The translations under genes and the position numbers were made by a program. Below the pieces are notes generated by a model. That model had not been told where the DNA came from. It worked only from the letters and a program-made list of their open reading frames with translations, and searched no databases. Below, one piece after another: positions 1 to 57,128 of a DNA stretch of 57,128 nucleotides. The stretch's first letter is position 1. Each line of letters begins with the position of its first letter. The stretch is from a virus, in the IMG/VR virus record IMGVR_UViG_3300032282_001405, positions 1 through 57,128 of that record. One strand, written 5' to 3'.

Positions 1-123
1 CTTTTGACGGAGGGTTGAGCGCTGTAGTGTTCCCAGACCAACATTGAAACTAAAAGATATGAGAGCATCGTACTGACCCTGAGTGAGGGGAACAGGACAG
101 AACTGAACCACACCTCGCTCAAA
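1..123. repeat. Terminal direct repeat (copy 1), circular overlap
   Basis: These 123 bases are identical to 57006-57128. They lie within the endolysin reading frame, and joining the two ends restores one uninterrupted protein. The simplest reading is an assembly overlap of a circular map (circular or circularly permuted genome), giving a unit length of 57,005 bp. A true terminal repeat of the virion DNA cannot be excluded from sequence alone. Confidence 0.95.
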
Positions 124-354
124 GCGAGCCAAATCTGCTTTAAGAATTCCATCGACTTCTTCCATGCTGAATGTTCGGTTGTCTGCGTCTTTGAGGGCAA
201 ACCCGTCTCGGTCTTCTATCTTCATCTTGCCTTGCTCTGGGTACAAGACGTGCCCCACCCCCACCGTCCACAGCTTAGCTGGGCAACGATAGGGTTTCTG
301 TCTTATGCCCTCGTGATGCTGGATCATTTTTAGGGCTTTGTCAGAGATGTTCAT
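1..354 (-). CDS. Endolysin, N-terminal 118 residues (GH24 lysozyme), continues at window end
   Basis: This muramidase cleaves the peptidoglycan glycan strand at the end of infection. It begins at the ATG at 354, overlapping the holin stop codon by ATGA. The protein opens MNISDKALKMIQHHEG and continues YRCPAKLWTVGVGH, the GH24 active-site region with E15, C24 and T30 spaced E-8-C-5-T. The second catalytic position, often Asp, is Cys, a variant known in this family. There is no N-terminal signal or SAR helix, so export should depend on the holin. Across the circular join the protein continues at 57005 and ends at 56883, giving 158 aa, a normal size for the family. Confidence 0.93.
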   Translation of the reverse strand, partial: MNISDKALKMIQHHEGIRQKPYRCPAKLWTVGVGHVLYPEQGKMKIEDRDGFALKDADNRTFSMEEVDGILKADLARFERGVVQFCPVPLTQGQYDALISFSFNVGLGTLQRSTLRQK

Positions 355-857
355 TTCTTCCCAAAAGCCTGAGTGCCAAACCAGAACGACACCACGGACG
401 CCCAAATGATCTGAGTCTCGTTATCCCACAGCAGGTCTAGCGCCACATCAAACGGCACTTCCTTGTGATAGGCAAACCAGAAGCCAAAGATCTCTACAAA
501 GGCAAACAGGACAAACATTCCATAGGTTATGGCAGGACGCACCATAGCGCGTGCGTTAATCACCCATAGGCTAGCCCCTTGACCGATAGCAATATCGTGC
601 GCATACAGGGCTTGGCGCTCTTGCATGGCGGTTTGCGCGTTGGTCACTTCAGCGTTAATCTGTATCTGCTCTGTCTGGATATGTTCTATGCGCTCTTGGG
701 CTTCTAAGCCAGCCTTCTTCAGGGTCAACTCGCGCTCAGTCTGCATCTGCGCCAAGGCTAGTTCATGCGACTTGTCTGCACGGTCTTGGAAGAAGTCCAT
801 CAGTTTGGGTAACCCGCCCATCAAAAAAGACAGTAGGGTTGAGAATAGTGTCATCAT
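351..857 (-). CDS. Holin, GTA_holin_3TM-like
   Basis: Membrane protein of 168 aa likely to form the lysis lesion that lets the endolysin reach the cell wall. The N-terminus is hydrophobic (about residues 4-22), the middle is a long charged coiled coil, and two C-terminal membrane segments follow (about 108-130 and 148-165). The C-terminal pattern, with WVINARAMVRPAITY, a DLLWDNETQ stretch and FWFGTQAFGK, matches the three-TM holin family of phages and gene transfer agents. It sits directly upstream of the endolysin with an ATGA overlap, as expected for a lysis pair. Tandem ATGs at 857 and 854 leave the exact start open; 857 overlaps the previous stop. Confidence 0.85.
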   Translation of the reverse strand: MMTLFSTLLSFLMGGLPKLMDFFQDRADKSHELALAQMQTERELTLKKAGLEAQERIEHIQTEQIQINAEVTNAQTAMQERQALYAHDIAIGQGASLWVINARAMVRPAITYGMFVLFAFVEIFGFWFAYHKEVPFDVALDLLWDNETQIIWASVVSFWFGTQAFGKK

Positions 858-1126
858 TTTTTAACTCCCATTTTTTCACGTTCTTCAAGCAACCTGACTT
901 TGACTTGCAATTCGTTTATGTGGTTCATCAAATGCTCCTTCATCATGGCTCGTTTTTCCGCAGAGATTGGGCTGTCCGTTGGGATGCCCTCTTTGGTAAT
1001 CAATGCAGGCATAGCGCCTTCGATTCGTGTTAAGCGTGTGGAGAAGTCGTTGACTTGACCCAAGAGCCATGCAAGGGAAGCCACAATAATGGGTATGACC
1101 GCTTTTAATACATCTGCCCAATTCAT
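854..1126 (-). CDS. Small membrane-anchored coiled-coil protein in lysis cassette
   Basis: A 90-aa protein with one N-terminal membrane segment (about residues 5-22, IPIIVASLAWLLG) followed by a charged, heptad-like helix to the C-terminus. Its stop overlaps the holin start (ATGA). This topology and position fit an inner-membrane spanin or a holin accessory protein, but no spanin partner with a lipobox was recognised nearby, so the role is inference from context. Confidence 0.75.
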   Translation of the reverse strand: MNWADVLKAVIPIIVASLAWLLGQVNDFSTRLTRIEGAMPALITKEGIPTDSPISAEKRAMMKEHLMNHINELQVKVRLLEEREKMGVKK

Positions 1127-1290
1127 TTTGATTCCTTTAGTTCACGTTTCAATTTACGCAGTTCTTTGATCTCTTGCTTGAGTTGGGCTCGCATGTACAA
1201 GGTTTCTACGTATGCCATTGATGTAACTCCAACAATTATGCATATCGCTACTCCTATCAATATCCAATAGACCAGCTTCGTAGTTGCCAC
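1123..1290 (-). CDS. Very small single-TM coiled-coil protein (55 aa, GTG start)
   Basis: The frame from the GTG at 1290 encodes 55 aa: a membrane segment (VYWILIGVAICIIVGVTS) and then a Lys/Glu/Arg-rich helix ending KRELKESK. Its stop overlaps the next gene's ATG (ATGA), and its start overlaps the 3' end of the gene upstream, the tight packing typical of this operon. An internal ATG would give only 31 aa without the membrane segment. The topology resembles a spanin-like or lysis accessory peptide. The start is uncertain; the coupling and TM-plus-helix layout support it being real. Confidence 0.6.
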   Translation of the reverse strand: MATTKLVYWILIGVAICIIVGVTSMAYVETLYMRAQLKQEIKELRKLKRELKESK

Positions 1291-1898
1291 ATTAGCCACC
1301 CAAAGATTAAAGATATGAATGCCACGGCAACCACCCCACTTATTGTTTCAATGACCCGAATCTCGTCTTGTTCTTTCTGCCACCTAGCTTGTCTAGCCCT
1401 ACGAACCATCTCAGACCTAGCCCACTCCTGCTCACGCTCAATCTTTCCGTGCATTACTAAAAACCTGCTGTACAGGTTCTTTAGCTGGGGAGGCGCGTAC
1501 ACCATTACCTCTCTGACGTCCTGCATCAAATCTTCAAGCTGAAGCTCAATAAGCACGCGCTCGATCGCTTTTTTGCTGGTGTTTTGCTCAGGATTGAACT
1601 TGTTCTTTGATTCCTCTTCTAGTGCATGGTAGTGATCGTTGATCTGTTGTTGTATGTCAAAGAGAGTTCCAAGTTGGAGTCCAATGTCGTTGAAGAGCTT
1701 AGCTTCCAACTCGTTGTAGGACTGTTGCTTGGCGGAGACTTTCTTTTTCGCCAAAGGCTTGGGGGCATCGGCGGTGGGCTTGGCTGTGAACAGACCGATG
1801 AACCACTGGAAGACACCCTTGATAGCCTTCGCGTCATCAATAACTTGCTCAGCAGTTTTTTTAGCGCCCTCGATCTCCAAGCGACCAGCGTGCAACAT
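1257..1898 (-). CDS. Lysis-region membrane protein with probable frameshifted N-terminus
   Basis: The open frame gives 213 aa from MLHAGRLEIEG: a helical, charged body and a C-terminal membrane segment (about residues 185-207, VVAVAFISLIFGWLMW). The frame stays open upstream without a start codon and encodes a hydrophobic LLLLAQTAVSAIKSG stretch. A well-placed ATG at 1966, 2 nt after the preceding stop, opens MDPFL in a frame offset by one. A single -1 shift at the A5 run (plus strand 1953-1957; TTTTTA when read in sense) joins them. The native gene is therefore probably 1257-1966 with either a programmed shift or an assembly indel. Function unknown; location suggests lysis or membrane association. 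Confidence 0.7.
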   Translation of the reverse strand: MLHAGRLEIEGAKKTAEQVIDDAKAIKGVFQWFIGLFTAKPTADAPKPLAKKKVSAKQQSYNELEAKLFNDIGLQLGTLFDIQQQINDHYHALEEESKNKFNPEQNTSKKAIERVLIELQLEDLMQDVREVMVYAPPQLKNLYSRFLVMHGKIEREQEWARSEMVRRARQARWQKEQDEIRVIETISGVVAVAFISLIFGWLMWQLRSWSIGY

Positions 1899-1968
1899 GT
1901 CGCACCCTGATTTAATTGCAGAGACGGCTGTTTGAGCGAGGAGGAGGAGGCTAAAAACGGATCCATAT

Positions 1969-2163
1969 CTAGATGCCTAATAGCTTCTTGACGAACTCGC
2001 CTGCGACGCCCGGTCCAAACAACACGGCCAAAATCACCGCATACAAGATGTACTCGATGCGTTGCATCCGATCCTTGCCACTCTCCAAGCGGTCAGAGAT
2101 AACCCTGTACCGCTCTGAGCATATGGCTTCATGAACTGCGAAATCTTTTTCTATGTCACTCAT
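1969..2163 (-). CDS. Small C-terminal-TM protein (64 aa)
   Basis: Starting at the ATG at 2163 (MSDIEKDF), this 64-aa protein has a charged helical N-terminal half (HEAICSERYRVISDRLE) and one C-terminal membrane segment (about residues 38-56). The layout resembles XhlA-like haemolysin and holin accessory proteins, which is only a topological similarity. The start overlaps the end of the upstream 47-aa gene by 8 nt; a longer TTG-started version is less likely because it would overlap that gene fully. Confidence 0.7.
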   Translation of the reverse strand: MSDIEKDFAVHEAICSERYRVISDRLESGKDRMQRIEYILYAVILAVLFGPGVAGEFVKKLLGI

Positions 2164-2299
2164 TTGGCGTGGGTTCAGGCTGTTCTTTAGCCTCTTTTTG
2201 GATGGCTTCAATCAGTTGAAAAACCTCTTGGTATGGGCGTGTGCCCAAGTAACCCATGATCTGGTTTAACAGTTGTGTTGATATTTGTAGTTTTTCCAT
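2156..2299 (-). CDS. Small protein of unknown function (47 aa)
   Basis: A 47-aa frame starts at 2299 behind a good Shine-Dalgarno (AGGAGA, 6 nt spacing). The sequence begins MEKLQISTQLLNQIMGYLG and ends in a Pro/Glu-rich tail (EQPEPTPNE). It reads as a short two-helix soluble protein. It is translationally coupled to the following gene by an 8-nt overlap. I do not recognise the family. Confidence 0.6.
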   Translation of the reverse strand: MEKLQISTQLLNQIMGYLGTRPYQEVFQLIEAIQKEAKEQPEPTPNE

Positions 2300-2317
2300 G
2301 CGTCTCTCCTAGTTGTT

Positions 2318-2686
2318 TTAAACAGTCACTGCGTCCCAAGTCTGGGCGCCTTCATTCCATGTGAATGGCCCACCCTCTGTAGGCATAGCCACAGGAGCAT
2401 TCCACAGACAAGTGTCATCGCTCATAGTCCATGATGGATATGGCTGTGGAGGGATAAAGGCATCACGACCAGAGTCATAGGTGTAACCAATGCCAGCGTA
2501 GTTCTTACGCAGTTGCTCACGACCACTAGGCTGACCATCTTGACCATAGTGAACACCGCCACGGGTGTTGTATGAGGTCTGTACCCAGTTTGCAGGGTCA
2601 CCCAAAGCGCCAGTAGAGATGAAGGCTTCTTCAGCCACCACAACCTGTACTACAACGCCATTCTCGATTTTTGCAAAGTGTGCCAT
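2318..2686 (-). CDS. Small fibre-associated virion protein (MAHFAK family)
   Basis: A 122-aa protein beginning MAHFAKIENGVVVQVVVAEE, followed by a region rich in Tyr, Trp and Gly (YNTRGGVHYGQDG, YAGIGYTYDSGRDAF, PQPYPSW). Proteins of this type recur beside tail-fibre genes in aquatic phages, where they are thought to be small virion or fibre-tip components; that placement is family knowledge and the function is not established. The ATG at 2686 overlaps the preceding TAA by one base and has GGAG about 10 nt upstream. Confidence 0.75.
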   Translation of the reverse strand: MAHFAKIENGVVVQVVVAEEAFISTGALGDPANWVQTSYNTRGGVHYGQDGQPSGREQLRKNYAGIGYTYDSGRDAFIPPQPYPSWTMSDDTCLWNAPVAMPTEGGPFTWNEGAQTWDAVTV

Positions 2687-3120
2687 TAGATTGATACTCC
2701 CAAGTTGATCTCTTTTAATTGTTCCACAGTAGTTACCGCTGTGATTGATGCCTTTGTTGCAGTACACCAAGCAATAACCTTGGCACGATATGTTGCTATA
2801 TCAGCAGGTATATCAATGCTTCTTTCTGCCTTGCGTATGACATACCAATCTGTTTGTGCAAGCGTCATGTTTGTATTGTGATTGACTTTGGCAATCCATA
2901 CTGACTTTAAGCCCTTGGTAATCAAGCGTTCTGTGGAGTCAACCATTGCAGGTTTGCCGTCTACTACGCCTAGCACCTTGACGTACATAGGGTTGCCGTC
3001 TTGGTCAGACTCTTCTTTGTCTTCCAAGGCTTTTGGAGTACCTGTGTAAGAGCCGTCTTCGTTTTGTGTGACCCAGTAATACTGGTCATCAGGTCTGATT
3101 TCGTCTTGTCTGATTGACAT
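2686..3120 (-). CDS. Tail fibre assembly-like protein
   Basis: A 144-aa protein. The C-terminal half carries LAQTDWYVIRKAERSIDIP followed by a helical YRAKVIAWC segment, the pattern found at the end of many phage fibre-assembly or XkdW/DUF4376-like proteins. The N-terminal half is acidic and hydrophilic. It lies immediately downstream of the fibre genes, consistent with a chaperone for fibre folding or attachment. Function is inferred from the motif and the context. Confidence 0.65.
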   Translation of the reverse strand: MSIRQDEIRPDDQYYWVTQNEDGSYTGTPKALEDKEESDQDGNPMYVKVLGVVDGKPAMVDSTERLITKGLKSVWIAKVNHNTNMTLAQTDWYVIRKAERSIDIPADIATYRAKVIAWCTATKASITAVTTVEQLKEINLGVSI

Positions 3121-3129
3121 ATGTTTTCC

Positions 3130-4176
3130 TTATCGAGCGTTAGCGTATTTGAAAGGGTTTTCGGCAAATGCCACATAAATGTATGTGCTACCACTAGCGT
3201 TTGCTGATGCGGTACTGGTTCTAATCTTTATTCCATTAGAAAGAAAATCTCTGTCATAAAGAGAATTTACTTCTTCGGCAATGCTTGAATCTGCATATAA
3301 CTGTTTTTGAGATGCGTTGTATGTATCTCTTGATGTGTCCATAATGACCCAATCATTACCAGCCGTATCAGAACGCTTGCACATAAACCAACGGGGTCTA
3401 AAACCAAAATAAATAAATGGACCGTCTGTGCTTCCATTTCCCGTATAACTTCCCACAGAACTAAAGCCAGCCACAGAAGCAACACAATAAGCAACATTGG
3501 TTCTTCCACTACCATTTACATATCCATCTACATCGCTACCAAGTGAAAAAACGCTAGAAGTTGGTGATGTGCTATTCCAGAATCCGCTATAACCAGTACC
3601 AGCCGCATTGGTTAAGTTCAAATAGATATACCCTGTATTACCAAGAGATGTATGGTAAACAGTCCAGTTAGTGCTTGCATTGCTACGGCACTTCACAATA
3701 ATCATCTGTGGCGCAACACCTAACCCATGACCCACAGTAGCGTTAGCACCCGTACCCGTATAAGTCACCACGCTAACACCAGCAGTAGTGTTTGCTTGAA
3801 CCGATGAAGTTATTGTTCCGCTAGTATTTGAAACAGCAGAACCTAATGCCCATGTATACCCAACAAAAGTTCTTGTTGATTGGTTAATGTTGTCTCCTGC
3901 GCCTACTGTATAACTTCCATTGGAAAAAGTCATTGCGTACTGCGTTGCTGTTGTTTCTTCAGCGTTTGTAGTATTTGATTGCAAAAACGAATAATTGTTT
4001 GTCAGCCCAGTAGAGCGAGTGTCCCAGTTAACAGCATTGCTTCGTGTTTTTGTCCAAACCATTGCACCTGAACTCAATTGAGCAGTAGTGGTAATTGTCT
4101 GTGTCGCTCCTGTACCCGTATACAGATTGGCATTAAAGTATGGACGACCATCGGGAATTGCATATGTTGTTGGCAT
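3130..4176 (-). CDS. Tail fibre / receptor-binding structural protein
   Basis: A 348-aa Gly/Ser/Thr/Asn-rich beta protein. The central and C-terminal parts contain HGLGVAPQMIIVKCRS, TNWTVYHTSLG, GPFIYFGFRPRWFMCKR and a terminal AFAENPFKYANAR, a pattern I associate with DUF7483-type domains in aquatic phage fibres. It probably forms part of the distal fibre that contacts the host surface. It is one of five consecutive fibre-like genes between the adaptor and the lysis cassette. Confidence 0.75.
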   Translation of the reverse strand: MPTTYAIPDGRPYFNANLYTGTGATQTITTTAQLSSGAMVWTKTRSNAVNWDTRSTGLTNNYSFLQSNTTNAEETTATQYAMTFSNGSYTVGAGDNINQSTRTFVGYTWALGSAVSNTSGTITSSVQANTTAGVSVVTYTGTGANATVGHGLGVAPQMIIVKCRSNASTNWTVYHTSLGNTGYIYLNLTNAAGTGYSGFWNSTSPTSSVFSLGSDVDGYVNGSGRTNVAYCVASVAGFSSVGSYTGNGSTDGPFIYFGFRPRWFMCKRSDTAGNDWVIMDTSRDTYNASQKQLYADSSIAEEVNSLYDRDFLSNGIKIRTSTASANASGSTYIYVAFAENPFKYANAR

Positions 4177-4185
4177 TTCTATTCC

Positions 4186-7176
4186 TTATAGGTTATAGGT
4201 GTTGAGTCTAATGAAACCTGTAGGAGGCGTATAGACAAACGGTTGCTGACCGAAATTAAAGTTAAATGATGTTGAACCGCCTGTGTAAACAGTTCCACCA
4301 ATAAACCAAGTGTCTGATGCAATCCCTGTGTATGCCGCATTTGTCCCAGCCGCAGGGTCACCGCTTGCTTGCCATGTGCCGTTTTTACTCCACCAAATTT
4401 TTCCGTTATCAAGGTCAATAGCAATACCAACTATATCGCCTGAAGCAATTGTGTTTCCATAAGATGCACTTGTACCTTGGCTAATCTTGTCACCGTTTTG
4501 GATGTAATAGGCATAGCCTGTTCCAGTAGCAGAAGAAGCCATGAAGTCAGTAGTGTTTGCTAAATAACTTAATTTGCTCAAGTTTGCTATGCCAATAAAG
4601 TTAGCACTATTTGGTGACCCATTAACCACTACTTCGCAATACCATTTACCAGTTGTCATACCCATAGAACTAAAAAAGTTCTGATAAGCGCCAGCACTTG
4701 GTGCTACGGTAAGGTTTGCATTAGAAAAAGTTGGTTGGCTGTTTGATTTGTAAACAGGGTTCAACACAGCATAGTTAGCCGCTGTCGCACTTGTTAGTGT
4801 TGGTACATCGGTCATGCTGTCGTAGGTAGAACCAGCAGTTGTACTGATATTGTTAGGTGTCCAGTTGTTTCCATTTGGACTGAAGTCATACGCTAATGTT
4901 GTTGCACTTGTTGTATTGGTAAAAGGCAAATAGAAGCCGTTAGTACCATACGAACCACCATAGGTGATGGGTTGCCATACACCATAAGAATTGGTTGTTC
5001 CAAAACTGGACGGTGTCAGGGCCTGACCGTCAATGAAGTTGGCTTCAGCCATGTAACCATCTGTATAAGCGGGAAATGCATCGTTGTATCCAATAAAGTG
5101 TAAAACTCCATTTTTGTTCCAATATGGAAACGAGGTATAACTTGAGCGGACATCCGTACCCCATGAAGTAACTTCTACACCATTTACATAAACTCTAAAC
5201 CGCAAAGATGCAGTTGCATTCCCCATATCTGACACCGCAACAATGTGATACCAAGCGGCGGGGTCACGATATACTGCATTACTTATAAGTAAATAAGCGC
5301 CAAATACCATAACAGCAATTTGATTGCTTGAATTAAAAATTATTCCTTCTCCACCAGAATATGTCGGGCTGAAAATAGGTTGTACAGCACCGATTTTTCC
5401 TAATTTAATCCAGCCACTCCAAGTAAAAATATTTCCACTTGTAGGTGTTTTAAAAGTCCGATTCAAATAAGCTGAAGCACTAGAACGGAAACGCAAAGAG
5501 TTGTTTACATACTTGATTGGTGTCAGGTATCCGCTTGATGTGAATGTGTGAATGACATTACCACCAGTGATAGTCACAGTACCACCAGCCATTAGCTGTG
5601 TAGCACCTGCGTAAGAGATGATTACAACGCCAGAGCCACCTGCACCGCCAGTTCCATTACCACCAGAACCACCACCTCCACCAGCACCTAAGTTAGTAGT
5701 TCCAGCAGTACCAGTAGAGCCGTTACCAGTAGCACCAGCACCACCGCCACCAGTTCCACCAGCACCCGCTGGGTATGTAACTGTCGGGGTATAACCGCCA
5801 CCACCTCCACCTCCAGCATAAGTTACTGAAGAACCAGATATAGAAGATGCAGTTCCATTTCCTCCACCGCCAGAAGTATTAACACTTCCAGCGCCTCCAA
5901 CAGCACCCGCACCTCCACCGCCACCAGCACATACTGTTCCTTGAGCGCCACCATTATTTCCTTGTCCAGATGTTCCTGTTCCCGGAGAGCCGCCCCCACC
6001 TTGACCTGAGCCTCCGCCAGAACCACCATTGTTTGCAACAGTTTGACCTCCAGCACCACCACCTACTGCGGTAGTCGTGACCATGCTAAATAATGAATTA
6101 CTGCCGTTTACACCAGTTCCAGTACCGCCTGTGCCTCCAGCACCTCCAGCACCTACTGTTACAACATAGTTAGAGTTGGCATCAATGGTTACTCCAGAGC
6201 CTGATAAAAAGCCTCCAGCACCACCTCCACCACCCCAGTTTTGTCCACCACCTCCTCCGCCAGCAACAATCAAATAACTTGCTGTCAAAGAAGACAAAGG
6301 AGTCAATGTTCCTGATGTATTGAATGTATGAATAACATTAGAGCCACTTGTAGTGACTACTCCACCACCAAACTGTTGTGGGGCAGGGTATGAAATGATG
6401 ACTACGCCAGAACCGCCTTGACCGCCGGGTGCATTTGAAGAGCCATTGTTATCATTAACACCACCACCTCCGCCGCCGCCTAAATTAGCAGTTCCCGATT
6501 CGCCCGTTAAATTTCCTGAAGCGCCTCCTTGACCACCGCCGCCAGTACCACCAGCGGAACGAGTAGTAGATGCGCCACTTCCATAATTACCGCCCCCGCC
6601 CCCGCCAGCATAGGTAACGCTTGAGCCAGTTATAGATGACGCTGTTCCATTTCCACCCGGGCCAACGCTATTAGAACCAGCCGTACCAGCCGCACCAGCG
6701 CCACCGCCTCCACCACCATAATAATTTGATGCGCCCCCAGATGAACCTCCACCAGCATTTCCTTGACCAGATGTAGCAGAGCCACCTGACGTAGCAAATC
6801 GTCCTGCGCCACCGCCACCAGAGCCACCTGCTAAACCATTGCGTGAATCACCTGCCCCGCCGCCACCACCGCCTGTAGAGGTAATTGCATTAAATATTGA
6901 ATTACTTCCATTGCCACCATCGCCAGCACCAGAAGTACCAGCGCCGCCCGTTATAGGGCCAGCAGTACCACCAGCGCCAACAGTTACTGTGTATGAAAGA
7001 GTTGGGTTTAAAGTTGCTGTGCCTGATAACAACCCACCTGCCCCGCCTCCACCTCCAAAACGTGAACCACCACCACCACCGCCAGCAACCACAAGGTAAC
7101 TAGCAGTAACCGATTGCAGTCCTGTCCACCCAAAGGCGGCTAGTGCGGCGGCTCCAATCTTGGATAAGCGAGGCAT
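4186..7176 (-). CDS. Giant glycine-rich tail fibre with LamG-like and SPRY-like domains
   Basis: A 996-aa protein. After a hydrophobic start come two glycine-rich modules, each opening with SYLVVAGGGGGG or a close variant and closing with GSGVVIISY (about residues 25-265 and 300-530). A LamG/concanavalin-like segment follows (about 545-700, SSASAYLNRTF, FTWSGWIKLGK), then a SPRY-like segment (about 830-985, GKWYCEVVVNG, GIAIDLDNGKIWWSKNGTW). Glycine-rich repeats are typical of polyglycine sandwich adhesins, and LamG and SPRY folds bind glycans or proteins. This is a strong receptor-binding candidate. The duplicated glycine module is a likely site of recombination. Confidence 0.85.
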   Translation of the reverse strand: MPRLSKIGAAALAAFGWTGLQSVTASYLVVAGGGGGGSRFGGGGGAGGLLSGTATLNPTLSYTVTVGAGGTAGPITGGAGTSGAGDGGNGSNSIFNAITSTGGGGGGAGDSRNGLAGGSGGGGAGRFATSGGSATSGQGNAGGGSSGGASNYYGGGGGGAGAAGTAGSNSVGPGGNGTASSITGSSVTYAGGGGGGNYGSGASTTRSAGGTGGGGQGGASGNLTGESGTANLGGGGGGGVNDNNGSSNAPGGQGGSGVVIISYPAPQQFGGGVVTTSGSNVIHTFNTSGTLTPLSSLTASYLIVAGGGGGGQNWGGGGGAGGFLSGSGVTIDANSNYVVTVGAGGAGGTGGTGTGVNGSNSLFSMVTTTAVGGGAGGQTVANNGGSGGGSGQGGGGSPGTGTSGQGNNGGAQGTVCAGGGGGAGAVGGAGSVNTSGGGGNGTASSISGSSVTYAGGGGGGGYTPTVTYPAGAGGTGGGGAGATGNGSTGTAGTTNLGAGGGGGSGGNGTGGAGGSGVVIISYAGATQLMAGGTVTITGGNVIHTFTSSGYLTPIKYVNNSLRFRSSASAYLNRTFKTPTSGNIFTWSGWIKLGKIGAVQPIFSPTYSGGEGIIFNSSNQIAVMVFGAYLLISNAVYRDPAAWYHIVAVSDMGNATASLRFRVYVNGVEVTSWGTDVRSSYTSFPYWNKNGVLHFIGYNDAFPAYTDGYMAEANFIDGQALTPSSFGTTNSYGVWQPITYGGSYGTNGFYLPFTNTTSATTLAYDFSPNGNNWTPNNISTTAGSTYDSMTDVPTLTSATAANYAVLNPVYKSNSQPTFSNANLTVAPSAGAYQNFFSSMGMTTGKWYCEVVVNGSPNSANFIGIANLSKLSYLANTTDFMASSATGTGYAYYIQNGDKISQGTSASYGNTIASGDIVGIAIDLDNGKIWWSKNGTWQASGDPAAGTNAAYTGIASDTWFIGGTVYTGGSTSFNFNFGQQPFVYTPPTGFIRLNTYNL

Positions 7177-7185
7177 TAGTTATCC

Positions 7186-8556
7186 TTATGCGAACTTGGT
7201 TTGAGAAGCCAACACAACGTATGTTGCACTTCCTGTTTTTTGGATTACATATGTGTAGCAATCAGTTGAGCTTGCATTTCCACTTGTAGGTGCTGTTCCA
7301 CCTTGCCACTTAGGAGTCACAGATGTGCCGTCAATCGTCACTGCTGAGTTGTAGTATGCAGTAGAACCTTGAGTCACCAAGAATGTTGCAGAGATGGATT
7401 CACCAGTTTGCATCAAGGTGTTCAGCGATGTACCGCTTGAACCACGGAAGTTCACTGTCCAGTTTGCACTTGCGTTGCTTGTGTAGAACAGAACAGATTG
7501 AGTCGTGATGTCGTAGTTGATTGTGCCAGTCGCCGCAGTTGCAGAGATGGTGTCCACCTCGGCTATGTTTGGAGTCTTGAGAGCAGACACAGACGATGAG
7601 CCTGCGGTCTGGAGCATCGAGGTTGCAGATGCAGTACCAACTCCGACAAGACCACTTGTATCTATGCGTAGTCTTTCGCTACCGCCTGTAAGCATTGTTA
7701 GTGGTAGATATGTGCCTGTTCCTGTAATTGATGCACGCAAAGATGATTCTGTTGCATTAGCTACAACCTGAGTAATAGAAGCATTTGTTGGGTCAGAATT
7801 ATTAACAACTTGAATATTTGCATTTACGGCACTTCCGTTAGGAATAAAAAAGACTCCTGTATTCCCATTAGTTGTGCTTGACTGAAATGCAACTCGGCTA
7901 ATAAATGTGGCATTACTAAAATCACCAGTAATACGATTACCTGTACCTGTAAATGTTAAGTTGCCTGAATCTGATAATGAAGTAAAAGTACCCGCCGCAG
8001 GAGTTGTCGCTCCTACAGTGCCATTGATGTTAATTGATGCAGTTCCAGTCAGGTTAGTAACTGTGCCGCTTGAAGGTGTGCCTAATACTCCTCCATTGAC
8101 CACAAAAGCGCCTGCGGTGCCTGTATTAACACCCAGAGCAGTCACAACGCCCGTACCTGTAGTTGTGGTGCTTGGAGCCGCACCAGCCCCGCCACCGATG
8201 ACTAATGCGCTTGCGGCTAATGCCGCGCTGGTCGCCCATGTTGACGCGCTTGAAAAATACGGGATACCACCGCTTGTTCCCGCAACGGTAAGTGCCAATG
8301 TTCCAGAAGTCGTAATCGGAGAACCAGCTACAGAAATCAATCCTCCAGTGAAACTCTGAGCAACGCTGGATACCGTTCCAGTAGCCGCCGCCGCCGCCGC
8401 AAGCAAAGTAACCACATTACTGCTGTTCTTGTAGTACAGCTTTCCATCTAAGGTGTTAATTGCAAGCTCACCTGCGACAAGATTTGCCGCAAGTGGGACA
8501 GCCGAGGCTGTTGTGCTGTAGTACAGCGATATTGGGGTGTAGCCTGTTGCAGACAT
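7186..8556 (-). CDS. Tail fibre protein
   Basis: A 456-aa low-complexity beta protein rich in Ser, Thr, Gly and Ala. The N-terminus (YTPISLYYSTTASAVP, NLVAGELAINTLDGKLYYK) is the fibre-attachment signature of many phage tail proteins. The C-terminal third (NWTVNFRGSS, QTGESISATFLV) resembles the shaft-and-tip pattern of repeated beta domains. Its start overlaps the stop of the next upstream fibre gene by one base (8556). It most likely forms a trimeric fibre or side fibre. Confidence 0.8.
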   Translation of the reverse strand: MSATGYTPISLYYSTTASAVPLAANLVAGELAINTLDGKLYYKNSSNVVTLLAAAAAATGTVSSVAQSFTGGLISVAGSPITTSGTLALTVAGTSGGIPYFSSASTWATSAALAASALVIGGGAGAAPSTTTTGTGVVTALGVNTGTAGAFVVNGGVLGTPSSGTVTNLTGTASININGTVGATTPAAGTFTSLSDSGNLTFTGTGNRITGDFSNATFISRVAFQSSTTNGNTGVFFIPNGSAVNANIQVVNNSDPTNASITQVVANATESSLRASITGTGTYLPLTMLTGGSERLRIDTSGLVGVGTASATSMLQTAGSSSVSALKTPNIAEVDTISATAATGTINYDITTQSVLFYTSNASANWTVNFRGSSGTSLNTLMQTGESISATFLVTQGSTAYYNSAVTIDGTSVTPKWQGGTAPTSGNASSTDCYTYVIQKTGSATYVVLASQTKFA

Positions 8557-10661
8557 TAGAAGGTTCCTCCTGAAACTCCAGAGGTAATTTTACCTGTGGA
8601 AGGGTTTGCTGTCAGCCCTGTGGCAACCAATTGAGGAAGATTTCCTGTATTGGTGCTGACAACTGTGATGTAGTAATCGGCGTTTGTGCTATTTGCAGTA
8701 ATTGCTGTGTTTGTTGCGTTTGTTGCAGATCCAACCGACAAAGTGCTCTGTGCCACATACTGTGGTGCAGTACCGCTCGATGTCAGCACGTAATCTGCTG
8801 TTCCGATGGTTAGCTTTGACAATGTTGTCGATGCTGATGCATACAACATATCGCCTGTCGCATAACTGGTGTATCCAGTGCCACCCAAAGCGGCTGTAAC
8901 AGGCGCTGTAAGGCTGAACTGGCTTCCAGTTAGCGTTAGACCTGTACCAGCGGTGTACGTTCCTGCGCCTGAGAACTGCGTAAACACAATCGGGCTTGTG
9001 CCGACGGTGGTAACAGGAAGAGTCTGCACCCAGCCTGTATTGGCATATAGAGTTCCGTTGGATATAAACGTAAAGTCACCACTTGCAATCTCTACGTTAG
9101 TGTCAAAGTCTGTTGCACGGGTAAGTACTGTTCCGCCAGTTGCCCATGTGTAGATACCGTTATTGGCGGTAGATACTTCGTTCTTAACCAAAATTCGGTT
9201 GCCATTGACTAGCGTATAGCCGTCCAACGTAGTCAGGGCTACTGACAGGGTAAGAGTAGCGCCTACGCCTGAAGATCCGTTGTTGTAGGTAACCGTTCCG
9301 CCAGTAATCGATGCAAGCGTTCCAGTAGTTGCCGCCGCACAAGCCGCATGAATATTTAGATTTGATGCCACAGCATCAACATACTGCTTGGTGGCCAACT
9401 GCAACGCAGATGTAGGGTCTTGCGTGACAGCTACAGAGGTCAATCCACCCAAAGTAAGTGAAGTTGCACCCAGTGCAACTCCAGTTGTTCCAATAGTCAC
9501 TGAGCTATTTGTCAGGCTTGAGTTGCCAATACTGCTCAGCGTGTTAGATGCGCCGCTAATGGTTTTATTGGTAAGCGTTTGGGTGGCAGTATTAGTTGTA
9601 ACCGTATCCGAGCCAACGGTTGCGGTTGTCATGTTAAACACGCCGCCAGTGACTGTTTTACCCGTAAACGTCAAAGCACTCGGCAAGCTCAATATGACGT
9701 TTGTTGTGCCTGATGCTGTAATTTCATTGGCCGTTCCGCTAACCGATGCAACAGCACCAATACCACTAGCCGTAATTGATACGTTTGCCGCGGCAGTCAG
9801 TTGACCTTGGCCATTGACGGTAAACGTACCCACAGAAGAAGATGAACCATACGATCCAGCGGTTACTGTAGTGTTGTCGATTGAAATGGTGCCTGTGGAG
9901 GTGATGGGGCCGCCTGTGAGGCCAGTTCCAGTAGCGATTGAGGTAACGCCAGTACCTGTAGTAATCGCGCCCCATGCACCGTTTGCATAGCCTTCAAAGG
10001 TTGCTGTAGTGGTGTTGTAGCGAAATGCGCCGTTTGAGCCTGCGCGCTGAGCGGTAGTGCCACTAGGGATGGTGATGGAGGCGGTGCCGGGCACGACAGG
10101 ATTACTTGCAATCCCTATCGTAGGCGAACCACCTATGCCATTTCCTGTCGCAACACTTATCTGATCAGCAGTACCCACGATTGTGGTGGCCGTAACAGTA
10201 GTTCCGTTAACCGTTAACAGTCCAACCGCAGACGTGCTAGAGATGTTTTGTAAGAGCTGGCTCAGACCGATTACAGGATTGGCAGAGACGCCATCACCAT
10301 CAGATACGGTCATGCCTGAGCCGACCGTTATTGAGCGATTTACAACCGTGCTAGCGCTGTTTTTAACAACAAATCCTGTGCTGGCGCTATTCAAGCTCGA
10401 CGCAGTACCAGTCATGTTGATCGTCAGCGTACCGCCTGCACCACTGTCAGTTAAAGACAATCCTGTACTAGCGTTCAGATAACGTGCTTGTGTCAGACCA
10501 GAAGTTGATCCAACGGTCAAGAATGGGTAATTCAAAGCACCAGCACCAGAGATTGCACCAGTGGTGGTCTGTACCGTTACGCCGCTTTGAACAACAGGTA
10601 CAAGCTCAGAACCCGTCAAGGCTGACGCGGTTGGTAGTTGGGTGATGGTTACATTTGCCAT
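8556..10661 (-). CDS. Large tail fibre protein
   Basis: A 701-aa protein opening MANVTITQLPTASALTGSEL, the usual N-terminal motif of phage fibre proteins that dock to the virion. Repetitive Thr/Gly/Val-rich beta segments follow. A conserved internal block has LATKQYVDAVASNLNIHAAC (about residues 420-440) and NRILVKNEVSTANNGIY with a GWVQTLP repeat end, found in many tail fibres. It ends SGVSGGTF, similar to the SGGTF/AGGTFT ends of other fibres in this genome. It is predicted to be virion-attached and host-contacting. Confidence 0.82.
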   Translation of the reverse strand: MANVTITQLPTASALTGSELVPVVQSGVTVQTTTGAISGAGALNYPFLTVGSTSGLTQARYLNASTGLSLTDSGAGGTLTINMTGTASSLNSASTGFVVKNSASTVVNRSITVGSGMTVSDGDGVSANPVIGLSQLLQNISSTSAVGLLTVNGTTVTATTIVGTADQISVATGNGIGGSPTIGIASNPVVPGTASITIPSGTTAQRAGSNGAFRYNTTTATFEGYANGAWGAITTGTGVTSIATGTGLTGGPITSTGTISIDNTTVTAGSYGSSSSVGTFTVNGQGQLTAAANVSITASGIGAVASVSGTANEITASGTTNVILSLPSALTFTGKTVTGGVFNMTTATVGSDTVTTNTATQTLTNKTISGASNTLSSIGNSSLTNSSVTIGTTGVALGATSLTLGGLTSVAVTQDPTSALQLATKQYVDAVASNLNIHAACAAATTGTLASITGGTVTYNNGSSGVGATLTLSVALTTLDGYTLVNGNRILVKNEVSTANNGIYTWATGGTVLTRATDFDTNVEIASGDFTFISNGTLYANTGWVQTLPVTTVGTSPIVFTQFSGAGTYTAGTGLTLTGSQFSLTAPVTAALGGTGYTSYATGDMLYASASTTLSKLTIGTADYVLTSSGTAPQYVAQSTLSVGSATNATNTAITANSTNADYYITVVSTNTGNLPQLVATGLTANPSTGKITSGVSGGTF

Positions 10662-10667
10662 GTTGTG

Positions 10668-11015
10668 TTACTGCCCCGGTGATGGACTCAAGGTGTCAAG
10701 GTTTCCGTTGTTGGAAGGCGTTTGAGTATTCTGTTCAGGTGATAAGTCGTACTGATTGTCGCCTGTTGTGATGATTGCGTCAGGATCCACCGCCACTGAA
10801 ACATCAGGACGTGGAAAGCGAAGCGTTATCTTCTCTGTTTTACGTGCAGGCAAACGATAGGGATCCTTCTCATCAGCACAGCCTTGTTGACACACTCGGA
10901 GGCCGGGGAAGTTTGGATCAGGCATCTCTTCCACGATCGCGCGCTTCATCTTGCACCTGTCGCAGATAAATATCGCTATTGATGCATTGCCTGTAGTGTC
11001 AAGGAAACGAGGCAT
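10668..11015 (-). CDS. Small zinc-finger-like phage protein
   Basis: A 115-aa protein with a CDRC pair near residue 18 and a second CQQGC pair near residue 42, consistent with one zinc-binding knuckle. A Pro/Arg segment (LRFPRPDVSV) and a disordered Ser/Asn/Pro-rich tail follow. It sits between the adaptor-like gene and the fibre genes, so a virion or assembly role is plausible. I do not recognise a named family. Confidence 0.6.
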   Translation of the reverse strand: MPRFLDTTGNASIAIFICDRCKMKRAIVEEMPDPNFPGLRVCQQGCADEKDPYRLPARKTEKITLRFPRPDVSVAVDPDAIITTGDNQYDLSPEQNTQTPSNNGNLDTLSPSPGQ

Positions 11016-11024
11016 TTGTAATAC

Positions 11025-12098
11025 TTATCTCGTATAAACTGAAATATTCGGAGAATAATAAATCGGCGACTTATCGCGCTCTTCTTGCTCAGCCATGATG
11101 AAATACTTCTCGCCCTGTGCTTCCAAGTACTGGATGCGCGCTAGATCAACCGCAGGCAACTCCAAGCTCATCTGGTGAGCTAGCATGCTCTGTATAGCCA
11201 ATAACCAACGATCAGGTATAGCCAACTGTCCATCTAGGGCGCCAACGTCTTCAACTTGGCTGGAATACCAGACAGTCATTTGATAGAAAGCGCTCTGTGG
11301 GGTTGGCCACAAAGTGATAGTCGCATTAGGAATCGTGCGGTTTAACCAGAACTGGAAAGGCTGATTGGCCGTGAAGTTCTTGTTTGGCAGGTTGGTGTAG
11401 TCATCACGGTTCAAACGAGCCATGGTGATCTCAGTAGAGTTCACGCCTAAGTACCACTCACGCACGCCTAGCGTGGTGGTGCCAAAGGCTTGTATGCGGT
11501 AGTACAGGACGTTGGCGCCGGGATCGATGTCTTGCCATATCCACTGCCCATCCGTCACCGTCACCGCAGTTGCGGTGTACAGCGTCGTCCAATTTGTTCC
11601 ATCGCTAGACGCTTGATAACGATAGCTCCACGTTGCCGATCCACCGCCGGCAATGTATGGCATCAAGCCAATAGAGCCAATGTACTGTGGATTGTTTGTG
11701 CCGTAGTTGACTACGATGTTGCCGTTAGCACTAGTCTGTAGGCAATAAGTCGATACATCGTCATCAGCCACGTTTTGGACAATTCCACCAGCACTTGTGG
11801 TGTACGAGCCAATAGGCTGTGTCATCCAACGATACAGGGCGTTTAAGACGTCTACACCACCGTCAGGTAGGGTGTACTCATACTTGTTGGGTTGCAGGCC
11901 GTATACCTGCTTTTTGATGGCAAAGTACTGTATGCCTTGATTGATCAGGTTGCTCAATAGAAAGAACAAAGATTGCTTTGCACTTTGTACTTGCTCAACC
12001 GTCAGTTCCTCAGCCAATTTCCCAGCACGTCGCGCACCGTTGTCAATTAGATTTTGAACGGTGACTACTGTCTGTCCAACGGTGCCGCTATAAGCCAT
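11025..12098 (-). CDS. Virion adaptor-like protein with inserted discoidin-like domain
   Basis: A 357-aa protein. The helical N-terminus (NLIDNGARRAGKLAEELTVEQ) and C-terminal half (LNRDDYTNLPNKNF, VEDVGALDGQLAIPDRW, MLAHQMSLELPAVD, YLEAQGEKYF) resemble head-to-tail adaptor proteins of podovirus-like phages. The middle (about residues 95-225) has YQASSDGTNWTTLYTAT and other features of an F5/8 type C (discoidin-like) beta sandwich, so the protein looks like an adaptor carrying a carbohydrate-binding insertion exposed near the tail. The family call is from pattern only. Confidence 0.65.
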   Translation of the reverse strand: MAYSGTVGQTVVTVQNLIDNGARRAGKLAEELTVEQVQSAKQSLFFLLSNLINQGIQYFAIKKQVYGLQPNKYEYTLPDGGVDVLNALYRWMTQPIGSYTTSAGGIVQNVADDDVSTYCLQTSANGNIVVNYGTNNPQYIGSIGLMPYIAGGGSATWSYRYQASSDGTNWTTLYTATAVTVTDGQWIWQDIDPGANVLYYRIQAFGTTTLGVREWYLGVNSTEITMARLNRDDYTNLPNKNFTANQPFQFWLNRTIPNATITLWPTPQSAFYQMTVWYSSQVEDVGALDGQLAIPDRWLLAIQSMLAHQMSLELPAVDLARIQYLEAQGEKYFIMAEQEERDKSPIYYSPNISVYTR

Positions 12099-12107
12099 GT
12101 TATTCCT

Positions 12108-12503
12108 TTACCATCCAGAGCAGTTCCATCGCTTCAAAGAGGCTTTAGCCCTTGGTGCATCGCCCTTAGCGTGCTCCACAACACCGCTCATACGTGCACA
12201 AAAGGAATCCTTGCGTGCGCCCCCTTGAGGCTGTGGTGCTTTGAGGTGTGAACCTGTTTCTCGATTGTACTTTTCTCTACCTTTTTTTGTGAGTCCTGCG
12301 CCTTGTTTTGTCGATAGTTTTTCACCACGACCAACGGCTAGACTCACACCGCCCTCTTTCATTTTGGCGGTTTTTGCTGACTCTTTGAAGGCATCAGCAC
12401 TAGGCGCGCCTTTGCTACCAACTCTGCGCATTTTTTCACCAGAGCCGTTAGCAATTCTTTGCTGTTTTGCATGAATGTTTGCATATAGACCTTGTTTAGC
12501 CAT
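12108..12503 (-). CDS. Basic phage protein, DUF6321-like
   Basis: A 131-aa strongly basic protein. The stretch LTKKGREKYNRETGSHLKAP followed by GGARKDSFCARMSGV matches the conserved core of DUF6321 proteins, which occur in phages and bacteria and have no settled function. The end (KASLKRWNCSGW) is part of the same pattern. It lies in a head-gene neighbourhood with other Lys/Gly-rich proteins; DNA or nucleoprotein contact in the capsid is a guess. Confidence 0.75.
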   Translation of the reverse strand: MAKQGLYANIHAKQQRIANGSGEKMRRVGSKGAPSADAFKESAKTAKMKEGGVSLAVGRGEKLSTKQGAGLTKKGREKYNRETGSHLKAPQPQGGARKDSFCARMSGVVEHAKGDAPRAKASLKRWNCSGW

Positions 12504-12506
12504 AAA

Positions 12507-12941
12507 TCACCAGCAAGAGTTAGTTTTCTTAACCTTGCCACCCTTAGCTTTTTTCTGATGCATCTTTTCAAAGCCTTCACGAACTTTGCTCAAAAAATCC
12601 ATGCCTTGCGCTTTGTTCATTGGCTTTTGTTTTGCCATGCGCGCCTGCTCTTCACGCACTCTGCGATCTTGAGGAGTATCCATCGCCGAGCCTTCCATAG
12701 GAGGTGGCGACTTCATACGTGACGAAGGACGCTTTTTCAAAGAAGCGTAGTAATCGACATCGCTATCGTATGAGTGTGGGCTGTAAGACTCAGGACGAAC
12801 ATCTCCGCCACCAGCTTTTTTAGCCGCACGCTTGGTGCTGTAAGCAATCGCCACGGCTTGCTTTTGGGGCTTGCCTGCGGCCATTTCAGCCTTAATGTTG
12901 GATTTAAAAGCTTTGTCGGATTTTGATTTGATCAATGGCAT
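12507..12941 (-). CDS. Basic Lys/Ser/Pro-rich head-region protein
   Basis: A 144-aa basic protein starting MPLIKSKSDKAFKSNIKAEM, with KPQKQAVAIAYSTKRAAKK resembling the small Lys/Ala motif seen in many phage head-region proteins. The middle is disordered and Pro/Ser-rich. The C-terminus (KKAKGGKVKKTNSCW) carries the A-K-G-G motif repeated in several other proteins of this genome. No enzymatic signature is visible. Confidence 0.6.
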   Translation of the reverse strand: MPLIKSKSDKAFKSNIKAEMAAGKPQKQAVAIAYSTKRAAKKAGGGDVRPESYSPHSYDSDVDYYASLKKRPSSRMKSPPPMEGSAMDTPQDRRVREEQARMAKQKPMNKAQGMDFLSKVREGFEKMHQKKAKGGKVKKTNSCW

Positions 12942-12950
12942 GTTATGACC

Positions 12951-13361
12951 TTATGACGTTGCGTAAGATTTAACCATCTCAAGAACAACTGTGTATGTAT
13001 CACCATTGGACTGATCGGATGTGCTGAAAACAATGTTGCCATTTTTTCCTGTGCCAGCATTGTTTGTAATGCCACCAATCTTTGAAAAATCATTTTCATA
13101 ATTGGTGTTGATGGTAGACAAGAAGAATGGAACGTCTGTAGTTGCATCCCAATACATACGTACCTCAAGACCGTGACAGACAGAGGTAATCTTGGTAACT
13201 GTTACGCCATTGCACGCAAAACCCGCCCCATTACTGGTTAAGGTTGACACGTTTACTTTAGTAACCGCAGTTTCACCAGTGCCATCACTGATGTTTGTAA
13301 ATTTCATAATTGCAAGACGCTCACCATCCAAGAGCGTTTGACTTGTGACCGCATCAGCCAT
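12951..13361 (-). CDS. Small virion structural protein
   Basis: A 136-aa predicted beta protein. The chosen start at 13361 (MADAVTSQTLLDGERLAIMK) has GGAG seven bases upstream; a start 12 bases earlier is open but lacks that spacing. The opening and the SVCHGLEVRMYWDAT segment follow a pattern common in head-gene clusters of uncultured podophages, where it may be a decoration or minor virion protein. Neighbours are capsid-related, supporting a virion role. Confidence 0.6.
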   Translation of the reverse strand: MADAVTSQTLLDGERLAIMKFTNISDGTGETAVTKVNVSTLTSNGAGFACNGVTVTKITSVCHGLEVRMYWDATTDVPFFLSTINTNYENDFSKIGGITNNAGTGKNGNIVFSTSDQSNGDTYTVVLEMVKSYATS

Positions 13362-13382
13362 ATATATCTCCAATTAAAAGTA

Positions 13383-13399
13383 GGGGGCACGTAGCCCCC
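13383..13399 (-). terminator. GC-rich stem-loop between head genes
   Basis: GGGGGC and GCCCCC pair over a 5-nt loop just after the stop of the 431-aa gene. In the direction of transcription it is followed by TACTTTTAATT rather than a clean U-run, so it is a weak terminator or an mRNA-processing or stabilising hairpin. Confidence 0.5.
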
Positions 13400-13407
13400 C
13401 ACTCAGT

Positions 13408-14703
13408 TTACGCTCTTCCGCCGCGTTTGCGGGGCGCCACCGTCACTGATTTCTCAGTTTTTGTAACGCTACCTGCGGGTGCTGGCTTGCTAGTGAAGTA
13501 GTCTTTGATCTTTCCGTAACCTTCTTTGATCATGCTCAAAGGGTTCAGCGCGTCTTCAAGCTCACGGCTTGCTTTGTCTGTAACCACTTTGGGATCACCA
13601 GCGGGGGTAACGGAAGCTCCTTCAGCATACTTCTTAGCCTTGCCACCTTTGGCGTAGCCTCTGTTTACTTCGTGCTTGGCCGTCATGTGAGCATCTTCTA
13701 AATCGTCGGTGTGTGAATCACCTTCAGTTAAATGCTTACCTTCAGGGGTATAGAACTTGGTTCTGTACTCTTCCCAATCACGATCTTTGTAAACTTTGGC
13801 TACGTGTCCTTTTGGGCCAGTGTGGGTCTTAACAAGACGGAGATTTGGTTTCTCCTCTTTTTTTTTAACCTCACCGCCCTTAGCAAAGGTGCCAGACTGC
13901 AAGCTGTTTGCCACTGGACGTGACACAGGCTTGCGTGGCATAGCGACGGGACGACCTGTATTAACAGTACCCCCCGTCGCGTAGGCTTTTTTTGCTGAAC
14001 CGCCCTTCTTGTAGCCGCCGCCGTTAGCTTCTTTAACACCACCAGTAGTCATGTTAGAGACGCCACCCTTGGCTGTGTTAGCAGGACGATTTTCCCAACC
14101 AACTTTGCCGCCTTTTGCGTAGCCGCCACCGTTGGCTTCTTTAATACCTTTGGTACCGTGAGCTTTATCAGTCTTGTCGCCGTCCACCACTTTGGTGTTC
14201 AGAAACTTGCCTGCATTGCCCTTGATAGTTCCGCCGTTGGCATAACCGCCACCGTTCTTTTCCTTGATGCCTTTGGTGCCATGAGCCTTATCGGTCTTGT
14301 CACCATCAACCACCTTGGTATTGAGGTACTTACCAGCATTACCTTTGACGGTAGTTTTGGTTTCAGCGCTGTCGATCTTGCCGCCATCGGCGAATTTCTT
14401 ACCAGCCATAGCCTTCTTGATCATTGCGCGATCTTGAGCGGCATCTTCATGCATGTCAGCCTTGCCACCTTTTTTGGCCATCATCAGAGGGTTCATCGCT
14501 TTACGACGAGCCATCATTGAAGGCTTTTTAGGTGCCATGCCCATAGGGGCGCCAGCAGTAGCAGGCATTTGGGCAGGCATAGTAGATTGCATAGGCATGT
14601 AACCGCCGTCCATCTTTGAAGCAACTTTGCCGCCTTTTTTAAGCTTCAGGATTACTGAAGGCTCTGTGGTCATCATTTTGACCATTGGTTTGAATTGACC
14701 CAT
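13408..14703 (-). CDS. Lys/Gly-rich repeat protein of the head region
   Basis: A 431-aa basic, low-complexity protein. A unit of about 40 residues is present twice in tandem, each copy containing KGNAGK(Y/F)LNTKVVDGDKTDK and ending in NGGGYA(N/K)GG; a partial third version follows (GGVKEANGGGYKKGG). The A-[KND]-G-G motif occurs about ten times. A folded-looking block with VKTHTGPKGHVAKVYKDRDW lies near residues 290-345. Being between decoration-like genes and the capsid, it could be an internal nucleoprotein or virion linker. No known function recognised. Confidence 0.65.
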   Translation of the reverse strand: MGQFKPMVKMMTTEPSVILKLKKGGKVASKMDGGYMPMQSTMPAQMPATAGAPMGMAPKKPSMMARRKAMNPLMMAKKGGKADMHEDAAQDRAMIKKAMAGKKFADGGKIDSAETKTTVKGNAGKYLNTKVVDGDKTDKAHGTKGIKEKNGGGYANGGTIKGNAGKFLNTKVVDGDKTDKAHGTKGIKEANGGGYAKGGKVGWENRPANTAKGGVSNMTTGGVKEANGGGYKKGGSAKKAYATGGTVNTGRPVAMPRKPVSRPVANSLQSGTFAKGGEVKKKEEKPNLRLVKTHTGPKGHVAKVYKDRDWEEYRTKFYTPEGKHLTEGDSHTDDLEDAHMTAKHEVNRGYAKGGKAKKYAEGASVTPAGDPKVVTDKASRELEDALNPLSMIKEGYGKIKDYFTSKPAPAGSVTKTEKSVTVAPRKRGGRA

Positions 14704-14715
14704 TACGTACTCCTA

Positions 14716-15702
14716 TTAGGAAACTAGGTTTTGGTTTACACCAAGAGCACCAACGCGAGTTGCGTTAGGACCAACTGCGATGCCGGGTAGCGTGACAGCC
14801 ATCACTGTACGGATAATTCCGTTCGATGTAGTGGCAGGCGCATAGGTTCCGCGAACGTCACCAGTACCTGTTGTTGCAGTCGCTGTATCAGCGGCGACAA
14901 ACGTACCAGCGTCTTGCGCTAGTGTGTTGTTGCTCTTGACGCTTGCAACATACGCTACATTAGCGACGCGAACTGGAATACCCAGTACATCACTTGTACC
15001 GATCACAACAGCAGTGGCAGAGCCAGAGATTGTTGCGCCAGAGATCTGGTAGAACGCTTTCAAACCAGTTACGGCAGTAGCGGCAGTGACCACAGTGATC
15101 AATTCGCTCATGGGCTGACCGTAGACGTCATAGCCAGTAACGGTAAATGCACGAGCAGTTGTCGATGAATTTACTTTTACAGCGCGAGGAACATCCAACT
15201 GGATCACAGTTACACCGTCTTGACGAACAACAGACTTAGCTGAAGTGCCAGCAGTCAAAGTGACTGATTGACCAGCAGTTGTTGTTGTTTGCGAGGCGGC
15301 GATGTTGTTTGTAACAGGAGCTTGAGGAACGACATCCCATACATAGACACGACCCAATGGGCCAATACCTAGGCTCATAGGAGCAGGATTGTCATAAGGC
15401 TCTAAGTCATGCAGGGTCAACGCAGTCGTGTTAGCGATGTTGATTGCTTGATTGAGGGTGTAAGTGCCTGTACCACCAGTACCAGTGCCAAAGGCAGTGA
15501 TGTAGGTGCCATCAGTAACACTTGTTCCATCAACATACATACCAAGAGCAATTGGTGCGCCAAAGTTAAGCGCAGTAACTGTCAATGTAGTAGATGATGT
15601 ACTACCTGTACCACCAGTTGCGGTAGTAGAGTAGTTGCGGACGCCAGTACCCATGTAGGTCTGTGCGGGGCCTAAAAATAGGTCGTCGGAAAATTGAGGC
15701 AT
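14716..15702 (-). CDS. Virion structural protein (capsid decoration-like)
   Basis: A 328-aa Ala/Thr/Val/Gly-rich beta protein that begins MPQFSDDLFLGPAQTYMG. Segments such as DNPAPMSLGIGPLGRVYVWDV and ARAFTVTGYDVYGQPMSELI look like immunoglobulin-like or decoration-protein strands. It is the first gene downstream of the capsid gene and of its terminator, so it can be expressed at a different level. A head decoration or major structural protein is the best inference. Confidence 0.65.
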   Translation of the reverse strand: MPQFSDDLFLGPAQTYMGTGVRNYSTTATGGTGSTSSTTLTVTALNFGAPIALGMYVDGTSVTDGTYITAFGTGTGGTGTYTLNQAINIANTTALTLHDLEPYDNPAPMSLGIGPLGRVYVWDVVPQAPVTNNIAASQTTTTAGQSVTLTAGTSAKSVVRQDGVTVIQLDVPRAVKVNSSTTARAFTVTGYDVYGQPMSELITVVTAATAVTGLKAFYQISGATISGSATAVVIGTSDVLGIPVRVANVAYVASVKSNNTLAQDAGTFVAADTATATTGTGDVRGTYAPATTSNGIIRTVMAVTLPGIAVGPNATRVGALGVNQNLVS

Positions 15703-15736
15703 GGTGAACTCCTTCTTGAAAAGTTTGTTCAGGTTT

Positions 15737-15768
15737 AAAAAAAAAGGGCTGGCTTTTTAGACCAGCCC
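15737..15768 (-). terminator. Intrinsic terminator directly after the capsid gene
   Basis: In the transcribed direction GGGCTGG and CCAGCCC pair (7 bp) around a 9-nt loop and are followed by nine T residues (A-run at 15737-15745 on the plus strand). This is a textbook Rho-independent terminator 9 bases after the capsid stop. It probably uncouples abundant capsid mRNA from the genes downstream. Confidence 0.92.
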
Positions 15769-15776
15769 TGTTTGCT

Positions 15777-16691
15777 TTAGACGCCAGCAGTGCCGTAAGC
15801 GGCACGCGGATCTGTAAAGCCTACGTCGTAACGCTCTGTAGCCTTGTAGCGCATGGAGTCGGTTTCAAAGTCACCTTCCATGGTCTTCTCAAGACGACGA
15901 CGCATCAACAACTTGAAGCCTTCTGGAGCGTCGGTCTGCACCCACCATGCGGTAGATGAAGTCAAACGTGACAGAACTGCGGCACCCTCGTCCAACAAGC
16001 CAATTGCCTTGATGGGGTTGATGTCGTTGTTTGCGTTGCCTGTACGAAGGACAGACTTCAACAACACTTCGGCTTGGAAGATGTTGCCCGGCGCCACGAT
16101 CAATTGACGTGGTACCAAACGAATCTTCTTACCGTTGTTGTCAACAGCTTGGCGGATTTGGATCAACATTTGTTCCAATGATGTCTGCGACAAGTTAGCT
16201 GATGTAGCCAACTGGTTGCTGAAAGTACCGTTCACGATTGGGTGAGCAGTGCTGATCAAAGGTACGCCGTCGCCACCGGGGTAGCTGGAGTTGAAGGCTG
16301 TGTTCAACACGTTAGCTGACAACAACTCTTTGGTTTCCACCAAAGACTGTGCCAAGTGGCGTGCATAAACTTGACCGATACGGATGTGATCGCCGTCTTC
16401 AACGAGCACTTTGGTCAAAGCGAAGGCCAAGCCATACACTTTGTACACATAGCGCTTTAAGAAGAGTACGCCACCTTGCTGATAGGTAACTGGAGTACCG
16501 TCAGGCAATTGTGGAGCGGCGCCGAATCCATAAAGGACAGGCTCTTCGTGGTAGTTACGTGGAATGCCGTCTTCCTCGCGGAACACTCGGCTCCACTCGT
16601 CGGCACGTTGGTCATAGACTCCATCGAAGCATTCATTGAGGATAGGTTCAACAATACTTCTAAAGTCCGTACTGCGCATTGGTGCGGCCAT
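15777..16691 (-). CDS. Major capsid protein, HK97-fold (Mu gpT-like)
   Basis: A 304-aa protein that builds the icosahedral shell. It begins MAAPMRSTDFRSIVEPILNE and contains VYKVYGLAFALTKVLVEDGD (spine-helix region), LVPRQLIVAPGNIFQAEVLL, the TSSTAWWVQTDAPEGFKLL strand and the ending DVGFTDPRAAYGTAGV, all typical of HK97-fold capsid proteins related to Mu gpT. The size is normal. It follows the scaffold and two small head genes and is closed by a strong terminator, consistent with high expression. Confidence 0.88.
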   Translation of the reverse strand: MAAPMRSTDFRSIVEPILNECFDGVYDQRADEWSRVFREEDGIPRNYHEEPVLYGFGAAPQLPDGTPVTYQQGGVLFLKRYVYKVYGLAFALTKVLVEDGDHIRIGQVYARHLAQSLVETKELLSANVLNTAFNSSYPGGDGVPLISTAHPIVNGTFSNQLATSANLSQTSLEQMLIQIRQAVDNNGKKIRLVPRQLIVAPGNIFQAEVLLKSVLRTGNANNDINPIKAIGLLDEGAAVLSRLTSSTAWWVQTDAPEGFKLLMRRRLEKTMEGDFETDSMRYKATERYDVGFTDPRAAYGTAGV

Positions 16692-16707
16692 GATTTAGCT
16701 CCTTATA

Positions 16708-17307
16708 TTAAGCGATGGCCGTAAATGCGCCAAAGAATTGAGACTGTGCATTCACAACACGAACGATCGTGTATGAATCACCCCATGCATTGTCCACGTA
16801 TGGTGCAATGTCAACCACACGCATCTGACCTTGGGTACCGTTACCAGCGGCAGTTGCAGAGCCTAGAGTAGCTTGCGACAGACCAGTAGTAGAAGAACCT
16901 GCGGTAGTGGCGGTGAAGTTGTATTCATTACCAATTGTGGTTTGTGCCATTGCGCCGTCAGCTTGGATTTCATAAACGATATTGTTATCGTTGTAGAAGT
17001 AAGCTACGCAAGAACCAGCGATGTAAGCAGTGCTTGCAGGCCAGTAGTTAGAGACGCGACGACGACCAGTAGTATCAGTCCACTCAACGCCTGAAAATGC
17101 ACCAGACCACGCAACAGCGGATCCAGATGCAGGAGCAGTAGTTAAAGGAACGATAACACCAGCGGATGCTGAATAGGCAACAGGTTGCCCTTTCAGGATT
17201 TGGGTTCCGTAACCCGACGTAATACCGCCAGCAAGCGCCTGTGCGCGATCCAAACCAGAGGGATGGAACGCAGGACGCAAGCCAAACGGAGCATTAGTAC
17301 TAGACAT
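16708..17307 (-). CDS. Head decoration/virion structural protein
   Basis: A 199-aa protein starting MSSTNAPFGLRPAFHPSGLD with GYGTQILKGQPVAYSASAGVIVP, a pattern common to proteins encoded next to capsid genes in podophages. The remainder is beta-rich (NYWPASTAYIAGSCVAYFYN, MRVVDIAPYVDNAWGD). Size and position between scaffold and capsid point to a decoration or minor head protein. No enzyme motif. Confidence 0.65.
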   Translation of the reverse strand: MSSTNAPFGLRPAFHPSGLDRAQALAGGITSGYGTQILKGQPVAYSASAGVIVPLTTAPASGSAVAWSGAFSGVEWTDTTGRRRVSNYWPASTAYIAGSCVAYFYNDNNIVYEIQADGAMAQTTIGNEYNFTATTAGSSTTGLSQATLGSATAAGNGTQGQMRVVDIAPYVDNAWGDSYTIVRVVNAQSQFFGAFTAIA

Positions 17308-17328
17308 AAAAAACTCCTTAGTTAAAGA

Positions 17329-17874
17329 TTACCCAGCGAAAACTGGGACTTTGCTTGGTTGCTGATCAAAAGAGCCAAGACCTTCACCTTCAACATTAAC
17401 TAGCGACTTACCATTGCTATCTCTTTGCCCTTGGAGACTTTCTAGCTGAACGCGAACTTTGTCGCTTTCCTCACGAGGTTTGTCATGATGGTGATACAAC
17501 ATGAGATCCTGATAAATATCCATTGGCAATTTAAACAGCAACATTTCGTTACAAGCTATATGCCCAATTTGCTCTCCAGATTTAACCTTGTAATCTTCAT
17601 AGCCGGGTAACTCTTCAGATTTAACTGGCACGTACCCATTGCGAATCCGTTTATCGATTGAATCGTAGCTATTGGTTGTCGAAAGCCAGCAAAGGTGCCA
17701 CCCATCCATGTTGGGCAGTTTTGGCAGTGCTGATTGCGTCCATTCCTCGTCCCACATCTTGCGACGTTCTTGCGTAGAAATGAACTTAGTCTCTGGGGCT
17801 GAGCGGCTTGCCTCCACACTTGCGCGTTCCTGACGTCCGCCAGCCTTCAAAGATTTTTTTAAACGTGATTCCAT
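17329..17874 (-). CDS. Head-region protein of unknown function
   Basis: A 181-aa hydrophilic protein. The start at 17874 (MESRLKKSLKAGGRQE) has GGAG seven bases upstream and lies just past the scaffold stop. Residues about 48-140 (MWDEEWTQSALPKLPNMDGW, HLCWLSTTNSYDS, RNGYVPVKSEELPGY) look like a small folded domain, and the C-terminus is disordered. It is found with scaffold and capsid genes, so an assembly role is likely but unproven. Confidence 0.6.
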   Translation of the reverse strand: MESRLKKSLKAGGRQERASVEASRSAPETKFISTQERRKMWDEEWTQSALPKLPNMDGWHLCWLSTTNSYDSIDKRIRNGYVPVKSEELPGYEDYKVKSGEQIGHIACNEMLLFKLPMDIYQDLMLYHHHDKPREESDKVRVQLESLQGQRDSNGKSLVNVEGEGLGSFDQQPSKVPVFAG

Positions 17875-17891
17875 ATTATTACTCCCATGTA

Positions 17892-18872
17892 TTAGTTGCG
17901 GTTCAAGCGATCGAACTTGACGAATTCGGCGATCATCTTCTTTTTGCGCTCTGGGTTGTCCCATGCACCAATCTCCTTCATTGCTTTAACCCTTTCAGGC
18001 GAAAGCATGAACTGAGAGCGGTTGTTACCCCCAAATGCGGCTGAAGCTTCACGACCAGAACTTCCCACTACGTTCCTCGGTTTCCTAACGACGGAATTAT
18101 CGTTTGTGTTCTGATTGTAACGGTGTGGTAGAGATTTTTGCAAGCGGCTATCTAGTTCATCCCAATAATCAGGATCAGATGGATCCCAACCTTCGGTAAC
18201 TAGCAACTCATCTACCTTCTTAGCGATCTTGCTGTCGCTGTCGTTTGCGTCTGGCACATACCAAGAGTTACGCTTCATCCATTCAGCGGCATTACGCTGT
18301 ACTGTTGGGTCTGGCAACTCATGACGTGGCTGTTCTTGCACTTCTTGTGAAGCACGATTCTTCATGTTTTGCAGTTGTGCAAGCTGGTTCTCAGATTCAC
18401 GCCACAAAGTCTGTGCTTCGACCATTGCGTCGCCGTCACTGTTCTCCGCCGCCTCTTTAAGCTTCATCTTGGCGTATTCCATACGCACTTGGCTGTCTTC
18501 AATGTTCTTATCGATGCGGGAAATCTGACTGTGCTTGGTTTCGCGCTCTACATTCGACAATCTGCGCTTAAATTCTTCATTTTCACGCTGTAATTGATGA
18601 AGGCGGATGTCTTTTTCTTCTCTTGTAGCCCTCTGAGCCAGTCTTTTGGCCTTGCGGATGTTGCGTTTGGCTTCCCTAAGCTCCGCATTGTCATCAGGAT
18701 GGTCCGCATCATCGGAATCAACGTCACCACCCTTTGATTTTTCATTAGAAGGCTGGTTATTTTGGTCTGAATCGTCGTCATTGATCATGTTGTCAGGCAA
18801 ATCTACGACTGCGGAGCCGTCTTTACCCTCTTCAATGTTCAATTCCAACTGTTCTTTGGTATCTGTACTCAT
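17892..18872 (-). CDS. Capsid scaffolding protein candidate
   Basis: A 326-aa acidic, highly helical protein: acidic low-complexity N-terminus (about residues 25-65), a long charged coiled coil (about 65-175), a small domain (about 190-250, DPSDPDYWDELDSRLQKSLP) and a basic C-terminal helix (KKKMIAEFVKFDRLNRN) suited to capsid binding. This architecture and its position between the portal group and the capsid gene are typical for scaffolds. The N-terminus contains DGSAVVDLP, nearly the same as DGSAEVDLP near the start of the portal. Confidence 0.78.
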   Translation of the reverse strand: MSTDTKEQLELNIEEGKDGSAVVDLPDNMINDDDSDQNNQPSNEKSKGGDVDSDDADHPDDNAELREAKRNIRKAKRLAQRATREEKDIRLHQLQRENEEFKRRLSNVERETKHSQISRIDKNIEDSQVRMEYAKMKLKEAAENSDGDAMVEAQTLWRESENQLAQLQNMKNRASQEVQEQPRHELPDPTVQRNAAEWMKRNSWYVPDANDSDSKIAKKVDELLVTEGWDPSDPDYWDELDSRLQKSLPHRYNQNTNDNSVVRKPRNVVGSSGREASAAFGGNNRSQFMLSPERVKAMKEIGAWDNPERKKKMIAEFVKFDRLNRN

Positions 18873-18884
18873 TTTTTTGCCCCC

Positions 18885-19340
18885 TTAAACATAAGCTTTG
18901 AAAGACAGTGGATCGTCAGTGATTTTTGCAATCACTTCGTGGTCATTTATCGTCATGAACAACACTGGATCCTCTTTGGAGTCTGCATTGGGGTCATTAC
19001 GCTCCCAACGATCTCCACCCCAGCGTGGTACGCGCACGAAATCACCTACTTGTGCCCAAGTTCCCTCTGGCCAAGACTCCATGGTGTCGCGGTTTTTGTA
19101 TGCCAAAGGCCCAAGTGCCACGACCTTACCGATCATGTTGTTCCACTTTTCGTTTTCTTTGGTTTCATCGACGATGATGATCATTCCAGCCTTCTTTTTG
19201 ATGCGACGTAACTGAACAATTACGCGCCCTCCAAGAGGTGTCTGACCAGCATTTACTTTGGGGAATGCCCACTCCAACTCTTGAGGATCGGACGCTTGCG
19301 CGCTTCCCTCGATCGTTGGGATCTTCTCTTTTTCACTCAT
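18885..19340 (-). CDS. GroES-like (Cpn10-fold) phage cochaperonin
   Basis: A 151-aa protein. From the ATG at 19340 (MSEKEKIPT; AGGAG 5 bases upstream) a 40-residue extension leads into TPLGGRVIVQLRRIKKKAG, then IGKVVALGPLAY, VGDFVRVPRWGGDRW and TINDHEVIAKI. These match in order the GroES strands PLxDRVIV, the mobile-loop KKxAGGI, GxVxAVG, VGDxV and VLIMxESDIL. Phage cochaperonins such as T4 gp31 work with host GroEL to fold the capsid protein. The gene sits between portal and scaffold, supporting a head-assembly chaperone. Confidence 0.8.
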   Translation of the reverse strand: MSEKEKIPTIEGSAQASDPQELEWAFPKVNAGQTPLGGRVIVQLRRIKKKAGMIIIVDETKENEKWNNMIGKVVALGPLAYKNRDTMESWPEGTWAQVGDFVRVPRWGGDRWERNDPNADSKEDPVLFMTINDHEVIAKITDDPLSFKAYV

Positions 19341-19418
19341 ACTAACTCCTAAAATGCACCATAGTTTCAGGTGCGTCATTTATGCGTTTTTCAACGCGGC
19401 CTCGTCCTTTAGGGGGAC

Positions 19419-19598
19419 TTATTCTTGATTTCTGTCTTCGTCTAACATTCGGTTAATGGAGTCAAGGACAAATTGCAGTCCCTGATACTCACCAACCATT
19501 CGTTGATACGCTTCCCACGTAATTGCGTTGCCCAAAGCAAGAGATGAGGCAATCTCTCCTTGGCGTAGCTTTACTACGTGGATAACGGGTTCTATCAT
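19419..19598 (-). CDS. Small head-region protein (59 aa)
   Basis: A 59-aa frame from the ATG at 19598, overlapping the previous stop (ATGA). Sequence MIEPVIHVVKLRQGEIASSL leads into an amphipathic helix with ITWEAYQRMVGEYQGLQ. It fits the small helical accessory proteins often encoded after portal genes. Function unknown. It also accounts for most of the space before the GroES-like gene. Confidence 0.7.
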   Translation of the reverse strand: MIEPVIHVVKLRQGEIASSLALGNAITWEAYQRMVGEYQGLQFVLDSINRMLDEDRNQE

Positions 19599-19747
19599 TT
19601 CTTTTTAGCTTGCGATAAACCGCTCTTAGGCTTGGCTTGTGAGCCGCCTTTGGGTTGCATGCTTGTGCCATCGAGCTTCTCGCCCATAGCCATGCGTTTG
19701 TGATATGGCACGTTAATGCCTTTTTGTTCTTGATCAGACGTTGCCAT
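19595..19747 (-). CDS. Small basic protein after the portal (50 aa)
   Basis: A 50-aa hydrophilic protein from the ATG at 19747 (MATSDQEQKGINVPYHKRMA), overlapping the portal stop by 14 nt, with GGAG upstream inside the portal frame. The C-terminus is Lys/Ser/Gly-rich (KPKSGLSQAKKK). It is coupled at both ends to its neighbours. Unknown function. Confidence 0.65.
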   Translation of the reverse strand: MATSDQEQKGINVPYHKRMAMGEKLDGTSMQPKGGSQAKPKSGLSQAKKK

Positions 19748-22271
19748 TTGGGGCTCCTTGAGGTTGTGACGTTTCCGTCGGTTGTTGCATAGCGGCTTGT
19801 TGCAAGGCCATGTCTTGCTCCAGTGCGTGCTTCTGCATATCGTTAGCTTGCTCCGTGCCATGCATCTGCATAGCGTTTTGCTGGGCTGTACTTTCCTGAA
19901 TCACTTGACCAGTGATCTTAGCGTTTTCTATTGCAATTTTGGCCGCGATCTCCTTATCGTGCTCAGCAGATTGAGCAGATATTTTGAGTTGTGCCTCTTG
20001 TGCACGCTGTTGATCTGCCTGTGTCTTACGCTGTGTTTCAGCCATGCTAGTGTCGTGGACGACTTGTGCATCAGGTGGCAGGTTCTGCTTGGCAGACTGT
20101 GCGCGCTGTTGTGCTTGCTGTATCAATTGCTGGAAGGCAGGTATAAACTGCTGGAAGACTTCTTTAACGTCTAATGTGATGTGGGCGCCAACCGTTGTGT
20201 ACAACTGGTCAATCATTGCCGTCATCTTTGGATCGTCGTAGTTGTCTACTGGCTTGCCTTTGTTAGCTTGAGCCACATAACCATTCGAGCGGTTCAAGTA
20301 CCACAGAGTCATGTGTTGCTTCAAATGCTCGATCAAATGGTTCAGATACTGTGGATCCGCAAATGGCGACTGACCCAAGAATGGGTTAAGTCCAAATTGC
20401 AAGTGATCCTGTATGTGGGCGATGTGATCTTGTTGCATGTACGCGTAGGCTGGCTGGCCAATCAGCATAGCCGCGTTCTCATCGGCAGAAGTCCGCTGTT
20501 CAGGCGCAGGCACGTCTTTCATCAGTTCATTGATGTTTGGCACCTTCATCTGCTTGAGGGATCTGGCCAACACGTTGTTCATGTTGAACTGGTCAGGATG
20601 CTTCTCCGCCAAAGCTATAACAGCCTGCATCTGAGCCATACGTTGAGTCTCAGAGAAGATGTGTGGGTCAGAGACTGGCACCACGTCTGTGTTCTTTGAG
20701 AAGTCTTCGCGGTTGATATCCAGATCAGCCACCACATCAGACTTGCGCATTTCATCAAAGTGCCAACGGTTGAGCCGGCACAAGATTTTCAATACGCGCG
20801 CTTGGCTTTCGTGTAATCTGGCATGGATAGCACTGAATACCGCGGCGCCTTGCTCAATCAAAGCCTGTGTGGTGCCTACAGGCGCGTTAGCGTTGACGTC
20901 AGCGATCTTTTCTTCACTGGTGGTCACTACCCCCTTAGCCGCGTTGTCAAGCCAGCCTAGAAGCTGGAATAGAACTGCGCTAGGTGGGTTGAATGGCATA
21001 GGCATAGCGATCTGACGGATGTCAGTGACGCCGGGTGCGCCTTCGATCTCCACAATCTGCGTAACGTCCACCGACTGGCTCTGCCCTGACATCTTCGCTC
21101 CCTTGAGCTTGAGCATAGTCGCGGCATTGTTAATGTGAGCACTGTCCAAAAGAGCACGCAAAGAACCAGTAAGGGCGGCAGACAAGCCACCAATAAGATG
21201 AGGTAATCCAATCGCATATGCACCCCTCCAAGGAATGAACTTGAACTCTACGATCCAATCCAGCTTGGTCATCGTCTCGTCTGTCTCTTCCCAGTTCCTG
21301 TACAGGCCAATAACTTCGTTATCAAGCTCATCAATCATCATGATGTAAGGAGCCATCTCACCCTTGCTGTACTTGTCTTCGTCCAACTCCAAGAAGGTGT
21401 AGACGTGATAGACCTTGCGCAGGCCGTCTTCGTTGTCTTCCCACTTCTTGCCTTCGATCTTGTCGTTGGCCTTTTGTGGTCTTGTAAGCTCAGGCGACAT
21501 GGTGGCTCTGACCATATCGATGTCACGATACATGCCACTAGCTACACGTCTATTGAATTCCCAGTGCGTAATCTCATGCACTTCCGCCGCACGTTCTGCG
21601 GTGTAAAAGTTACTGGCCGCAAAGGGCAGGATTACACGGTCGATAGGCAAGAACTCCACACAGGGACGCTTCTTCTGCTCATCAAACCATAACTTAAAGT
21701 ATTGGGAGCCACCTAGTGGTAGCTGTGTGAGCAATTGTTCTTGCTCATCTCTGAACTCTTCAATCTGCTCGGTGATCTGCCAGTTCAAGTAGTCGCGCTT
21801 ACGCTCTGCACGCTCAGACTTGATCTCATCCATCTTGCCTAGGATTTTGGTTCTGACGGGACCATCTGGGGGGAACATTTCTTTGATCGCACGCGCCGCA
21901 AAGTCCACACATCCTTCAGCCATAGAAGGGTGTACCACTTTGCTAGCGCCCATGAACGTGGCACCGCCGGGCGCGTCATTACCCATACCAGTGCGCCGAA
22001 TGCCCTCTTCATACTGCTTGTCGCGCTGTTCTCTGGCATCTTTGTCCTTCTTCAGTAAGTCAACGTAGCGACTAGCCAATGTCATCAGCTTAAAGTCGTC
22101 GTAATCCTCCGCCATGTTGGCGTAGAAGTCTGGATTAACCTCTGGGCCATCCTCCTCCATAGTGACTATGGCGCTACCGTCAGGCTGTTCTTCAGTTTCA
22201 ATCTCAGGCAGATCTACCTCGGCACTGCCGTCTTCGTTCTCTGTGATTTGTGGGTCTAATTCATCCATCAT
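19734..22271 (-). CDS. Portal protein
   Basis: An 845-aa protein forming the dodecameric DNA gate at one capsid vertex. After an acidic N-terminus (with DGSAEVDLPEIE and a second DGSAIV) come YDDFKLMTLASRYVDLLKK, GASKVVHPSMAEGCVDFAAR, the stem-like segment LPLGGSQYFKLWFDE, and GAAVFSAIHARLHESQARVL. The C-terminal about 180 residues form a Gln/Ala-rich helical barrel-like coil (QQAQQRAQSAKQNLP to the end). Length and layout fit large podovirus portals. It follows the polyvalent genes and precedes the scaffold and capsid genes. Confidence 0.85.
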   Translation of the reverse strand: MMDELDPQITENEDGSAEVDLPEIETEEQPDGSAIVTMEEDGPEVNPDFYANMAEDYDDFKLMTLASRYVDLLKKDKDAREQRDKQYEEGIRRTGMGNDAPGGATFMGASKVVHPSMAEGCVDFAARAIKEMFPPDGPVRTKILGKMDEIKSERAERKRDYLNWQITEQIEEFRDEQEQLLTQLPLGGSQYFKLWFDEQKKRPCVEFLPIDRVILPFAASNFYTAERAAEVHEITHWEFNRRVASGMYRDIDMVRATMSPELTRPQKANDKIEGKKWEDNEDGLRKVYHVYTFLELDEDKYSKGEMAPYIMMIDELDNEVIGLYRNWEETDETMTKLDWIVEFKFIPWRGAYAIGLPHLIGGLSAALTGSLRALLDSAHINNAATMLKLKGAKMSGQSQSVDVTQIVEIEGAPGVTDIRQIAMPMPFNPPSAVLFQLLGWLDNAAKGVVTTSEEKIADVNANAPVGTTQALIEQGAAVFSAIHARLHESQARVLKILCRLNRWHFDEMRKSDVVADLDINREDFSKNTDVVPVSDPHIFSETQRMAQMQAVIALAEKHPDQFNMNNVLARSLKQMKVPNINELMKDVPAPEQRTSADENAAMLIGQPAYAYMQQDHIAHIQDHLQFGLNPFLGQSPFADPQYLNHLIEHLKQHMTLWYLNRSNGYVAQANKGKPVDNYDDPKMTAMIDQLYTTVGAHITLDVKEVFQQFIPAFQQLIQQAQQRAQSAKQNLPPDAQVVHDTSMAETQRKTQADQQRAQEAQLKISAQSAEHDKEIAAKIAIENAKITGQVIQESTAQQNAMQMHGTEQANDMQKHALEQDMALQQAAMQQPTETSQPQGAPNGNV

Positions 22272-25200
22272 TTAGCCTTTTTCATAGTCAGTTCAAGTAG
22301 CATAGTGTCTAACTTCTTGTTAATTGAAACTGGCTTTTTGTGTTTGGAATGATACGTCATTTGATTTGCATTTTGTTCTTCTTGTTCACCATCACGCATA
22401 GCTAAGTGACGTTGTGCTATTACGTTTTGTTCAGGGAATGCGTGGAAGTTGTCATCTCCGTAGCCGGGGTGACGACCAAGGTTGATACTACCGCCATTAG
22501 CTAACTTCCAAGTCTTTGGAATGTTTATTGGTTTAGGCGCAACATATTCTTTTCCTTTTGCTTTCTCCTGATCTTCTGGACGATCAACTTCGTACTCGCC
22601 TTTGTTTTTAAGCGCGTGATCAATATGGCTGGCATTTACGTTGTGAGTAAATGTAGTTTGGTGACTAGCCAAATCAGTTGATTCGGTTGGCGTGGTCATC
22701 AAAATATGGCCAGCAACTTTGCCGTTCTTTGTCTTAAAACGATTCTTTGGCAAAAAGTCTTCGTCTTTAAAACGTGAATCCGTTGGAATCATGTGAGCAG
22801 TGCCATCATCATTGTGGCCAACTTGAACCAAACGGGGATGCAAGATGTGCTGGCGTTGGTAGTCGTAACGCAAACCCTTGTGGGTGCGGTGGCCATAGTG
22901 CGACTTGTCTTCGGTAGTAGGCTTGCCGTTGCCACCAAAGTGGCCTTCAGGACCTTCTGCTTTCTCTTGTTCTGTTAATTCGCTATCAGGGCGGCCAACT
23001 GACCAATATTTGGCGTGCTTGATAGCACCTTCCATTTTTTTGCTCATTGGTGAACCACGTTTTACATCAGTAACAAAGTACGAGCCTTTGGGTGGCGTTT
23101 TGTTACCCTGCTCATTGACAAAGTCACCCTTGTTATCAGCCGCCATGATGGTGTTACGTACCCTAGCTTTATCGCGTCCAATGTTTTCAGCAATCTCTTG
23201 CCCATGCTTAACTTTGGGGCCAATGTTTGAATGCGTAACGTAGTAACCGTTTTCTGGATCATGCAACTCATTGGTCTTGCCATACTGGTTGGAAATGATG
23301 TCAGGACGACCTTCTGCTTTACGTTGACTGTTGAGGTGACGAATTACGTGACGTGATGTTGTATCTGTCTCATCAACCACGTTTGGACGGAACAACATAC
23401 GTTTGTTTTGAGTGTCAGCCTTTTCTGCCGCGCTTCTCATAGATCCAGTGTGAGCAATGATCCAGTCCTTTGTCATGGCTGGGTCGTGTTTGGCAATTGC
23501 GTGGCCTGCGCGACGGCTAACAGCCGCGGCGTATTGAGATTCAGCGTTTGGAGCAAAACATGATCCACGCTTAGTGTCCACAATGCCTTGCGCATCAACG
23601 CCACCGCCGCACCCAGTGGTTTGCCCGGGGCAGGTGTTAATCACCTCGTAGTCCATGTCTTTGCCATGGCCCTTTGGAAATAGCGCACGACCTGCAATCC
23701 CTTTAGACGCATAGCCAACGTGTGAGCGGCCTTGGGCGTCATACTCATGATTAACAGTATCCAGCTTTTCGGACTCATCTAAAGTATCACGGTTGTCCTT
23801 AATAAACTTGGCTTCGCGCAAGCGATTCAACGCCTCTTGTTCAGCCGCGCGTTGATCATCAATTGGCTTTGCAAAATGCTCAGACAAAGCTTGTTTGTGG
23901 ATGTCGCTAATACTTCTCATGTCCAATGGATCACGATGCTCAGCACCATAGACTTTTGCCCGTGCCTTCATCATGTTCTTCAAACCCTCTGCGGAGGCAT
24001 TAGGGTTTCCTTCGATCAAGTGCCTAGGCACCACAATACCTTTGACGCCGCCACGACCTTCTGCCTTAATCAACACGCGCTTAGGCAAACTTTTCTTTTT
24101 AGCTATTTCTTTTTTCATGCTTTCAACGTCGCCACCCTTAGCTAACTGCTGTAGGTTGTCTATGTTGAATGTGCTCTCGCCGTCGTCCTGATACCAGCTT
24201 GGCTGTGCTTCAGGCATGTTGTCGCTACCACCGACCTTATAGGTCATGGGGATAGATCCACCATCAGACATGCGCGCTGGCGCCTGTGGTGGGCTCATAG
24301 CGTTCAGTGCTTGGCCTTGTGGCGTCATCTGCAAGATGTTGCTAGGAGGCTGTTGTGCTGGGCTAGAGGCGCCAGCACTGAGAGGCGAGGGCATACCACC
24401 AGCTTGTGGCGGCTGGCCTTGTGGCGCTCCTTGTGGGGGCACTAGGTTTGCAGGCATCAACTGATGACCTTGCTGTTGGCTCATATCGATACCACCGATA
24501 GGCAAAGGCTGGTTGCCCATGCTCACGCCGCCCACAGGCAACTGACCGCCTGATGGTGGGACATAAGCTTTGACGTTCATGTTAGGCGCTTCATTAGCAC
24601 CGATGGTAGATAAGTCAGACAGGCTAATAGGCTTCTTACCTAGTAACTCTGCACGCATTTGATTCATTGATGGTTGCACTTGGCCTCCTACAGCTTTATG
24701 GATTATCCCGCCTTCTTTGTGCAAAGGTAGGCCGTTGGTCAAAACGTCTTTGCGCATCTCTTCATTTATAGGGAAGTAATGCAGTTGAGCTTGTGGTTGA
24801 TCTGGGTTTGTTTCCCCAGTCATTGGGTTGAAGTCTGATACACCCTTTGGAATTGAGTGTGCATGTAACTCAGTCTTCACGCCGTATTTCTTGCCGATAC
24901 TGTTCAGGATGTTTGGCACCTTCTTGTCATAGAAGCCCTTCATGCCTTCACCGCCAACTTCCATGTCAAGACCACGAAGGGAACGAACAGGGTCACCAAG
25001 CGTGTCTCGTGGCTTTTGCGCCATCAATTTTTCTGCAAGTTCTTTTCCAACAAACGATGGCAAGTCTTGCGGCGTTACGCCAGTTTGTTTAATGACTTCG
25101 TTGCCCTCTCCGTCATACGCAACAAGGTTTGATCCAGAGTAGTGCAGATCATCAATGTACTTGGCTAAGCTGTAACGGTCTGCCTGCTCTTGACCCGGTG

Positions 25201-26617
25201 TCACCACGATGCCGTGATAGCCCTTCTCCGCGGCATGATGGATCAGGCGCTTCAACGCCATCTCTTCCCAGTTCTTTTTGAATGGGGCGTTGGGAACACC
25301 ACGGTTTTCTGGCTCACTGGGTGAGGATTCGCTAAGTATGTTTAGCTGTCGCAGTATGTTGGTTTCTCTTTGCCTGAGATCATTGGCTTCTTTTAGCTGG
25401 TCATATTGCTTTTGCATAGCCCTTAGATCTTCTACATCTTGAGGACTCTCAAAGTTAGCTATATGGGTTTTGGCCAGTAGCTTTAATCCAAGTTGATGTA
25501 ATTGATCTGGTGTAGCCGTGCCAATATTTGGCGAGTTACGCATTTTTTCTTTGAGGGTTTTGTATTCCTCGTTGAGAGTATTGCTCTCGTTCTTAACGTA
25601 CTCGTCATGTGCTTTTTGTTTTTTTTGTCTTTCTTCCTTTAATTCTTCAGGAGTCTTTTGATAACCCTTCTCACGCCCTTGTTGGTGCCAGTCTGACTGC
25701 AACTCTTCTAGGTGCAATAGCTTTAATGGAGGCTTTGCAATTTGAGCTTGTTTTTTAACCAAAGAATCCTGTATGTTGGCTGGCAATGTTTTTATGTATG
25801 CGTCCAACTCTTCTGGCGTAGCAAAATCTGGAGATGGAAATCCAGATTTTTTATTAAATGCCACATGACGTATTTCAGAAGGCTGTTCTACTATGCGATC
25901 CTTCAGGCGCATGCTGGCTAGGATGTCTTTCTCACCACCAAAGTGTGCACCTACGCCTTGGAATTGTTCTCTGCTTTGAGTTTTATTTAATGAATCTTTC
26001 CACAATTTTTTGTCTGCATTAGTTGCAAAATCAGAATTAGCGCCTGCTGGGCCGTATTTAGCCTCCAATATGTTGCGTAAATCGTTATGTTCTCCATCTA
26101 TTGCGGGGGCTTTGATCAGCATCTCGCGGTAGTTATTACCGCCGGGCAACGTGTAATCTTTATGATATGGAGCGCCGCCGCCACCTCTATTTTCCAAGCT
26201 ATCCATGGCATCTTGCATATAGTCGCGGTAACTATCTTCAGCCATTTCACGCGCTGTATCTTCTGCGGCGTTTGGGCCTAAACCTTCTGCACGCAACTCC
26301 TGCATCGCAGATTCATATGCCATCTCTTTGGCAACATTCTTAATTACATTTTTATCAAGTGTTTCGCCCAATACCTTCTCACGTATTGCTGGCGCAGGCT
26401 TGGCCGCTAACGCCGCCATAAACTGCTCATGCGTCATCTTAGGGGCACCCATGATCTCACCCAAGCCACGATCTTCAATCTCTGATTGCTTGATGCCACC
26501 TAAGCCTTTTAGCTCTTGCATGAACTCAGAACCAGTACCAACCTTGCGCTTCAGTAACCCCGCGGCTTTGTCTACAGCAGAGTAAAAGGGTTTGCCTTGT
26601 CCAACAAGTTCTTTCAT
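22268..26617 (-). CDS. Giant polyvalent-type protein (1449 aa)
   Basis: A 1449-aa protein with several modules. Around residues 150-500 lies a domain I know from large phage and plasmid polyvalent proteins: YTLPGGNNYREMLIKAP, LLHLEELQSDWHQQGREKGY, WEEMALKRLIHHAAEKGYHG and VVTPGQEQADRYSL. A Pro/Gln-rich linker follows (about 680-800). Near residue 1000 is a Cys cluster (NTCPGQTTGCGGG and GSCFAPN) within a second domain containing ESQYAAAVSRRAGHAIA, faintly recalling gp88-family proteins. Polyvalent proteins are usually delivered with phage DNA. It overlaps the portal gene by 4 nt. Biochemical activity unknown. Confidence 0.7.
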   Translation of the reverse strand: MKELVGQGKPFYSAVDKAAGLLKRKVGTGSEFMQELKGLGGIKQSEIEDRGLGEIMGAPKMTHEQFMAALAAKPAPAIREKVLGETLDKNVIKNVAKEMAYESAMQELRAEGLGPNAAEDTAREMAEDSYRDYMQDAMDSLENRGGGGAPYHKDYTLPGGNNYREMLIKAPAIDGEHNDLRNILEAKYGPAGANSDFATNADKKLWKDSLNKTQSREQFQGVGAHFGGEKDILASMRLKDRIVEQPSEIRHVAFNKKSGFPSPDFATPEELDAYIKTLPANIQDSLVKKQAQIAKPPLKLLHLEELQSDWHQQGREKGYQKTPEELKEERQKKQKAHDEYVKNESNTLNEEYKTLKEKMRNSPNIGTATPDQLHQLGLKLLAKTHIANFESPQDVEDLRAMQKQYDQLKEANDLRQRETNILRQLNILSESSPSEPENRGVPNAPFKKNWEEMALKRLIHHAAEKGYHGIVVTPGQEQADRYSLAKYIDDLHYSGSNLVAYDGEGNEVIKQTGVTPQDLPSFVGKELAEKLMAQKPRDTLGDPVRSLRGLDMEVGGEGMKGFYDKKVPNILNSIGKKYGVKTELHAHSIPKGVSDFNPMTGETNPDQPQAQLHYFPINEEMRKDVLTNGLPLHKEGGIIHKAVGGQVQPSMNQMRAELLGKKPISLSDLSTIGANEAPNMNVKAYVPPSGGQLPVGGVSMGNQPLPIGGIDMSQQQGHQLMPANLVPPQGAPQGQPPQAGGMPSPLSAGASSPAQQPPSNILQMTPQGQALNAMSPPQAPARMSDGGSIPMTYKVGGSDNMPEAQPSWYQDDGESTFNIDNLQQLAKGGDVESMKKEIAKKKSLPKRVLIKAEGRGGVKGIVVPRHLIEGNPNASAEGLKNMMKARAKVYGAEHRDPLDMRSISDIHKQALSEHFAKPIDDQRAAEQEALNRLREAKFIKDNRDTLDESEKLDTVNHEYDAQGRSHVGYASKGIAGRALFPKGHGKDMDYEVINTCPGQTTGCGGGVDAQGIVDTKRGSCFAPNAESQYAAAVSRRAGHAIAKHDPAMTKDWIIAHTGSMRSAAEKADTQNKRMLFRPNVVDETDTTSRHVIRHLNSQRKAEGRPDIISNQYGKTNELHDPENGYYVTHSNIGPKVKHGQEIAENIGRDKARVRNTIMAADNKGDFVNEQGNKTPPKGSYFVTDVKRGSPMSKKMEGAIKHAKYWSVGRPDSELTEQEKAEGPEGHFGGNGKPTTEDKSHYGHRTHKGLRYDYQRQHILHPRLVQVGHNDDGTAHMIPTDSRFKDEDFLPKNRFKTKNGKVAGHILMTTPTESTDLASHQTTFTHNVNASHIDHALKNKGEYEVDRPEDQEKAKGKEYVAPKPINIPKTWKLANGGSINLGRHPGYGDDNFHAFPEQNVIAQRHLAMRDGEQEEQNANQMTYHSKHKKPVSINKKLDTMLLELTMKKAK

Positions 26618-29514
26618 AGTGGGCGCTCTTCTATATCTAGGTGATGGGCGTGTGTAGCTCCGCCAGATTTGTATACCTCTGGCAATTGTGGTCGGTTAGC
26701 TTCCAGCAATTTTTTCTCTCTCATCCAGTTATACATCCCAGCAGTCTGGTCGCTAGGCAATAAACCACTGCCTTCAGGAGAAACAAACCTGTCTTTACCC
26801 AGCGTCTGGTTCAACTTCTGTACAAGCTTTTCGCTATTCCTTTTTGGCATAGTCAAACTCATTCTGGCGGCAGGCATTAACTGCACCAGTGACTTCTTCA
26901 CCCCTTTGCCAGCTAGCGCACGGGAGCGGTGACGCCCCTCATGGCCTTCAATGCTTGGTAAGTACTCAGGATCACGGTGGCCAAGCTCCAAGAAAGGCAC
27001 CTCATCAAAGCCGCCTTTGAGTTGTGCAAGATGGTTCAGGTAAGCATTAAACGGCAAAACCTCATCAGTCCTAGTTCTACGATCTGAATCTCTTCTAGTA
27101 ATGTCTGCGCGCATGCGTTCTGCAAACTTTTCAAAGTCTGCTGGGTTCATGGACATCAGACCAGAATTATGTCTCTCAAATGTGTGTTGCAAGGCTTCTG
27201 GGGTGTACATGTTCTCAAGGCCGGGTATCTCGTCTGCCGCACGTTGTACGCGCTTAGAGGCATGCTCACCACGCTTTTGACGTATGTAATCTTCTATTTC
27301 TTTTATAGAAGCTATGCGAGAGCCGCCTTTGGCCATGTAATTGACATGCTCTTCAGCCTTCCACTCGTCAGGGGCTACTACACCACCACTAGCAAAGCCA
27401 TAGTCTTTAGCCTTAAATGGCCTAGTACGTGGTAAGTCTGCCGCGCCAGCCGCTTTGTTGATAGCCTTGACCTCTTTGTCTTGCAGTACGCGGTTGACTT
27501 TCATAGCTCCACCAATCAGCCAGTTGCCTGTCATGTTGGAGTTAGTCTTGTACCTGTAGTGTCCACCCTTGGGGATCTGGTCAGTGATGTGTGCATTGCG
27601 TGCTATCAGCTTGCCTTTGGGGTTCATGCCACGCTCATTGGCCACAGACTGCCAGTCCACATCATGGGGCATCTCTACTTCAGCCCATACATGGTTAGCT
27701 GGGCGTACATCAGGTGCCGTGAGGTTAGGGTCTGACTTCTCGCCAATATGGGTAGCGACGGGTAGGTCACCTGCGTGCCAGCCGGGTCTGTAGGCCAACG
27801 GGCCAATCTTGCTCTTCACCTTGTCACCAGCCATCTCACCCTCTTTGGCATCCACCCACTTGTTCATCTCTACAGGCTCATTAGCGTTGACGAATAGGGG
27901 AAACAGCTTGCCGGGGTGCTTTGGGTGCACTCTGAACAGCTTGTACGCCTTCACGGTGTTCTTGGGTACGCCTCCACCTTTGGCTTCATGTATCACCTTG
28001 CGCGACAAGATGCCATGGCCTACATCACGCTCTTCGTCATACCTTACAGGCTCTGATAGTGGGTACATATGTTTAGTCGGGGTTTTGATATCAAACGTCG
28101 AGCCCTCTGGCACCAAGTGATGCGGCTCCATGTTACGGAACTGCTTCTTGTTTGCCACGATAGGCTCACCGATAGTCACCTCGCCAATTGCTTTGGCTTT
28201 GCCTGCACCAGTTCGCACAATCGCTACACGCTTACCAACGTAAGGGCGCAGGGTGTCGCTGTTGCGTGACTCTATGGTCTTGTGGCCATCCACTATCAGG
28301 TCAGCGTAGTTCAGGTTGTGCTTACGGTCGGACGCCACGTTGACGCCCATCACTGATCCGCCCTTGGCTTTCTTTTCTTCTTCAGGGTGATAGCCCCATT
28401 CATGTATTGAGTCTGCGTTTGTCCATACATGCTTAGCAGGTACGCGCATGGAGGCGATCTTGTAGTCACCGTTCAATACGCTTTCACCATGGGCTTTTGC
28501 ATATTCTTTGTTGATTGCAACCCAGTCACCCTTGCGGATCATATGCTTGAGGGGCGCTTCTTTTTTCAGCGCCTCCTTGTACACACTGGTAGGTACAGCA
28601 CGGTGAATGGAAACCATTTCGTTTGGTTTGTTTTTGACTCGCGTTACCTTGCTGTATGCATCATTGTCAAAGTCCCATCCTTCATTGGCGTAGTACCTGC
28701 GTCCGTTGTTGCCGTAAAAGTCGGCAGGGTACATGCCATTGCTGGATACATCATGCAGTGGTGCGCCGTAATGGGGGCCGGGCGCTGTATGTGAGCCACG
28801 ATAGTCTTCGTCGCTTCCGCCTTCTGCCATATGCATCCGCTTAGGTTTGGCTTTGTTCATCAACTCTAGGCGCATCCTGTCCATGTCTATCACGCCACCC
28901 TTGGCTTTGGGTTGCATTAGAAGTTCCGTCCAATCGCGCTCAAGGCTCTTAGGCACTTCAATTGGATTGTCTGGGTTAGGGAATGAGTTTGGTTCCAAGC
29001 GGCGGCTAAACTTTGACAAGTCATACTCAACTGGCAATTGCCTTAGTCCAATCTTGTTTCTTAGCTCCATCTCTTTCATGCGCTTGTACTCTTCTACCTT
29101 GCCTTTGACGTCAGCATCATCTAAATCATTTGCGTTCTTTTTATAAAAGTTTGCAACTGGTAAAAACACACCTTTTTTAAACGCTTCTCTAGCAAGCCCT
29201 CGCATAGGTAACATAGCATCAAGTCCGTTGTTCAATCCTTCTCTAACATTTGGCGCCACGTATTTTCTAAACCGTTCATCCATGGTAAGCGACGGCTCTT
29301 GAAACAAGGCATCTATCTCAGGATCCGATTGCTTGGCCTTTATCTGCCCACCATTAGCCCTTGGGTATACGCGCTTGAATGCGTTGCTCTGTTGCCATGC
29401 CAATGTATTAGCGTCCTTGGGTGCCTGCTGTGCCGCCTTCTGTGCTAGCTCTTCACGTAGTTGCCTGAGCTTCTCAAGGATTTCTGGCGATGGTGGTGAG
29501 GGTGTATCTGCCAC
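26614..29514 (-). CDS. Polyvalent protein: ART-like, ASCH-like and ParB-like segments
   Basis: A 966-aa protein starting at GTG 29514 (AAGGA 6 nt upstream). Residues 298-376 resemble an ADP-ribosyltransferase-like domain: VSIHRAVPTSV, GDWVAINKEYAKAHG and SIHEWGYHP. Residues about 395-465 look like an ASCH/PUA-like fold: GHKTIESRNSD, GKRVAIVRTGAG and KAIGEVTIGEP. Residues 522-682 (KLFPLFVNANEP, LAYRPGWHAGDLPVATHIG, HYRYKTNSNM) match another domain typical of polyvalent proteins. Residues 838-871 (EVPFLELGHRD, EGHEGRHRSRALAGKG) recall ParB-like nucleases. AKGG-type spacers separate the modules. Such proteins are thought to be injected to modify host targets or protect phage DNA. Confidence 0.78.
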   Translation of the reverse strand: MADTPSPPSPEILEKLRQLREELAQKAAQQAPKDANTLAWQQSNAFKRVYPRANGGQIKAKQSDPEIDALFQEPSLTMDERFRKYVAPNVREGLNNGLDAMLPMRGLAREAFKKGVFLPVANFYKKNANDLDDADVKGKVEEYKRMKEMELRNKIGLRQLPVEYDLSKFSRRLEPNSFPNPDNPIEVPKSLERDWTELLMQPKAKGGVIDMDRMRLELMNKAKPKRMHMAEGGSDEDYRGSHTAPGPHYGAPLHDVSSNGMYPADFYGNNGRRYYANEGWDFDNDAYSKVTRVKNKPNEMVSIHRAVPTSVYKEALKKEAPLKHMIRKGDWVAINKEYAKAHGESVLNGDYKIASMRVPAKHVWTNADSIHEWGYHPEEEKKAKGGSVMGVNVASDRKHNLNYADLIVDGHKTIESRNSDTLRPYVGKRVAIVRTGAGKAKAIGEVTIGEPIVANKKQFRNMEPHHLVPEGSTFDIKTPTKHMYPLSEPVRYDEERDVGHGILSRKVIHEAKGGGVPKNTVKAYKLFRVHPKHPGKLFPLFVNANEPVEMNKWVDAKEGEMAGDKVKSKIGPLAYRPGWHAGDLPVATHIGEKSDPNLTAPDVRPANHVWAEVEMPHDVDWQSVANERGMNPKGKLIARNAHITDQIPKGGHYRYKTNSNMTGNWLIGGAMKVNRVLQDKEVKAINKAAGAADLPRTRPFKAKDYGFASGGVVAPDEWKAEEHVNYMAKGGSRIASIKEIEDYIRQKRGEHASKRVQRAADEIPGLENMYTPEALQHTFERHNSGLMSMNPADFEKFAERMRADITRRDSDRRTRTDEVLPFNAYLNHLAQLKGGFDEVPFLELGHRDPEYLPSIEGHEGRHRSRALAGKGVKKSLVQLMPAARMSLTMPKRNSEKLVQKLNQTLGKDRFVSPEGSGLLPSDQTAGMYNWMREKKLLEANRPQLPEVYKSGGATHAHHLDIEERPL

Positions 29515-29588
29515 GGCTATTCCTTCATTGTGGGATGCACTGATTATGCCTTTGGTGCAGTCTTGAGTCCATACTCAGTAGGGATTCC

Positions 29589-29613
29589 TAATTCCGCACC
29601 GGGTGCGGGATTA
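29589..29613. repeat. 25-bp palindrome, copy 1 (over the terL stop codon)
   Basis: Perfect 7-bp arms CCGCACC and GGTGCGG flank a central G, and TAAT and ATTA form a second pair of arms 1 bp further out. The same 25-bp structure recurs at 42482-42506 with only two differing bases. It includes the terL stop codon and the gap ahead of it. A protein-binding site or a terminator-like hairpin are both possible; there is no U-run. Confidence 0.85.
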
Positions 29614-31041
29614 CAGCGCATATGGGTTGCCTTTGCTCTTCTTATTGTGTTCATCAGCGTCAAAGATGTCATCATCGTCGTAGTCATCACGCGGCGGGAT
29701 GTCGATCGATATCCATCCAGCGTCCCTCATGTACCGCAAGCCCTGCGATATACAGTCTACAAACTCATCATGGACCGTCTCAGGGAAGGAGCAGATCTGG
29801 CTGACCATGCCCTCAGCCCAATCCCTTACGTAGCCCTTGCGTTGGCTGTGCTCTGGTACCCATACACGGCCAGCTTTGATGATGTTGGCCACGATGGATA
29901 GGCGTTGTGTCTTGTCAGCACGGCCGGGGTTATACGGCATCACGGGCAGGTGGGCACGTTGCAAGTCTTGTATAAGACTTATGCCGGCGCTCTTGTCTTC
30001 CACCAGCAGTAGGTCAACGCGCTTCTTCTCGCGGCCCTCGCCATAGAACACCTCAAACTCCTCAATCACCTTGGGGCGCAGGTCAGGGTACTGTAGGTGC
30101 TCCTGCCAGCAGTCCAACACCAACACGCACATGCCACCATCCAATGGCTTGAATGCACCCAGTGTGATGCATCCTGTGGGGTCGTTGATGGTCTTGTCGC
30201 TGGTTGCGCAGTCGTAAGACTGGATGATGTACTCCAGCTTGGGGAAGGGCTTGCCATCTGGCCACAGTCTGAACCAATCACGCTTGACGATGCCGCCCTC
30301 CTCTGGGTCGATGATCTCAGCATGGATCTCCTGCCGGCCTAGGTTGGTGCCCTCGTACTGGAGGATCTGCTTCTGGAACGACGGCGCTAGGTTCTTGATG
30401 TTGCTGTACGTGCTGGCGCGTGTGATCACCACGTCGTCACCCTCACGGCCTATCAGGTCGAGCACCACGTCCTTTGGCTTAGGCGTGGTCGAGCATATGA
30501 GCTTGGTGCGCTTACCCAGTCGGATACCGAACTGGATCATGTCCCACGACTCTTGCAGGTAATCCCAAGCCGCAAGCTCGTCTAGCCACCCACCGTGGAA
30601 CTGTGGACCGCGGAAGCGCTCTGGCTCCGACGCTGGTATGCCCTTGATGAACGATCCATTGATGAGCCTGATCTCATGCAGTGCCTTGTTGTAGTCGGCT
30701 ATCAGTTCTTTTGGTATGACGTTTAGCAGGCCAGAGTCGCCCTCGAAGCAGGTGCCCTTCACGTCGCCGCTGGTAGGGGCTGATACCAGCCATCTGGTAT
30801 TAGGTTGCTCCCACGCCCACCACGCTAGCGTCTCAGCCGCCGCTCTAGTCTTACCAGCACCGCGGCCAGCTAGCATCAGCCATATGCTCCACCAATCGCC
30901 TGCTGGCTCTATCTGGTGCTTGTGTGCCTGTGAGCTTAGCCAAGTCAACTGCCAATTGATGACTATCTGCTGTAGGACGGGGCTGTTAGCAAACTCCTCA
31001 TTGATCTTAGGATCAGAGAGGATGTCGTCTAGCGCACTCAT
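29611..31041 (-). CDS. terL: Terminase large subunit
   Basis: A 476-aa packaging motor that hydrolyses ATP to pump DNA through the portal and cuts concatemers. The ATPase has a Walker A (LAGRGAGKTR, residues 57-66), a Walker B (GGWLDELAAW, 150-159) and a coupling motif (ICSTTP, 182-187). The RNase H-like nuclease has acidic residues in SYDCATS (D277), LLLVEDKSAG (E348/D349) and HDEFVD (D429). The C-terminus is acidic (DDYDDDDIFD). It overlaps terS by 4 nt, the usual arrangement. Confidence 0.95.
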   Translation of the reverse strand: MSALDDILSDPKINEEFANSPVLQQIVINWQLTWLSSQAHKHQIEPAGDWWSIWLMLAGRGAGKTRAAAETLAWWAWEQPNTRWLVSAPTSGDVKGTCFEGDSGLLNVIPKELIADYNKALHEIRLINGSFIKGIPASEPERFRGPQFHGGWLDELAAWDYLQESWDMIQFGIRLGKRTKLICSTTPKPKDVVLDLIGREGDDVVITRASTYSNIKNLAPSFQKQILQYEGTNLGRQEIHAEIIDPEEGGIVKRDWFRLWPDGKPFPKLEYIIQSYDCATSDKTINDPTGCITLGAFKPLDGGMCVLVLDCWQEHLQYPDLRPKVIEEFEVFYGEGREKKRVDLLLVEDKSAGISLIQDLQRAHLPVMPYNPGRADKTQRLSIVANIIKAGRVWVPEHSQRKGYVRDWAEGMVSQICSFPETVHDEFVDCISQGLRYMRDAGWISIDIPPRDDYDDDDIFDADEHNKKSKGNPYAL

Positions 31042-31406
31042 TCTGCTTGGCGCTGTAGCTTGATGCTCTTGAGTAACTCACCAAACACGGTGACGTTGTT
31101 CTCAATCACCAGCGGCTTGTCATCATCCCCACTAATCTCCATGCGCGCCAGCTTGGGTACGTGGTACTCCACCACCGACTGGAACATGTCAAACGCCTTA
31201 GCTGGGTTTGGCGGCACGATGTATTTCTCTACTGCATCATCACCATCCATCTCCACCACCTTCACACCGTTGGCAACCTGATCAAGCCACTCAGTGAGCC
31301 TGTGAGCGTTTCCATCAACAAATGAGGCTATGGCCTGCCTAGCGTCCGCAGTGACCTTGTTAGGGCTTCCTGATGGCCTTCCTGCACCCTTCTTAGGTGA
31401 GTTCAT
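31038..31406 (-). CDS. terS: Terminase small subunit
   Basis: A 122-aa DNA-recognition subunit of the terminase. The basic N-terminus GAGRPSGSPNKVTADARQAI is the usual opening of TerS-like proteins of this type, followed by a helical domain (LTEWLDQVANG, NPAKAFDMFQSVVEYHVPKL) that would oligomerise. The stop overlaps the terL start (ATGA). Assignment rests on this opening, the size and the position. Confidence 0.85.
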   Translation of the reverse strand: MNSPKKGAGRPSGSPNKVTADARQAIASFVDGNAHRLTEWLDQVANGVKVVEMDGDDAVEKYIVPPNPAKAFDMFQSVVEYHVPKLARMEISGDDDKPLVIENNVTVFGELLKSIKLQRQAE

Positions 31407-31471
31407 ATCTCACCCCCAATATTTCCTAATTGTTTATTTAACAAATTAGCTATTTTGTTTTCACCGCTCAT
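31403..31471 (-). CDS. Possible 22-aa leader peptide ahead of terS
   Basis: A short frame MSGENKIANLLNKQLGNIGG (22 aa in all) starts at 31471 behind AAGGAC and ends in a TGA overlapping the terS ATG. The coupling and the ribosome-binding site suggest it is translated, perhaps only to load ribosomes onto terS. No family is recognisable at this length. Confidence 0.4.
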   Translation of the reverse strand: MSGENKIANLLNKQLGNIGGEI

Positions 31472-31503
31472 ACTTCAGTCCTTTCGCGCATACTTTCAGC
31501 GCA

Positions 31504-31689
31504 TTACAGGTCTGAGTTTAACAATAACTTAATGAGCCTGTCTAGCTTATCGTCTACTAGGGTAGTTGTCTTCTCTTCATCGTCCATGATGAGTGCCCAC
31601 TTCTTGAGGTCTTTATTCCAGTACAGGGCACATCTGTCATAGCCCATCATTAGGCTTTGTAGCTGTGTGAACTTATCTAGGTTACTCAA
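31504..31689 (-). CDS. Small protein of unknown function (61 aa)
   Basis: A 61-aa protein (MSNLDKFTQLQSLMMGYDRC) with a short aromatic segment (ALYWNKDLKKWALIMDD) and an acidic helical end. Its start overlaps the preceding gene by 8 nt. It is the last of the small early genes before the packaging module. Not recognised. Confidence 0.6.
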   Translation of the reverse strand: MSNLDKFTQLQSLMMGYDRCALYWNKDLKKWALIMDDEEKTTTLVDDKLDRLIKLLLNSDL

Positions 31690-31900
31690 CGCTCATCCCC
31701 ATTACTCTTTGCTCCATTAGCTTATGGGTACGTTTGAGTTGTTTGTTCTCTTCTTTGAGGCGCGCGATTTCTGATGTCATGTGTGCCATTCTGCTGGAGG
31801 CTTGGTCTATCCAGTTCTTTACCTCCATGGGCATGGCAAACTGAGGCTCTACCTTTTTTGCTGGTGTTTTCTTTGCCGCGGGTTTTTTAGCTGTTGTCAT
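31682..31900 (-). CDS. Small Lys/Ala/Pro-rich coiled-coil protein (72 aa)
   Basis: The N-terminus MTTAKKPAAKKTPAKKVEPQ resembles histone H1/HU-tail repeats that bind DNA non-specifically. Residues about 25-65 form a heptad coiled coil (IARLKEENKQLKRTHKLMEQ). It overlaps both neighbours. A DNA-binding or oligomerising accessory protein is plausible; function unknown. Confidence 0.65.
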   Translation of the reverse strand: MTTAKKPAAKKTPAKKVEPQFAMPMEVKNWIDQASSRMAHMTSEIARLKEENKQLKRTHKLMEQRVMGMSVE

Positions 31901-32139
31901 GTGTTGAGTTCCTTTAATTTGGTTTGAATGGCTTTGGCAAATTCAATCAGGTCATAGCCAAGTGTGTTTGGCACTATGTCTTGAAACTTCAAAATTTCCT
32001 CATCCGTCAGCCCTACCCATGTGCGTGGCATTGCTTGATAAAGTAAGTCACGGAAAAAATCTATTGGCAACGACACTTCTTCTGCGCCCTCAGACCTCTG
32101 TAAGTGGGACATCAAAATTTCTTTTGGTACTAAGTTCAT
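31897..32139 (-). CDS. Small protein of unknown function (80 aa)
   Basis: An 80-aa mixed helical protein (MNLVPKEILMSHLQRSEGAE) with WVGLTDEEILKF, a typical helix-capping segment of small phage early proteins, and IEFAKAIQTKLKELN at the end. It overlaps its neighbours by 4 nt on both sides, showing translational coupling. Not recognised. Confidence 0.65.
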   Translation of the reverse strand: MNLVPKEILMSHLQRSEGAEEVSLPIDFFRDLLYQAMPRTWVGLTDEEILKFQDIVPNTLGYDLIEFAKAIQTKLKELNT

Positions 32140-32237
32140 AGTGGCGCCTCTGGTAGTTTGTTGCGTTGCTGTTGCTCATACTCGCGGATCTGCTTAGGCG
32201 TCCACGGTACCAATGGGTGTGTTGGGAATGGCCACAT
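32136..32237 (-). CDS. Very small Pro-rich phage protein (33 aa)
   Basis: A 33-aa frame MWPFPTHPLVPWTPKQIREY ending QQQRNKLPEAPL. Its start shares a base with the upstream stop (TAATG) and its stop overlaps the next start (ATGA). Short MWPFP-type proteins recur in small-gene clusters of proteobacterial phages. The coupling at both ends makes this a real gene. Function unknown. Confidence 0.65.
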   Translation of the reverse strand: MWPFPTHPLVPWTPKQIREYEQQQRNKLPEAPL

Positions 32238-32437
32238 TATTCAGCCTCCAAGTGGTTCACTACGCGGATCAATGCCGCGATCATATCTTTGGCTTGTGAT
32301 TTACTCAGAACGATGCGTGTGCCGCCAGCGCTTGAACTTACGCTCAACCATACACCATCATCGTCAAATACATCAACGAATACATGGCTGTTGTAATTGC
32401 GGCCTTTGATCTGTGTTTGATAGTCTTCTTTTGTCAT
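32237..32437 (-). CDS. Small protein of unknown function (66 aa)
   Basis: A 66-aa protein with a beta-rich N-terminal half (NSHVFVDVFDDDGVWLSVSS, GGTRIVLSKSQA) and a C-terminal helix (AKDMIAALIRVVNHLEAE). The pattern resembles small phage proteins that fold as a beta sheet plus helix, but no name can be given. It has a GGAG sequence upstream of its ATG. Confidence 0.65.
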   Translation of the reverse strand: MTKEDYQTQIKGRNYNSHVFVDVFDDDGVWLSVSSSAGGTRIVLSKSQAKDMIAALIRVVNHLEAE

Positions 32438-32467
32438 AGTGTGCTCCGTTAATTAAAAGTTAATGAT

Positions 32468-32482
32468 GGGGGCTGAGCCCCC
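32468..32482 (-). terminator. GC-rich hairpin after the 208-aa gene
   Basis: GGGGGC and GCCCCC pair over a 3-nt loop a few bases after the stop codon of the gene upstream. No U-run follows directly (ATCATTAACTTTTAATT), so it is either a leaky terminator or a 3'-end stabilising hairpin. It closely resembles the hairpin at 13383. Confidence 0.5.
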
Positions 32483-32487
32483 TGTTG

Positions 32488-33114
32488 TTATGCGTTCTCT
32501 AGTTTGCGCCAAGCTTGTGTGCCGATCCATCCGTTAAGACGGGCGCCGTTCTTGTCTAGCGCGTAGTACACACGGCCACCTTCTACGCGTGTGCACTCGT
32601 ATGTGTAGCTCTTGTTCTGGGATATCTTCTTGTCGCCGCGGTAGATAGGTGTTGGTGGCTCTTTCTTCTCCACCTCGATCAATGGTGTGCCGTGGTACTT
32701 GTCGGCCACTTCTACCAGCATGTCAGCAAACTGGGCGCCCATGCTAGCTTTGAATGTCATCTCGTGAATGACTTTTCTAATGGTTATGCGTTGCTGGTAC
32801 TCGTCGCCATCAGCAAATGGGATTAGGTCAGGATTTCGCTCTGTACCGCGGTTAATGAACTCTGGCTTAGCCGTGCCTGCTTCGAGCTTGTTCTTTTTCT
32901 CTAGCAGTTCAGCGACGTCAGCGCGAACCTTGGCCACGATGCCGTCTGTGCGTGTGCGGCTCTTTTGCATAGGCTCACTAGACTCGCCAGAGCAGGCGCC
33001 TTGGAACCAACCGTGCTCGACTGTGTAACCGTGCTTGGCCATCCATCTGCCTACTACGGCCTGTTGGCGGCCACAGCATTGGCAGTTACCGCGGAGTTGT
33101 GTTGATGATTGCAT
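32488..33114 (-). CDS. Zinc-ribbon-like early protein (208 aa)
   Basis: The N-terminus (LRGNCQCCGRQQAVVGRWMA) has a Cys pair and a further Cys and His typical of a small zinc-binding motif. The middle is a helical charged region and the C-terminus (SYTYECTRVEGGRVYYALDK, GWIGTQAWRKLE) is beta-rich. It is the first gene downstream of its own promoter-hairpin cassette at 33134-33182. Function unknown; nucleic acid binding is likely only by analogy. Confidence 0.6.
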   Translation of the reverse strand: MQSSTQLRGNCQCCGRQQAVVGRWMAKHGYTVEHGWFQGACSGESSEPMQKSRTRTDGIVAKVRADVAELLEKKNKLEAGTAKPEFINRGTERNPDLIPFADGDEYQQRITIRKVIHEMTFKASMGAQFADMLVEVADKYHGTPLIEVEKKEPPTPIYRGDKKISQNKSYTYECTRVEGGRVYYALDKNGARLNGWIGTQAWRKLENA

Positions 33115-33133
33115 TTTGATTTCCTTTCTAAAC

Positions 33134-33182
33134 CTGCGACGTTGCAGTAATGACAGTATAACAGAAAATTAGAGTGTTGCAA
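33134..33182 (-). promoter_or_regulatory. Promoter plus 5' hairpin cassette (gene at 33114)
   Basis: Read on the minus strand: TTGCAA (-35), 16-nt spacer, TATACT (-10, 33155-33160) with an upstream TG (extended -10), then 7 nt later the stem-loop CTGCAACGTCGCAG (33134-33147), then GTTTAGAAAGGA as spacer and Shine-Dalgarno. Five further sites in this genome have the same promoter-hairpin layout. Confidence 0.8.
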
Positions 33183-33762
33183 GCTTTGGACGTTGGATAA
33201 CGGTTTGCTTGACGCCGTTACGTACACCGTGCTCTTTTACGGTAGCTGTGATGGTGGCAGTCTCGCCCTTCTCAGGGAAGCCTTTGGCGTTGCCTTTGTA
33301 GATGATGGTGTTGTTGTCTGCGTCTTCGCAGATGTTGATGTACACGGTGCCAAAGCTACCGTCTAGCTCGACGATGTGCACAACCTTGAGGGTAATGGTG
33401 ATCTTCTCGCCTACGGTGCCCACAAAGGCGCGTGTAGCGTCGATAGCGGCCTTCTTGTCAGCCCACTCTGCCTTGCGTGCGGCACGGGCGTCTATGCCCT
33501 TCAGGATGGCTTCGGATTGCTTTTCTGTGAGCTTGCCATACTTGTCATAGGCTTCTGCCATAGAGCCAATAAAGCCTTCTACGTAGCCAGAGATGTTGCC
33601 GTATGCATTGTGCATGCGGCCTGCGTTTAATGCCTCATCAATTTCTGATGCGCGTGGAGTCTTGGCGTACCAAGTCTTGTTTGCATTGGCAATGATGTTG
33701 CGTTTAACAGCATTCTCATATGCCACTGGGTTTTCGATGATTGGGGAAAAGTTTCTTGCCAT
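33169..33762 (-). CDS. Early protein with OB-fold-like C-terminus (197 aa)
   Basis: Residues 1-110 are helical and Ala-rich. Residues about 115-195 (VGEKITITLKVVHIVELDGS, GTVYINICEDADNNTIIYKG, KGETATITATVKEHG) show the strand pattern of an OB-like nucleic-acid-binding fold, ending in TVIQRPKLATL. It lies next to other replication-era genes and has its own promoter-hairpin cassette at 33778-33805. A DNA- or RNA-binding role is plausible but inferred from pattern only. Confidence 0.65.
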   Translation of the reverse strand: MARNFSPIIENPVAYENAVKRNIIANANKTWYAKTPRASEIDEALNAGRMHNAYGNISGYVEGFIGSMAEAYDKYGKLTEKQSEAILKGIDARAARKAEWADKKAAIDATRAFVGTVGEKITITLKVVHIVELDGSFGTVYINICEDADNNTIIYKGNAKGFPEKGETATITATVKEHGVRNGVKQTVIQRPKLATL

Positions 33763-33777
33763 TTGATTCTCCTAAAC

Positions 33778-33805
33778 CTGCGTCATTGCAGTGATAGGAA
33801 CTATA
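33778..33805 (-). promoter_or_regulatory. Promoter plus 5' hairpin cassette (gene at 33762)
   Basis: Minus strand: CTCTAATTTTCTG leads into an extended -10 (TG-T-TATAGT, 33800-33805); no good -35 is visible. Eight nt later comes CTGC-AATGAC-GCAG (33778-33791), then GTTTAGGAG as spacer and Shine-Dalgarno. The upstream block is almost the same as at the 33.1-kb cassette. Confidence 0.8.
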
Positions 33806-33838
33806 ACAGAAAATTAGAGTATTTACTAGGTGTTTGCC

Positions 33839-33940
33839 CTAATCGTCCTGATCTAGCATGATCATGAGCACAGCTACCAGTGCAAATATGAAAAATCCTG
33901 AACACATAAGTAGTACCACCCAAACGACTGTCTCTAGCAT
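33839..33940 (-). CDS. Tiny single-TM protein (33 aa)
   Basis: A 33-aa frame with start at 33940 behind AGGAG (7 nt). Sequence MLETVVWVVLLMCSGFFIFA is an almost continuous membrane helix, ending MLDQDD. Small early membrane proteins often alter host membrane processes or other phages' entry; the specific role is unknown. Confidence 0.65.
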   Translation of the reverse strand: MLETVVWVVLLMCSGFFIFALVAVLMIMLDQDD

Positions 33941-33949
33941 GATGTTCTC

Positions 33950-34345
33950 CTAAAGTTCTAATTCCAATTGCCTGCTCTGTACAGGGCTTTTTTGCCACCA
34001 GTGGATGCGTAATCGCATAGCTTTGACGTCGTTGACTTTCAGATAAGGGATCTTGGTCTTCTTATCGCTCTCGTCTTCATACTGGCGGCGCTCTAGTGCC
34101 GTTCTGAAGCTGGTGGGCTCCAAGCCAATCATGGATGCATATGCAGGGAACATAGACTTCGGATTGAAGAAGAAGTTCAGCGATCCAATCGCGTGGTAGT
34201 TCAGGTTGCAGTGGTTACGTAGCTCTTCGTCGGTGGGCACCATGCATAGGTCTTCTATGGCCATGGCTATTACGCCGGCAACCAAATGTGCCGCACTGCG
34301 TGTTTCCTCTTCTATGCCCTCATGCGTGCTTATAAGGTCGATCAC
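33950..34345 (-). CDS. Early protein of unknown function (131 aa)
   Basis: A 131-aa helical protein (THEGIEEETRSAAHLVAGVI, LCMVPTDEELRNHCNLNYHA). The C-terminus (VNDVKAMRLRIHWWQKSPVQ) is basic. Such HTH-like helical proteins are common in early clusters; no DNA-binding motif is clear. Its start overlaps the upstream gene's stop by 4 nt. Confidence 0.6.
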   Translation of the reverse strand: MIDLISTHEGIEEETRSAAHLVAGVIAMAIEDLCMVPTDEELRNHCNLNYHAIGSLNFFFNPKSMFPAYASMIGLEPTSFRTALERRQYEDESDKKTKIPYLKVNDVKAMRLRIHWWQKSPVQSRQLELEL

Positions 34346-34560
34346 TTGACGTACTCCCCACCCAATGCTTTTAAGCGCTCCTCAAGCCTTCTAATGCGGT
34401 TCCTGTTGTATTCCACAACGCTGGTTGCATACTCCAGAGCTTTCTCAGCTTCCATCTTGGATATGTACGCCTCACGCATCTCTTTGGAGATGATCTCTTC
34501 CAACGTCTTTGGGCGCAGGATGTCACGGATAAAGTTGATCATGATTTCTCTGCCTGTCAT
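34342..34560 (-). CDS. Small coiled-coil early protein (72 aa)
   Basis: A 72-aa helical protein with heptads over most of its length (YISKMEAEKALEYATSVVEY, RIRRLEERLKALGG). The opening MTGREIMINFIRDILRPKTL is amphipathic. Overlaps both neighbours by 4 nt. Not recognised. Confidence 0.6.
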   Translation of the reverse strand: MTGREIMINFIRDILRPKTLEEIISKEMREAYISKMEAEKALEYATSVVEYNRNRIRRLEERLKALGGEYVK

Positions 34561-34790
34561 ATGTTCTTCTCCAACTTAGACAGTCGGTCACCCAACTCTC
34601 GTATCAGCACACGGGCTAGGGCTAGTTCTTCCATCAAGTGAAAATAATTAGGCATAGCGACACGCGTTTCATACACAGCAGGCTTGCTAATCTTTTCTTC
34701 CCGTGTAGTCTTACGCATAGCCCTGATGTACTCTTGCTTAATGCGAGATTCCATCTCTACACGGTTGAATTCTTCGTCTTCTGCGTCCAT
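34557..34790 (-). CDS. Small charged helical early protein (77 aa)
   Basis: A 77-aa protein, strongly charged at the N-terminus (MDAEDEEFNRVEMESRIKQE) with a helical C-terminal half (LMEELALARVLIRELGDRLS). It resembles its neighbour in style (two-helix, coiled coil). Coupled by overlap to the gene downstream. Function unknown. Confidence 0.6.
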   Translation of the reverse strand: MDAEDEEFNRVEMESRIKQEYIRAMRKTTREEKISKPAVYETRVAMPNYFHLMEELALARVLIRELGDRLSKLEKNI

Positions 34791-34792
34791 GG

Positions 34793-35038
34793 TTATTGCC
34801 TCTGTGTTGGTATACGGTTACGAATAGCCTCGCCTAGCTTCTCGATGTCCACGCATTCGTCGGCCAGCTTGGCGCACTCTTCACGCTCGATCATGATGGC
34901 GCGCTTGGTCGTCTCGATGGCCACCGCCATGATCTCTGCTTTAGCTATAGCCAGTTCACCATCAAACTCTTGTTGCGTGAAAAACTTCACATGTTCTTGG
35001 CCAAGTAATTGGCGCGCAAGTTGGCTTGTCTCTTTCAT
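34793..35038 (-). CDS. Small helical early protein (81 aa)
   Basis: Chosen start ATG at 35038 (MKETSQLARQLLGQEHVKFF), with GGAG 6 nt upstream; a longer frame to 35065 lacks a good ribosome site. The protein is helical, rich in Glu and Lys, with an EREECAKLADECVDIEKLGE segment typical of many small phage proteins. Not recognised. Confidence 0.6.
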   Translation of the reverse strand: MKETSQLARQLLGQEHVKFFTQQEFDGELAIAKAEIMAVAIETTKRAIMIEREECAKLADECVDIEKLGEAIRNRIPTQRQ

Positions 35039-35202
35039 TAACTTCTCCAAATAAATAAATCGCAAATTACAGCTACTAAACCGATTACAAAAATAATGGC
35101 CATCAAAATTCCAAACTCGGATGGCTTCTTATGGAACGGCCCCTCGATCACTGGATTCTTTTCCACGTTACGTGGGAACACTTTGGTGGTTTGATTAAGC
35201 AT
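35038..35202 (-). CDS. Small membrane protein (54 aa)
   Basis: A 54-aa protein from ATG 35202 (MLNQTTKVFPRNVEKN) with one C-terminal membrane segment (FGILMAIIFVIGLVAVICDL). It overlaps the preceding gene by 8 nt and shares a base with the next start. A membrane-associated early peptide; role unknown. Confidence 0.6.
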   Translation of the reverse strand: MLNQTTKVFPRNVEKNPVIEGPFHKKPSEFGILMAIIFVIGLVAVICDLFIWRS

Positions 35203-35554
35203 GAGATTCCTCCTTTGCTTTGATGTTGCCAAGCGCAACCTGCTCTTTATACGCGAGTAGCACGTATTCGTCCATGGTGGTTTCAATGACTCTTTCAGTG
35301 CTCTCGTTGAGGTCACCGTAACGCATTACTTCACGCAAGCCGTACAGCTTGAACAGGTTTGCAAACTCGCGTGCGCGGTTCCACAGTCCATTGTTGTACA
35401 GGTCGTAGTACGCGTTCACAGCCTTGCGAAAACGCTCTAGGTGCATGTTCTTTGTGCGGCGGTAGGGTACAGCACCCACCATAGGAATAAGCGCCTGCAA
35501 AGCCTTAGATTCCTCGTTGTAGCGACCACGGTCGTCCCAGTATCGATTAGACAT
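35195..35554 (-). CDS. Early protein of unknown function (119 aa)
   Basis: Start taken at ATG 35554 (MSNRYWDDRGRYNEESKALQ), with AGG 6-7 nt upstream and overlapping the previous gene by 8 nt. The protein is helical, with aromatic residues (AVNAYYDLYNNGLWNRAREF, FKLYGLREVMRYGDLNE). No family recognised. Context: small early cluster. Confidence 0.6.
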   Translation of the reverse strand: MSNRYWDDRGRYNEESKALQALIPMVGAVPYRRTKNMHLERFRKAVNAYYDLYNNGLWNRAREFANLFKLYGLREVMRYGDLNESTERVIETTMDEYVLLAYKEQVALGNIKAKEESHA

Positions 35555-35819
35555 ATTCAACCTCATAAAATTTAGAAATGATCTTGCCAAGCACATGCAT
35601 TGGCTCGGTGTCGCTAGAGCCGTACTCAGACATGCGATCCATGAATTTGTCGCAGGCGCGAACAGCTTCTCTGAAGTCCTCTGTTGTGTTGAGAACCTGA
35701 GCTACGTTTAGGTTCAAGAAGTTGGCGGCATTGCTACTGCCCTTCATGTTGGTATACAGATCCCAGTCTTCAGCAGTTAGCTCAAGCCTGATGTGTTTTG
35801 ATATGGTTACGTTTTTCAT
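35547..35819 (-). CDS. Early protein of unknown function (90 aa)
   Basis: A 90-aa helical protein (MKNVTISKHIRLELTAEDWD). LTAEDWDLYTNMKGSSNAAN and a helix-rich C-terminus suggest a small globular fold. Its start is one base past the preceding stop. Not recognised. Confidence 0.6.
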   Translation of the reverse strand: MKNVTISKHIRLELTAEDWDLYTNMKGSSNAANFLNLNVAQVLNTTEDFREAVRACDKFMDRMSEYGSSDTEPMHVLGKIISKFYEVEYV

Positions 35820-36077
35820 TTAATTCTCCCAAACGATTAAACAGCCTGCGTTTTCCCACTCGCAGTACAGGCCATGCTTTTTCATGATCTCTTCCAGCTT
35901 GGGGCTGGTGTTCTCGCCTTTCCAGCGGCCATCAGCGTAGGCGTAGTAGTCAGCCCACTTGTATGACTCTGGATCCTCAGCGCTGATCAGGAAGCGGCCT
36001 TCATAGTCGCTACGCTCAAACACTGGGCAACCCAGCTTCTTAAGTTCATTGAATGCTTTAATAAATGCGCGTTTCAT
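35820..36077 (-). CDS. Early protein of unknown function (85 aa)
   Basis: An 85-aa alpha/beta protein (MKRAFIKAFNELKKLGCPVF; RFLISAEDPESYKWADYYAY; GLYCEWENAGCLIVWEN). The alternation of helix and strand with many aromatics suggests a small compact domain. GGAG lies upstream of the ATG. No family recognised. Confidence 0.6.
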   Translation of the reverse strand: MKRAFIKAFNELKKLGCPVFERSDYEGRFLISAEDPESYKWADYYAYADGRWKGENTSPKLEEIMKKHGLYCEWENAGCLIVWEN

Positions 36078-36086
36078 GTGTGCTCC

Positions 36087-36401
36087 TTATGCATTTGCCG
36101 CGGCTTCTACCATCATCATTGCCCACTCTGCCTGCTCGTCTTCCAGTATGGCGACAGCATTCAAAATATCCGCTTTAATGTCTTTGTAGTAGCTATAGCT
36201 TTGGAATGATGATTTCATTTTTGAAGCAATCTTGCGTCCAATTTGAGAATCAACATCTGCTCTAAATACCCAATTCTGAGATGGAGATTTTTTGTCTGAT
36301 CCCCATCCGTATTTGGTTACATGCAACAAGCCAACTGATTTGCCATCGACAAATACTTCTTTGTCACTTGATGCCCAAAATTTTTCAAACTTTACTTTCA
36401 T
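36087..36401 (-). CDS. Early protein of unknown function (104 aa)
   Basis: A 104-aa protein with a beta-rich N-terminal half (MKVKFEKFWASSDKEVFVDG; SVGLLHVTKYGWG) and a helical C-terminus (IKADILNAVAILEDEQAEWA). Strong GGAG upstream of the start. Lies between two similarly sized unknown genes. Not recognised. Confidence 0.6.
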   Translation of the reverse strand: MKVKFEKFWASSDKEVFVDGKSVGLLHVTKYGWGSDKKSPSQNWVFRADVDSQIGRKIASKMKSSFQSYSYYKDIKADILNAVAILEDEQAEWAMMMVEAAANA

Positions 36402-36413
36402 GATGTGCTCCTG

Positions 36414-36737
36414 TTAATAATCTTCGCCAGCACGGGCTGGTTGTGCGCCCAGAAACTGGGGGTTGAATGAAGCGTCATGTTTCCATGACATCTCTTTTTG
36501 CATTTGTTCCCACTCTTTTACAGTGATCATTTTTACGGCAACTTCGTCCCAGCGGCTAAAGTGGTTGAAAGCTTCGCCGGCTTGCTTAATAGTCATTGGC
36601 AAAGTTGGCTTCCACATTTTTAAAGCACCTGCATAGGTGTCCATGCGGATCACGATCCATTCTTTGCGTGCGTTGGGGTTAGGTCCTCTCCTAGAAGAGT
36701 TTCTAACCACCGTGCCGTCTGATGTTGAGTACGCCAT
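36414..36737 (-). CDS. Early protein of unknown function (107 aa)
   Basis: A 107-aa protein with a basic N-terminus (VVRNSSRRGPNPNARKEWIV) and a helical middle (MTIKQAGEAFNHFSRWDEVA), ending in a disordered stretch (FLGAQPARAGEDY). Good Shine-Dalgarno (GGAG) upstream. No family recognised. Confidence 0.6.
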   Translation of the reverse strand: MAYSTSDGTVVRNSSRRGPNPNARKEWIVIRMDTYAGALKMWKPTLPMTIKQAGEAFNHFSRWDEVAVKMITVKEWEQMQKEMSWKHDASFNPQFLGAQPARAGEDY

Positions 36738-36748
36738 AGTGGTGCTCC

Positions 36749-37063
36749 TTATGCTGTTGGAGAAACTTTGATCACAGCGATAGACTCGCCGCGGAACTGC
36801 TCTGCTTGCTCGGCAGTGATACCGAAGTGAGCCAACAAGGCTTCCATGTCGATAGAACCTTTGCGGTTCTCGATGGTGACGCGTACACCGTACTTCTCAC
36901 CGCGGTGCTTGCCTTCGCCTAATGTGTTGGCGATGCTGTCTTTGAGAGACTTGGTAGTTACCGTCATCTCTTTGATCTGGCGATCTAACACAGCAAGTGT
37001 GTCGATGTCGTTGGTGATGGACTCGACTGTTGCGAGGGCTTGGATCTGTGCTACTACTGTCAT
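36749..37063 (-). CDS. Early coiled-coil protein (104 aa)
   Basis: A 104-aa protein: helical and coiled-coil first half (NDIDTLAVLDRQIKEMTVTT), then a conserved-looking GEGKHRGEKYGVRVTIENRK, then a helical end. Proteins with this Gly/His/Arg block occur in early clusters of other phages, but no function is known to me. It is the first gene after the promoter-hairpin cassette at 37086-37113. Confidence 0.65.
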   Translation of the reverse strand: MTVVAQIQALATVESITNDIDTLAVLDRQIKEMTVTTKSLKDSIANTLGEGKHRGEKYGVRVTIENRKGSIDMEALLAHFGITAEQAEQFRGESIAVIKVSPTA

Positions 37064-37085
37064 GATGATTTCCTTTAAGTTAAAC

Positions 37086-37113
37086 CCGCTTTCTGTTGCG
37101 GTAAGGAATCATA
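37086..37113 (-). promoter_or_regulatory. Promoter plus 5' hairpin cassette (gene at 37063)
   Basis: Minus strand: CTAATTTCTTG leads into an extended -10 TG-T-TATGAT (37108-37113), then 6 nt later CCGC-AACAGAAA-GCGG (37086-37101), then GTTTAACTTAAAGGA as spacer and Shine-Dalgarno. The stem uses different base pairs from the 33.1 and 33.8-kb copies but keeps the structure. The -35 is weak. The remaining 37114-37200 is AT-rich and shows nothing further. Confidence 0.75.
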
Positions 37114-37200
37114 ACAAGAAATTAGGCTTTAGAACACCCTAAACAGACTATTTTCTAAGGAAAACCCTAATACGCCACCCTAGTTTTAATACTTGTGTTT

Positions 37201-37473
37201 TCAGTTTTGGTTTATGTACTCAATGACGTTCTCGATTGTTTTGTTCAAAGCGTCGATTTCGTCCATCTTTGCAATAGCCCATGCACGCTTCTCACCGTGC
37301 CAGCCCATCTTGCTACCCTGATGGCAGGATTTACAGAGGGCAACAACTGTGTATTGCCTGTGCTGTTTGACGTGGTGTGCGTCGCTTGGACCTTCCTGTT
37401 TGCACACTGAGCAAGGCATGAGCTTGACTAGCCCTACGTATGCCTTCTCTTTGTTTGACATGTTGTTATTCAT
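37201..37473 (-). CDS. HNH-type endonuclease-like protein
   Basis: A 90-aa protein with CSVC (residues about 21-24), PSDAHHVKQHRQYTVVALC and CKSCHQGSKMGWHG, the Cys-Cys/His-His/Cys-Cys layout of a zinc-stabilised HNH fold close to the phage NinX and Ref-like recombination nucleases. It would nick or cut DNA at branched or recombining ends. The C-terminus (MDEIDALNKTIENVIEYINQ) is a helix. Neighbours are a RuvC-like resolvase and other replication-era genes. Confidence 0.7.
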   Translation of the reverse strand: MNNNMSNKEKAYVGLVKLMPCSVCKQEGPSDAHHVKQHRQYTVVALCKSCHQGSKMGWHGEKRAWAIAKMDEIDALNKTIENVIEYINQN

Positions 37474-37708
37474 CGTATTCCCACATGATGATTGGCGTAG
37501 ATGGTCCCATGTATGCGCCCTCGATGTTGAATGAGATCCACTCTATGGCCTCCTCATCTGTCATGCCTTCGTCCATGAATATTTCCATGAGCTTCTGGCC
37601 GCTGTAGATGAGGGTTTCAACACGTTGGTTTTTTTGCCATACAGAGGCAATGCCGGCAATAGCTTTATCGTACTTCTCGCCTGTGATTTTTAAGAGCTCG
37701 TCTTCCAT
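37466..37708 (-). CDS. Small early protein (80 aa)
   Basis: An 80-aa protein (MEDELLKITGEKYDKAIAGI) with FMDEGMTDEEAIEWISFNIE, a helix-loop-helix pattern repeated in many small phage proteins, and a C-terminal MWEYDE. Overlaps the HNH gene by 8 nt and shares one base with the next start. Function unknown. Confidence 0.65.
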   Translation of the reverse strand: MEDELLKITGEKYDKAIAGIASVWQKNQRVETLIYSGQKLMEIFMDEGMTDEEAIEWISFNIEGAYMGPSTPIIMWEYDE

Positions 37709-38046
37709 TACGCCACCGACCTATCCATGAGTCGATTAGACGCCTCCAGAGAGCGCCAGACCTCTACACGAGCTTGTGCTGACACCAACCCCCAGCGAAA
37801 GCCTTCTGCGACCTGTACGGCCTCTTTGAGGGCTTGTAGGTGCTCTTCGTAGGCAACGTCAGCATAGGCTTCCATTTCGGCCGTAGCGGCTGATCTACAG
37901 CCATTGGCTAGCGCCTCCTTCATGAGCTTGGACTTGAGGGTCTTGCGGTACTCTTCCATGTAGGTCAGTTCAGCCTTTGCTTGGGCGTACTTTTGTCCAT
38001 GTGTGTAGATGTAATCGACTGCATCATTTATCTGTTTTTGGTTCAT
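37708..38046 (-). CDS. Coiled-coil early protein (112 aa)
   Basis: Starts at ATG 38046 behind GGAG (6 nt). Sequence MNQKQINDAVDYIYTHGQKY, LTYMEEYRKTLKSKLMKEAL, VAEGFRWGLVSAQARVEVWR; it ends in a SLEASNRLMDRSVA helix. Proteins of this layout are common beside single-strand-binding and recombination genes of siphophages, but their function is not known to me. Overlaps the upstream 59-aa gene by 23 nt. Confidence 0.65.
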   Translation of the reverse strand: MNQKQINDAVDYIYTHGQKYAQAKAELTYMEEYRKTLKSKLMKEALANGCRSAATAEMEAYADVAYEEHLQALKEAVQVAEGFRWGLVSAQARVEVWRSLEASNRLMDRSVA

Positions 38047-38203
38047 ATCGTTCTCCAATAATTCTTAAATTTTCTAAGTGTCTGTGATAGCCAGCGATCT
38101 CGCCAGCTTCGTATCCAATGTCAAATGCATTGATTGCTAAGTTAACGGCGTTCTCTTCTACGCCTGCGCTTCTTAAAAGCGACACCAAGTCGTCTTTGGT
38201 CAT
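38024..38203 (-). CDS. Small early protein (59 aa)
   Basis: A 59-aa frame starting at 38203 (MTKDDLVSLLRSAGVEENAV), overlapping the resolvase stop (ATGA), with FDIGYEAGEIAGYHRHLENL in the middle. It ends KTDK. The frame overlaps the next gene's start by 23 nt. Small helical protein, not recognised. Confidence 0.6.
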   Translation of the reverse strand: MTKDDLVSLLRSAGVEENAVNLAINAFDIGYEAGEIAGYHRHLENLRIIGERYEPKTDK

Positions 38204-38661
38204 AGTCCATACCTCGCTAATAAAGCCGCATCCGCCAGAGCTTGACCCTGACCCTTTTTATCCAACTCACGCCAGTGTGGCCACATTTGTATAGCCAACG
38301 ACCGAGCCGCATCTTTGTCTTTGTTTGTCAAGTGTGCGCGCATCTTCCACATCTGTGGAGTTACGTAGGTCACAGGTATCTCAAACGCACCTAGTACGCC
38401 TGCAATGACGCCACAGGAATGTCCAAAGCTAAACATGCTCGATACGCCTTGCTTGGGCATAGCGTGCACTTGCTCGACGTATGCGTGTATCTCTCGATAG
38501 CTCTGGCCATAGCCGCGAAGCAGTGCCGCCAAAGCAACTGCGTTTACGCGGTTCTGGGATCCAATCTTCATGGTGGGCATCAAAGCCCACTCCACTGGGG
38601 TGTTATCTTCCAGCACGACTATTGCGCCAGAGATCCCCGGGTCAATTCCTATGCGTCTCAT
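38200..38661 (-). CDS. RuvC-like Holliday junction resolvase
   Basis: A 153-aa RNase H-fold nuclease that cuts branched DNA intermediates of replication and recombination before packaging. MRRIGIDPGISGAIVVLEDN gives D7, YVEQVHAM gives E63, and ALADAALLARYG gives D144, the acidic triad of the RuvC family, with a basic DKDAAR segment just before it. Size is normal. It overlaps its neighbours by 4 nt. Phage-type RuvC-like genes often support concatemer resolution. Confidence 0.85.
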   Translation of the reverse strand: MRRIGIDPGISGAIVVLEDNTPVEWALMPTMKIGSQNRVNAVALAALLRGYGQSYREIHAYVEQVHAMPKQGVSSMFSFGHSCGVIAGVLGAFEIPVTYVTPQMWKMRAHLTNKDKDAARSLAIQMWPHWRELDKKGQGQALADAALLARYGL

Positions 38662-38942
38662 TTTTTTCCTTTAAGTTGTATCCAATCACACCTCTGCAAA
38701 ACAAACTTCAGCGCTGGCTGAGGCTTGCCCTTCTTATCAACAATTTTGGGACAAGTTCCACTTTTTGGATCAAAGCGCTTGCACTCAAAGCATAGGCGCC
38801 TGTCGTCCTGCGGATCTGCGTCACGATCAAAAAGTTTGTCCGCCAGCTTCCAAGCTTCATCTTGAGACAACCCAGCATCCATAAATGCTTGGGTACGCTT
38901 GTTGTGCTTGGCTGTAGCGACTTCAATCTCTTCTTCAGTCAC
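38658..38942 (-). CDS. Zinc-finger-like early protein (94 aa)
   Basis: A helical N-terminus (RTQAFMDAGLSQDEAWKLAD) and a C-terminal zinc-knuckle-like region with CFECKRF, GTCPK and QRCDW, four cysteines in a CxxC-C-C arrangement. Similar short Cys-rich proteins occur in replication clusters of phages. Probable nucleic-acid or protein contact; function unknown. Confidence 0.65.
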   Translation of the reverse strand: MTEEEIEVATAKHNKRTQAFMDAGLSQDEAWKLADKLFDRDADPQDDRRLCFECKRFDPKSGTCPKIVDKKGKPQPALKFVLQRCDWIQLKGKK

Positions 38943-39169
38943 GCCTCAGCCCTAGCTTTAATCATTGCGTCAGCAACTTCATAAGCAAATTTTGCAAGTT
39001 CATCAGTTGGATATCTGATACCAGAGTTTTCTGACAACATGCCTTGCATAGCCTTGGCCGCAAAATAATCTTGAATCGTTATTCCCGTATGCGCAGGGTG
39101 AGCAATACTGTCGTCAAAAGCCTCACGGGTATCCAAACTGAATGGACGTGGAAAAGCTGGTGTAGCCAT
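38939..39169 (-). CDS. Small early protein (76 aa)
   Basis: A 76-aa protein with GITIQDYFAAKAMQGML, a segment shared by many small phage proteins near replication genes, and a C-terminal helix (FAYEVADAMIKARAEA). It is the first gene after the promoter-hairpin cassette at 39185-39234. Function unknown. Confidence 0.7.
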   Translation of the reverse strand: MATPAFPRPFSLDTREAFDDSIAHPAHTGITIQDYFAAKAMQGMLSENSGIRYPTDELAKFAYEVADAMIKARAEA

Positions 39170-39184
39170 TTAATTTCTCCTTAA

Positions 39185-39234
39185 ACCACAACATCGTGGT
39201 AATCACACTATAACAGTTTATTACTGTTTGTAAA
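39185..39234 (-). promoter_or_regulatory. Promoter with operator-like palindrome and 5' hairpin
   Basis: Minus strand: TTTACA (-35), 16-nt spacer, extended -10 TG-T-TATAGT (39207-39212), then ACCAC-GATGTT-GTGGT (39185-39200) followed by TTTAAGGAG (spacer and Shine-Dalgarno). The -35/-10 spacer is itself a 17-bp palindrome, AACAGT-TTATT-ACTGTT (39212-39228), in good position for repressor occlusion. Confidence 0.85.
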
Positions 39235-39235
39235 C

Positions 39236-39256
39236 AAAAAAAGGGGTCACCCCCCC
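39236..39256 (-). terminator. Intrinsic terminator
   Basis: In the transcribed direction GGGG and CCCC pair over a 3-nt loop and are followed by seven T residues. The stem is short, but the G/C content and U-run are convincing. It closes the structured gene-free region upstream of the 39.2-kb promoter. Confidence 0.75.
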
Positions 39257-39509
39257 TGTACTCCTTATTACCTTATTAACCCTTTCTTAATTCCTGTTTG
39301 ACTGCTTTCTGGTGGACAGACTCAGCCCTCCCACAGGGGGCTAAGCCTTCACATGTTTCTGCTAACTGGAGCCACATGACCCGACAGCCGTTCGATGTTA
39401 GGGCGCTATCTTCGCCACCCATGCCTCTATCTCAACATCTATCCCGTAGTAGAGGTGTCCCTGTATCGCTACCGCCAGTGCGCGTCCGATACAGCGGTCG
39501 TCAAAATGC
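39257..39509. ncRNA. Gene-free region with dense pairing: candidate structured RNA
   Basis: No convincing gene lies in about 440 bases (39170-39618). Nested and crossing pairings are abundant: GATGTT/AACATC (39394-39399 with 39434-39439) crosses CCTCTA/TAGAGG (39424-39429 with 39450-39455), a pseudoknot layout with a GGCG/CGCC hairpin inside. CTGTATCG/CGATACAG (39461-39468 with 39487-39494) overlaps ACCGC/GCGGT (39471-39475 with 39494-39498). AGCCC/GGGCT and CATGT/ACATG form other hairpins. On the minus strand the region is bracketed by two terminators. An 89-aa plus-strand frame (39298-39567) lacks a ribosome site. Strand, promoter and function are unproven. Confidence 0.5.
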
Positions 39510-39578
39510 AAAAAGCCGTTACTACTGCACTGGGTCGTTCCCTCCTGTGAAGGAGGCCAATGCATGAGTAACGGCTTT
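39510..39578 (-). terminator. Long compound terminator after the primase gene
   Basis: A 12-bp perfect stem (AAAGCCGTTACT with AGTAACGGCTTT) encloses a second 8-bp helix (TGCATTGG with CCAGTGCA, one G-U pair) and an inner CCTCC/GGAGG hairpin. A T5 run ends the stem on the minus strand. It follows the primase stop by about 40 bases. The length and layers are more than a minimal terminator needs. Confidence 0.8.
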
Positions 39579-39618
39579 CAACTGTTGTGAACGACTACAA
39601 CAGATTGGATTATAAACA

Positions 39619-40494
39619 CTAACCCCCAACAGGTGTCAATACCTCTCTACGTAAATCCATAACTTTTTTTACAACTGCCATCAAACCGCACTTATCGTGC
39701 AGGTCGTTAGCGTCGTATCCCACCTCATCAGCCATCGTCCAAGGCAGGCCAGTCTCGATAGCCGCCTTCTCGCCAGTCTTGCTCTCGTCGTTGTCTGCAA
39801 AGATGTAGCGATCACCTTTTACTTGGTCGGCCACTTGGACCATGTTAGATGCTGAGAAGCAAACCACCACCGCGGCGTTAGAACCAGTGCTACGCAGGGC
39901 TTTATGCAAGGATAGACCTGTGGCATACCCTTCGACAAACCACGTCTCTGACGCCTCTTTAGAGCCCATGATGAGCACAGCGTTCTTAGCGCGCATACCG
40001 TGGAGCATCTTCTTCTCATACTTGCGGTTTGGCTCATCCCAGTAGATCTCCTGAAAGCCCTGTAGTTTGCCAGTTATCACGTTGCGCATAGGTATCAATA
40101 ACTTGCCGCCCATCACGTAGCCCTGCATGCCAGCAAACCCCTTGATCTCCAAGTAGGGATGCTCTTCCATCTTCGCTGTACGTAAAAGGATTTCCGCACG
40201 ATCTGCGGCCATGTCGTATGAACGGTTTCTGTCAGCACTCAACATCTGACGCTTTGCCGCCCAATCAGCCTTTTCCATTTCAGTCCATGGTTTGACGTTT
40301 GGATCTTCGTACCAAATCACTCTGGCTTCTTCCGCCCAGTTCATCACCCAACCACGCTTGCCGTCGTAAAAGAATGCGCCGTTAGTTGACTTAGGTTTGT
40401 CTACCGTCCCACAGCGGCGGATCCGCTCAGATGGGTACAGGTTGTTTTGGTCAATCTCTACGCCATGGGCGCGTGCAAAGTTAATAAAGCTCAT
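39619..40494 (-). CDS. TOPRIM-domain primase-like protein
   Basis: A 291-aa protein predicted to synthesise primers for phage DNA replication. The N-terminus (ERIRRCGTVDKPKSTNGAFF, YDGKRGWVMNWAEEARVIWY) resembles a zinc-less primase-type N-terminal domain. The TOPRIM core shows WFVEGYATGLSL (about residue 195; catalytic Glu) and DRYIFADNDESKTG (about 235; DxD). No helicase domain follows; that function is in the next gene upstream, overlapping by 4 nt. Comparable to AAA-less primases of podophages. Confident for TOPRIM, less so for primase activity. Confidence 0.8.
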   Translation of the reverse strand: MSFINFARAHGVEIDQNNLYPSERIRRCGTVDKPKSTNGAFFYDGKRGWVMNWAEEARVIWYEDPNVKPWTEMEKADWAAKRQMLSADRNRSYDMAADRAEILLRTAKMEEHPYLEIKGFAGMQGYVMGGKLLIPMRNVITGKLQGFQEIYWDEPNRKYEKKMLHGMRAKNAVLIMGSKEASETWFVEGYATGLSLHKALRSTGSNAAVVVCFSASNMVQVADQVKGDRYIFADNDESKTGEKAAIETGLPWTMADEVGYDANDLHDKCGLMAVVKKVMDLRREVLTPVGG

Positions 40495-42017
40495 TTGCTT
40501 ATCGCTTTCTTGTAAGCCATATTAAATTGTTTAATTTTGTTATGTACGTTGTTTGTAATTTCTACATTTGGCGCTGTGCTGAACTTCCATATCGGATCCT
40601 GACCCGTAATCTTTTTGTATAAGTGATACGCACGCCCTTGTTGGGTAGCGCTGGAACTGTGCTCCCTTGCGTACCTTACAACTTGATTCCAAAGGTGCTC
40701 AGCGTTATCGGCTAGTTTCTTTTTGTTCTTACCCTCACCAATAAAAATTTCCTGCATTTCGCCGGGCAACGCCATCTCCATTGCTTTCGCTGGCCTCTCA
40801 TACCCACACCCCATACAGCGCTTGTAAAAGGGTTTGTAGCCGCACTTGGGGCAACCCTTTGACTCTTCTATATCCTCATCTTTGCGGATCTTCTTATCAA
40901 GCTTCTCACCGTCGTCGAGCTTCTCCAGACCATTAAAAAACACGTCAGTAAAGTCTTCAGCGAAGCGAACAATGTTGCCACTGAAATCCAATAGGAAACA
41001 ATCCTTTTTGTTAGGATATGAGCGCAAGCCCCTGCCCCACATTTGGATGGCCGTAGACAACGACTTACGCAGGGGACGTGCATCGCATATACAACCCACG
41101 TCAGGCACGTCAAAACCCTTTGCAAGCGCCTCTACAGAAATCAAAACCCGTAGGTAACTATCTTCCTTGCGATACTCTTGTAACAGGTCTTCTCGCTCTT
41201 TGGCGTTGGTGTCTGAAGTAAAGACCGCGGCCATCACGCCTTGATCAATAAATTGTCTGGCTAACTCTTCGCAGTGCTTGATCGTTGCGCCAAACACAAT
41301 CGTCTTGCGGTTCTCAGCAAACTTCACCCACTCTTGGACAACGTCACCCACAATGCCCATCTCGCGCTCTTCAGCGGCCTTGTCTGTCCACTCACCGCCT
41401 GCGGTAGCCGCGCCTGTCATGTCGGGTTTTGTACAGGAGAAAATCCGCATAGGCACCAACACACCTGACTGGGTCAGATCGTGCATCGTGGTAGCGTTTA
41501 TGAGGTTTGTAAATATCTTTCCAAGACCATTGGAGAAGGGCGTAGCAGATAAGCCAATGATGGCCGCACCACTCTCCAATGCATAGTCAGTCCAGACCTT
41601 GTACTGCGTATGAGCTTCGTCTACCACCAGAACGTCCAACTGTGGCCAAAACTCCCGTTTAGCAATAGTCTGCGCCGACGCTATTTGCAACAGCATCTCT
41701 GGTTGCCGACGCCAATGGTTGGCTTGAATAATTCCGTGTTCTGTTAACCCGTAATCCTCTGCCACCGTAGAAGTTTGATTGATTAAAGTAGTACGGTCAC
41801 ACAGGAATACTGCACGCTTACCCTTTTGCATGGCTTCATTACAGATTCGTAATCCAAGGTAAGTCTTGCCAGCACCCGTGGGCGCCATGATCAATTGTCG
41901 TTTGTGGCCGTTTCTGAAACCCTGACGTAGGGCTTCATGCGCGGATAGTTGGAATGGTCGTGGTGTTGGAAAGGTTGTTCCATCATCACACCTACTTGGT
42001 GCTAGGACTGCATTCAT
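40491..42017 (-). CDS. Superfamily 2 DEAH-type helicase
   Basis: A 508-aa ATP-dependent DNA helicase. Motif I is APTGAGKT (residues 45-52), motif II DEAH (133-136), motif III GLSATPF (about 155-161) and motif VI QMWGRGLRS (about 345). Near residue 400 a zinc ribbon (CPKCGYK and CMGCGYE) follows the second RecA-like domain. The type-III restriction/RecG-like layout with zinc ribbon is common in phage replication operons. It is coupled to the ParB-like gene upstream and the TOPRIM gene downstream, forming a three-gene operon. Confidence 0.9.
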   Translation of the reverse strand: MNAVLAPSRCDDGTTFPTPRPFQLSAHEALRQGFRNGHKRQLIMAPTGAGKTYLGLRICNEAMQKGKRAVFLCDRTTLINQTSTVAEDYGLTEHGIIQANHWRRQPEMLLQIASAQTIAKREFWPQLDVLVVDEAHTQYKVWTDYALESGAAIIGLSATPFSNGLGKIFTNLINATTMHDLTQSGVLVPMRIFSCTKPDMTGAATAGGEWTDKAAEEREMGIVGDVVQEWVKFAENRKTIVFGATIKHCEELARQFIDQGVMAAVFTSDTNAKEREDLLQEYRKEDSYLRVLISVEALAKGFDVPDVGCICDARPLRKSLSTAIQMWGRGLRSYPNKKDCFLLDFSGNIVRFAEDFTDVFFNGLEKLDDGEKLDKKIRKDEDIEESKGCPKCGYKPFYKRCMGCGYERPAKAMEMALPGEMQEIFIGEGKNKKKLADNAEHLWNQVVRYAREHSSSATQQGRAYHLYKKITGQDPIWKFSTAPNVEITNNVHNKIKQFNMAYKKAISK

Positions 42018-42823
42018 TTTTGTGCTTTATAAAATTTATCGAGTTGTACTTGTTGCTTCTTGCAAAGCTTAATGCATTCGTTTTTCTCGCGCATGAGAGC
42101 CGCGTTACGGACTTCAAGTTGAACGTTTAAATATCTAAGTTTTTTGTTTTCCGCCCAGACTTCAGCCATCTTTTCGTCTGCGTCTAAAAAGTTAGCTACG
42201 GCCTGTAAATCTGCTTGTATAGACTTTTCGTTAGCCTCAAGCTCTTGGTCACTAGGTATGTTGCCGTCCAACATAGATGGCCTTGGCTCTGGTGGCTCAG
42301 TAATGGCTTTTCCTTGTTGTTCTTTGGGCAACTTGGCAATCTGGGCACCACGCTTAACGCTAATTGTGCCCTTGCGTACAGCATCAATAACCGCTTCACC
42401 ACCCTTGGTAAGAACTGCTTTAGCCTGCTCCATAGTTCTAGCGCTTACCTTAGCTTCTTCGGCTAATTCCTTGGTTGTTTTTAATTCCGCACCCGGTGCG
42501 GTATTAGAGGGTTTACCCACGGGTCGCCATAGTCGTATGGTGGCGTATGAAATTGCCTCCTGCCCCTTGGTTAGGTGCCTGCGATTACCGTTTAAGGCTC
42601 TCACAAAAGTAATTGGATCAATCCAATCATCAAGTTCAACCTCTGGGCATGGCATACCAAGCTCATTGGCAATGCTGTATCGATGCCAGCCATCAATCAC
42701 TTTGTCTTCAAAGATCACAATTGGCACCTGCACACCAATGTCTTCTATGCTGTCTCTCATCTCTTGCACTTTGTCTTCTGGTATGGGCGGAAATGCCTTA
42801 CTCAGTTCATGCTGTTCTCTCAT
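42014..42823 (-). CDS. ParB/Spo0J-like N-terminal nuclease-type protein
   Basis: A 269-aa protein. Residues about 10-75 (IPEDKVQEMRDSIEDIGVQV, IVIFEDKVIDGWHRYSIANE) match the ParB/RepB N-terminal fold (DGWHRY being the GxxR/H box). A middle helical segment (LTKGQEAISYATIRL, TTKELAEEAKVSARTMEQAK) resembles the HTH that binds parS-like DNA. The rest is coiled coil and acidic. It starts just after the leader RNA. Its coding sequence contains a copy of the 25-bp palindrome at 42482-42506. Could act in DNA loading or partition-like functions or in gene regulation. Confidence 0.75.
   Translation of the reverse strand: MREQHELSKAFPPIPEDKVQEMRDSIEDIGVQVPIVIFEDKVIDGWHRYSIANELGMPCPEVELDDWIDPITFVRALNGNRRHLTKGQEAISYATIRLWRPVGKPSNTAPGAELKTTKELAEEAKVSARTMEQAKAVLTKGGEAVIDAVRKGTISVKRGAQIAKLPKEQQGKAITEPPEPRPSMLDGNIPSDQELEANEKSIQADLQAVANFLDADEKMAEVWAENKKLRYLNVQLEVRNAALMREKNECIKLCKKQQVQLDKFYKAQK
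42482..42506. repeat. 25-bp palindrome, copy 2 (inside the parB-like gene)
   Basis: Arms CCGCACC and GGTGCGG around a central C, with outer TAAT and ATTA. It differs from the copy at 29589-29613 by two bases, the centre and one arm-flanking base. It is translated as part of the parB-like protein (TAPGAEL), so its conservation is constrained twice. Confidence 0.85.
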
Positions 42824-42837
42824 TTTTTTTCTCCAGT

Positions 42838-42939
42838 AAAAAAGCCCTAGGCGAGACTCTCATTCTTGTGGAATGTTGGCGGACACCGAGTAGGTGCAGA
42901 GTCCCGTCTAGGGCTTACTCTAAAACGCCGCCAAGCGTT
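42838..42939 (-). ncRNA. Structured leader RNA with pseudoknot and terminator ahead of the replication operon
   Basis: On the minus strand, starting about 6 nt after the -10 at 42945, the RNA has a 5' hairpin AACGC-TTGGCG-GCGTT (42924-42939), then a long helix (AAGCCCTAG with CTAGGGCTT, then CGG with TCG, then GACTCT with AGAGTC; one mismatch), closing a three-way junction with hairpins CACC/GGTG and CATTC/GAATG. The 5' loop TTGGCG is complementary to CGCCAA in the junction strand (42876-42881), a likely pseudoknot. The helix ends in six Us, then CTGGAG and the parB-like ATG. It can act as an attenuator or a small RNA. An alternative pairing GGAC/GTCC would break the inner helix. Confidence 0.75.
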
Positions 42940-42974
42940 CAAAAACTATATCACGAAAACAAATCTGGCCGCAA
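42924..42974 (-). promoter_or_regulatory. Promoter plus 5' hairpin for the leader RNA/replication operon
   Basis: Minus strand: TTGCGG (-35, 42969-42974), 18-nt spacer, extended -10 TG-A-TATAGT (42945-42950), followed 6 nt later by AACGC-TTGGCG-GCGTT (42924-42939) and TTAGAG. Same layout as the other cassettes but here the hairpin leads into the structured leader rather than a Shine-Dalgarno. The -35 lies within the 3' end of the regulator gene. Confidence 0.7.
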
Positions 42975-43151
42975 TTCTTTTTTAGTTATTAAGCCTTGTG
43001 TTGCATCTTCAATCTTCACACACAGCAAAGGAGACGGACGCTTACGCCCCGTCATGATCAAGAAGAGCCACGTAGGTGTGATGCCAAGGTGCTCGGCCAT
43101 CTCCAGCTTTGCCCCCCTTGGCTCTGTAGAAAAGTATTCCGTCAGAGTCAT
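42951..43151 (-). CDS. YdaS/Cro-like HTH regulator
   Basis: A 66-aa protein that likely represses the divergent early promoters. From the ATG at 43151 (AGGA about 10 nt upstream) it reads MTLTEYFSTEPRGAKLEMAE followed by HLGITPTWLFLIMTGRKRPS, and ends with CVKIEDATQGLITKKELRPD. The HTH pattern and the ALxVxxxxxSxIxxG-like core with a VT(R/K)xELRPD ending are the hallmark of YdaS/Cro antitoxin-type phage regulators. An in-frame upstream extension to 43289 adds residues that do not fit the family. Candidate operators lie upstream. Confidence 0.85.
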   Translation of the reverse strand: MTLTEYFSTEPRGAKLEMAEHLGITPTWLFLIMTGRKRPSPLLCVKIEDATQGLITKKELRPDLFS

Positions 43152-43171
43152 GTTTATTTTTTCCTGTTTTC

Positions 43172-43197
43172 TGTACACGTCCTCATGGATATGTACA
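43172..43197. promoter_or_regulatory. Direct-repeat operator candidate (TGTACA sites)
   Basis: Two TGTACA hexamers, themselves palindromes, occur at 43172-43177 and 43192-43197, each as TGTACAC, with start points 20 bp apart (about two helical turns). They lie upstream of the YdaS/Cro-like gene and just inside its leader. A related TATGTAC occurs in the opposite promoter at 43399-43405. Plausible binding sites for this regulator; unproven. Confidence 0.45.
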
Positions 43198-43327
43198 CTT
43201 TTTGCCATTTTTTGAGCATATGGGTGTTGATAGCACGCCTCACATAAAGCAGTGTTCCGTACCCGCACAACACAAATTAGTAAAAGCACGGAAGGCGCTA
43301 ACCCTTTTACGTACTACCAACAAATGC

Positions 43328-43357
43328 ATTCTACGATAACTACTTGTTAAAAAGCAA
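43328..43357 (-). promoter_or_regulatory. Possible promoter for the YdaS/Cro-like gene
   Basis: Minus strand: TTGCTT (-35, 43352-43357), 18-nt spacer, TAGAAT (-10, 43328-43333). It sits back to back with the plus-strand early promoter (its -35 at 43358). It would leave a leader of about 170 nt with the two TGTACA sites downstream. Confidence 0.4.
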
Positions 43358-43407
43358 TTGACACCTCGCAATAATTTTGTGTTATAGTTGCCGTGCGGTA
43401 TGTACCG
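43358..43407 (+). promoter_or_regulatory. Early rightward promoter plus 5' hairpin
   Basis: TTGACA (-35, 43358-43363), a 19-nt spacer and extended -10 TG-T-TATAGT (43383-43388), then CGGT-ATGT-ACCG (43396-43407), then TTTAAGGAG as spacer and Shine-Dalgarno for the SSB-like gene. The consensus -35 is the best in the window, so this should be the strongest host-recognised early promoter. It drives the only plus-strand operon. Confidence 0.88.
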
Positions 43408-43422
43408 TTTAAGGAGTTTTAC

Positions 43423-44073
43423 ATGAGTTTTATAGTAGAAGATAAAGGTAATTTTGAATCAGTCCCGTCTGGGATGCACCTTGCAAGATGTTACCGAATC
43501 ATTGATCTCGGAACGCAAAAATCGGAGTACATGGGTCAAGTCAAGTACCTCCACAAGATCATGTTGGGCTGGGAAATCCACGGCACCAATGATGATGGAA
43601 CCCCCCTCAAAATGCGTGATGGTCGCCCATTCGCCATATTCAAGAACTACACGTTATCGTGGTCTGAGAAGGCTACTTTGCGTGGTGACTTGCAATCATG
43701 GCGCGGTAAGCCCTTCACACAGGAAGAGATGCGTCGCTTTGACCTCAAGACCGTGCTCAACGCATGGTGCATGCTGAACGTAATCGAGCGCGCAGGCCAA
43801 GACGGAAAGATGTATGTCAACGTTTCTGGCGTAACACCAGTTCCTTCCATGATCAAGAAGAACGGCTTGCCTGAAGCGATCAACAAGAACGAACTGTTTA
43901 ACCTGACTGATCCAGACATGGTGATGTTTGAGACGTTCAGCGAAAACCTCAAGAAGAAGATTCAGTCTTCACCTGAGTGGGAGAAGCTGAACAAGAAGAC
44001 AAAGACTGTAGACGACATCGCTCCAAAGGCGCCTGCCACGAGCTTTGATGAGGATGAAGACATCCCTTTTTAA
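43423..44073 (+). CDS. SSB-like single-stranded DNA-binding protein
   Basis: A 216-aa protein. The start at 43423 has AAGGAG 6 nt upstream (an alternative upstream ATG would interrupt the hairpin). After MSFIVEDKGNFESVPSGMHL the body is a mixed alpha/beta fold with GMHLARCYRIIDLG and KVSF-like strands; the end is DEDEDIPF. An acidic tail ending in DxxIPF is the hallmark of bacterial and phage SSB proteins, which recruit partners such as exonuclease I, primase and PriA. The rest resembles phage 'SSB-like' proteins with weak similarity. First gene of the plus-strand operon. Confidence 0.75.
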   Translation: MSFIVEDKGNFESVPSGMHLARCYRIIDLGTQKSEYMGQVKYLHKIMLGWEIHGTNDDGTPLKMRDGRPFAIFKNYTLSWSEKATLRGDLQSWRGKPFTQEEMRRFDLKTVLNAWCMLNVIERAGQDGKMYVNVSGVTPVPSMIKKNGLPEAINKNELFNLTDPDMVMFETFSENLKKKIQSSPEWEKLNKKTKTVDDIAPKAPATSFDEDEDIPF

Positions 44074-44084
44074 GAAGGGGGCTG

Positions 44085-44315
44085 TTGGACAAACACTCAC
44101 ATCACGGCATGATAGTTCAATGCTTGCGCGATCATGGCCCCCTTGGAAAAGACGGTATAGCGCGCAAGCTTGGTCTTCGTGTAAATCAATGTTCTCGTGC
44201 TTTGCCAGTGCTTGAGCGTGATGGTTTTATTGAACAGACTGGCGGATACGTCACATCTGATTCAAATAGATATGAACGTGAATGGAGGGCTTGCTATGAA
44301 CCGCGACTTATTTGA
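44085..44315 (+). CDS. Small winged-helix DNA-binding protein (76 aa)
   Basis: A 76-aa protein from a TTG start with AAGGGG upstream; a start at ATG 44109 is also possible. MIVQCLRDHGPLGKDGIARK, LGLRVNQCSRALPVLERDGF and IEQTGGYVTSDSNRYEREWR form a MarR-like winged helix (DGxIxxxLGLxxxxxSRALPxLERDGxI). Likely a regulator of early genes. It overlaps the next gene by 20 nt. Confidence 0.7.
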   Translation: MDKHSHHGMIVQCLRDHGPLGKDGIARKLGLRVNQCSRALPVLERDGFIEQTGGYVTSDSNRYEREWRACYEPRLI

Positions 44316-44625
44316 TGACGATGAACCAATGAATTTTGGTTCTGTAGCCTACAGCAGAGGCACGGACGCAATAACTAGCCACATAGCAGGCGCACTGGTA
44401 GACACAAATAAGCTGGAGAGTTTGGTTTATGAAGTTGTCAAAAGATATCCAAAAGGATGCATCTTGGACGAAGTCATATCTGCTCTTCCGCATATACGTG
44501 AACACAGCATACAACCTCGTTTTGCACCATTGATTCGAAAAGGGTTTTTGGTGGATACAGGTCAAAAACGATTTGGTCGCGCAGGGCGGCTACAACGTAT
44601 TGTTAAAGCAAAGGAAATTTTATGA
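44296..44625 (+). CDS. Acidic winged-helix-like early protein (109 aa)
   Basis: A 109-aa protein starting at 44296 (GGAGGG 6 nt upstream). MNRDLFDDDEPMNFGSVAYS leads into a hydrophilic region, then VKRYPKGCILDEVISALPHI and QPRFAPLIRKGFLVDTGQKR, again a winged-helix-like pattern (ILDEVxxxLPHxxxxSxxPRFxxLxRKGFL). It may be a paralogue of its neighbour, with a DNA-binding end and an acidic N-terminus. Start is chosen for the strong ribosome site. Confidence 0.6.
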   Translation: MNRDLFDDDEPMNFGSVAYSRGTDAITSHIAGALVDTNKLESLVYEVVKRYPKGCILDEVISALPHIREHSIQPRFAPLIRKGFLVDTGQKRFGRAGRLQRIVKAKEIL

Positions 44626-44879
44626 AATACATAGCACTCTTGGCGGTGGTGCTTGCTGGTTGCGGTTCAGGAAATCGCACTGGCAACCCCTACCCTTCAC
44701 AACAACTAATCATCGATCGGCAAGTCTCAGCGATGACCCGAAACGAAGTTATCAATGCCATCCATGACTGCCAAGATAACAATCTTCGCGCCGTTATGGT
44801 GACTGGTAAAAAAAACACAAACGGCCACATCACAGATGTAATTACAGAGGTTACGTGCGCGCCTCGGTATAAATTCTAG
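44622..44879 (+). CDS. Small lipoprotein (85 aa)
   Basis: MKYIALLAVVLAGCGSG is a signal peptide with a lipobox (LAG-C, Cys14), so the mature protein is anchored to the membrane. The remainder (EVINAIHDCQDNNLRAVMVT) has two Cys residues. Phage lipoproteins expressed early sometimes block superinfecting phages or act as outer-membrane spanins; the early location favours the former. Overlaps the previous stop (ATGA). Confidence 0.8.
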   Translation: MKYIALLAVVLAGCGSGNRTGNPYPSQQLIIDRQVSAMTRNEVINAIHDCQDNNLRAVMVTGKKNTNGHITDVITEVTCAPRYKF

Positions 44880-44888
44880 GAGAACACT

Positions 44889-45062
44889 ATGAAGATTGCA
44901 ACCATCACAAAAACAAACGATGGAGAAATAGAAGTTAAATTCTCAAAGGAATTTAAATATGACGTTGATTTCCATCTTGTAATTAAAGATGTTATGAAGA
45001 CTCAAGAAATTTTGCGAGAGCAATTATTAGAAATTTTAAAAACAAGGATTGAACAAAGATGA
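44889..45062 (+). CDS. Small acidic/helical early protein (57 aa)
   Basis: A 57-aa frame MKIATITKTNDGEIEVKFSK to the stop at 45062, overlapping the next start (ATGA), with GGAGA 4 nt before the ATG. The C-terminus is a helix (TQEILREQLLEILKTRIEQR). It looks like a small beta-strand plus helix; no family recognised. Coupling to the nuclease gene suggests related timing. Confidence 0.65.
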   Translation: MKIATITKTNDGEIEVKFSKEFKYDVDFHLVIKDVMKTQEILREQLLEILKTRIEQR

Positions 45063-45835
45063 CAACAATAATTGCACGATCCGCTGAGTCGGTTCATTGG
45101 TACGGCCAAGATGGCTCACCCCAGTACACCGTCAAAGCAAAGGATGGCTCAGACCGTCCTACAACCCTCAGAGACGCACGTAAGTTCAACTTGGTACCTT
45201 CGGTTACCACCATCCTAAAAGTCTCTGCAAAGCCTGCATTAGACGTCTGGAAGAACGAACAGTTGCTACTAGCGGCGCTGACCTTACCCAAAGTAGATGG
45301 GGAGACAGAGAAAGAGTTCATTGCACGCGTTGTGGCGGACTCCAAGGAAACAGGTAAACGTGCCGCAGAAGCAGGTACCCGTATCCATGAGGAAGTTGAA
45401 AGCCACTTTGCTGGCAAGAAGTCTACGCGTGGCATCAAGGTAGAAGAGTCTTTGTTTGATCACTTCAAGCTGGATCCATTCCAGCCTTGGTTGGTTGAGC
45501 GCTCATTCTCTAGCCCACTAGGGTTTGGCGGCAAGGTGGACTTGTACTGCAAGCCTGACAAGGTCGCCCCCTACGGCATAGTGGCTGACATCAAGACCAA
45601 AGACTTTGCGCCTGATGACAAGGTAGAAGCCTATGACGAGCACCTGATGCAACTCTCAGCCTACCGCTATGGATTGGGCATCCCTGATGCACGCTGTGCA
45701 AACGTGTTTGTATCGCGCACGCATGAAGGGTTAGTCAAGATCGTAGAGTGGTCTGAAGAAGACCTAAAACGCGGCTGGGAGATGTTCCAACATCTACTCA
45801 ACTATTGGATCCTTAAAAACAAATTTGGAGCTTGA
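45059..45835 (+). CDS. RecB-like PD-(D/E)XK nuclease
   Basis: A 258-aa protein. Motifs: GTRIHEEVE (residues 106-114), FGGKVDLYC (156-164, D161), VADIKTKD (175-182, D177 and K179) and QLSAYRYG (198-205), the core of the RecB/Cas4-type exonuclease fold. It should process DNA ends for phage recombination, working with the SSB-like protein. The order nuclease core-then C-terminal helix is usual for phage exonucleases of this size. The ATG overlaps the previous stop. Confidence 0.88.
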   Translation: MTTIIARSAESVHWYGQDGSPQYTVKAKDGSDRPTTLRDARKFNLVPSVTTILKVSAKPALDVWKNEQLLLAALTLPKVDGETEKEFIARVVADSKETGKRAAEAGTRIHEEVESHFAGKKSTRGIKVEESLFDHFKLDPFQPWLVERSFSSPLGFGGKVDLYCKPDKVAPYGIVADIKTKDFAPDDKVEAYDEHLMQLSAYRYGLGIPDARCANVFVSRTHEGLVKIVEWSEEDLKRGWEMFQHLLNYWILKNKFGA

Positions 45836-45836
45836 T

Positions 45837-46139
45837 ATGAAAAGAATTATTGTTGACATGTCAAAAGGTGAGTTGGACTTTATACGTGAAGCGTTAAAAA
45901 CTAAACACATAAATCTTATGAGCTATCTTGATACGTGTGAAGAAAATGCAAACCCAAAACCAAGTTGGGAAAAAGTTGCTGAAATAGTAGAGGCGGAATT
46001 TGACAAAGAATTGGCCAAACTTACTGGTAAGAAATATGATTTTTCCGACGAGCCTGTAAAAGAACCAGCACCATACGGTTTGAAAAAAGACGGCACACCT
46101 AAAAAGAAATCAGGACGCCCAACAAAGGAGTTCTTCTAA
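45837..46139 (+). CDS. Early protein with AT-hook-like end (100 aa)
   Basis: Start at 45837, GGAG 6 nt upstream. The N-terminal half is helical (MSKGELDFIREALKTKHINL), the rest is hydrophilic, and the end KKDGTPKKKSGRPTKEFF is Lys-rich with a GRP element like an AT-hook, suggesting DNA contact in the minor groove. Overlaps the next gene by one base (TAATG). Confidence 0.6.
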   Translation: MKRIIVDMSKGELDFIREALKTKHINLMSYLDTCEENANPKPSWEKVAEIVEAEFDKELAKLTGKKYDFSDEPVKEPAPYGLKKDGTPKKKSGRPTKEFF

Positions 46140-46339
46140 TGACACCAGAACGCATCAATGAGATCTTCCGTGGTCTTAACCTAGAAGAGAACCATAACTT
46201 CCTTGAGGAGGATCTAAAGCAGATCGCAGAAGCCTATGCAGAGGAAGGCGCCAGACAAGAGCGCGCAGGCTGTTTAGAGGTGGTTACAAGCCTTAACCGA
46301 GTGGTCGGTGAGAAGCTGGCTGAGGTACGCGGTAAATAA
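46139..46339 (+). CDS. Small helical early protein (66 aa)
   Basis: A 66-aa acidic protein (MTPERINEIFRGLNLEENHN) with two predicted helices (DLKQIAEAYAEEGARQERAG). Its ATG overlaps the preceding stop. It is the last gene of the plus-strand operon and meets the convergent terminator at 46341. Function unknown. Confidence 0.65.
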   Translation: MTPERINEIFRGLNLEENHNFLEEDLKQIAEAYAEEGARQERAGCLEVVTSLNRVVGEKLAEVRGK

Positions 46340-46340
46340 A

Positions 46341-46369
46341 AAAAGACCCCCTACCAACACGGTAGGGGG
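46341..46369 (-). terminator. Intrinsic terminator between convergent operons
   Basis: A 9-bp perfect stem (CCCCCTACC with GGTAGGGGG, loop AACAC) at 46347-46369. On the minus strand it is followed by TCTTTTTTTATTT, so it ends the long leftward late transcript. On the plus strand it has no U-run but may still slow transcription from the early operon. Confidence 0.93.
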
Positions 46370-46417
46370 CTCAAGAAAGGCAACTGCTTGCCTTCACGGG
46401 TGGAGACACACCAGTGA

Positions 46418-47833
46418 TTAGTCTAGGCCAAACACGTTTCTGTTAGCAAAAGGAGTTTTGCCGTGCATGGCTTCAAGATATCTCTTTTTAGCTTCTGGAT
46501 CGTTTTGTAACGCCAAGAAAGCTGGAATCAATGTAGCTGGCGCCGCTAATGTTGTAGCCGCTCCAGTTCCAACAAATGGCATAGCTGTACCTGCCGCAGT
46601 ACCAGCCGCAGATAGGCCAGCCTGTATTGGCTTTTTCTCTTGTATTTTGTTGTATACGTCAGCAACACCCTGTGCAAGGTTAGCGCCAGTTAAACCGCCA
46701 ATTGCTGGGTACTTCAAATAAGGCGTATAGTTTTTTGCAAAATTTGCTAAGCCACCCATAATGGTTGGAGTTTCAGCTACCGGAACTACTGGAGGAATTG
46801 GCACATTAGGCGTGCCACCAAACCTAGGCGAAGGACCTCTGCCAGCGCTCTCAGGAATAAATAAATTAGCACGACTTGGATCAGGACGCATCTCTGGTGC
46901 AATCGATCTAATCTTGTCTTCTGCGGCCATAGCGGCACGCTTCATTTGGTGAGCTTCTGCTTGATCTCTGGCACCAATTCCAACGTCTGTATAACGCCCC
47001 TGAGCGTCTTGTGAACCTACCCAGTTCTGTGTCATTCGGCCACCAGCAGGCTCACCCGTTAAAGGGCCTTGTGCAGGCGGTAAATTGGCGGCGTTGGCTT
47101 TACCCTTCAGAACAATATCTAACGCTTCAGCAGGCGATTTACCAGCCTTTAAAGCGGCCACAACTTCTGGGTAAGAGGCAAGCGCTCTAGCCGCGTCGTA
47201 CTTCATGCGTAGACGGGCGGCAGTCGCGCCAGCACCAGCACCCATGGTAGTGCCAGTTACACCACCAGCAATACCAGAAACTGTTCTTGGTATCCTTTGC
47301 TCAGAAAGTTTTGGAGGCTCAATTTCACTACCAACTTCAGTTACTTCTTCTTCAGAAGGATTGCCTGCTTCCACTTCTTGCGCAGGGGTTTGAGTCAATG
47401 TTACTTTTGGTAATTCACCACCATAGATATCACTAATCTTAACTATGTGATCAATAGTCTCATCTTTTAAAACATTTAAATCGCCAGACTCATAAAACTT
47501 GTTGCGTGTCTCTGTGCTTGCGTTGTATCCAGCTAAAACCTTGTATGGGTCATTGCCAATCTTTGGGTTAGAAACCAATTCTTTTAACAAAGATATACCA
47601 CCACGGATGTTTTGATCCATGTCTTTGGCGTCTACACCCAAGCCCTTAGCGGTATCAGGCATCAATTGCATGACACCATAAGCGCCTCTTTTTGAGGTCA
47701 AGCTTGGATTAAAACCGCTTTCTTGCATAACCATTGGCAAAACAAAATCAGGGTTTAATCCTTGACGTTTTGCTTCCTCACCAACTTTAATGGCAATTTC
47801 TAATTGAGCATCGGTAAGCTTGGATAAATCCAT
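46418..47833 (-). CDS. Ejection protein with lytic transglycosylase domain
   Basis: A 471-aa internal virion protein. Residues 1-125 are a soluble lytic transglycosylase: PMVMQESGFNPSLTSKRGAY (catalytic E38), GVMQLMPDTAKGLG and AGYNAS. It would open peptidoglycan for DNA entry. The remainder is Ala/Gly/Pro-rich with hydrophobic helices (AGGVTGTTMGAGAGATAARL; PFVGTGAATTLAAPATLIPA) able to form a channel. Counterparts are P22 gp16/gp7-type or T7 gp16-type proteins. Last gene before the terminator at 46341. Confidence 0.85.
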   Translation of the reverse strand: MDLSKLTDAQLEIAIKVGEEAKRQGLNPDFVLPMVMQESGFNPSLTSKRGAYGVMQLMPDTAKGLGVDAKDMDQNIRGGISLLKELVSNPKIGNDPYKVLAGYNASTETRNKFYESGDLNVLKDETIDHIVKISDIYGGELPKVTLTQTPAQEVEAGNPSEEEVTEVGSEIEPPKLSEQRIPRTVSGIAGGVTGTTMGAGAGATAARLRMKYDAARALASYPEVVAALKAGKSPAEALDIVLKGKANAANLPPAQGPLTGEPAGGRMTQNWVGSQDAQGRYTDVGIGARDQAEAHQMKRAAMAAEDKIRSIAPEMRPDPSRANLFIPESAGRGPSPRFGGTPNVPIPPVVPVAETPTIMGGLANFAKNYTPYLKYPAIGGLTGANLAQGVADVYNKIQEKKPIQAGLSAAGTAAGTAMPFVGTGAATTLAAPATLIPAFLALQNDPEAKKRYLEAMHGKTPFANRNVFGLD

Positions 47834-47842
47834 AATTGATCC

Positions 47843-49405
47843 TTATGGCTGACGATTTCTTTGACGTTCAGCTTGTATTGCTCTAGCGCGATCAAGAGTG
47901 CTACCGCCACCAGTTGCAGGACGTGCAGAGGCAGGTGCAGTTGTAGTGGCCGCTGGGGGATTAGCAGGCGGCATAGTAGTAGCCGTTGGAGCACTTTGAG
48001 GAGTTTGTGTGTTTGTCGGTCTATACCAGCTTGGCATCACATTTAAAGCATTACTTCTTGCTAATTGATCTGCTTCATCTCTATACCTGTTTTCCATGGC
48101 GCGAGATTCATTGCTAGACAAAATCTTACGTGCAGGAATGTTGCTATCAACCCGCAGGCTATGCCTATCAATTTCATGCTTGGCTTGCAATCCCATTTGA
48201 TCCAAGATGCCAACAAAGCCAGCTTGCGAGTTAGCAAGATTTGGTGATTGAAGACTATTCAAAGTCTGCAATGCGTCAGTTGGGTTTACGTTAGAACCAC
48301 GCAAATTAACTTCAAGTCTAGCAATTCCTTTAATAAGCTTATCAGCTTTTTGACGTGTTTCGTAATCAGCATTCTTTAATGAGTCAGCCGCCGCGGCAAC
48401 CATACCCTCAACAGCCCTGCTGACGTTACCCTGATTTTGATCAAGGAAAGACCTAAACATAGATATTGCATCGCCATTTTTATACAAAGAAAACAATGGG
48501 GAAAGTTTTGGTTCAATAGCCAATGTACGAAGGTAAGTTAAATCGTTTAGCAAGTTATCCGAAGAACGGGCAGTAAAAGCAGACTTTTGCTCTTCGTCCA
48601 TACCTTTAGTAGCCAACTCACTGTTGTAATTTCCAAGAAGGGCAAGCTTTGCAGAAGTGCCCATTGCATTCCATTTATCAGCATCGACATCTTTAGGTCT
48701 AGCCGCATCAAGTTTGGCTAAGGATTGTTGCATTTGCTCAGAAGATTGATTGACAGCAGTTCCGCTAAATGCAGGATCTTTCAATACAAGTGTAGGAAGC
48801 TTTGCGGCGGCTTCTTGAGCCGCAATTTGCGTTTGTGTTTCTGTACCGCGTGTTGTTGTTCCTAAGTTAAATGCATCCAAAGCGGCTTTTAAAGAATCTG
48901 CATAGTCATTTTGGCCAGCGGCTCTAAGACGACCAATCGCTCCAGATATTTGGTTTACGTTTTCTGGAGTAATAACAGTTTTTAAGTTTTTAGTAGAAGT
49001 TAATTTTCTACCAGCATCTGGACCAAGACCAAGAACTTCAGCGACCATGTTTGCGCCACGCTCGTTCTTTTTCATCAATGATTCCATCTGAGCAAGCTTG
49101 GCACGCTCTACAGCAATAGTAGGCGCAAGAGCACGCTGTTGCTCTACGTTCTCACCCATGGCATTAAAAGCAGAACCTAAAGACGCACCAAAACCACCCA
49201 ATTTGGGTTCTAAAAATCCAGCAGATACTTTGAACCAGTTAGGTTGCGCATAACGCGCCTCAAGCGTATCTAATGCCTTGTTACGGGCATCCATAATGTC
49301 TTGCTGTTCTTCTGGTGGAAGGTCTGCGGTACTTAATATTGATTCTTTTGGAACGTCAAAATTTAAAGCGCCGACACCAGTAACTGTTTTTACCTTGTCA
49401 TTCAT
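47843..49405 (-). CDS. Internal virion/ejection protein
   Basis: A 520-aa helical protein (VPKESILSTADLPPEEQQDI, FLEPKLGGFGASLGSAFNAM, IGRLRAAGQNDYADSLKAAL), rich in Ala, Gln and Asn, with a Pro-rich disordered C-terminus (TQTPQSAPTATTMPPANPPA). It sits between two other ejection candidates and resembles the long helical proteins expelled with DNA from podophage heads. No enzyme domain seen. Confidence 0.7.
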   Translation of the reverse strand: MNDKVKTVTGVGALNFDVPKESILSTADLPPEEQQDIMDARNKALDTLEARYAQPNWFKVSAGFLEPKLGGFGASLGSAFNAMGENVEQQRALAPTIAVERAKLAQMESLMKKNERGANMVAEVLGLGPDAGRKLTSTKNLKTVITPENVNQISGAIGRLRAAGQNDYADSLKAALDAFNLGTTTRGTETQTQIAAQEAAAKLPTLVLKDPAFSGTAVNQSSEQMQQSLAKLDAARPKDVDADKWNAMGTSAKLALLGNYNSELATKGMDEEQKSAFTARSSDNLLNDLTYLRTLAIEPKLSPLFSLYKNGDAISMFRSFLDQNQGNVSRAVEGMVAAAADSLKNADYETRQKADKLIKGIARLEVNLRGSNVNPTDALQTLNSLQSPNLANSQAGFVGILDQMGLQAKHEIDRHSLRVDSNIPARKILSSNESRAMENRYRDEADQLARSNALNVMPSWYRPTNTQTPQSAPTATTMPPANPPAATTTAPASARPATGGGSTLDRARAIQAERQRNRQP

Positions 49406-49415
49406 AATTTATTCC

Positions 49416-50513
49416 TTATGTAGCGTTTTCATCGGTAATAGTATTTGGCACAGTTCCGCCATACGTTGGATCAAATACGCTTTCTCCACCACCGCCAACT
49501 TGACCAGAAGTTAATCCAGATCCATCATTGCTTGCAGGATTATTTCCAACAAGCTTATCGTATGCAGTACCTAAACCTGTTATCAAGCTTTGGTAAGGCA
49601 TAGAGTTCGCAATAGGATTGCCGTTCTTGTCGTACTGAGGAGTAAAGAATCCAGCAGTACCAGTTGCAACTCCACCGATTGCAGACAATGGAGACATCTG
49701 CGCAGTAGTCTTGGTAGTTGTTGGCACGCTGTAGCCACGCAACATGCCAGACAATGTTGACAAGTTGTTCAATGGAAACAGTTGCTGGTTTTGAGCAATA
49801 GTCTGTTGTTGGCCACCCAAGGTAGACAACGCATTGATATCAGCCAAGCTCAAGCCTTGCTGTTGTGCCGCCAATGCACTTTGCGCTTGGCCTGCTTGAG
49901 TTAGGTTCTGTTGACCAGAGGATGCTAGTTGACCCGCTGTGCTACCCATCTGGGCTTGCAGTGCGTTCTGCTGTCCTGCGGCACCCAATGCAGTGTTGTA
50001 GCCAGCATTCAACGCTTGGTACTGTTGATTCAAGATGTCACGGTCAGCATTTGATATGGTTTGACCAAGCACCTGAGCACCACGCTGTGAACCAAACTGT
50101 CCACTACCCACAGCACCAGCGGTTGCGCGTGGAGCTAAGTTCTGTTGTATGTTGCGTTGACCAGCATCACCTAAAGCATTCACCACGTTAGTGATATATG
50201 GGCTCATGTACTGGGAGGCCAATTGAGAAGGATCTGTACCCGCCGTCTGCAAGTAAGGCGTGGCCGAACTAAGTGGTGACGCAGAACCTGCCGCGGCACC
50301 CAATGTCTGACCAGCCGCTTGTAGCGTTGGCTGATAAGTTTGTGGAACGCCCTCAACAGCTTCAAAAGCTTTTTGTTGCAGGGGTTGAGCACCGACGTAC
50401 TGCGCGCCAGTTGCCGCTGTAGTGCCTGCACCAGCTAGGTTGCTCAGATAATTGGTATAAAAATCTGGTGCAACCGTCTGTTGACTTTGTGAACTTTCTA
50501 GTAGGTTTGCCAT
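49416..50513 (-). CDS. Internal virion/ejection protein, Ala/Gln-rich
   Basis: A 365-aa protein of low complexity (QAQMGSTAGQLASSGQQNLT; SALAAQQQGLSLADINALST) with helical and Gly-rich parts. The opening MANLLESSQSQQTVAPDFYT and the PQYDKNGNPIANSMPYQSLI end suit a tail or injected protein. It is coupled in position with other ejection-type genes. Confidence 0.65.
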   Translation of the reverse strand: MANLLESSQSQQTVAPDFYTNYLSNLAGAGTTAATGAQYVGAQPLQQKAFEAVEGVPQTYQPTLQAAGQTLGAAAGSASPLSSATPYLQTAGTDPSQLASQYMSPYITNVVNALGDAGQRNIQQNLAPRATAGAVGSGQFGSQRGAQVLGQTISNADRDILNQQYQALNAGYNTALGAAGQQNALQAQMGSTAGQLASSGQQNLTQAGQAQSALAAQQQGLSLADINALSTLGGQQQTIAQNQQLFPLNNLSTLSGMLRGYSVPTTTKTTAQMSPLSAIGGVATGTAGFFTPQYDKNGNPIANSMPYQSLITGLGTAYDKLVGNNPASNDGSGLTSGQVGGGGESVFDPTYGGTVPNTITDENAT

Positions 50514-50515
50514 GT

Positions 50516-52342
50516 TTAACCTTTCACCATCTTGAGATAGTCAAGAGGGGATTTTGCCTTTGGTGGAATTTTACTCGTGGGAGCCGATCTTTTGTGCGCT
50601 CTAATCTCTTGGCGCATTGCATCTAACAATTTAGCGCCTGCCTTGTTGTCACCGCGTCCAATCGCAGTCACAAAGCTTGCAGGGAATACATACTCACCGT
50701 CAGCGATCTTGGCAGGCACAACCGTACCACCCTCTGCTGATTGCTTGTGTGGGATTTGGCGGCGGAACTTCTCTAGGGCTTCAGCGCCAGCTTTGCTAGA
50801 ACCGTCACCAAGAGCCGCAACTAGGTCGGCGTCAGCTACATAGTCACCGTCGTGAAGCATGGCTGGAATGTCGTCTGATTGGCCTGTACCCTTACCTTGT
50901 GCGTAGTAGCCAGTCAATCCTGTTACAAACTCAGGGTTGTGACCTTTTGGAGCCGCATCGGTGTACTTGGATGGCAAAGCGCCACCAGCCGATAAATGGG
51001 GCTGTTTGCTACCTATACCGCTGAAGATGTGCTTGAGAGCACCAAGACGCGACTGTTGGGCAGTTGTTGGTACTGGTGCCGCAGGCAACAAATTAGGCGT
51101 GACATTCTTTATGGGAAGGTCAGTGAAATATGAGCTAGTTGAGCCACCTGTAGCCATAAGTTTTGTTGTACTTAGTTGTGGATCAATTGTGTTTGATGCA
51201 GTAATGTCTGGAGCAATTCCACGCAGTCTTAGCTGTTCTGCCAGCCTAGGATCCAAAGAATCAAACAGTTGTTTTAACTCATAAGGATTCTCAGCCTCAG
51301 TGCCAGCATTTGGATTTGCAATGTTGTACCCAAGATACTGGGGGGCGCTAGACAGTTCTGGATCTTTGAGTAATTGGCTCAAAGATGTAGGCGTAGTAGT
51401 CTGACCTGTACCTGTAGTACCTGTTGTGCCATCTGATGAATTTAATAAATTATTAGTGGCGTATGTCAGTCCAGCTTTGATGTCTTTTTCTTTAAGAGGA
51501 TCGTATGCCTCTGGCGCAACGTCAGAGGGTGGTGGAAGCACTGACCCAGTATCCAAAGGCGATTGCGTGTTGGATAAGCCAGTTAGATCAGCATTCTCTT
51601 TTACGCTACCTAGGTTAGTACCAGACGTGTTGTCTAAAGGGGCTTGTAATCCGCCATTTGGATCGGCTATGTACTTACCAGTTTCTTCATCAAAGTAGCC
51701 TGAACCAGTCTCCGTTGTGGGTGTAGATAGCGGAAAGTCCATCTTGATGGATGGATCTGCCGCCAACACATCCTGCTCAGTTGGGCTAGGTGCATTCTCG
51801 TAAGAAGCTTCTGCGTTCTTTTGCGACCAGTCTGCAAGTCCAGCATCAGATATTTCTTTTGCGCCTGAACTAAGGCCGCCACTGATTACGCCGCTTGTTA
51901 GTGCTTGGTCTAATGGCCTGCCTTTTAAAACTCCACTTGTAGTGCTTCCAGCAACATTGCCTGCAAAACCAGAGCCTGTTTCAGCACCTACATTGCCACC
52001 GACTTCACCAGCAATTTGGCTAATAACATAAGCTTTAGCGGCGTCTTCAAGATTACCGCCTTTGTCTATTACGTTTGCCGCTTGCACATAGGGCGCTAGA
52101 GGAGGTGCGGCAAGAGAAACAACGGTTGTCCATCCGCCGGGCACTACTTTGTTGACTGTGTCATCAACATCAGCCAACACATCTGAAGTGCTATTAACAA
52201 ATTTTTGACCTTCATCAAGAACTTCATCAACAATAGGAATACCAGTACCACCACCTTGTGGCTGAATCTTTCTATCTCCAACGTGGCGAAACGCCCTAAT
52301 TGGGAGGTCTGGTATGCCTAATAAAGCAAGACTATTTCTCAT
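50516..52342 (-). CDS. Tail/ejection protein with repeated A-x-G-G modules (608 aa)
   Basis: The N-terminus (PQGGGTGIPIVDEVLDEGQK, NKVVPGGWTTVVSLAAPPLA) is hydrophobic and helical. The C-terminal third carries two related modules: QSDDIPAMLHDGDYVADADL followed by VAALGDGSSKAGAEALEKFR, and VPAKIADGEYVFPASFVTAI followed by GRGDNKAGAKLLDAMRQEIR. Such DGEYV modules occur in phage tail proteins and presumably bind a common partner. A tail or internal virion protein is most likely. Confidence 0.65.
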   Translation of the reverse strand: MRNSLALLGIPDLPIRAFRHVGDRKIQPQGGGTGIPIVDEVLDEGQKFVNSTSDVLADVDDTVNKVVPGGWTTVVSLAAPPLAPYVQAANVIDKGGNLEDAAKAYVISQIAGEVGGNVGAETGSGFAGNVAGSTTSGVLKGRPLDQALTSGVISGGLSSGAKEISDAGLADWSQKNAEASYENAPSPTEQDVLAADPSIKMDFPLSTPTTETGSGYFDEETGKYIADPNGGLQAPLDNTSGTNLGSVKENADLTGLSNTQSPLDTGSVLPPPSDVAPEAYDPLKEKDIKAGLTYATNNLLNSSDGTTGTTGTGQTTTPTSLSQLLKDPELSSAPQYLGYNIANPNAGTEAENPYELKQLFDSLDPRLAEQLRLRGIAPDITASNTIDPQLSTTKLMATGGSTSSYFTDLPIKNVTPNLLPAAPVPTTAQQSRLGALKHIFSGIGSKQPHLSAGGALPSKYTDAAPKGHNPEFVTGLTGYYAQGKGTGQSDDIPAMLHDGDYVADADLVAALGDGSSKAGAEALEKFRRQIPHKQSAEGGTVVPAKIADGEYVFPASFVTAIGRGDNKAGAKLLDAMRQEIRAHKRSAPTSKIPPKAKSPLDYLKMVKG

Positions 52343-52701
52343 ATATTTGCCTTCCAGTTGTACTGTGGTAGGTCAGATGCTTCGACGTTTAATCCAACGC
52401 GCTTCATCAGTTCCACAATACCTTGGTTATCTGCCTTTCCGTAAACGGTCTTAATTCCTAGCTCTCTACCGCGCCTAACAAATCCAATTACAGACTTTGC
52501 TAACGTCATAGGGCTATCTTCTGTAAACAAATGGATCTCTGCTGAGGTTGGGTCAACCTTACGCACCAAGAGAACAGAATTGTTTTCTTGCATCAAAACG
52601 CCAGAATTGTTTTTAGTCATTTCACGAATAGAAAGCAAAGCCTTAGCTGGGTCAATGTTTCTTTTGACCGCGTCTGCCGTGATGATTTCTGATGCTTTCA
52701 T
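52339..52701 (-). CDS. GNAT-like small virion-region protein (120 aa)
   Basis: A 120-aa alpha/beta protein (ENNSVLLVRKVDPTSAEIHL, PMTLAKSVIGFVRRGRELGI, TVYGKADNQGIVELMKRVGL) with the strand-helix order of an N-acetyltransferase fold, but without a clear acetyl-CoA motif. Coupled to the tail protein downstream (ATGA) and therefore perhaps a virion component. Enzyme activity is uncertain. Confidence 0.6.
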   Translation of the reverse strand: MKASEIITADAVKRNIDPAKALLSIREMTKNNSGVLMQENNSVLLVRKVDPTSAEIHLFTEDSPMTLAKSVIGFVRRGRELGIKTVYGKADNQGIVELMKRVGLNVEASDLPQYNWKANI

Positions 52702-52711
52702 TGCATGCCTT

Positions 52712-52945
52712 CTATGTTTGTAAATTCATGATGCCGACCATTTGTTCAGCCCATTCTTGCCATGTTTGAAATAGTCTTTGGTCAGGGATTGCAGATTGTC
52801 CAAAGTAGCCTATACCGTTAATACCGTCTACCCAATCCCTCCAGCGGTCTTCTTCCACCGTACCAATGTCGTTTGACGAAAACAGTTCCGCCATCAACTT
52901 GCAATACAGTGGCCATTCCATGCCGCGTGGATCGTAGGTAACCAT
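52712..52945 (-). CDS. Small virion-region protein (77 aa)
   Basis: A 77-aa protein rich in Trp (VTYDPRGMEWPLYCKLMAEL; EDRWRDWVDGINGIGYFGQS; FQTWQEWAEQMVGIMNLQT). Proteins like this occur in podophage tail clusters as small structural or assembly factors. Shares a base with the stop of the gene upstream. Not named. Confidence 0.65.
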   Translation of the reverse strand: MVTYDPRGMEWPLYCKLMAELFSSNDIGTVEEDRWRDWVDGINGIGYFGQSAIPDQRLFQTWQEWAEQMVGIMNLQT

Positions 52946-54966
52946 TATGGATTGCCCGTTCCGCGCACGTCGCCTGTATCGAGGCTCAAGAGCACTTTAC
53001 CCATGAAATAGTTTCCGTTGTAGGTGTTTGATCCAAAACGCAAACGCATCTCACGGCGCTGTTCACGCATGTCTACCTTCAGGGTGTCAACTTCAAAGTA
53101 GTAAGGGTCAGATGGATTGTCGATGTCATCAGCGTAGCCCTTACCAGTGACGACAAGGTACATCTGCTCAGATTGCACAAAGTCAGGCTCAACACGCTCA
53201 CAGCGCGTCCAGACATTGTCACCCGGTTGTGCTGTCGTGCCCACCAATCCCGCATACGTACCCAACGCAGGCGTCTCAAAGTACGAATCTATAGCATCCA
53301 CAAAGTTCAAGTAGATCTGGTTAACGCCTGTCTCGTGTTGCCACAGGGTATAGGTGTTCACGTTGTTCACCTCGTTGCCAGCCCAGATAGGTTGGCGGAA
53401 AACTTCGGAGAAAGTGCCAGCGGAGCGGTACGCGCCCGGCGCCTGCCCCGCGTCGTACCAAACCTTTTCACGCACGTTGTAGATCACCGCATCATTGCAC
53501 TCAGTCGCATCACCGCGTGGGTAGAAGAACCATATCTCACCCCAGCGTGGCACCTTAGTCACCCACACCTTTTGGCGCTGTACGTAGTTCAAGTTATCAA
53601 AGAACCAGTTCATGTTCTGTGTATTGGGGACTTCTTGTACAACACCGTTGTACATCAAGAAGCGATCAGTTCCAGCCCAATAGAAGATGCCGTCATACTC
53701 AATCACGCATGACGAAGACATGATCGAGCTTTGGCTAGAAATCAGGTCATACTTCCAGAAGTAATCGATACCACCCACAGTAGACGGTGAGTAGGTGACC
53801 CGCACCACGGAATCTAGCGTCCAGAATAGGCCAGCAGGCGACGTTGTACCGCCACGCAAGGGTAGCCCTTTGACTACCTTACCAGTCGATACAGACGTCT
53901 CGTTGGCGTCCGCAGACACCCAGTCATTGAAGTTGCCTGCTGAACTGTTTTTAATCAATCCATAGTTGCCGTAGACAAACAGGTAAGGGTGAAGCATCAC
54001 CACGCCACCAGACACTGATACGTTAGCGTCAAATGTCAGAGTAGCGTAGACGTTGAATGTCAGACCAGTAGTTGTGCCTGCGGTAGTTGTGATGGCTGTG
54101 CCACCCAATGTTGCAGACAAAGTAAACGTGCTGGTTGTGTTGGTAGCAATTACATAGTAAGTTCCAGCCGCAATACCTGTGGCCGTGCCTGTAAGAGTTC
54201 CTGCAACAACAACGGTTTGTCCAACTGCAATATTTGTAGTGGCGGTGCATGAAAACTGACCAGCAGTACCAGTGACCGCTACGGCGGCCAATGCGGCGGC
54301 TGGTGTGGATGCTGTTGCGTTGGCGCTTAAAACAACCGTCCAGACAGTTGAAACAGTAGAAGCCGATACAACAGTGGTTCCCGATGGAATGCCAGTACCA
54401 GAGACGCTTACGCCAGCACCCATAGCCACGTTAGTAGCTGGAAATGTTGTAGTGGCTGAACCGCTGGTAGTGATAGCGTTGGCAGTAAAAACGCCTACAG
54501 GAGCCAAGGTGGTGTTGGGGAACTGACCATACAAAGGGCGAGTGTTCTCAATGCTGTCAATGTTGGTGAGGTTTTGACCGGGATGAGCAATCAGGTTATT
54601 TACCCCTGCACCAGTCGAGTCATATCCAATATCAAACTGCCACAAGTTGTTATCACTTGCAGTAAACCCAGTCATCGTAAAGTCAGTGGGGCCAGATCCG
54701 ATACCGTCATCGTTGTCTGTCGTCCATTGTTGAAGCTTGTTGTTTGTTCCAGAGATGACGTAGTTCAAGCCATTGGTAGAACTCATGGTCATGCCACGAG
54801 ATATACCAGATGCGTTCAAGAAGATGCCGCGGTAGCCAGCCATCTTGCGGGGTAGGCCGTTTTGAAAGCGTACCCACTGCCCATCCATGTAGGACGGGGC
54901 GTTGAAGATGGTGCCGTCGCGCTGGATGCCCGGTTTGATTTGGAGCGCAACAACCTTCGCCGTCAT
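52945..54966 (-). CDS. P22 gp10-like packaged-DNA stabilisation/tail protein
   Basis: A 673-aa protein. The opening VALQIKPGIQRDGTIFNAPS, with YMDGQWVRFQNGLPRKMAGY and ISRGMTMSSTNGLNYVISGT, matches the P22 gp10 (DNA-stabilising, tail-hub) family found across podophages. A long Ala/Thr-rich insertion (about residues 150-310) with a GTGIPSGTTV motif looks like an added Ig-like or adhesive domain. The C-terminal part (TPALGTYAGLVGTTAQPGDN, WTRCERVEPDFVQSEQMYLV, REMRLRFGSNTYNGNY) is conserved tail-hub. It plugs the head after packaging. Confidence 0.8.
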   Translation of the reverse strand: MTAKVVALQIKPGIQRDGTIFNAPSYMDGQWVRFQNGLPRKMAGYRGIFLNASGISRGMTMSSTNGLNYVISGTNNKLQQWTTDNDDGIGSGPTDFTMTGFTASDNNLWQFDIGYDSTGAGVNNLIAHPGQNLTNIDSIENTRPLYGQFPNTTLAPVGVFTANAITTSGSATTTFPATNVAMGAGVSVSGTGIPSGTTVVSASTVSTVWTVVLSANATASTPAAALAAVAVTGTAGQFSCTATTNIAVGQTVVVAGTLTGTATGIAAGTYYVIATNTTSTFTLSATLGGTAITTTAGTTTGLTFNVYATLTFDANVSVSGGVVMLHPYLFVYGNYGLIKNSSAGNFNDWVSADANETSVSTGKVVKGLPLRGGTTSPAGLFWTLDSVVRVTYSPSTVGGIDYFWKYDLISSQSSIMSSSCVIEYDGIFYWAGTDRFLMYNGVVQEVPNTQNMNWFFDNLNYVQRQKVWVTKVPRWGEIWFFYPRGDATECNDAVIYNVREKVWYDAGQAPGAYRSAGTFSEVFRQPIWAGNEVNNVNTYTLWQHETGVNQIYLNFVDAIDSYFETPALGTYAGLVGTTAQPGDNVWTRCERVEPDFVQSEQMYLVVTGKGYADDIDNPSDPYYFEVDTLKVDMREQRREMRLRFGSNTYNGNYFMGKVLLSLDTGDVRGTGNP

Positions 54967-56189
54967 GTAAACGTACCCCCAGCAATACCGTTAGGCACCG
55001 CCAAACCAGTTGATGACAATGTCATCCGATTTGAACCACTCGTAGAAAATCCTAACTGCCCACTAGCGGCCAAGTACAAACCAGTTGTCGTATCGCTAGT
55101 AAACGCCAATGATGGCGCCGCGGCAGAGCCTGCACCTAACTTCAAAGCAGAGATCGTGCTTGATGTAGATGTCTGTGCGTTATATACGTTTGTTCCATCA
55201 CAAATCGCAATAATCGTTTCATTTGAAGGCAGGACAACAGTGGTAGCGCCTACAGCAGTTGTTTTAAATGTCAGTGTAAATGCGCCTGTAGTCTTGTTTT
55301 GCAAAGAATACAGTTGAACTGTAGATGGAAGAACCACAATACAGTTTGACGTCAGAGTGCCTGTGTACTCTTGTATGGTGCTAGACGCCTCAACCACAGT
55401 CAAAGTTACCGTACCGCCAGTAACTACCTTATTTAGCTGGGTATAGACAAATGTGGCTGATTGGCCATAGCCGTATGAGTTGTAGCCTGTTGTTCCGTTT
55501 GAGACAAGGACAAACGATTCTGCTAGTTGAAGTTGCGCTTGGGAATTTCCATCAATCGTATCGCTACCAGCGGGATAGACAGTCAAGATGCCCGTACCGT
55601 TGTTGCGGATCATTACAAACCAGTTGTTTCCAACGCTTGCCGCGGTTGGCAGTGTCATGCTTCCTGCGCCACTTTGCCATACAAGGAAAGATGCTCTATC
55701 TACGTTGGTTAACGTGTAGTTAGAGTAAACGCTTGTTAATGGGTAAGACTGGTTTAGCGTTGTGCTAGTTGCAACCAATCCATATCCAGCCAAATCAGCG
55801 GCATTTGCGGAGGAGGTGCCAGCGCCAAAGGTGACCGATGACCAAGTGCCTGCGATCGTGGTGTTGTTAGTCACATAGACATATTGAGCCACACCAGAGG
55901 CCACAGAAACAATGGTTGCCAAAGTAGTGTTCTTGACAACCGTAAATGAATAAGAACCAGTATTTCGGATCAACGCACTTTGACCATCTGACACCTGAGT
56001 TGCAGGCGGCATGATCAGCTTAAAGCCTGCGGCGGATGCTGAAACCTCAATGATGTTAGCTACAACGTCAGAAGTGTTGCCATTGATTGGCCACTGTAAT
56101 TCTGTGTCTGCGGTCAGCGAGATGTATTCATAACCCACTTGTGATGGGTTAATCGTCTGTCCTGTGTAGGGATTGGTGTATGTTGTCAT
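54963..56189 (-). CDS. Tail fibre / virion structural protein
   Basis: A 408-aa Ser/Thr/Gly-rich beta protein (MTTYTNPYTGQTINPSQVGY; NWFVMIRNNGTGILTVYPAG; PSNETIIAICDGTNVYNAQT). It ends MTLSSTGLAVPNGIAGGTFT, like other fibres here. It sits between the adaptor and the gp10-like gene and could be a tail needle or fibre that attaches at the tail hub. No catalytic motif. Confidence 0.65.
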   Translation of the reverse strand: MTTYTNPYTGQTINPSQVGYEYISLTADTELQWPINGNTSDVVANIIEVSASAAGFKLIMPPATQVSDGQSALIRNTGSYSFTVVKNTTLATIVSVASGVAQYVYVTNNTTIAGTWSSVTFGAGTSSANAADLAGYGLVATSTTLNQSYPLTSVYSNYTLTNVDRASFLVWQSGAGSMTLPTAASVGNNWFVMIRNNGTGILTVYPAGSDTIDGNSQAQLQLAESFVLVSNGTTGYNSYGYGQSATFVYTQLNKVVTGGTVTLTVVEASSTIQEYTGTLTSNCIVVLPSTVQLYSLQNKTTGAFTLTFKTTAVGATTVVLPSNETIIAICDGTNVYNAQTSTSSTISALKLGAGSAAAPSLAFTSDTTTGLYLAASGQLGFSTSGSNRMTLSSTGLAVPNGIAGGTFT

Positions 56190-56190
56190 G

Positions 56191-56829
56191 TTAAGAGTCC
56201 ACGGCTATAGCTGAACGATCACCAACACGAGCGACGTCTTCCGTCTTCAGTGCGGTAATGGCTTCGGTGTATTTTTGCTGAAATATCGCACGCGCATCGT
56301 TCTTTAAGAACGGCATCGCCTGCAACAGGGTTCCGTACAGCATCGCATTGGGTGCGTACTGGGTAAGCCAGTTGGTCTGGTTTGTCGAGCTTAAAGGCGC
56401 TATACGCTCGTAGTACAGCACCTCAAAGGTGTATGCCTGATCTGGCGTAGGAGCCAAGTACCAGTGTTCATAATCGGTGTCTGCGTAATACTTAGGCAAG
56501 CCTGTTTCGGTGACGGTTGGCCAATAATTCTTGAGGTACTCAAACTTGCGCAAAAAGACGGGTTCCATAGTCGTGCCGTTATTGACACTCATAGATACAG
56601 TTTTGCGCCAGCGTGCAGGCTTAGCCAATGTAGGCTCGTCTGGTGTAACTGTAGAGTTAGCCACCGTCAGTTGGCCTAGTGTCTTAATTTCTTGCGCGAT
56701 TTCAAACTCGCACAAAGTGATGAATGTGGGGATAGCGGCGACAACGGCGGCGTCACTACGCTCAAGGTACTGAAGCACCGTGCTCGTCAGTGAGTCGTAT
56801 GTCATCACCCATGATGGTGTCGTTGCCAT
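56191..56829 (-). CDS. SU10-type adaptor protein
   Basis: A 212-aa protein that would form the ring between portal and tail. LTSTVLQYLERSDAAVVAAI, PTFITLCEFEIAQEIKTLGQ, VFLRKFEYLKNYWP and FEVLYYERIAPLSSTNQTNW follow the SU10-adaptor pattern (helices with FIxLAExxI and YYxxxxxLSxxNxTNxLL). The C-terminal helical YTEAITALKTEDVARVGDRS completes the fold. It is the first gene downstream of the lysis cassette. The 53-bp gap upstream (56830-56882) shows no clear promoter. Confidence 0.85.
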   Translation of the reverse strand: MATTPSWVMTYDSLTSTVLQYLERSDAAVVAAIPTFITLCEFEIAQEIKTLGQLTVANSTVTPDEPTLAKPARWRKTVSMSVNNGTTMEPVFLRKFEYLKNYWPTVTETGLPKYYADTDYEHWYLAPTPDQAYTFEVLYYERIAPLSSTNQTNWLTQYAPNAMLYGTLLQAMPFLKNDARAIFQQKYTEAITALKTEDVARVGDRSAIAVDS

Positions 56830-56882
56830 ATTTGCCCTTTATATATACCTTATTGTCCCATTACCTGAAGATGGCGGCAACC

Positions 56883-57128
56883 CTATGACAGGAAAATCGC
56901 ACGCTCATCTTTGCGGCGGTTCTCTAACCCTTTGAGGATCTTTCCACCAGCCTTGCAATACTTCAACAACTCTTCTGCCGCGCCTTCCATATCCCCGCGC
57001 AGAACCTTTTGACGGAGGGTTGAGCGCTGTAGTGTTCCCAGACCAACATTGAAACTAAAAGATATGAGAGCATCGTACTGACCCTGAGTGAGGGGAACAG
57101 GACAGAACTGAACCACACCTCGCTCAAA
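56883..57128 (-). CDS. Endolysin, C-terminal part (continues from window start)
   Basis: The frame contains VQFCPVPLTQGQYDALISFS and FNVGLGTLQRSTLRQK (shared with 1-123) and then continues VLRGDMEGAAEELLKYCKAG and ENRRKDERAIFLS to the stop at 56883. Together with 1-354 it makes one 158-aa GH24 endolysin. The FNVGLGTLxxSTLRxK and W/Y-KAGGK patterns are typical of the C-terminal lobe of T4-like/lambdoid lysozymes. Confidence 0.93.
   Translation of the reverse strand, partial: FERGVVQFCPVPLTQGQYDALISFSFNVGLGTLQRSTLRQKVLRGDMEGAAEELLKYCKAGGKILKGLENRRKDERAIFLS
57006..57128. repeat. Terminal direct repeat (copy 2)
   Basis: Identical over 123 bases to 1-123 (see that entry). The exact match without a single difference fits a circular assembly overlap. 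Confidence 0.95.

What the first reader, a model, noticed from the sequence alone, without database searches (positions are those of the whole stretch)
42838..42974. Three-way-junction leader RNA with loop-junction pseudoknot and terminator before the replication operon
Between an extended -10 promoter and the parB-like start is a compact RNA: 5' hairpin, long nearly continuous 19-position helix, two apical hairpins and a U6 end. The 5' hairpin loop TTGGCG pairs exactly with CGCCAA in the junction, and an alternative GGAC/GTCC pairing would break the inner helix. An RNA that must either terminate or read into primase and helicase genes recalls phage P4 (CI RNA terminating the alpha operon) and P1/P7 c4 control. 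This could be a new attenuator, riboswitch-like switch or free small RNA.
Basis: partly seen in the sequence, partly recalled or inferred. Interest (0 to 1): 0.85.

Follow-up and report, generated by a model that had tools for sequence, protein, structure and literature searches.

The report
Self-targeting C4-like phage RNA family
A roughly 105-base RNA gene next to phage replication genes turns out to be a widespread, previously uncatalogued family that packs an antisense RNA, its own target sequence and a transcription stop signal into one molecule, which looks like a compact version of the RNA 'immunity' switches of phages P1 and P4.

Summary
The structure is real and lies on the minus strand (42940-42838). 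It has a 5' hairpin, an 18-position closing helix ending in U6, two apical hairpins, and the reported loop-junction pairing UUGGCG/CGCCAA. Homologues form a family absent from Rfam: about 170 places, 129 distinct sequences, in viral contigs and Burkholderiales genomes. Covariation is overwhelming (37 of 42 pairs change on both sides) and covers both tertiary pairings. A -10 box sits at fixed spacing in nearly all members, so this is its own transcription unit. In related replication loci the same slot holds either this RNA (21 of 80) or an int-alpA-type RNA (53 of 80), never both. The order a (hairpin loop), b, then b' (apical loop), a' (junction), and its spacing, match the targets and antisense arms of the P1 C4 and P4 CI RNAs. 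Here target, antisense and terminator are fused, and b/b' is the fastest-evolving part. Best reading: a new compact variant of C4/CI-type phage control RNA. The trans-acting termination or immunity mechanism is inferred, not shown.

The parts
42945..42950 (-). -10 promoter hexamer TATAGT (extended, TGA-TATAGT)
   Evidence: Sequence; a TAtaaT-like hexamer 10-15 nt before the P1 loop-closing C is near universal in homologues (T 137/142, A 138/142, final T 139/142)
42924..42939 (-). P1: 5' hairpin AACGC-UUGGCG-GCGUU
   Evidence: fold; 97.8% of cells paired, 4 of 5 pairs change on both sides
42929..42934 (-). Element a (UUGGCG), P1 loop; pairs with a' (PK1)
   Evidence: Complementary in 26/26 distinct sequences found without requiring it; two covarying types UUGGCG/CGCCAA and UUGGUC/GACCAA
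42916..42920 (-). Element b (GAGUA), between P1 and P2; pairs with b' (PK2)
   Evidence: Present in 73/73 representatives, mean 5.27 vs 3.65 +- 0.09 with shuffled partners
42898..42915 (-). P2 5' strand (18 positions)
   Evidence: 18/18 pairs covary; conserved single mid-helix mismatch in 64/72 (here A42907.C42851)
42884..42896 (-). P3: first apical hairpin CACC-UACUC-GGUG
42888..42892 (-). Element b' (UACUC), P3 loop, hypervariable
   Evidence: 41 distinct loops in 127 RNAs; fastest-evolving part together with b
42876..42881 (-). Element a' (CGCCAA), junction strand between P3 and P4
42861..42875 (-). P4: second apical hairpin (GNRA loop, often GAAA or GCAA, in many homologues)
42843..42860 (-). 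P2 3' strand
42838..42843 (-). U6 tract of an intrinsic terminator formed by P2
   Evidence: Sequence; U-tract also present in homologues found by protein search rather than by the pattern
42014..42823 (-). Downstream ParB-like gene, start codon 14 nt after the U-tract
42951..43151 (-). Upstream YdaS/Cro-like gene; its TGA stop overlaps the extended -10
   Evidence: PF15943 E 1.2e-9

Best explanation
This is a new, compact variant of the phage C4/CI class of control RNAs, fused into a single transcription unit of about 105 nt. SHOWN by sequence and covariation: it has its own promoter and an intrinsic terminator; its 5' half carries two short target elements (a in a hairpin loop, then b); and its 3' half carries the matching antisense arms (b' in an apical loop, then a' in the junction) inside the arms of the terminator helix. 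LIKELY: its order and spacing correspond to P1 a1-b1 ... C4(b', a') and P4 a-b ... CI(b', a'), so it does the same job with all parts merged. INFERRED: short terminated RNAs accumulate with phage dosage and pair through a/a' and b/b' with other copies, including the nascent leader. This favours termination or blocks expression of the following early genes (usually replication genes), giving dosage control and, in prophages, superinfection immunity. The fast-diverging, always complementary b/b' pair would set specificity. Whether a/a' and b/b' pair within one molecule, between molecules, or alternately is not decided.
For: Both tertiary pairings covary. A promoter lies at fixed spacing. In P1, a1 TTGACAG 48255, b1 GTTAGTG 48269, b' 48380 and a' 48393 give spacings of 14 and 13; P4 gives 16 and 15; this family's medians are 14 and 12. 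In P4 element a also sits in a hairpin loop upstream. C4 and P4 CI are scored by the same Rfam model, and P4 has an isrK-type terminator RNA carrying the upstream targets. In related replication loci the slot holds this RNA (21/80) or an int-alpA-type RNA (53/80), 0 with both; the int-alpA-type RNAs have a covarying loop complement downstream (6.3 vs 4.2 +- 0.3). b/b' is hypervariable (difference rate 0.30, against 0.09 for P3 and 0.21 for the P1 stem); 20 of 41 pairs of RNAs otherwise identical in P2, P3 stem and P4/P2 3' end differ in b, and in 19 of these the b' loop differs too. One member precedes a Rha/KilAC antirepressor gene. C4 a'/b' set specificity, and 4 nt separate P1 from P7 (PMC5320573).
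Against: The Rfam C4 model does not hit this RNA (up to E = 10), and model R1 hits neither P1 nor P4 c4/CI. Direct sequence similarity to P1 c4 is weak (46 of 2000 shuffles score as well). The tetraloop hairpin is on the other side of the b'-a' pair, so common descent is unproven. No second target set exists in the flanks, unlike P1/P4. The window phage has no detected integrase or S24 repressor, so lysogenic immunity may not apply to it. No expression data.
Confidence: 0.62

Rival explanations
1. A free-standing structural sRNA whose two pseudoknots are purely intramolecular; it binds a phage or host protein (decoy, chaperone target, RNA polymerase or defence factor) and does not act by base pairing.
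For: Almost every nucleotide is paired and only G50, U71 and C72 are invariant or nearly invariant unpaired positions. It has its own promoter and terminator, variable neighbours, and no complementary target in the flanks.
Against: b/b' evolves faster than the structural helices. The a-b-b'-a' layout matches P1/P4. The slot is exchanged with an antisense-like RNA.
Confidence: 0.22
2. A cis-acting attenuator or riboswitch in the leader of the downstream gene, with the pseudoknots sensing a ligand or protein and the P2 terminator as the output.
For: The start codon of the next gene usually lies 8-16 nt after the U-tract. The terminator is part of the element.
Against: The one alternative pairing tested is not conserved, there is no conserved unpaired pocket, and downstream genes belong to unrelated families.
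Confidence: 0.12
3. Only a strong terminator with decorations separating cro-like from replication genes, comparable in place to lambda tR1.
For: RNA-lacking relatives have a small hairpin plus U run in the same place.
Against: A terminator alone does not need P1, two covarying pseudoknots, a fixed 18-position helix or its own promoter.
Confidence: 0.04

Closest known systems
C4 antisense RNA of phages P1/P7 and CI RNA of satellite P4 (Rfam RF01695), with c4-a1b1 (RF03163)
   Same: Long closing helix with two apical hairpins; antisense b' in an apical loop followed by a' in the junction strand; complementary a then b upstream with nearly the same spacing; lies before early or replication/antirepressor genes; the arms vary.
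   Different: Here target a-b directly abuts the antisense body in one RNA of about 105 nt; the closing helix itself is the terminator; no a2-b2 copy downstream; the tetraloop hairpin follows a' instead of preceding b'; the Rfam model does not match; P1 C4 is cut from a longer transcript (PMC5320573).
IsrK (Rfam RF01394; Gifsy-1, and the upstream element in P4)
   Same: Own promoter, short terminated RNA, readthrough into the next phage gene; in P4 it is hairpin loop a, then b, then terminator.
   Different: IsrK has no antisense arms inside its terminator hairpin; its model does not hit this RNA.
int-alpA RNA (Rfam RF02996)
   Same: Occupies the same slot in sister phages; three-way-junction RNA with a promoter just upstream.
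   Different: No 5' target hairpin; complementary target lies downstream in the leader; no U-tract at the helix end; different sequence.
Betaproteobacteria-1 RNA (Rfam RF02932)
   Same: Also in this phage operon, after the primase gene, and in L008.
   Different: Unrelated sequence and structure.

Membership tests
C4 antisense RNA (RF01695) | Match to the Rfam covariance model | tested here: not met
   No C4 match for 42700-43100 up to E = 10; the same model finds P1 c4 and P4 CI
C4 antisense RNA (RF01695) | Antisense arms b' (apical loop) then a' (junction), complementary to target a then b at conserved spacing | tested here: met
C4 antisense RNA (RF01695) | Hairpin order: tetraloop hairpin, then b' hairpin, inside the closing helix | tested here: not met
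   Here the b' hairpin and a' come before the tetraloop hairpin
C4 antisense RNA (RF01695) | A second target set downstream near the start of the regulated gene | tested here: not met
   Flank complementarity equals shuffled control, 6.53 vs 6.52
C4 antisense RNA (RF01695) | Acts in trans to block expression or cause termination; immunity specificity | not testable with these tools
   Needs experiments
isrK (RF01394) | Rfam model match | tested here: not met
int-alpA (RF02996) | Rfam model match | tested here: not met
   no int-alpA match for this RNA; it does match the alternative occupant of the slot
Riboswitch or attenuator with alternative pairing | Conserved mutually exclusive anti-terminator pairing | tested here: not met
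   GGAC/GTCC not conserved and shows no covariation; other alternatives not systematically tested

The most novel reading that the evidence does not exclude
A phage RNA that is antisense, target and terminator in one: copies recognise each other as self or non-self through the rapidly diversifying b/b' kissing pair, forming dimers or capturing nascent copies, so each phage lineage runs its own RNA incompatibility group controlling replication-gene transcription, in phages with and without lysogeny.
Probability: 0.4. Interest if true: 0.88.

Novelty: new variant of a known kind. Interest (0 to 1): 0.78.

Why it matters
P1 C4 and P4 CI are classic RNA-based immunity systems but are usually seen as spread over a long leader with processing. 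A widespread family that compresses target, antisense and terminator into one RNA, swaps places with int-alpA RNAs, and diversifies fastest in its recognition arms would show RNA-based self/non-self control to be common in freshwater betaproteobacterial phages. It would also suggest a function for int-alpA RNA and provide a compact two-pseudoknot model for testing RNA-RNA incompatibility and termination control.

Tried and rejected
Rfam at gathering and relaxed thresholds: nothing for this RNA. blastn of the window RNA against named phages: none; only one Manatee Spring phage genome, apparently deposited twice (MW202462, MW202544; both 34712 bases), matches another member. Alternative GGAC/GTCC pairing: rejected. 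Antisense target in up to 400 nt of flank: none beyond chance. A second a-b target elsewhere in the window: 3 pattern hits, two of them the element itself on either strand and one at 31047 with unrelated context. Whether the full 18-position P2 and intramolecular PK2 are sterically compatible: a chain-length bound was inconclusive. PK1 statistics from the pattern scans are biased because the pattern required PK1 and U6, so PK1 was re-tested on protein- and model-derived hits; PK2 was never selected for. 14 structurally poor pattern hits were discarded as chance. Searches were failed calls.

Full report
Location and observation. The element is on the minus strand of an IMG/VR virus record, between a Cro/YdaS-like gene (43151-42951, PF15943) and a ParB-like gene (42823-42014) followed by helicase and primase-like genes. 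The transcript predicted from the extended -10 TGATATAGT starts at about 42940 and ends in U6 at 42838. It folds at -45.5 kcal/mol for 113 nt, against -28.9 for shuffles (z -4.6). The three-way junction and the UUGGCG/CGCCAA complementarity are as reported.

A new family. No Rfam family matches. After filtering there were 170 places, 129 unique sequences and 75 representatives below 92% identity. Hosts or carriers named in records are Polynucleobacter and uncultured Burkholderiales/Betaproteobacteria. In the Polynucleobacter chromosome the RNA lies between a divergent HTH regulator gene and DnaD-like plus DnaC-like replication genes, as in a prophage control region (gene names judged by eye).

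Structure. On an unfitted MAFFT alignment of 72 sequences, 93.7% of cells pair (shuffles 69.1%), 37 of 42 pairs change on both sides, and the covariation score is 0.648 against 0.191. P2 is 18 positions in every row with exactly one mismatch, at one of two neighbouring mid-helix positions, in 64 of 72. PK2, never used for retrieval, is present in 73 of 73 representatives, with a mean of 5.27 against 3.65 +- 0.09 for shuffled partners. PK1 was part of the retrieval pattern, so it was re-tested on 26 distinct sequences found without it: 26 of 26 pair, in two covarying types.

Transcription unit. A TAtaaT-like hexamer 10-15 nt upstream of the P1 loop-closing C is near universal, and the helix plus U-run is a canonical intrinsic terminator. 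Upstream genes are most often Cro-like. Downstream genes are DUF1376 or DnaD-like replication proteins, ParB-like proteins, NUMOD4-HNH endonucleases, small unknown proteins and, in L166, a Rha/KilAC antirepressor. The start codon usually follows the U-tract by 8-16 nt. This fits a self-contained RNA gene with leaky readthrough, as described experimentally for Gifsy-1 IsrK (PMC4825925).

The slot. Among 80 loci collected by a DnaD-like replication protein, 21 have this RNA and 53 have another structured RNA at the same place; none has both, and 4 of the 6 blanks are truncated upstream. The alternative RNA scores as, or close to, int-alpA RNA (RF02996) and has a loop whose complement lies downstream and covaries (6.3 vs 4.2 +- 0.3). 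One contig, L124, carries both in tandem with an HNH gene between them. Within the window's own helicase lineage, L036 has the int-alpA type in place of this RNA, and several relatives have only a tiny hairpin plus U run.

Relation to C4/CI. In P1 (AF234172) the order is a1 48255, b1 48269, b' 48380, a' 48393; in P4 a (in an upstream hairpin loop), b, b', a'. Spacings a-b are 14 and 16, and b'-a' 13 and 15; this family has medians of 14 and 12. P4 CI and P1 c4 both match RF01695, and the P4 upstream targets lie in an isrK-type RNA ending in a terminator. So this RNA can be read as an isrK-type leader whose terminator hairpin contains the C4-type antisense arms. This is an analogy of parts: the C4 model does not match, the hairpin order differs, sequence similarity to P1 c4 is weak (46 of 2000 shuffles as good), and no downstream target was found.

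Specificity. Between RNAs with nearly identical P2, element b differs at 0.30 per site (0.53 and 0.51 at its two outer positions), while P3 differs at 0.09 and the P1 stem at 0.21; the P2 rate (0.06) is low by selection of the pairs. Of 41 pairs of RNAs identical in P2, P3 stem and P4/P2 3' end, 20 differ in b, and in 19 of these the b' loop differs too. In C4, a' and b' determine target specificity, and a 4-nt change separates P1 from P7 (PMC5320573). Fast but compensated change at b/b' is what recognition between copies would produce, though neutral drift of a tolerant helix is not excluded.

Mechanism and limits. Shown: the family, its helices, both tertiary pairings, promoter and terminator signals, and slot exchange. 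Inferred: that b/b' and a/a' act between molecules, that this changes termination or expression of the next gene, and that the result is dosage control or immunity. Covariation cannot separate intra- from intermolecular pairing, and the geometric bound was inconclusive. The window phage shows no integrase or S24 repressor, so replication control may be the more general role.

Noticed in passing
window 39379-39496 (-): Betaproteobacteria-1 RNA (RF02932, 103 bits) just after the primase gene in the same operon; also in L008 at 7902-8019. Its function is unknown to me.
   Followed up: partly
L219-L298 upstream of the replication gene; L036 2118-2204; L178: int-alpA-type RNAs (RF02996), mostly scoring near or just below the Rfam threshold, are common in front of phage replication genes and have a covarying complement of one loop in the downstream leader. 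This suggests a C4-like antisense role for this family.
   Followed up: yes
L124 3720-4385: The new RNA, an HNH-like gene and an int-alpA-type RNA stand in tandem before a DnaD-like gene, which may be a snapshot of slot exchange by insertion.
   Followed up: partly
L216 and L217 1501-1601: Diverged members in two larger Burkholderiaceae-family genomes keep PK1 and PK2 but lack the U-tract and precede a gene resembling an HNH/AP2-type endonuclease (judged by eye from the sequence).
   Followed up: no
A1 columns 40/41 with 115/116 (window A42907.C42851): Exactly one mismatch (mostly A.G or A.C) in the middle of the 18-position helix in 64 of 72 sequences; reason unknown (RNase III avoidance, a kink, or a boundary of a switching lower stem).
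   Followed up: partly
L017, L019, L024, L029, L033, L038, L039 between cro-like and parB-like genes: Relatives without the RNA have a tiny hairpin followed by a U run at the same place, like a minimal attenuator.
   Followed up: partly
L015 8086-8557 and L016 8348-8866: Short tRNA arrays downstream of the replication genes in related phages; none in the window.
   Followed up: no
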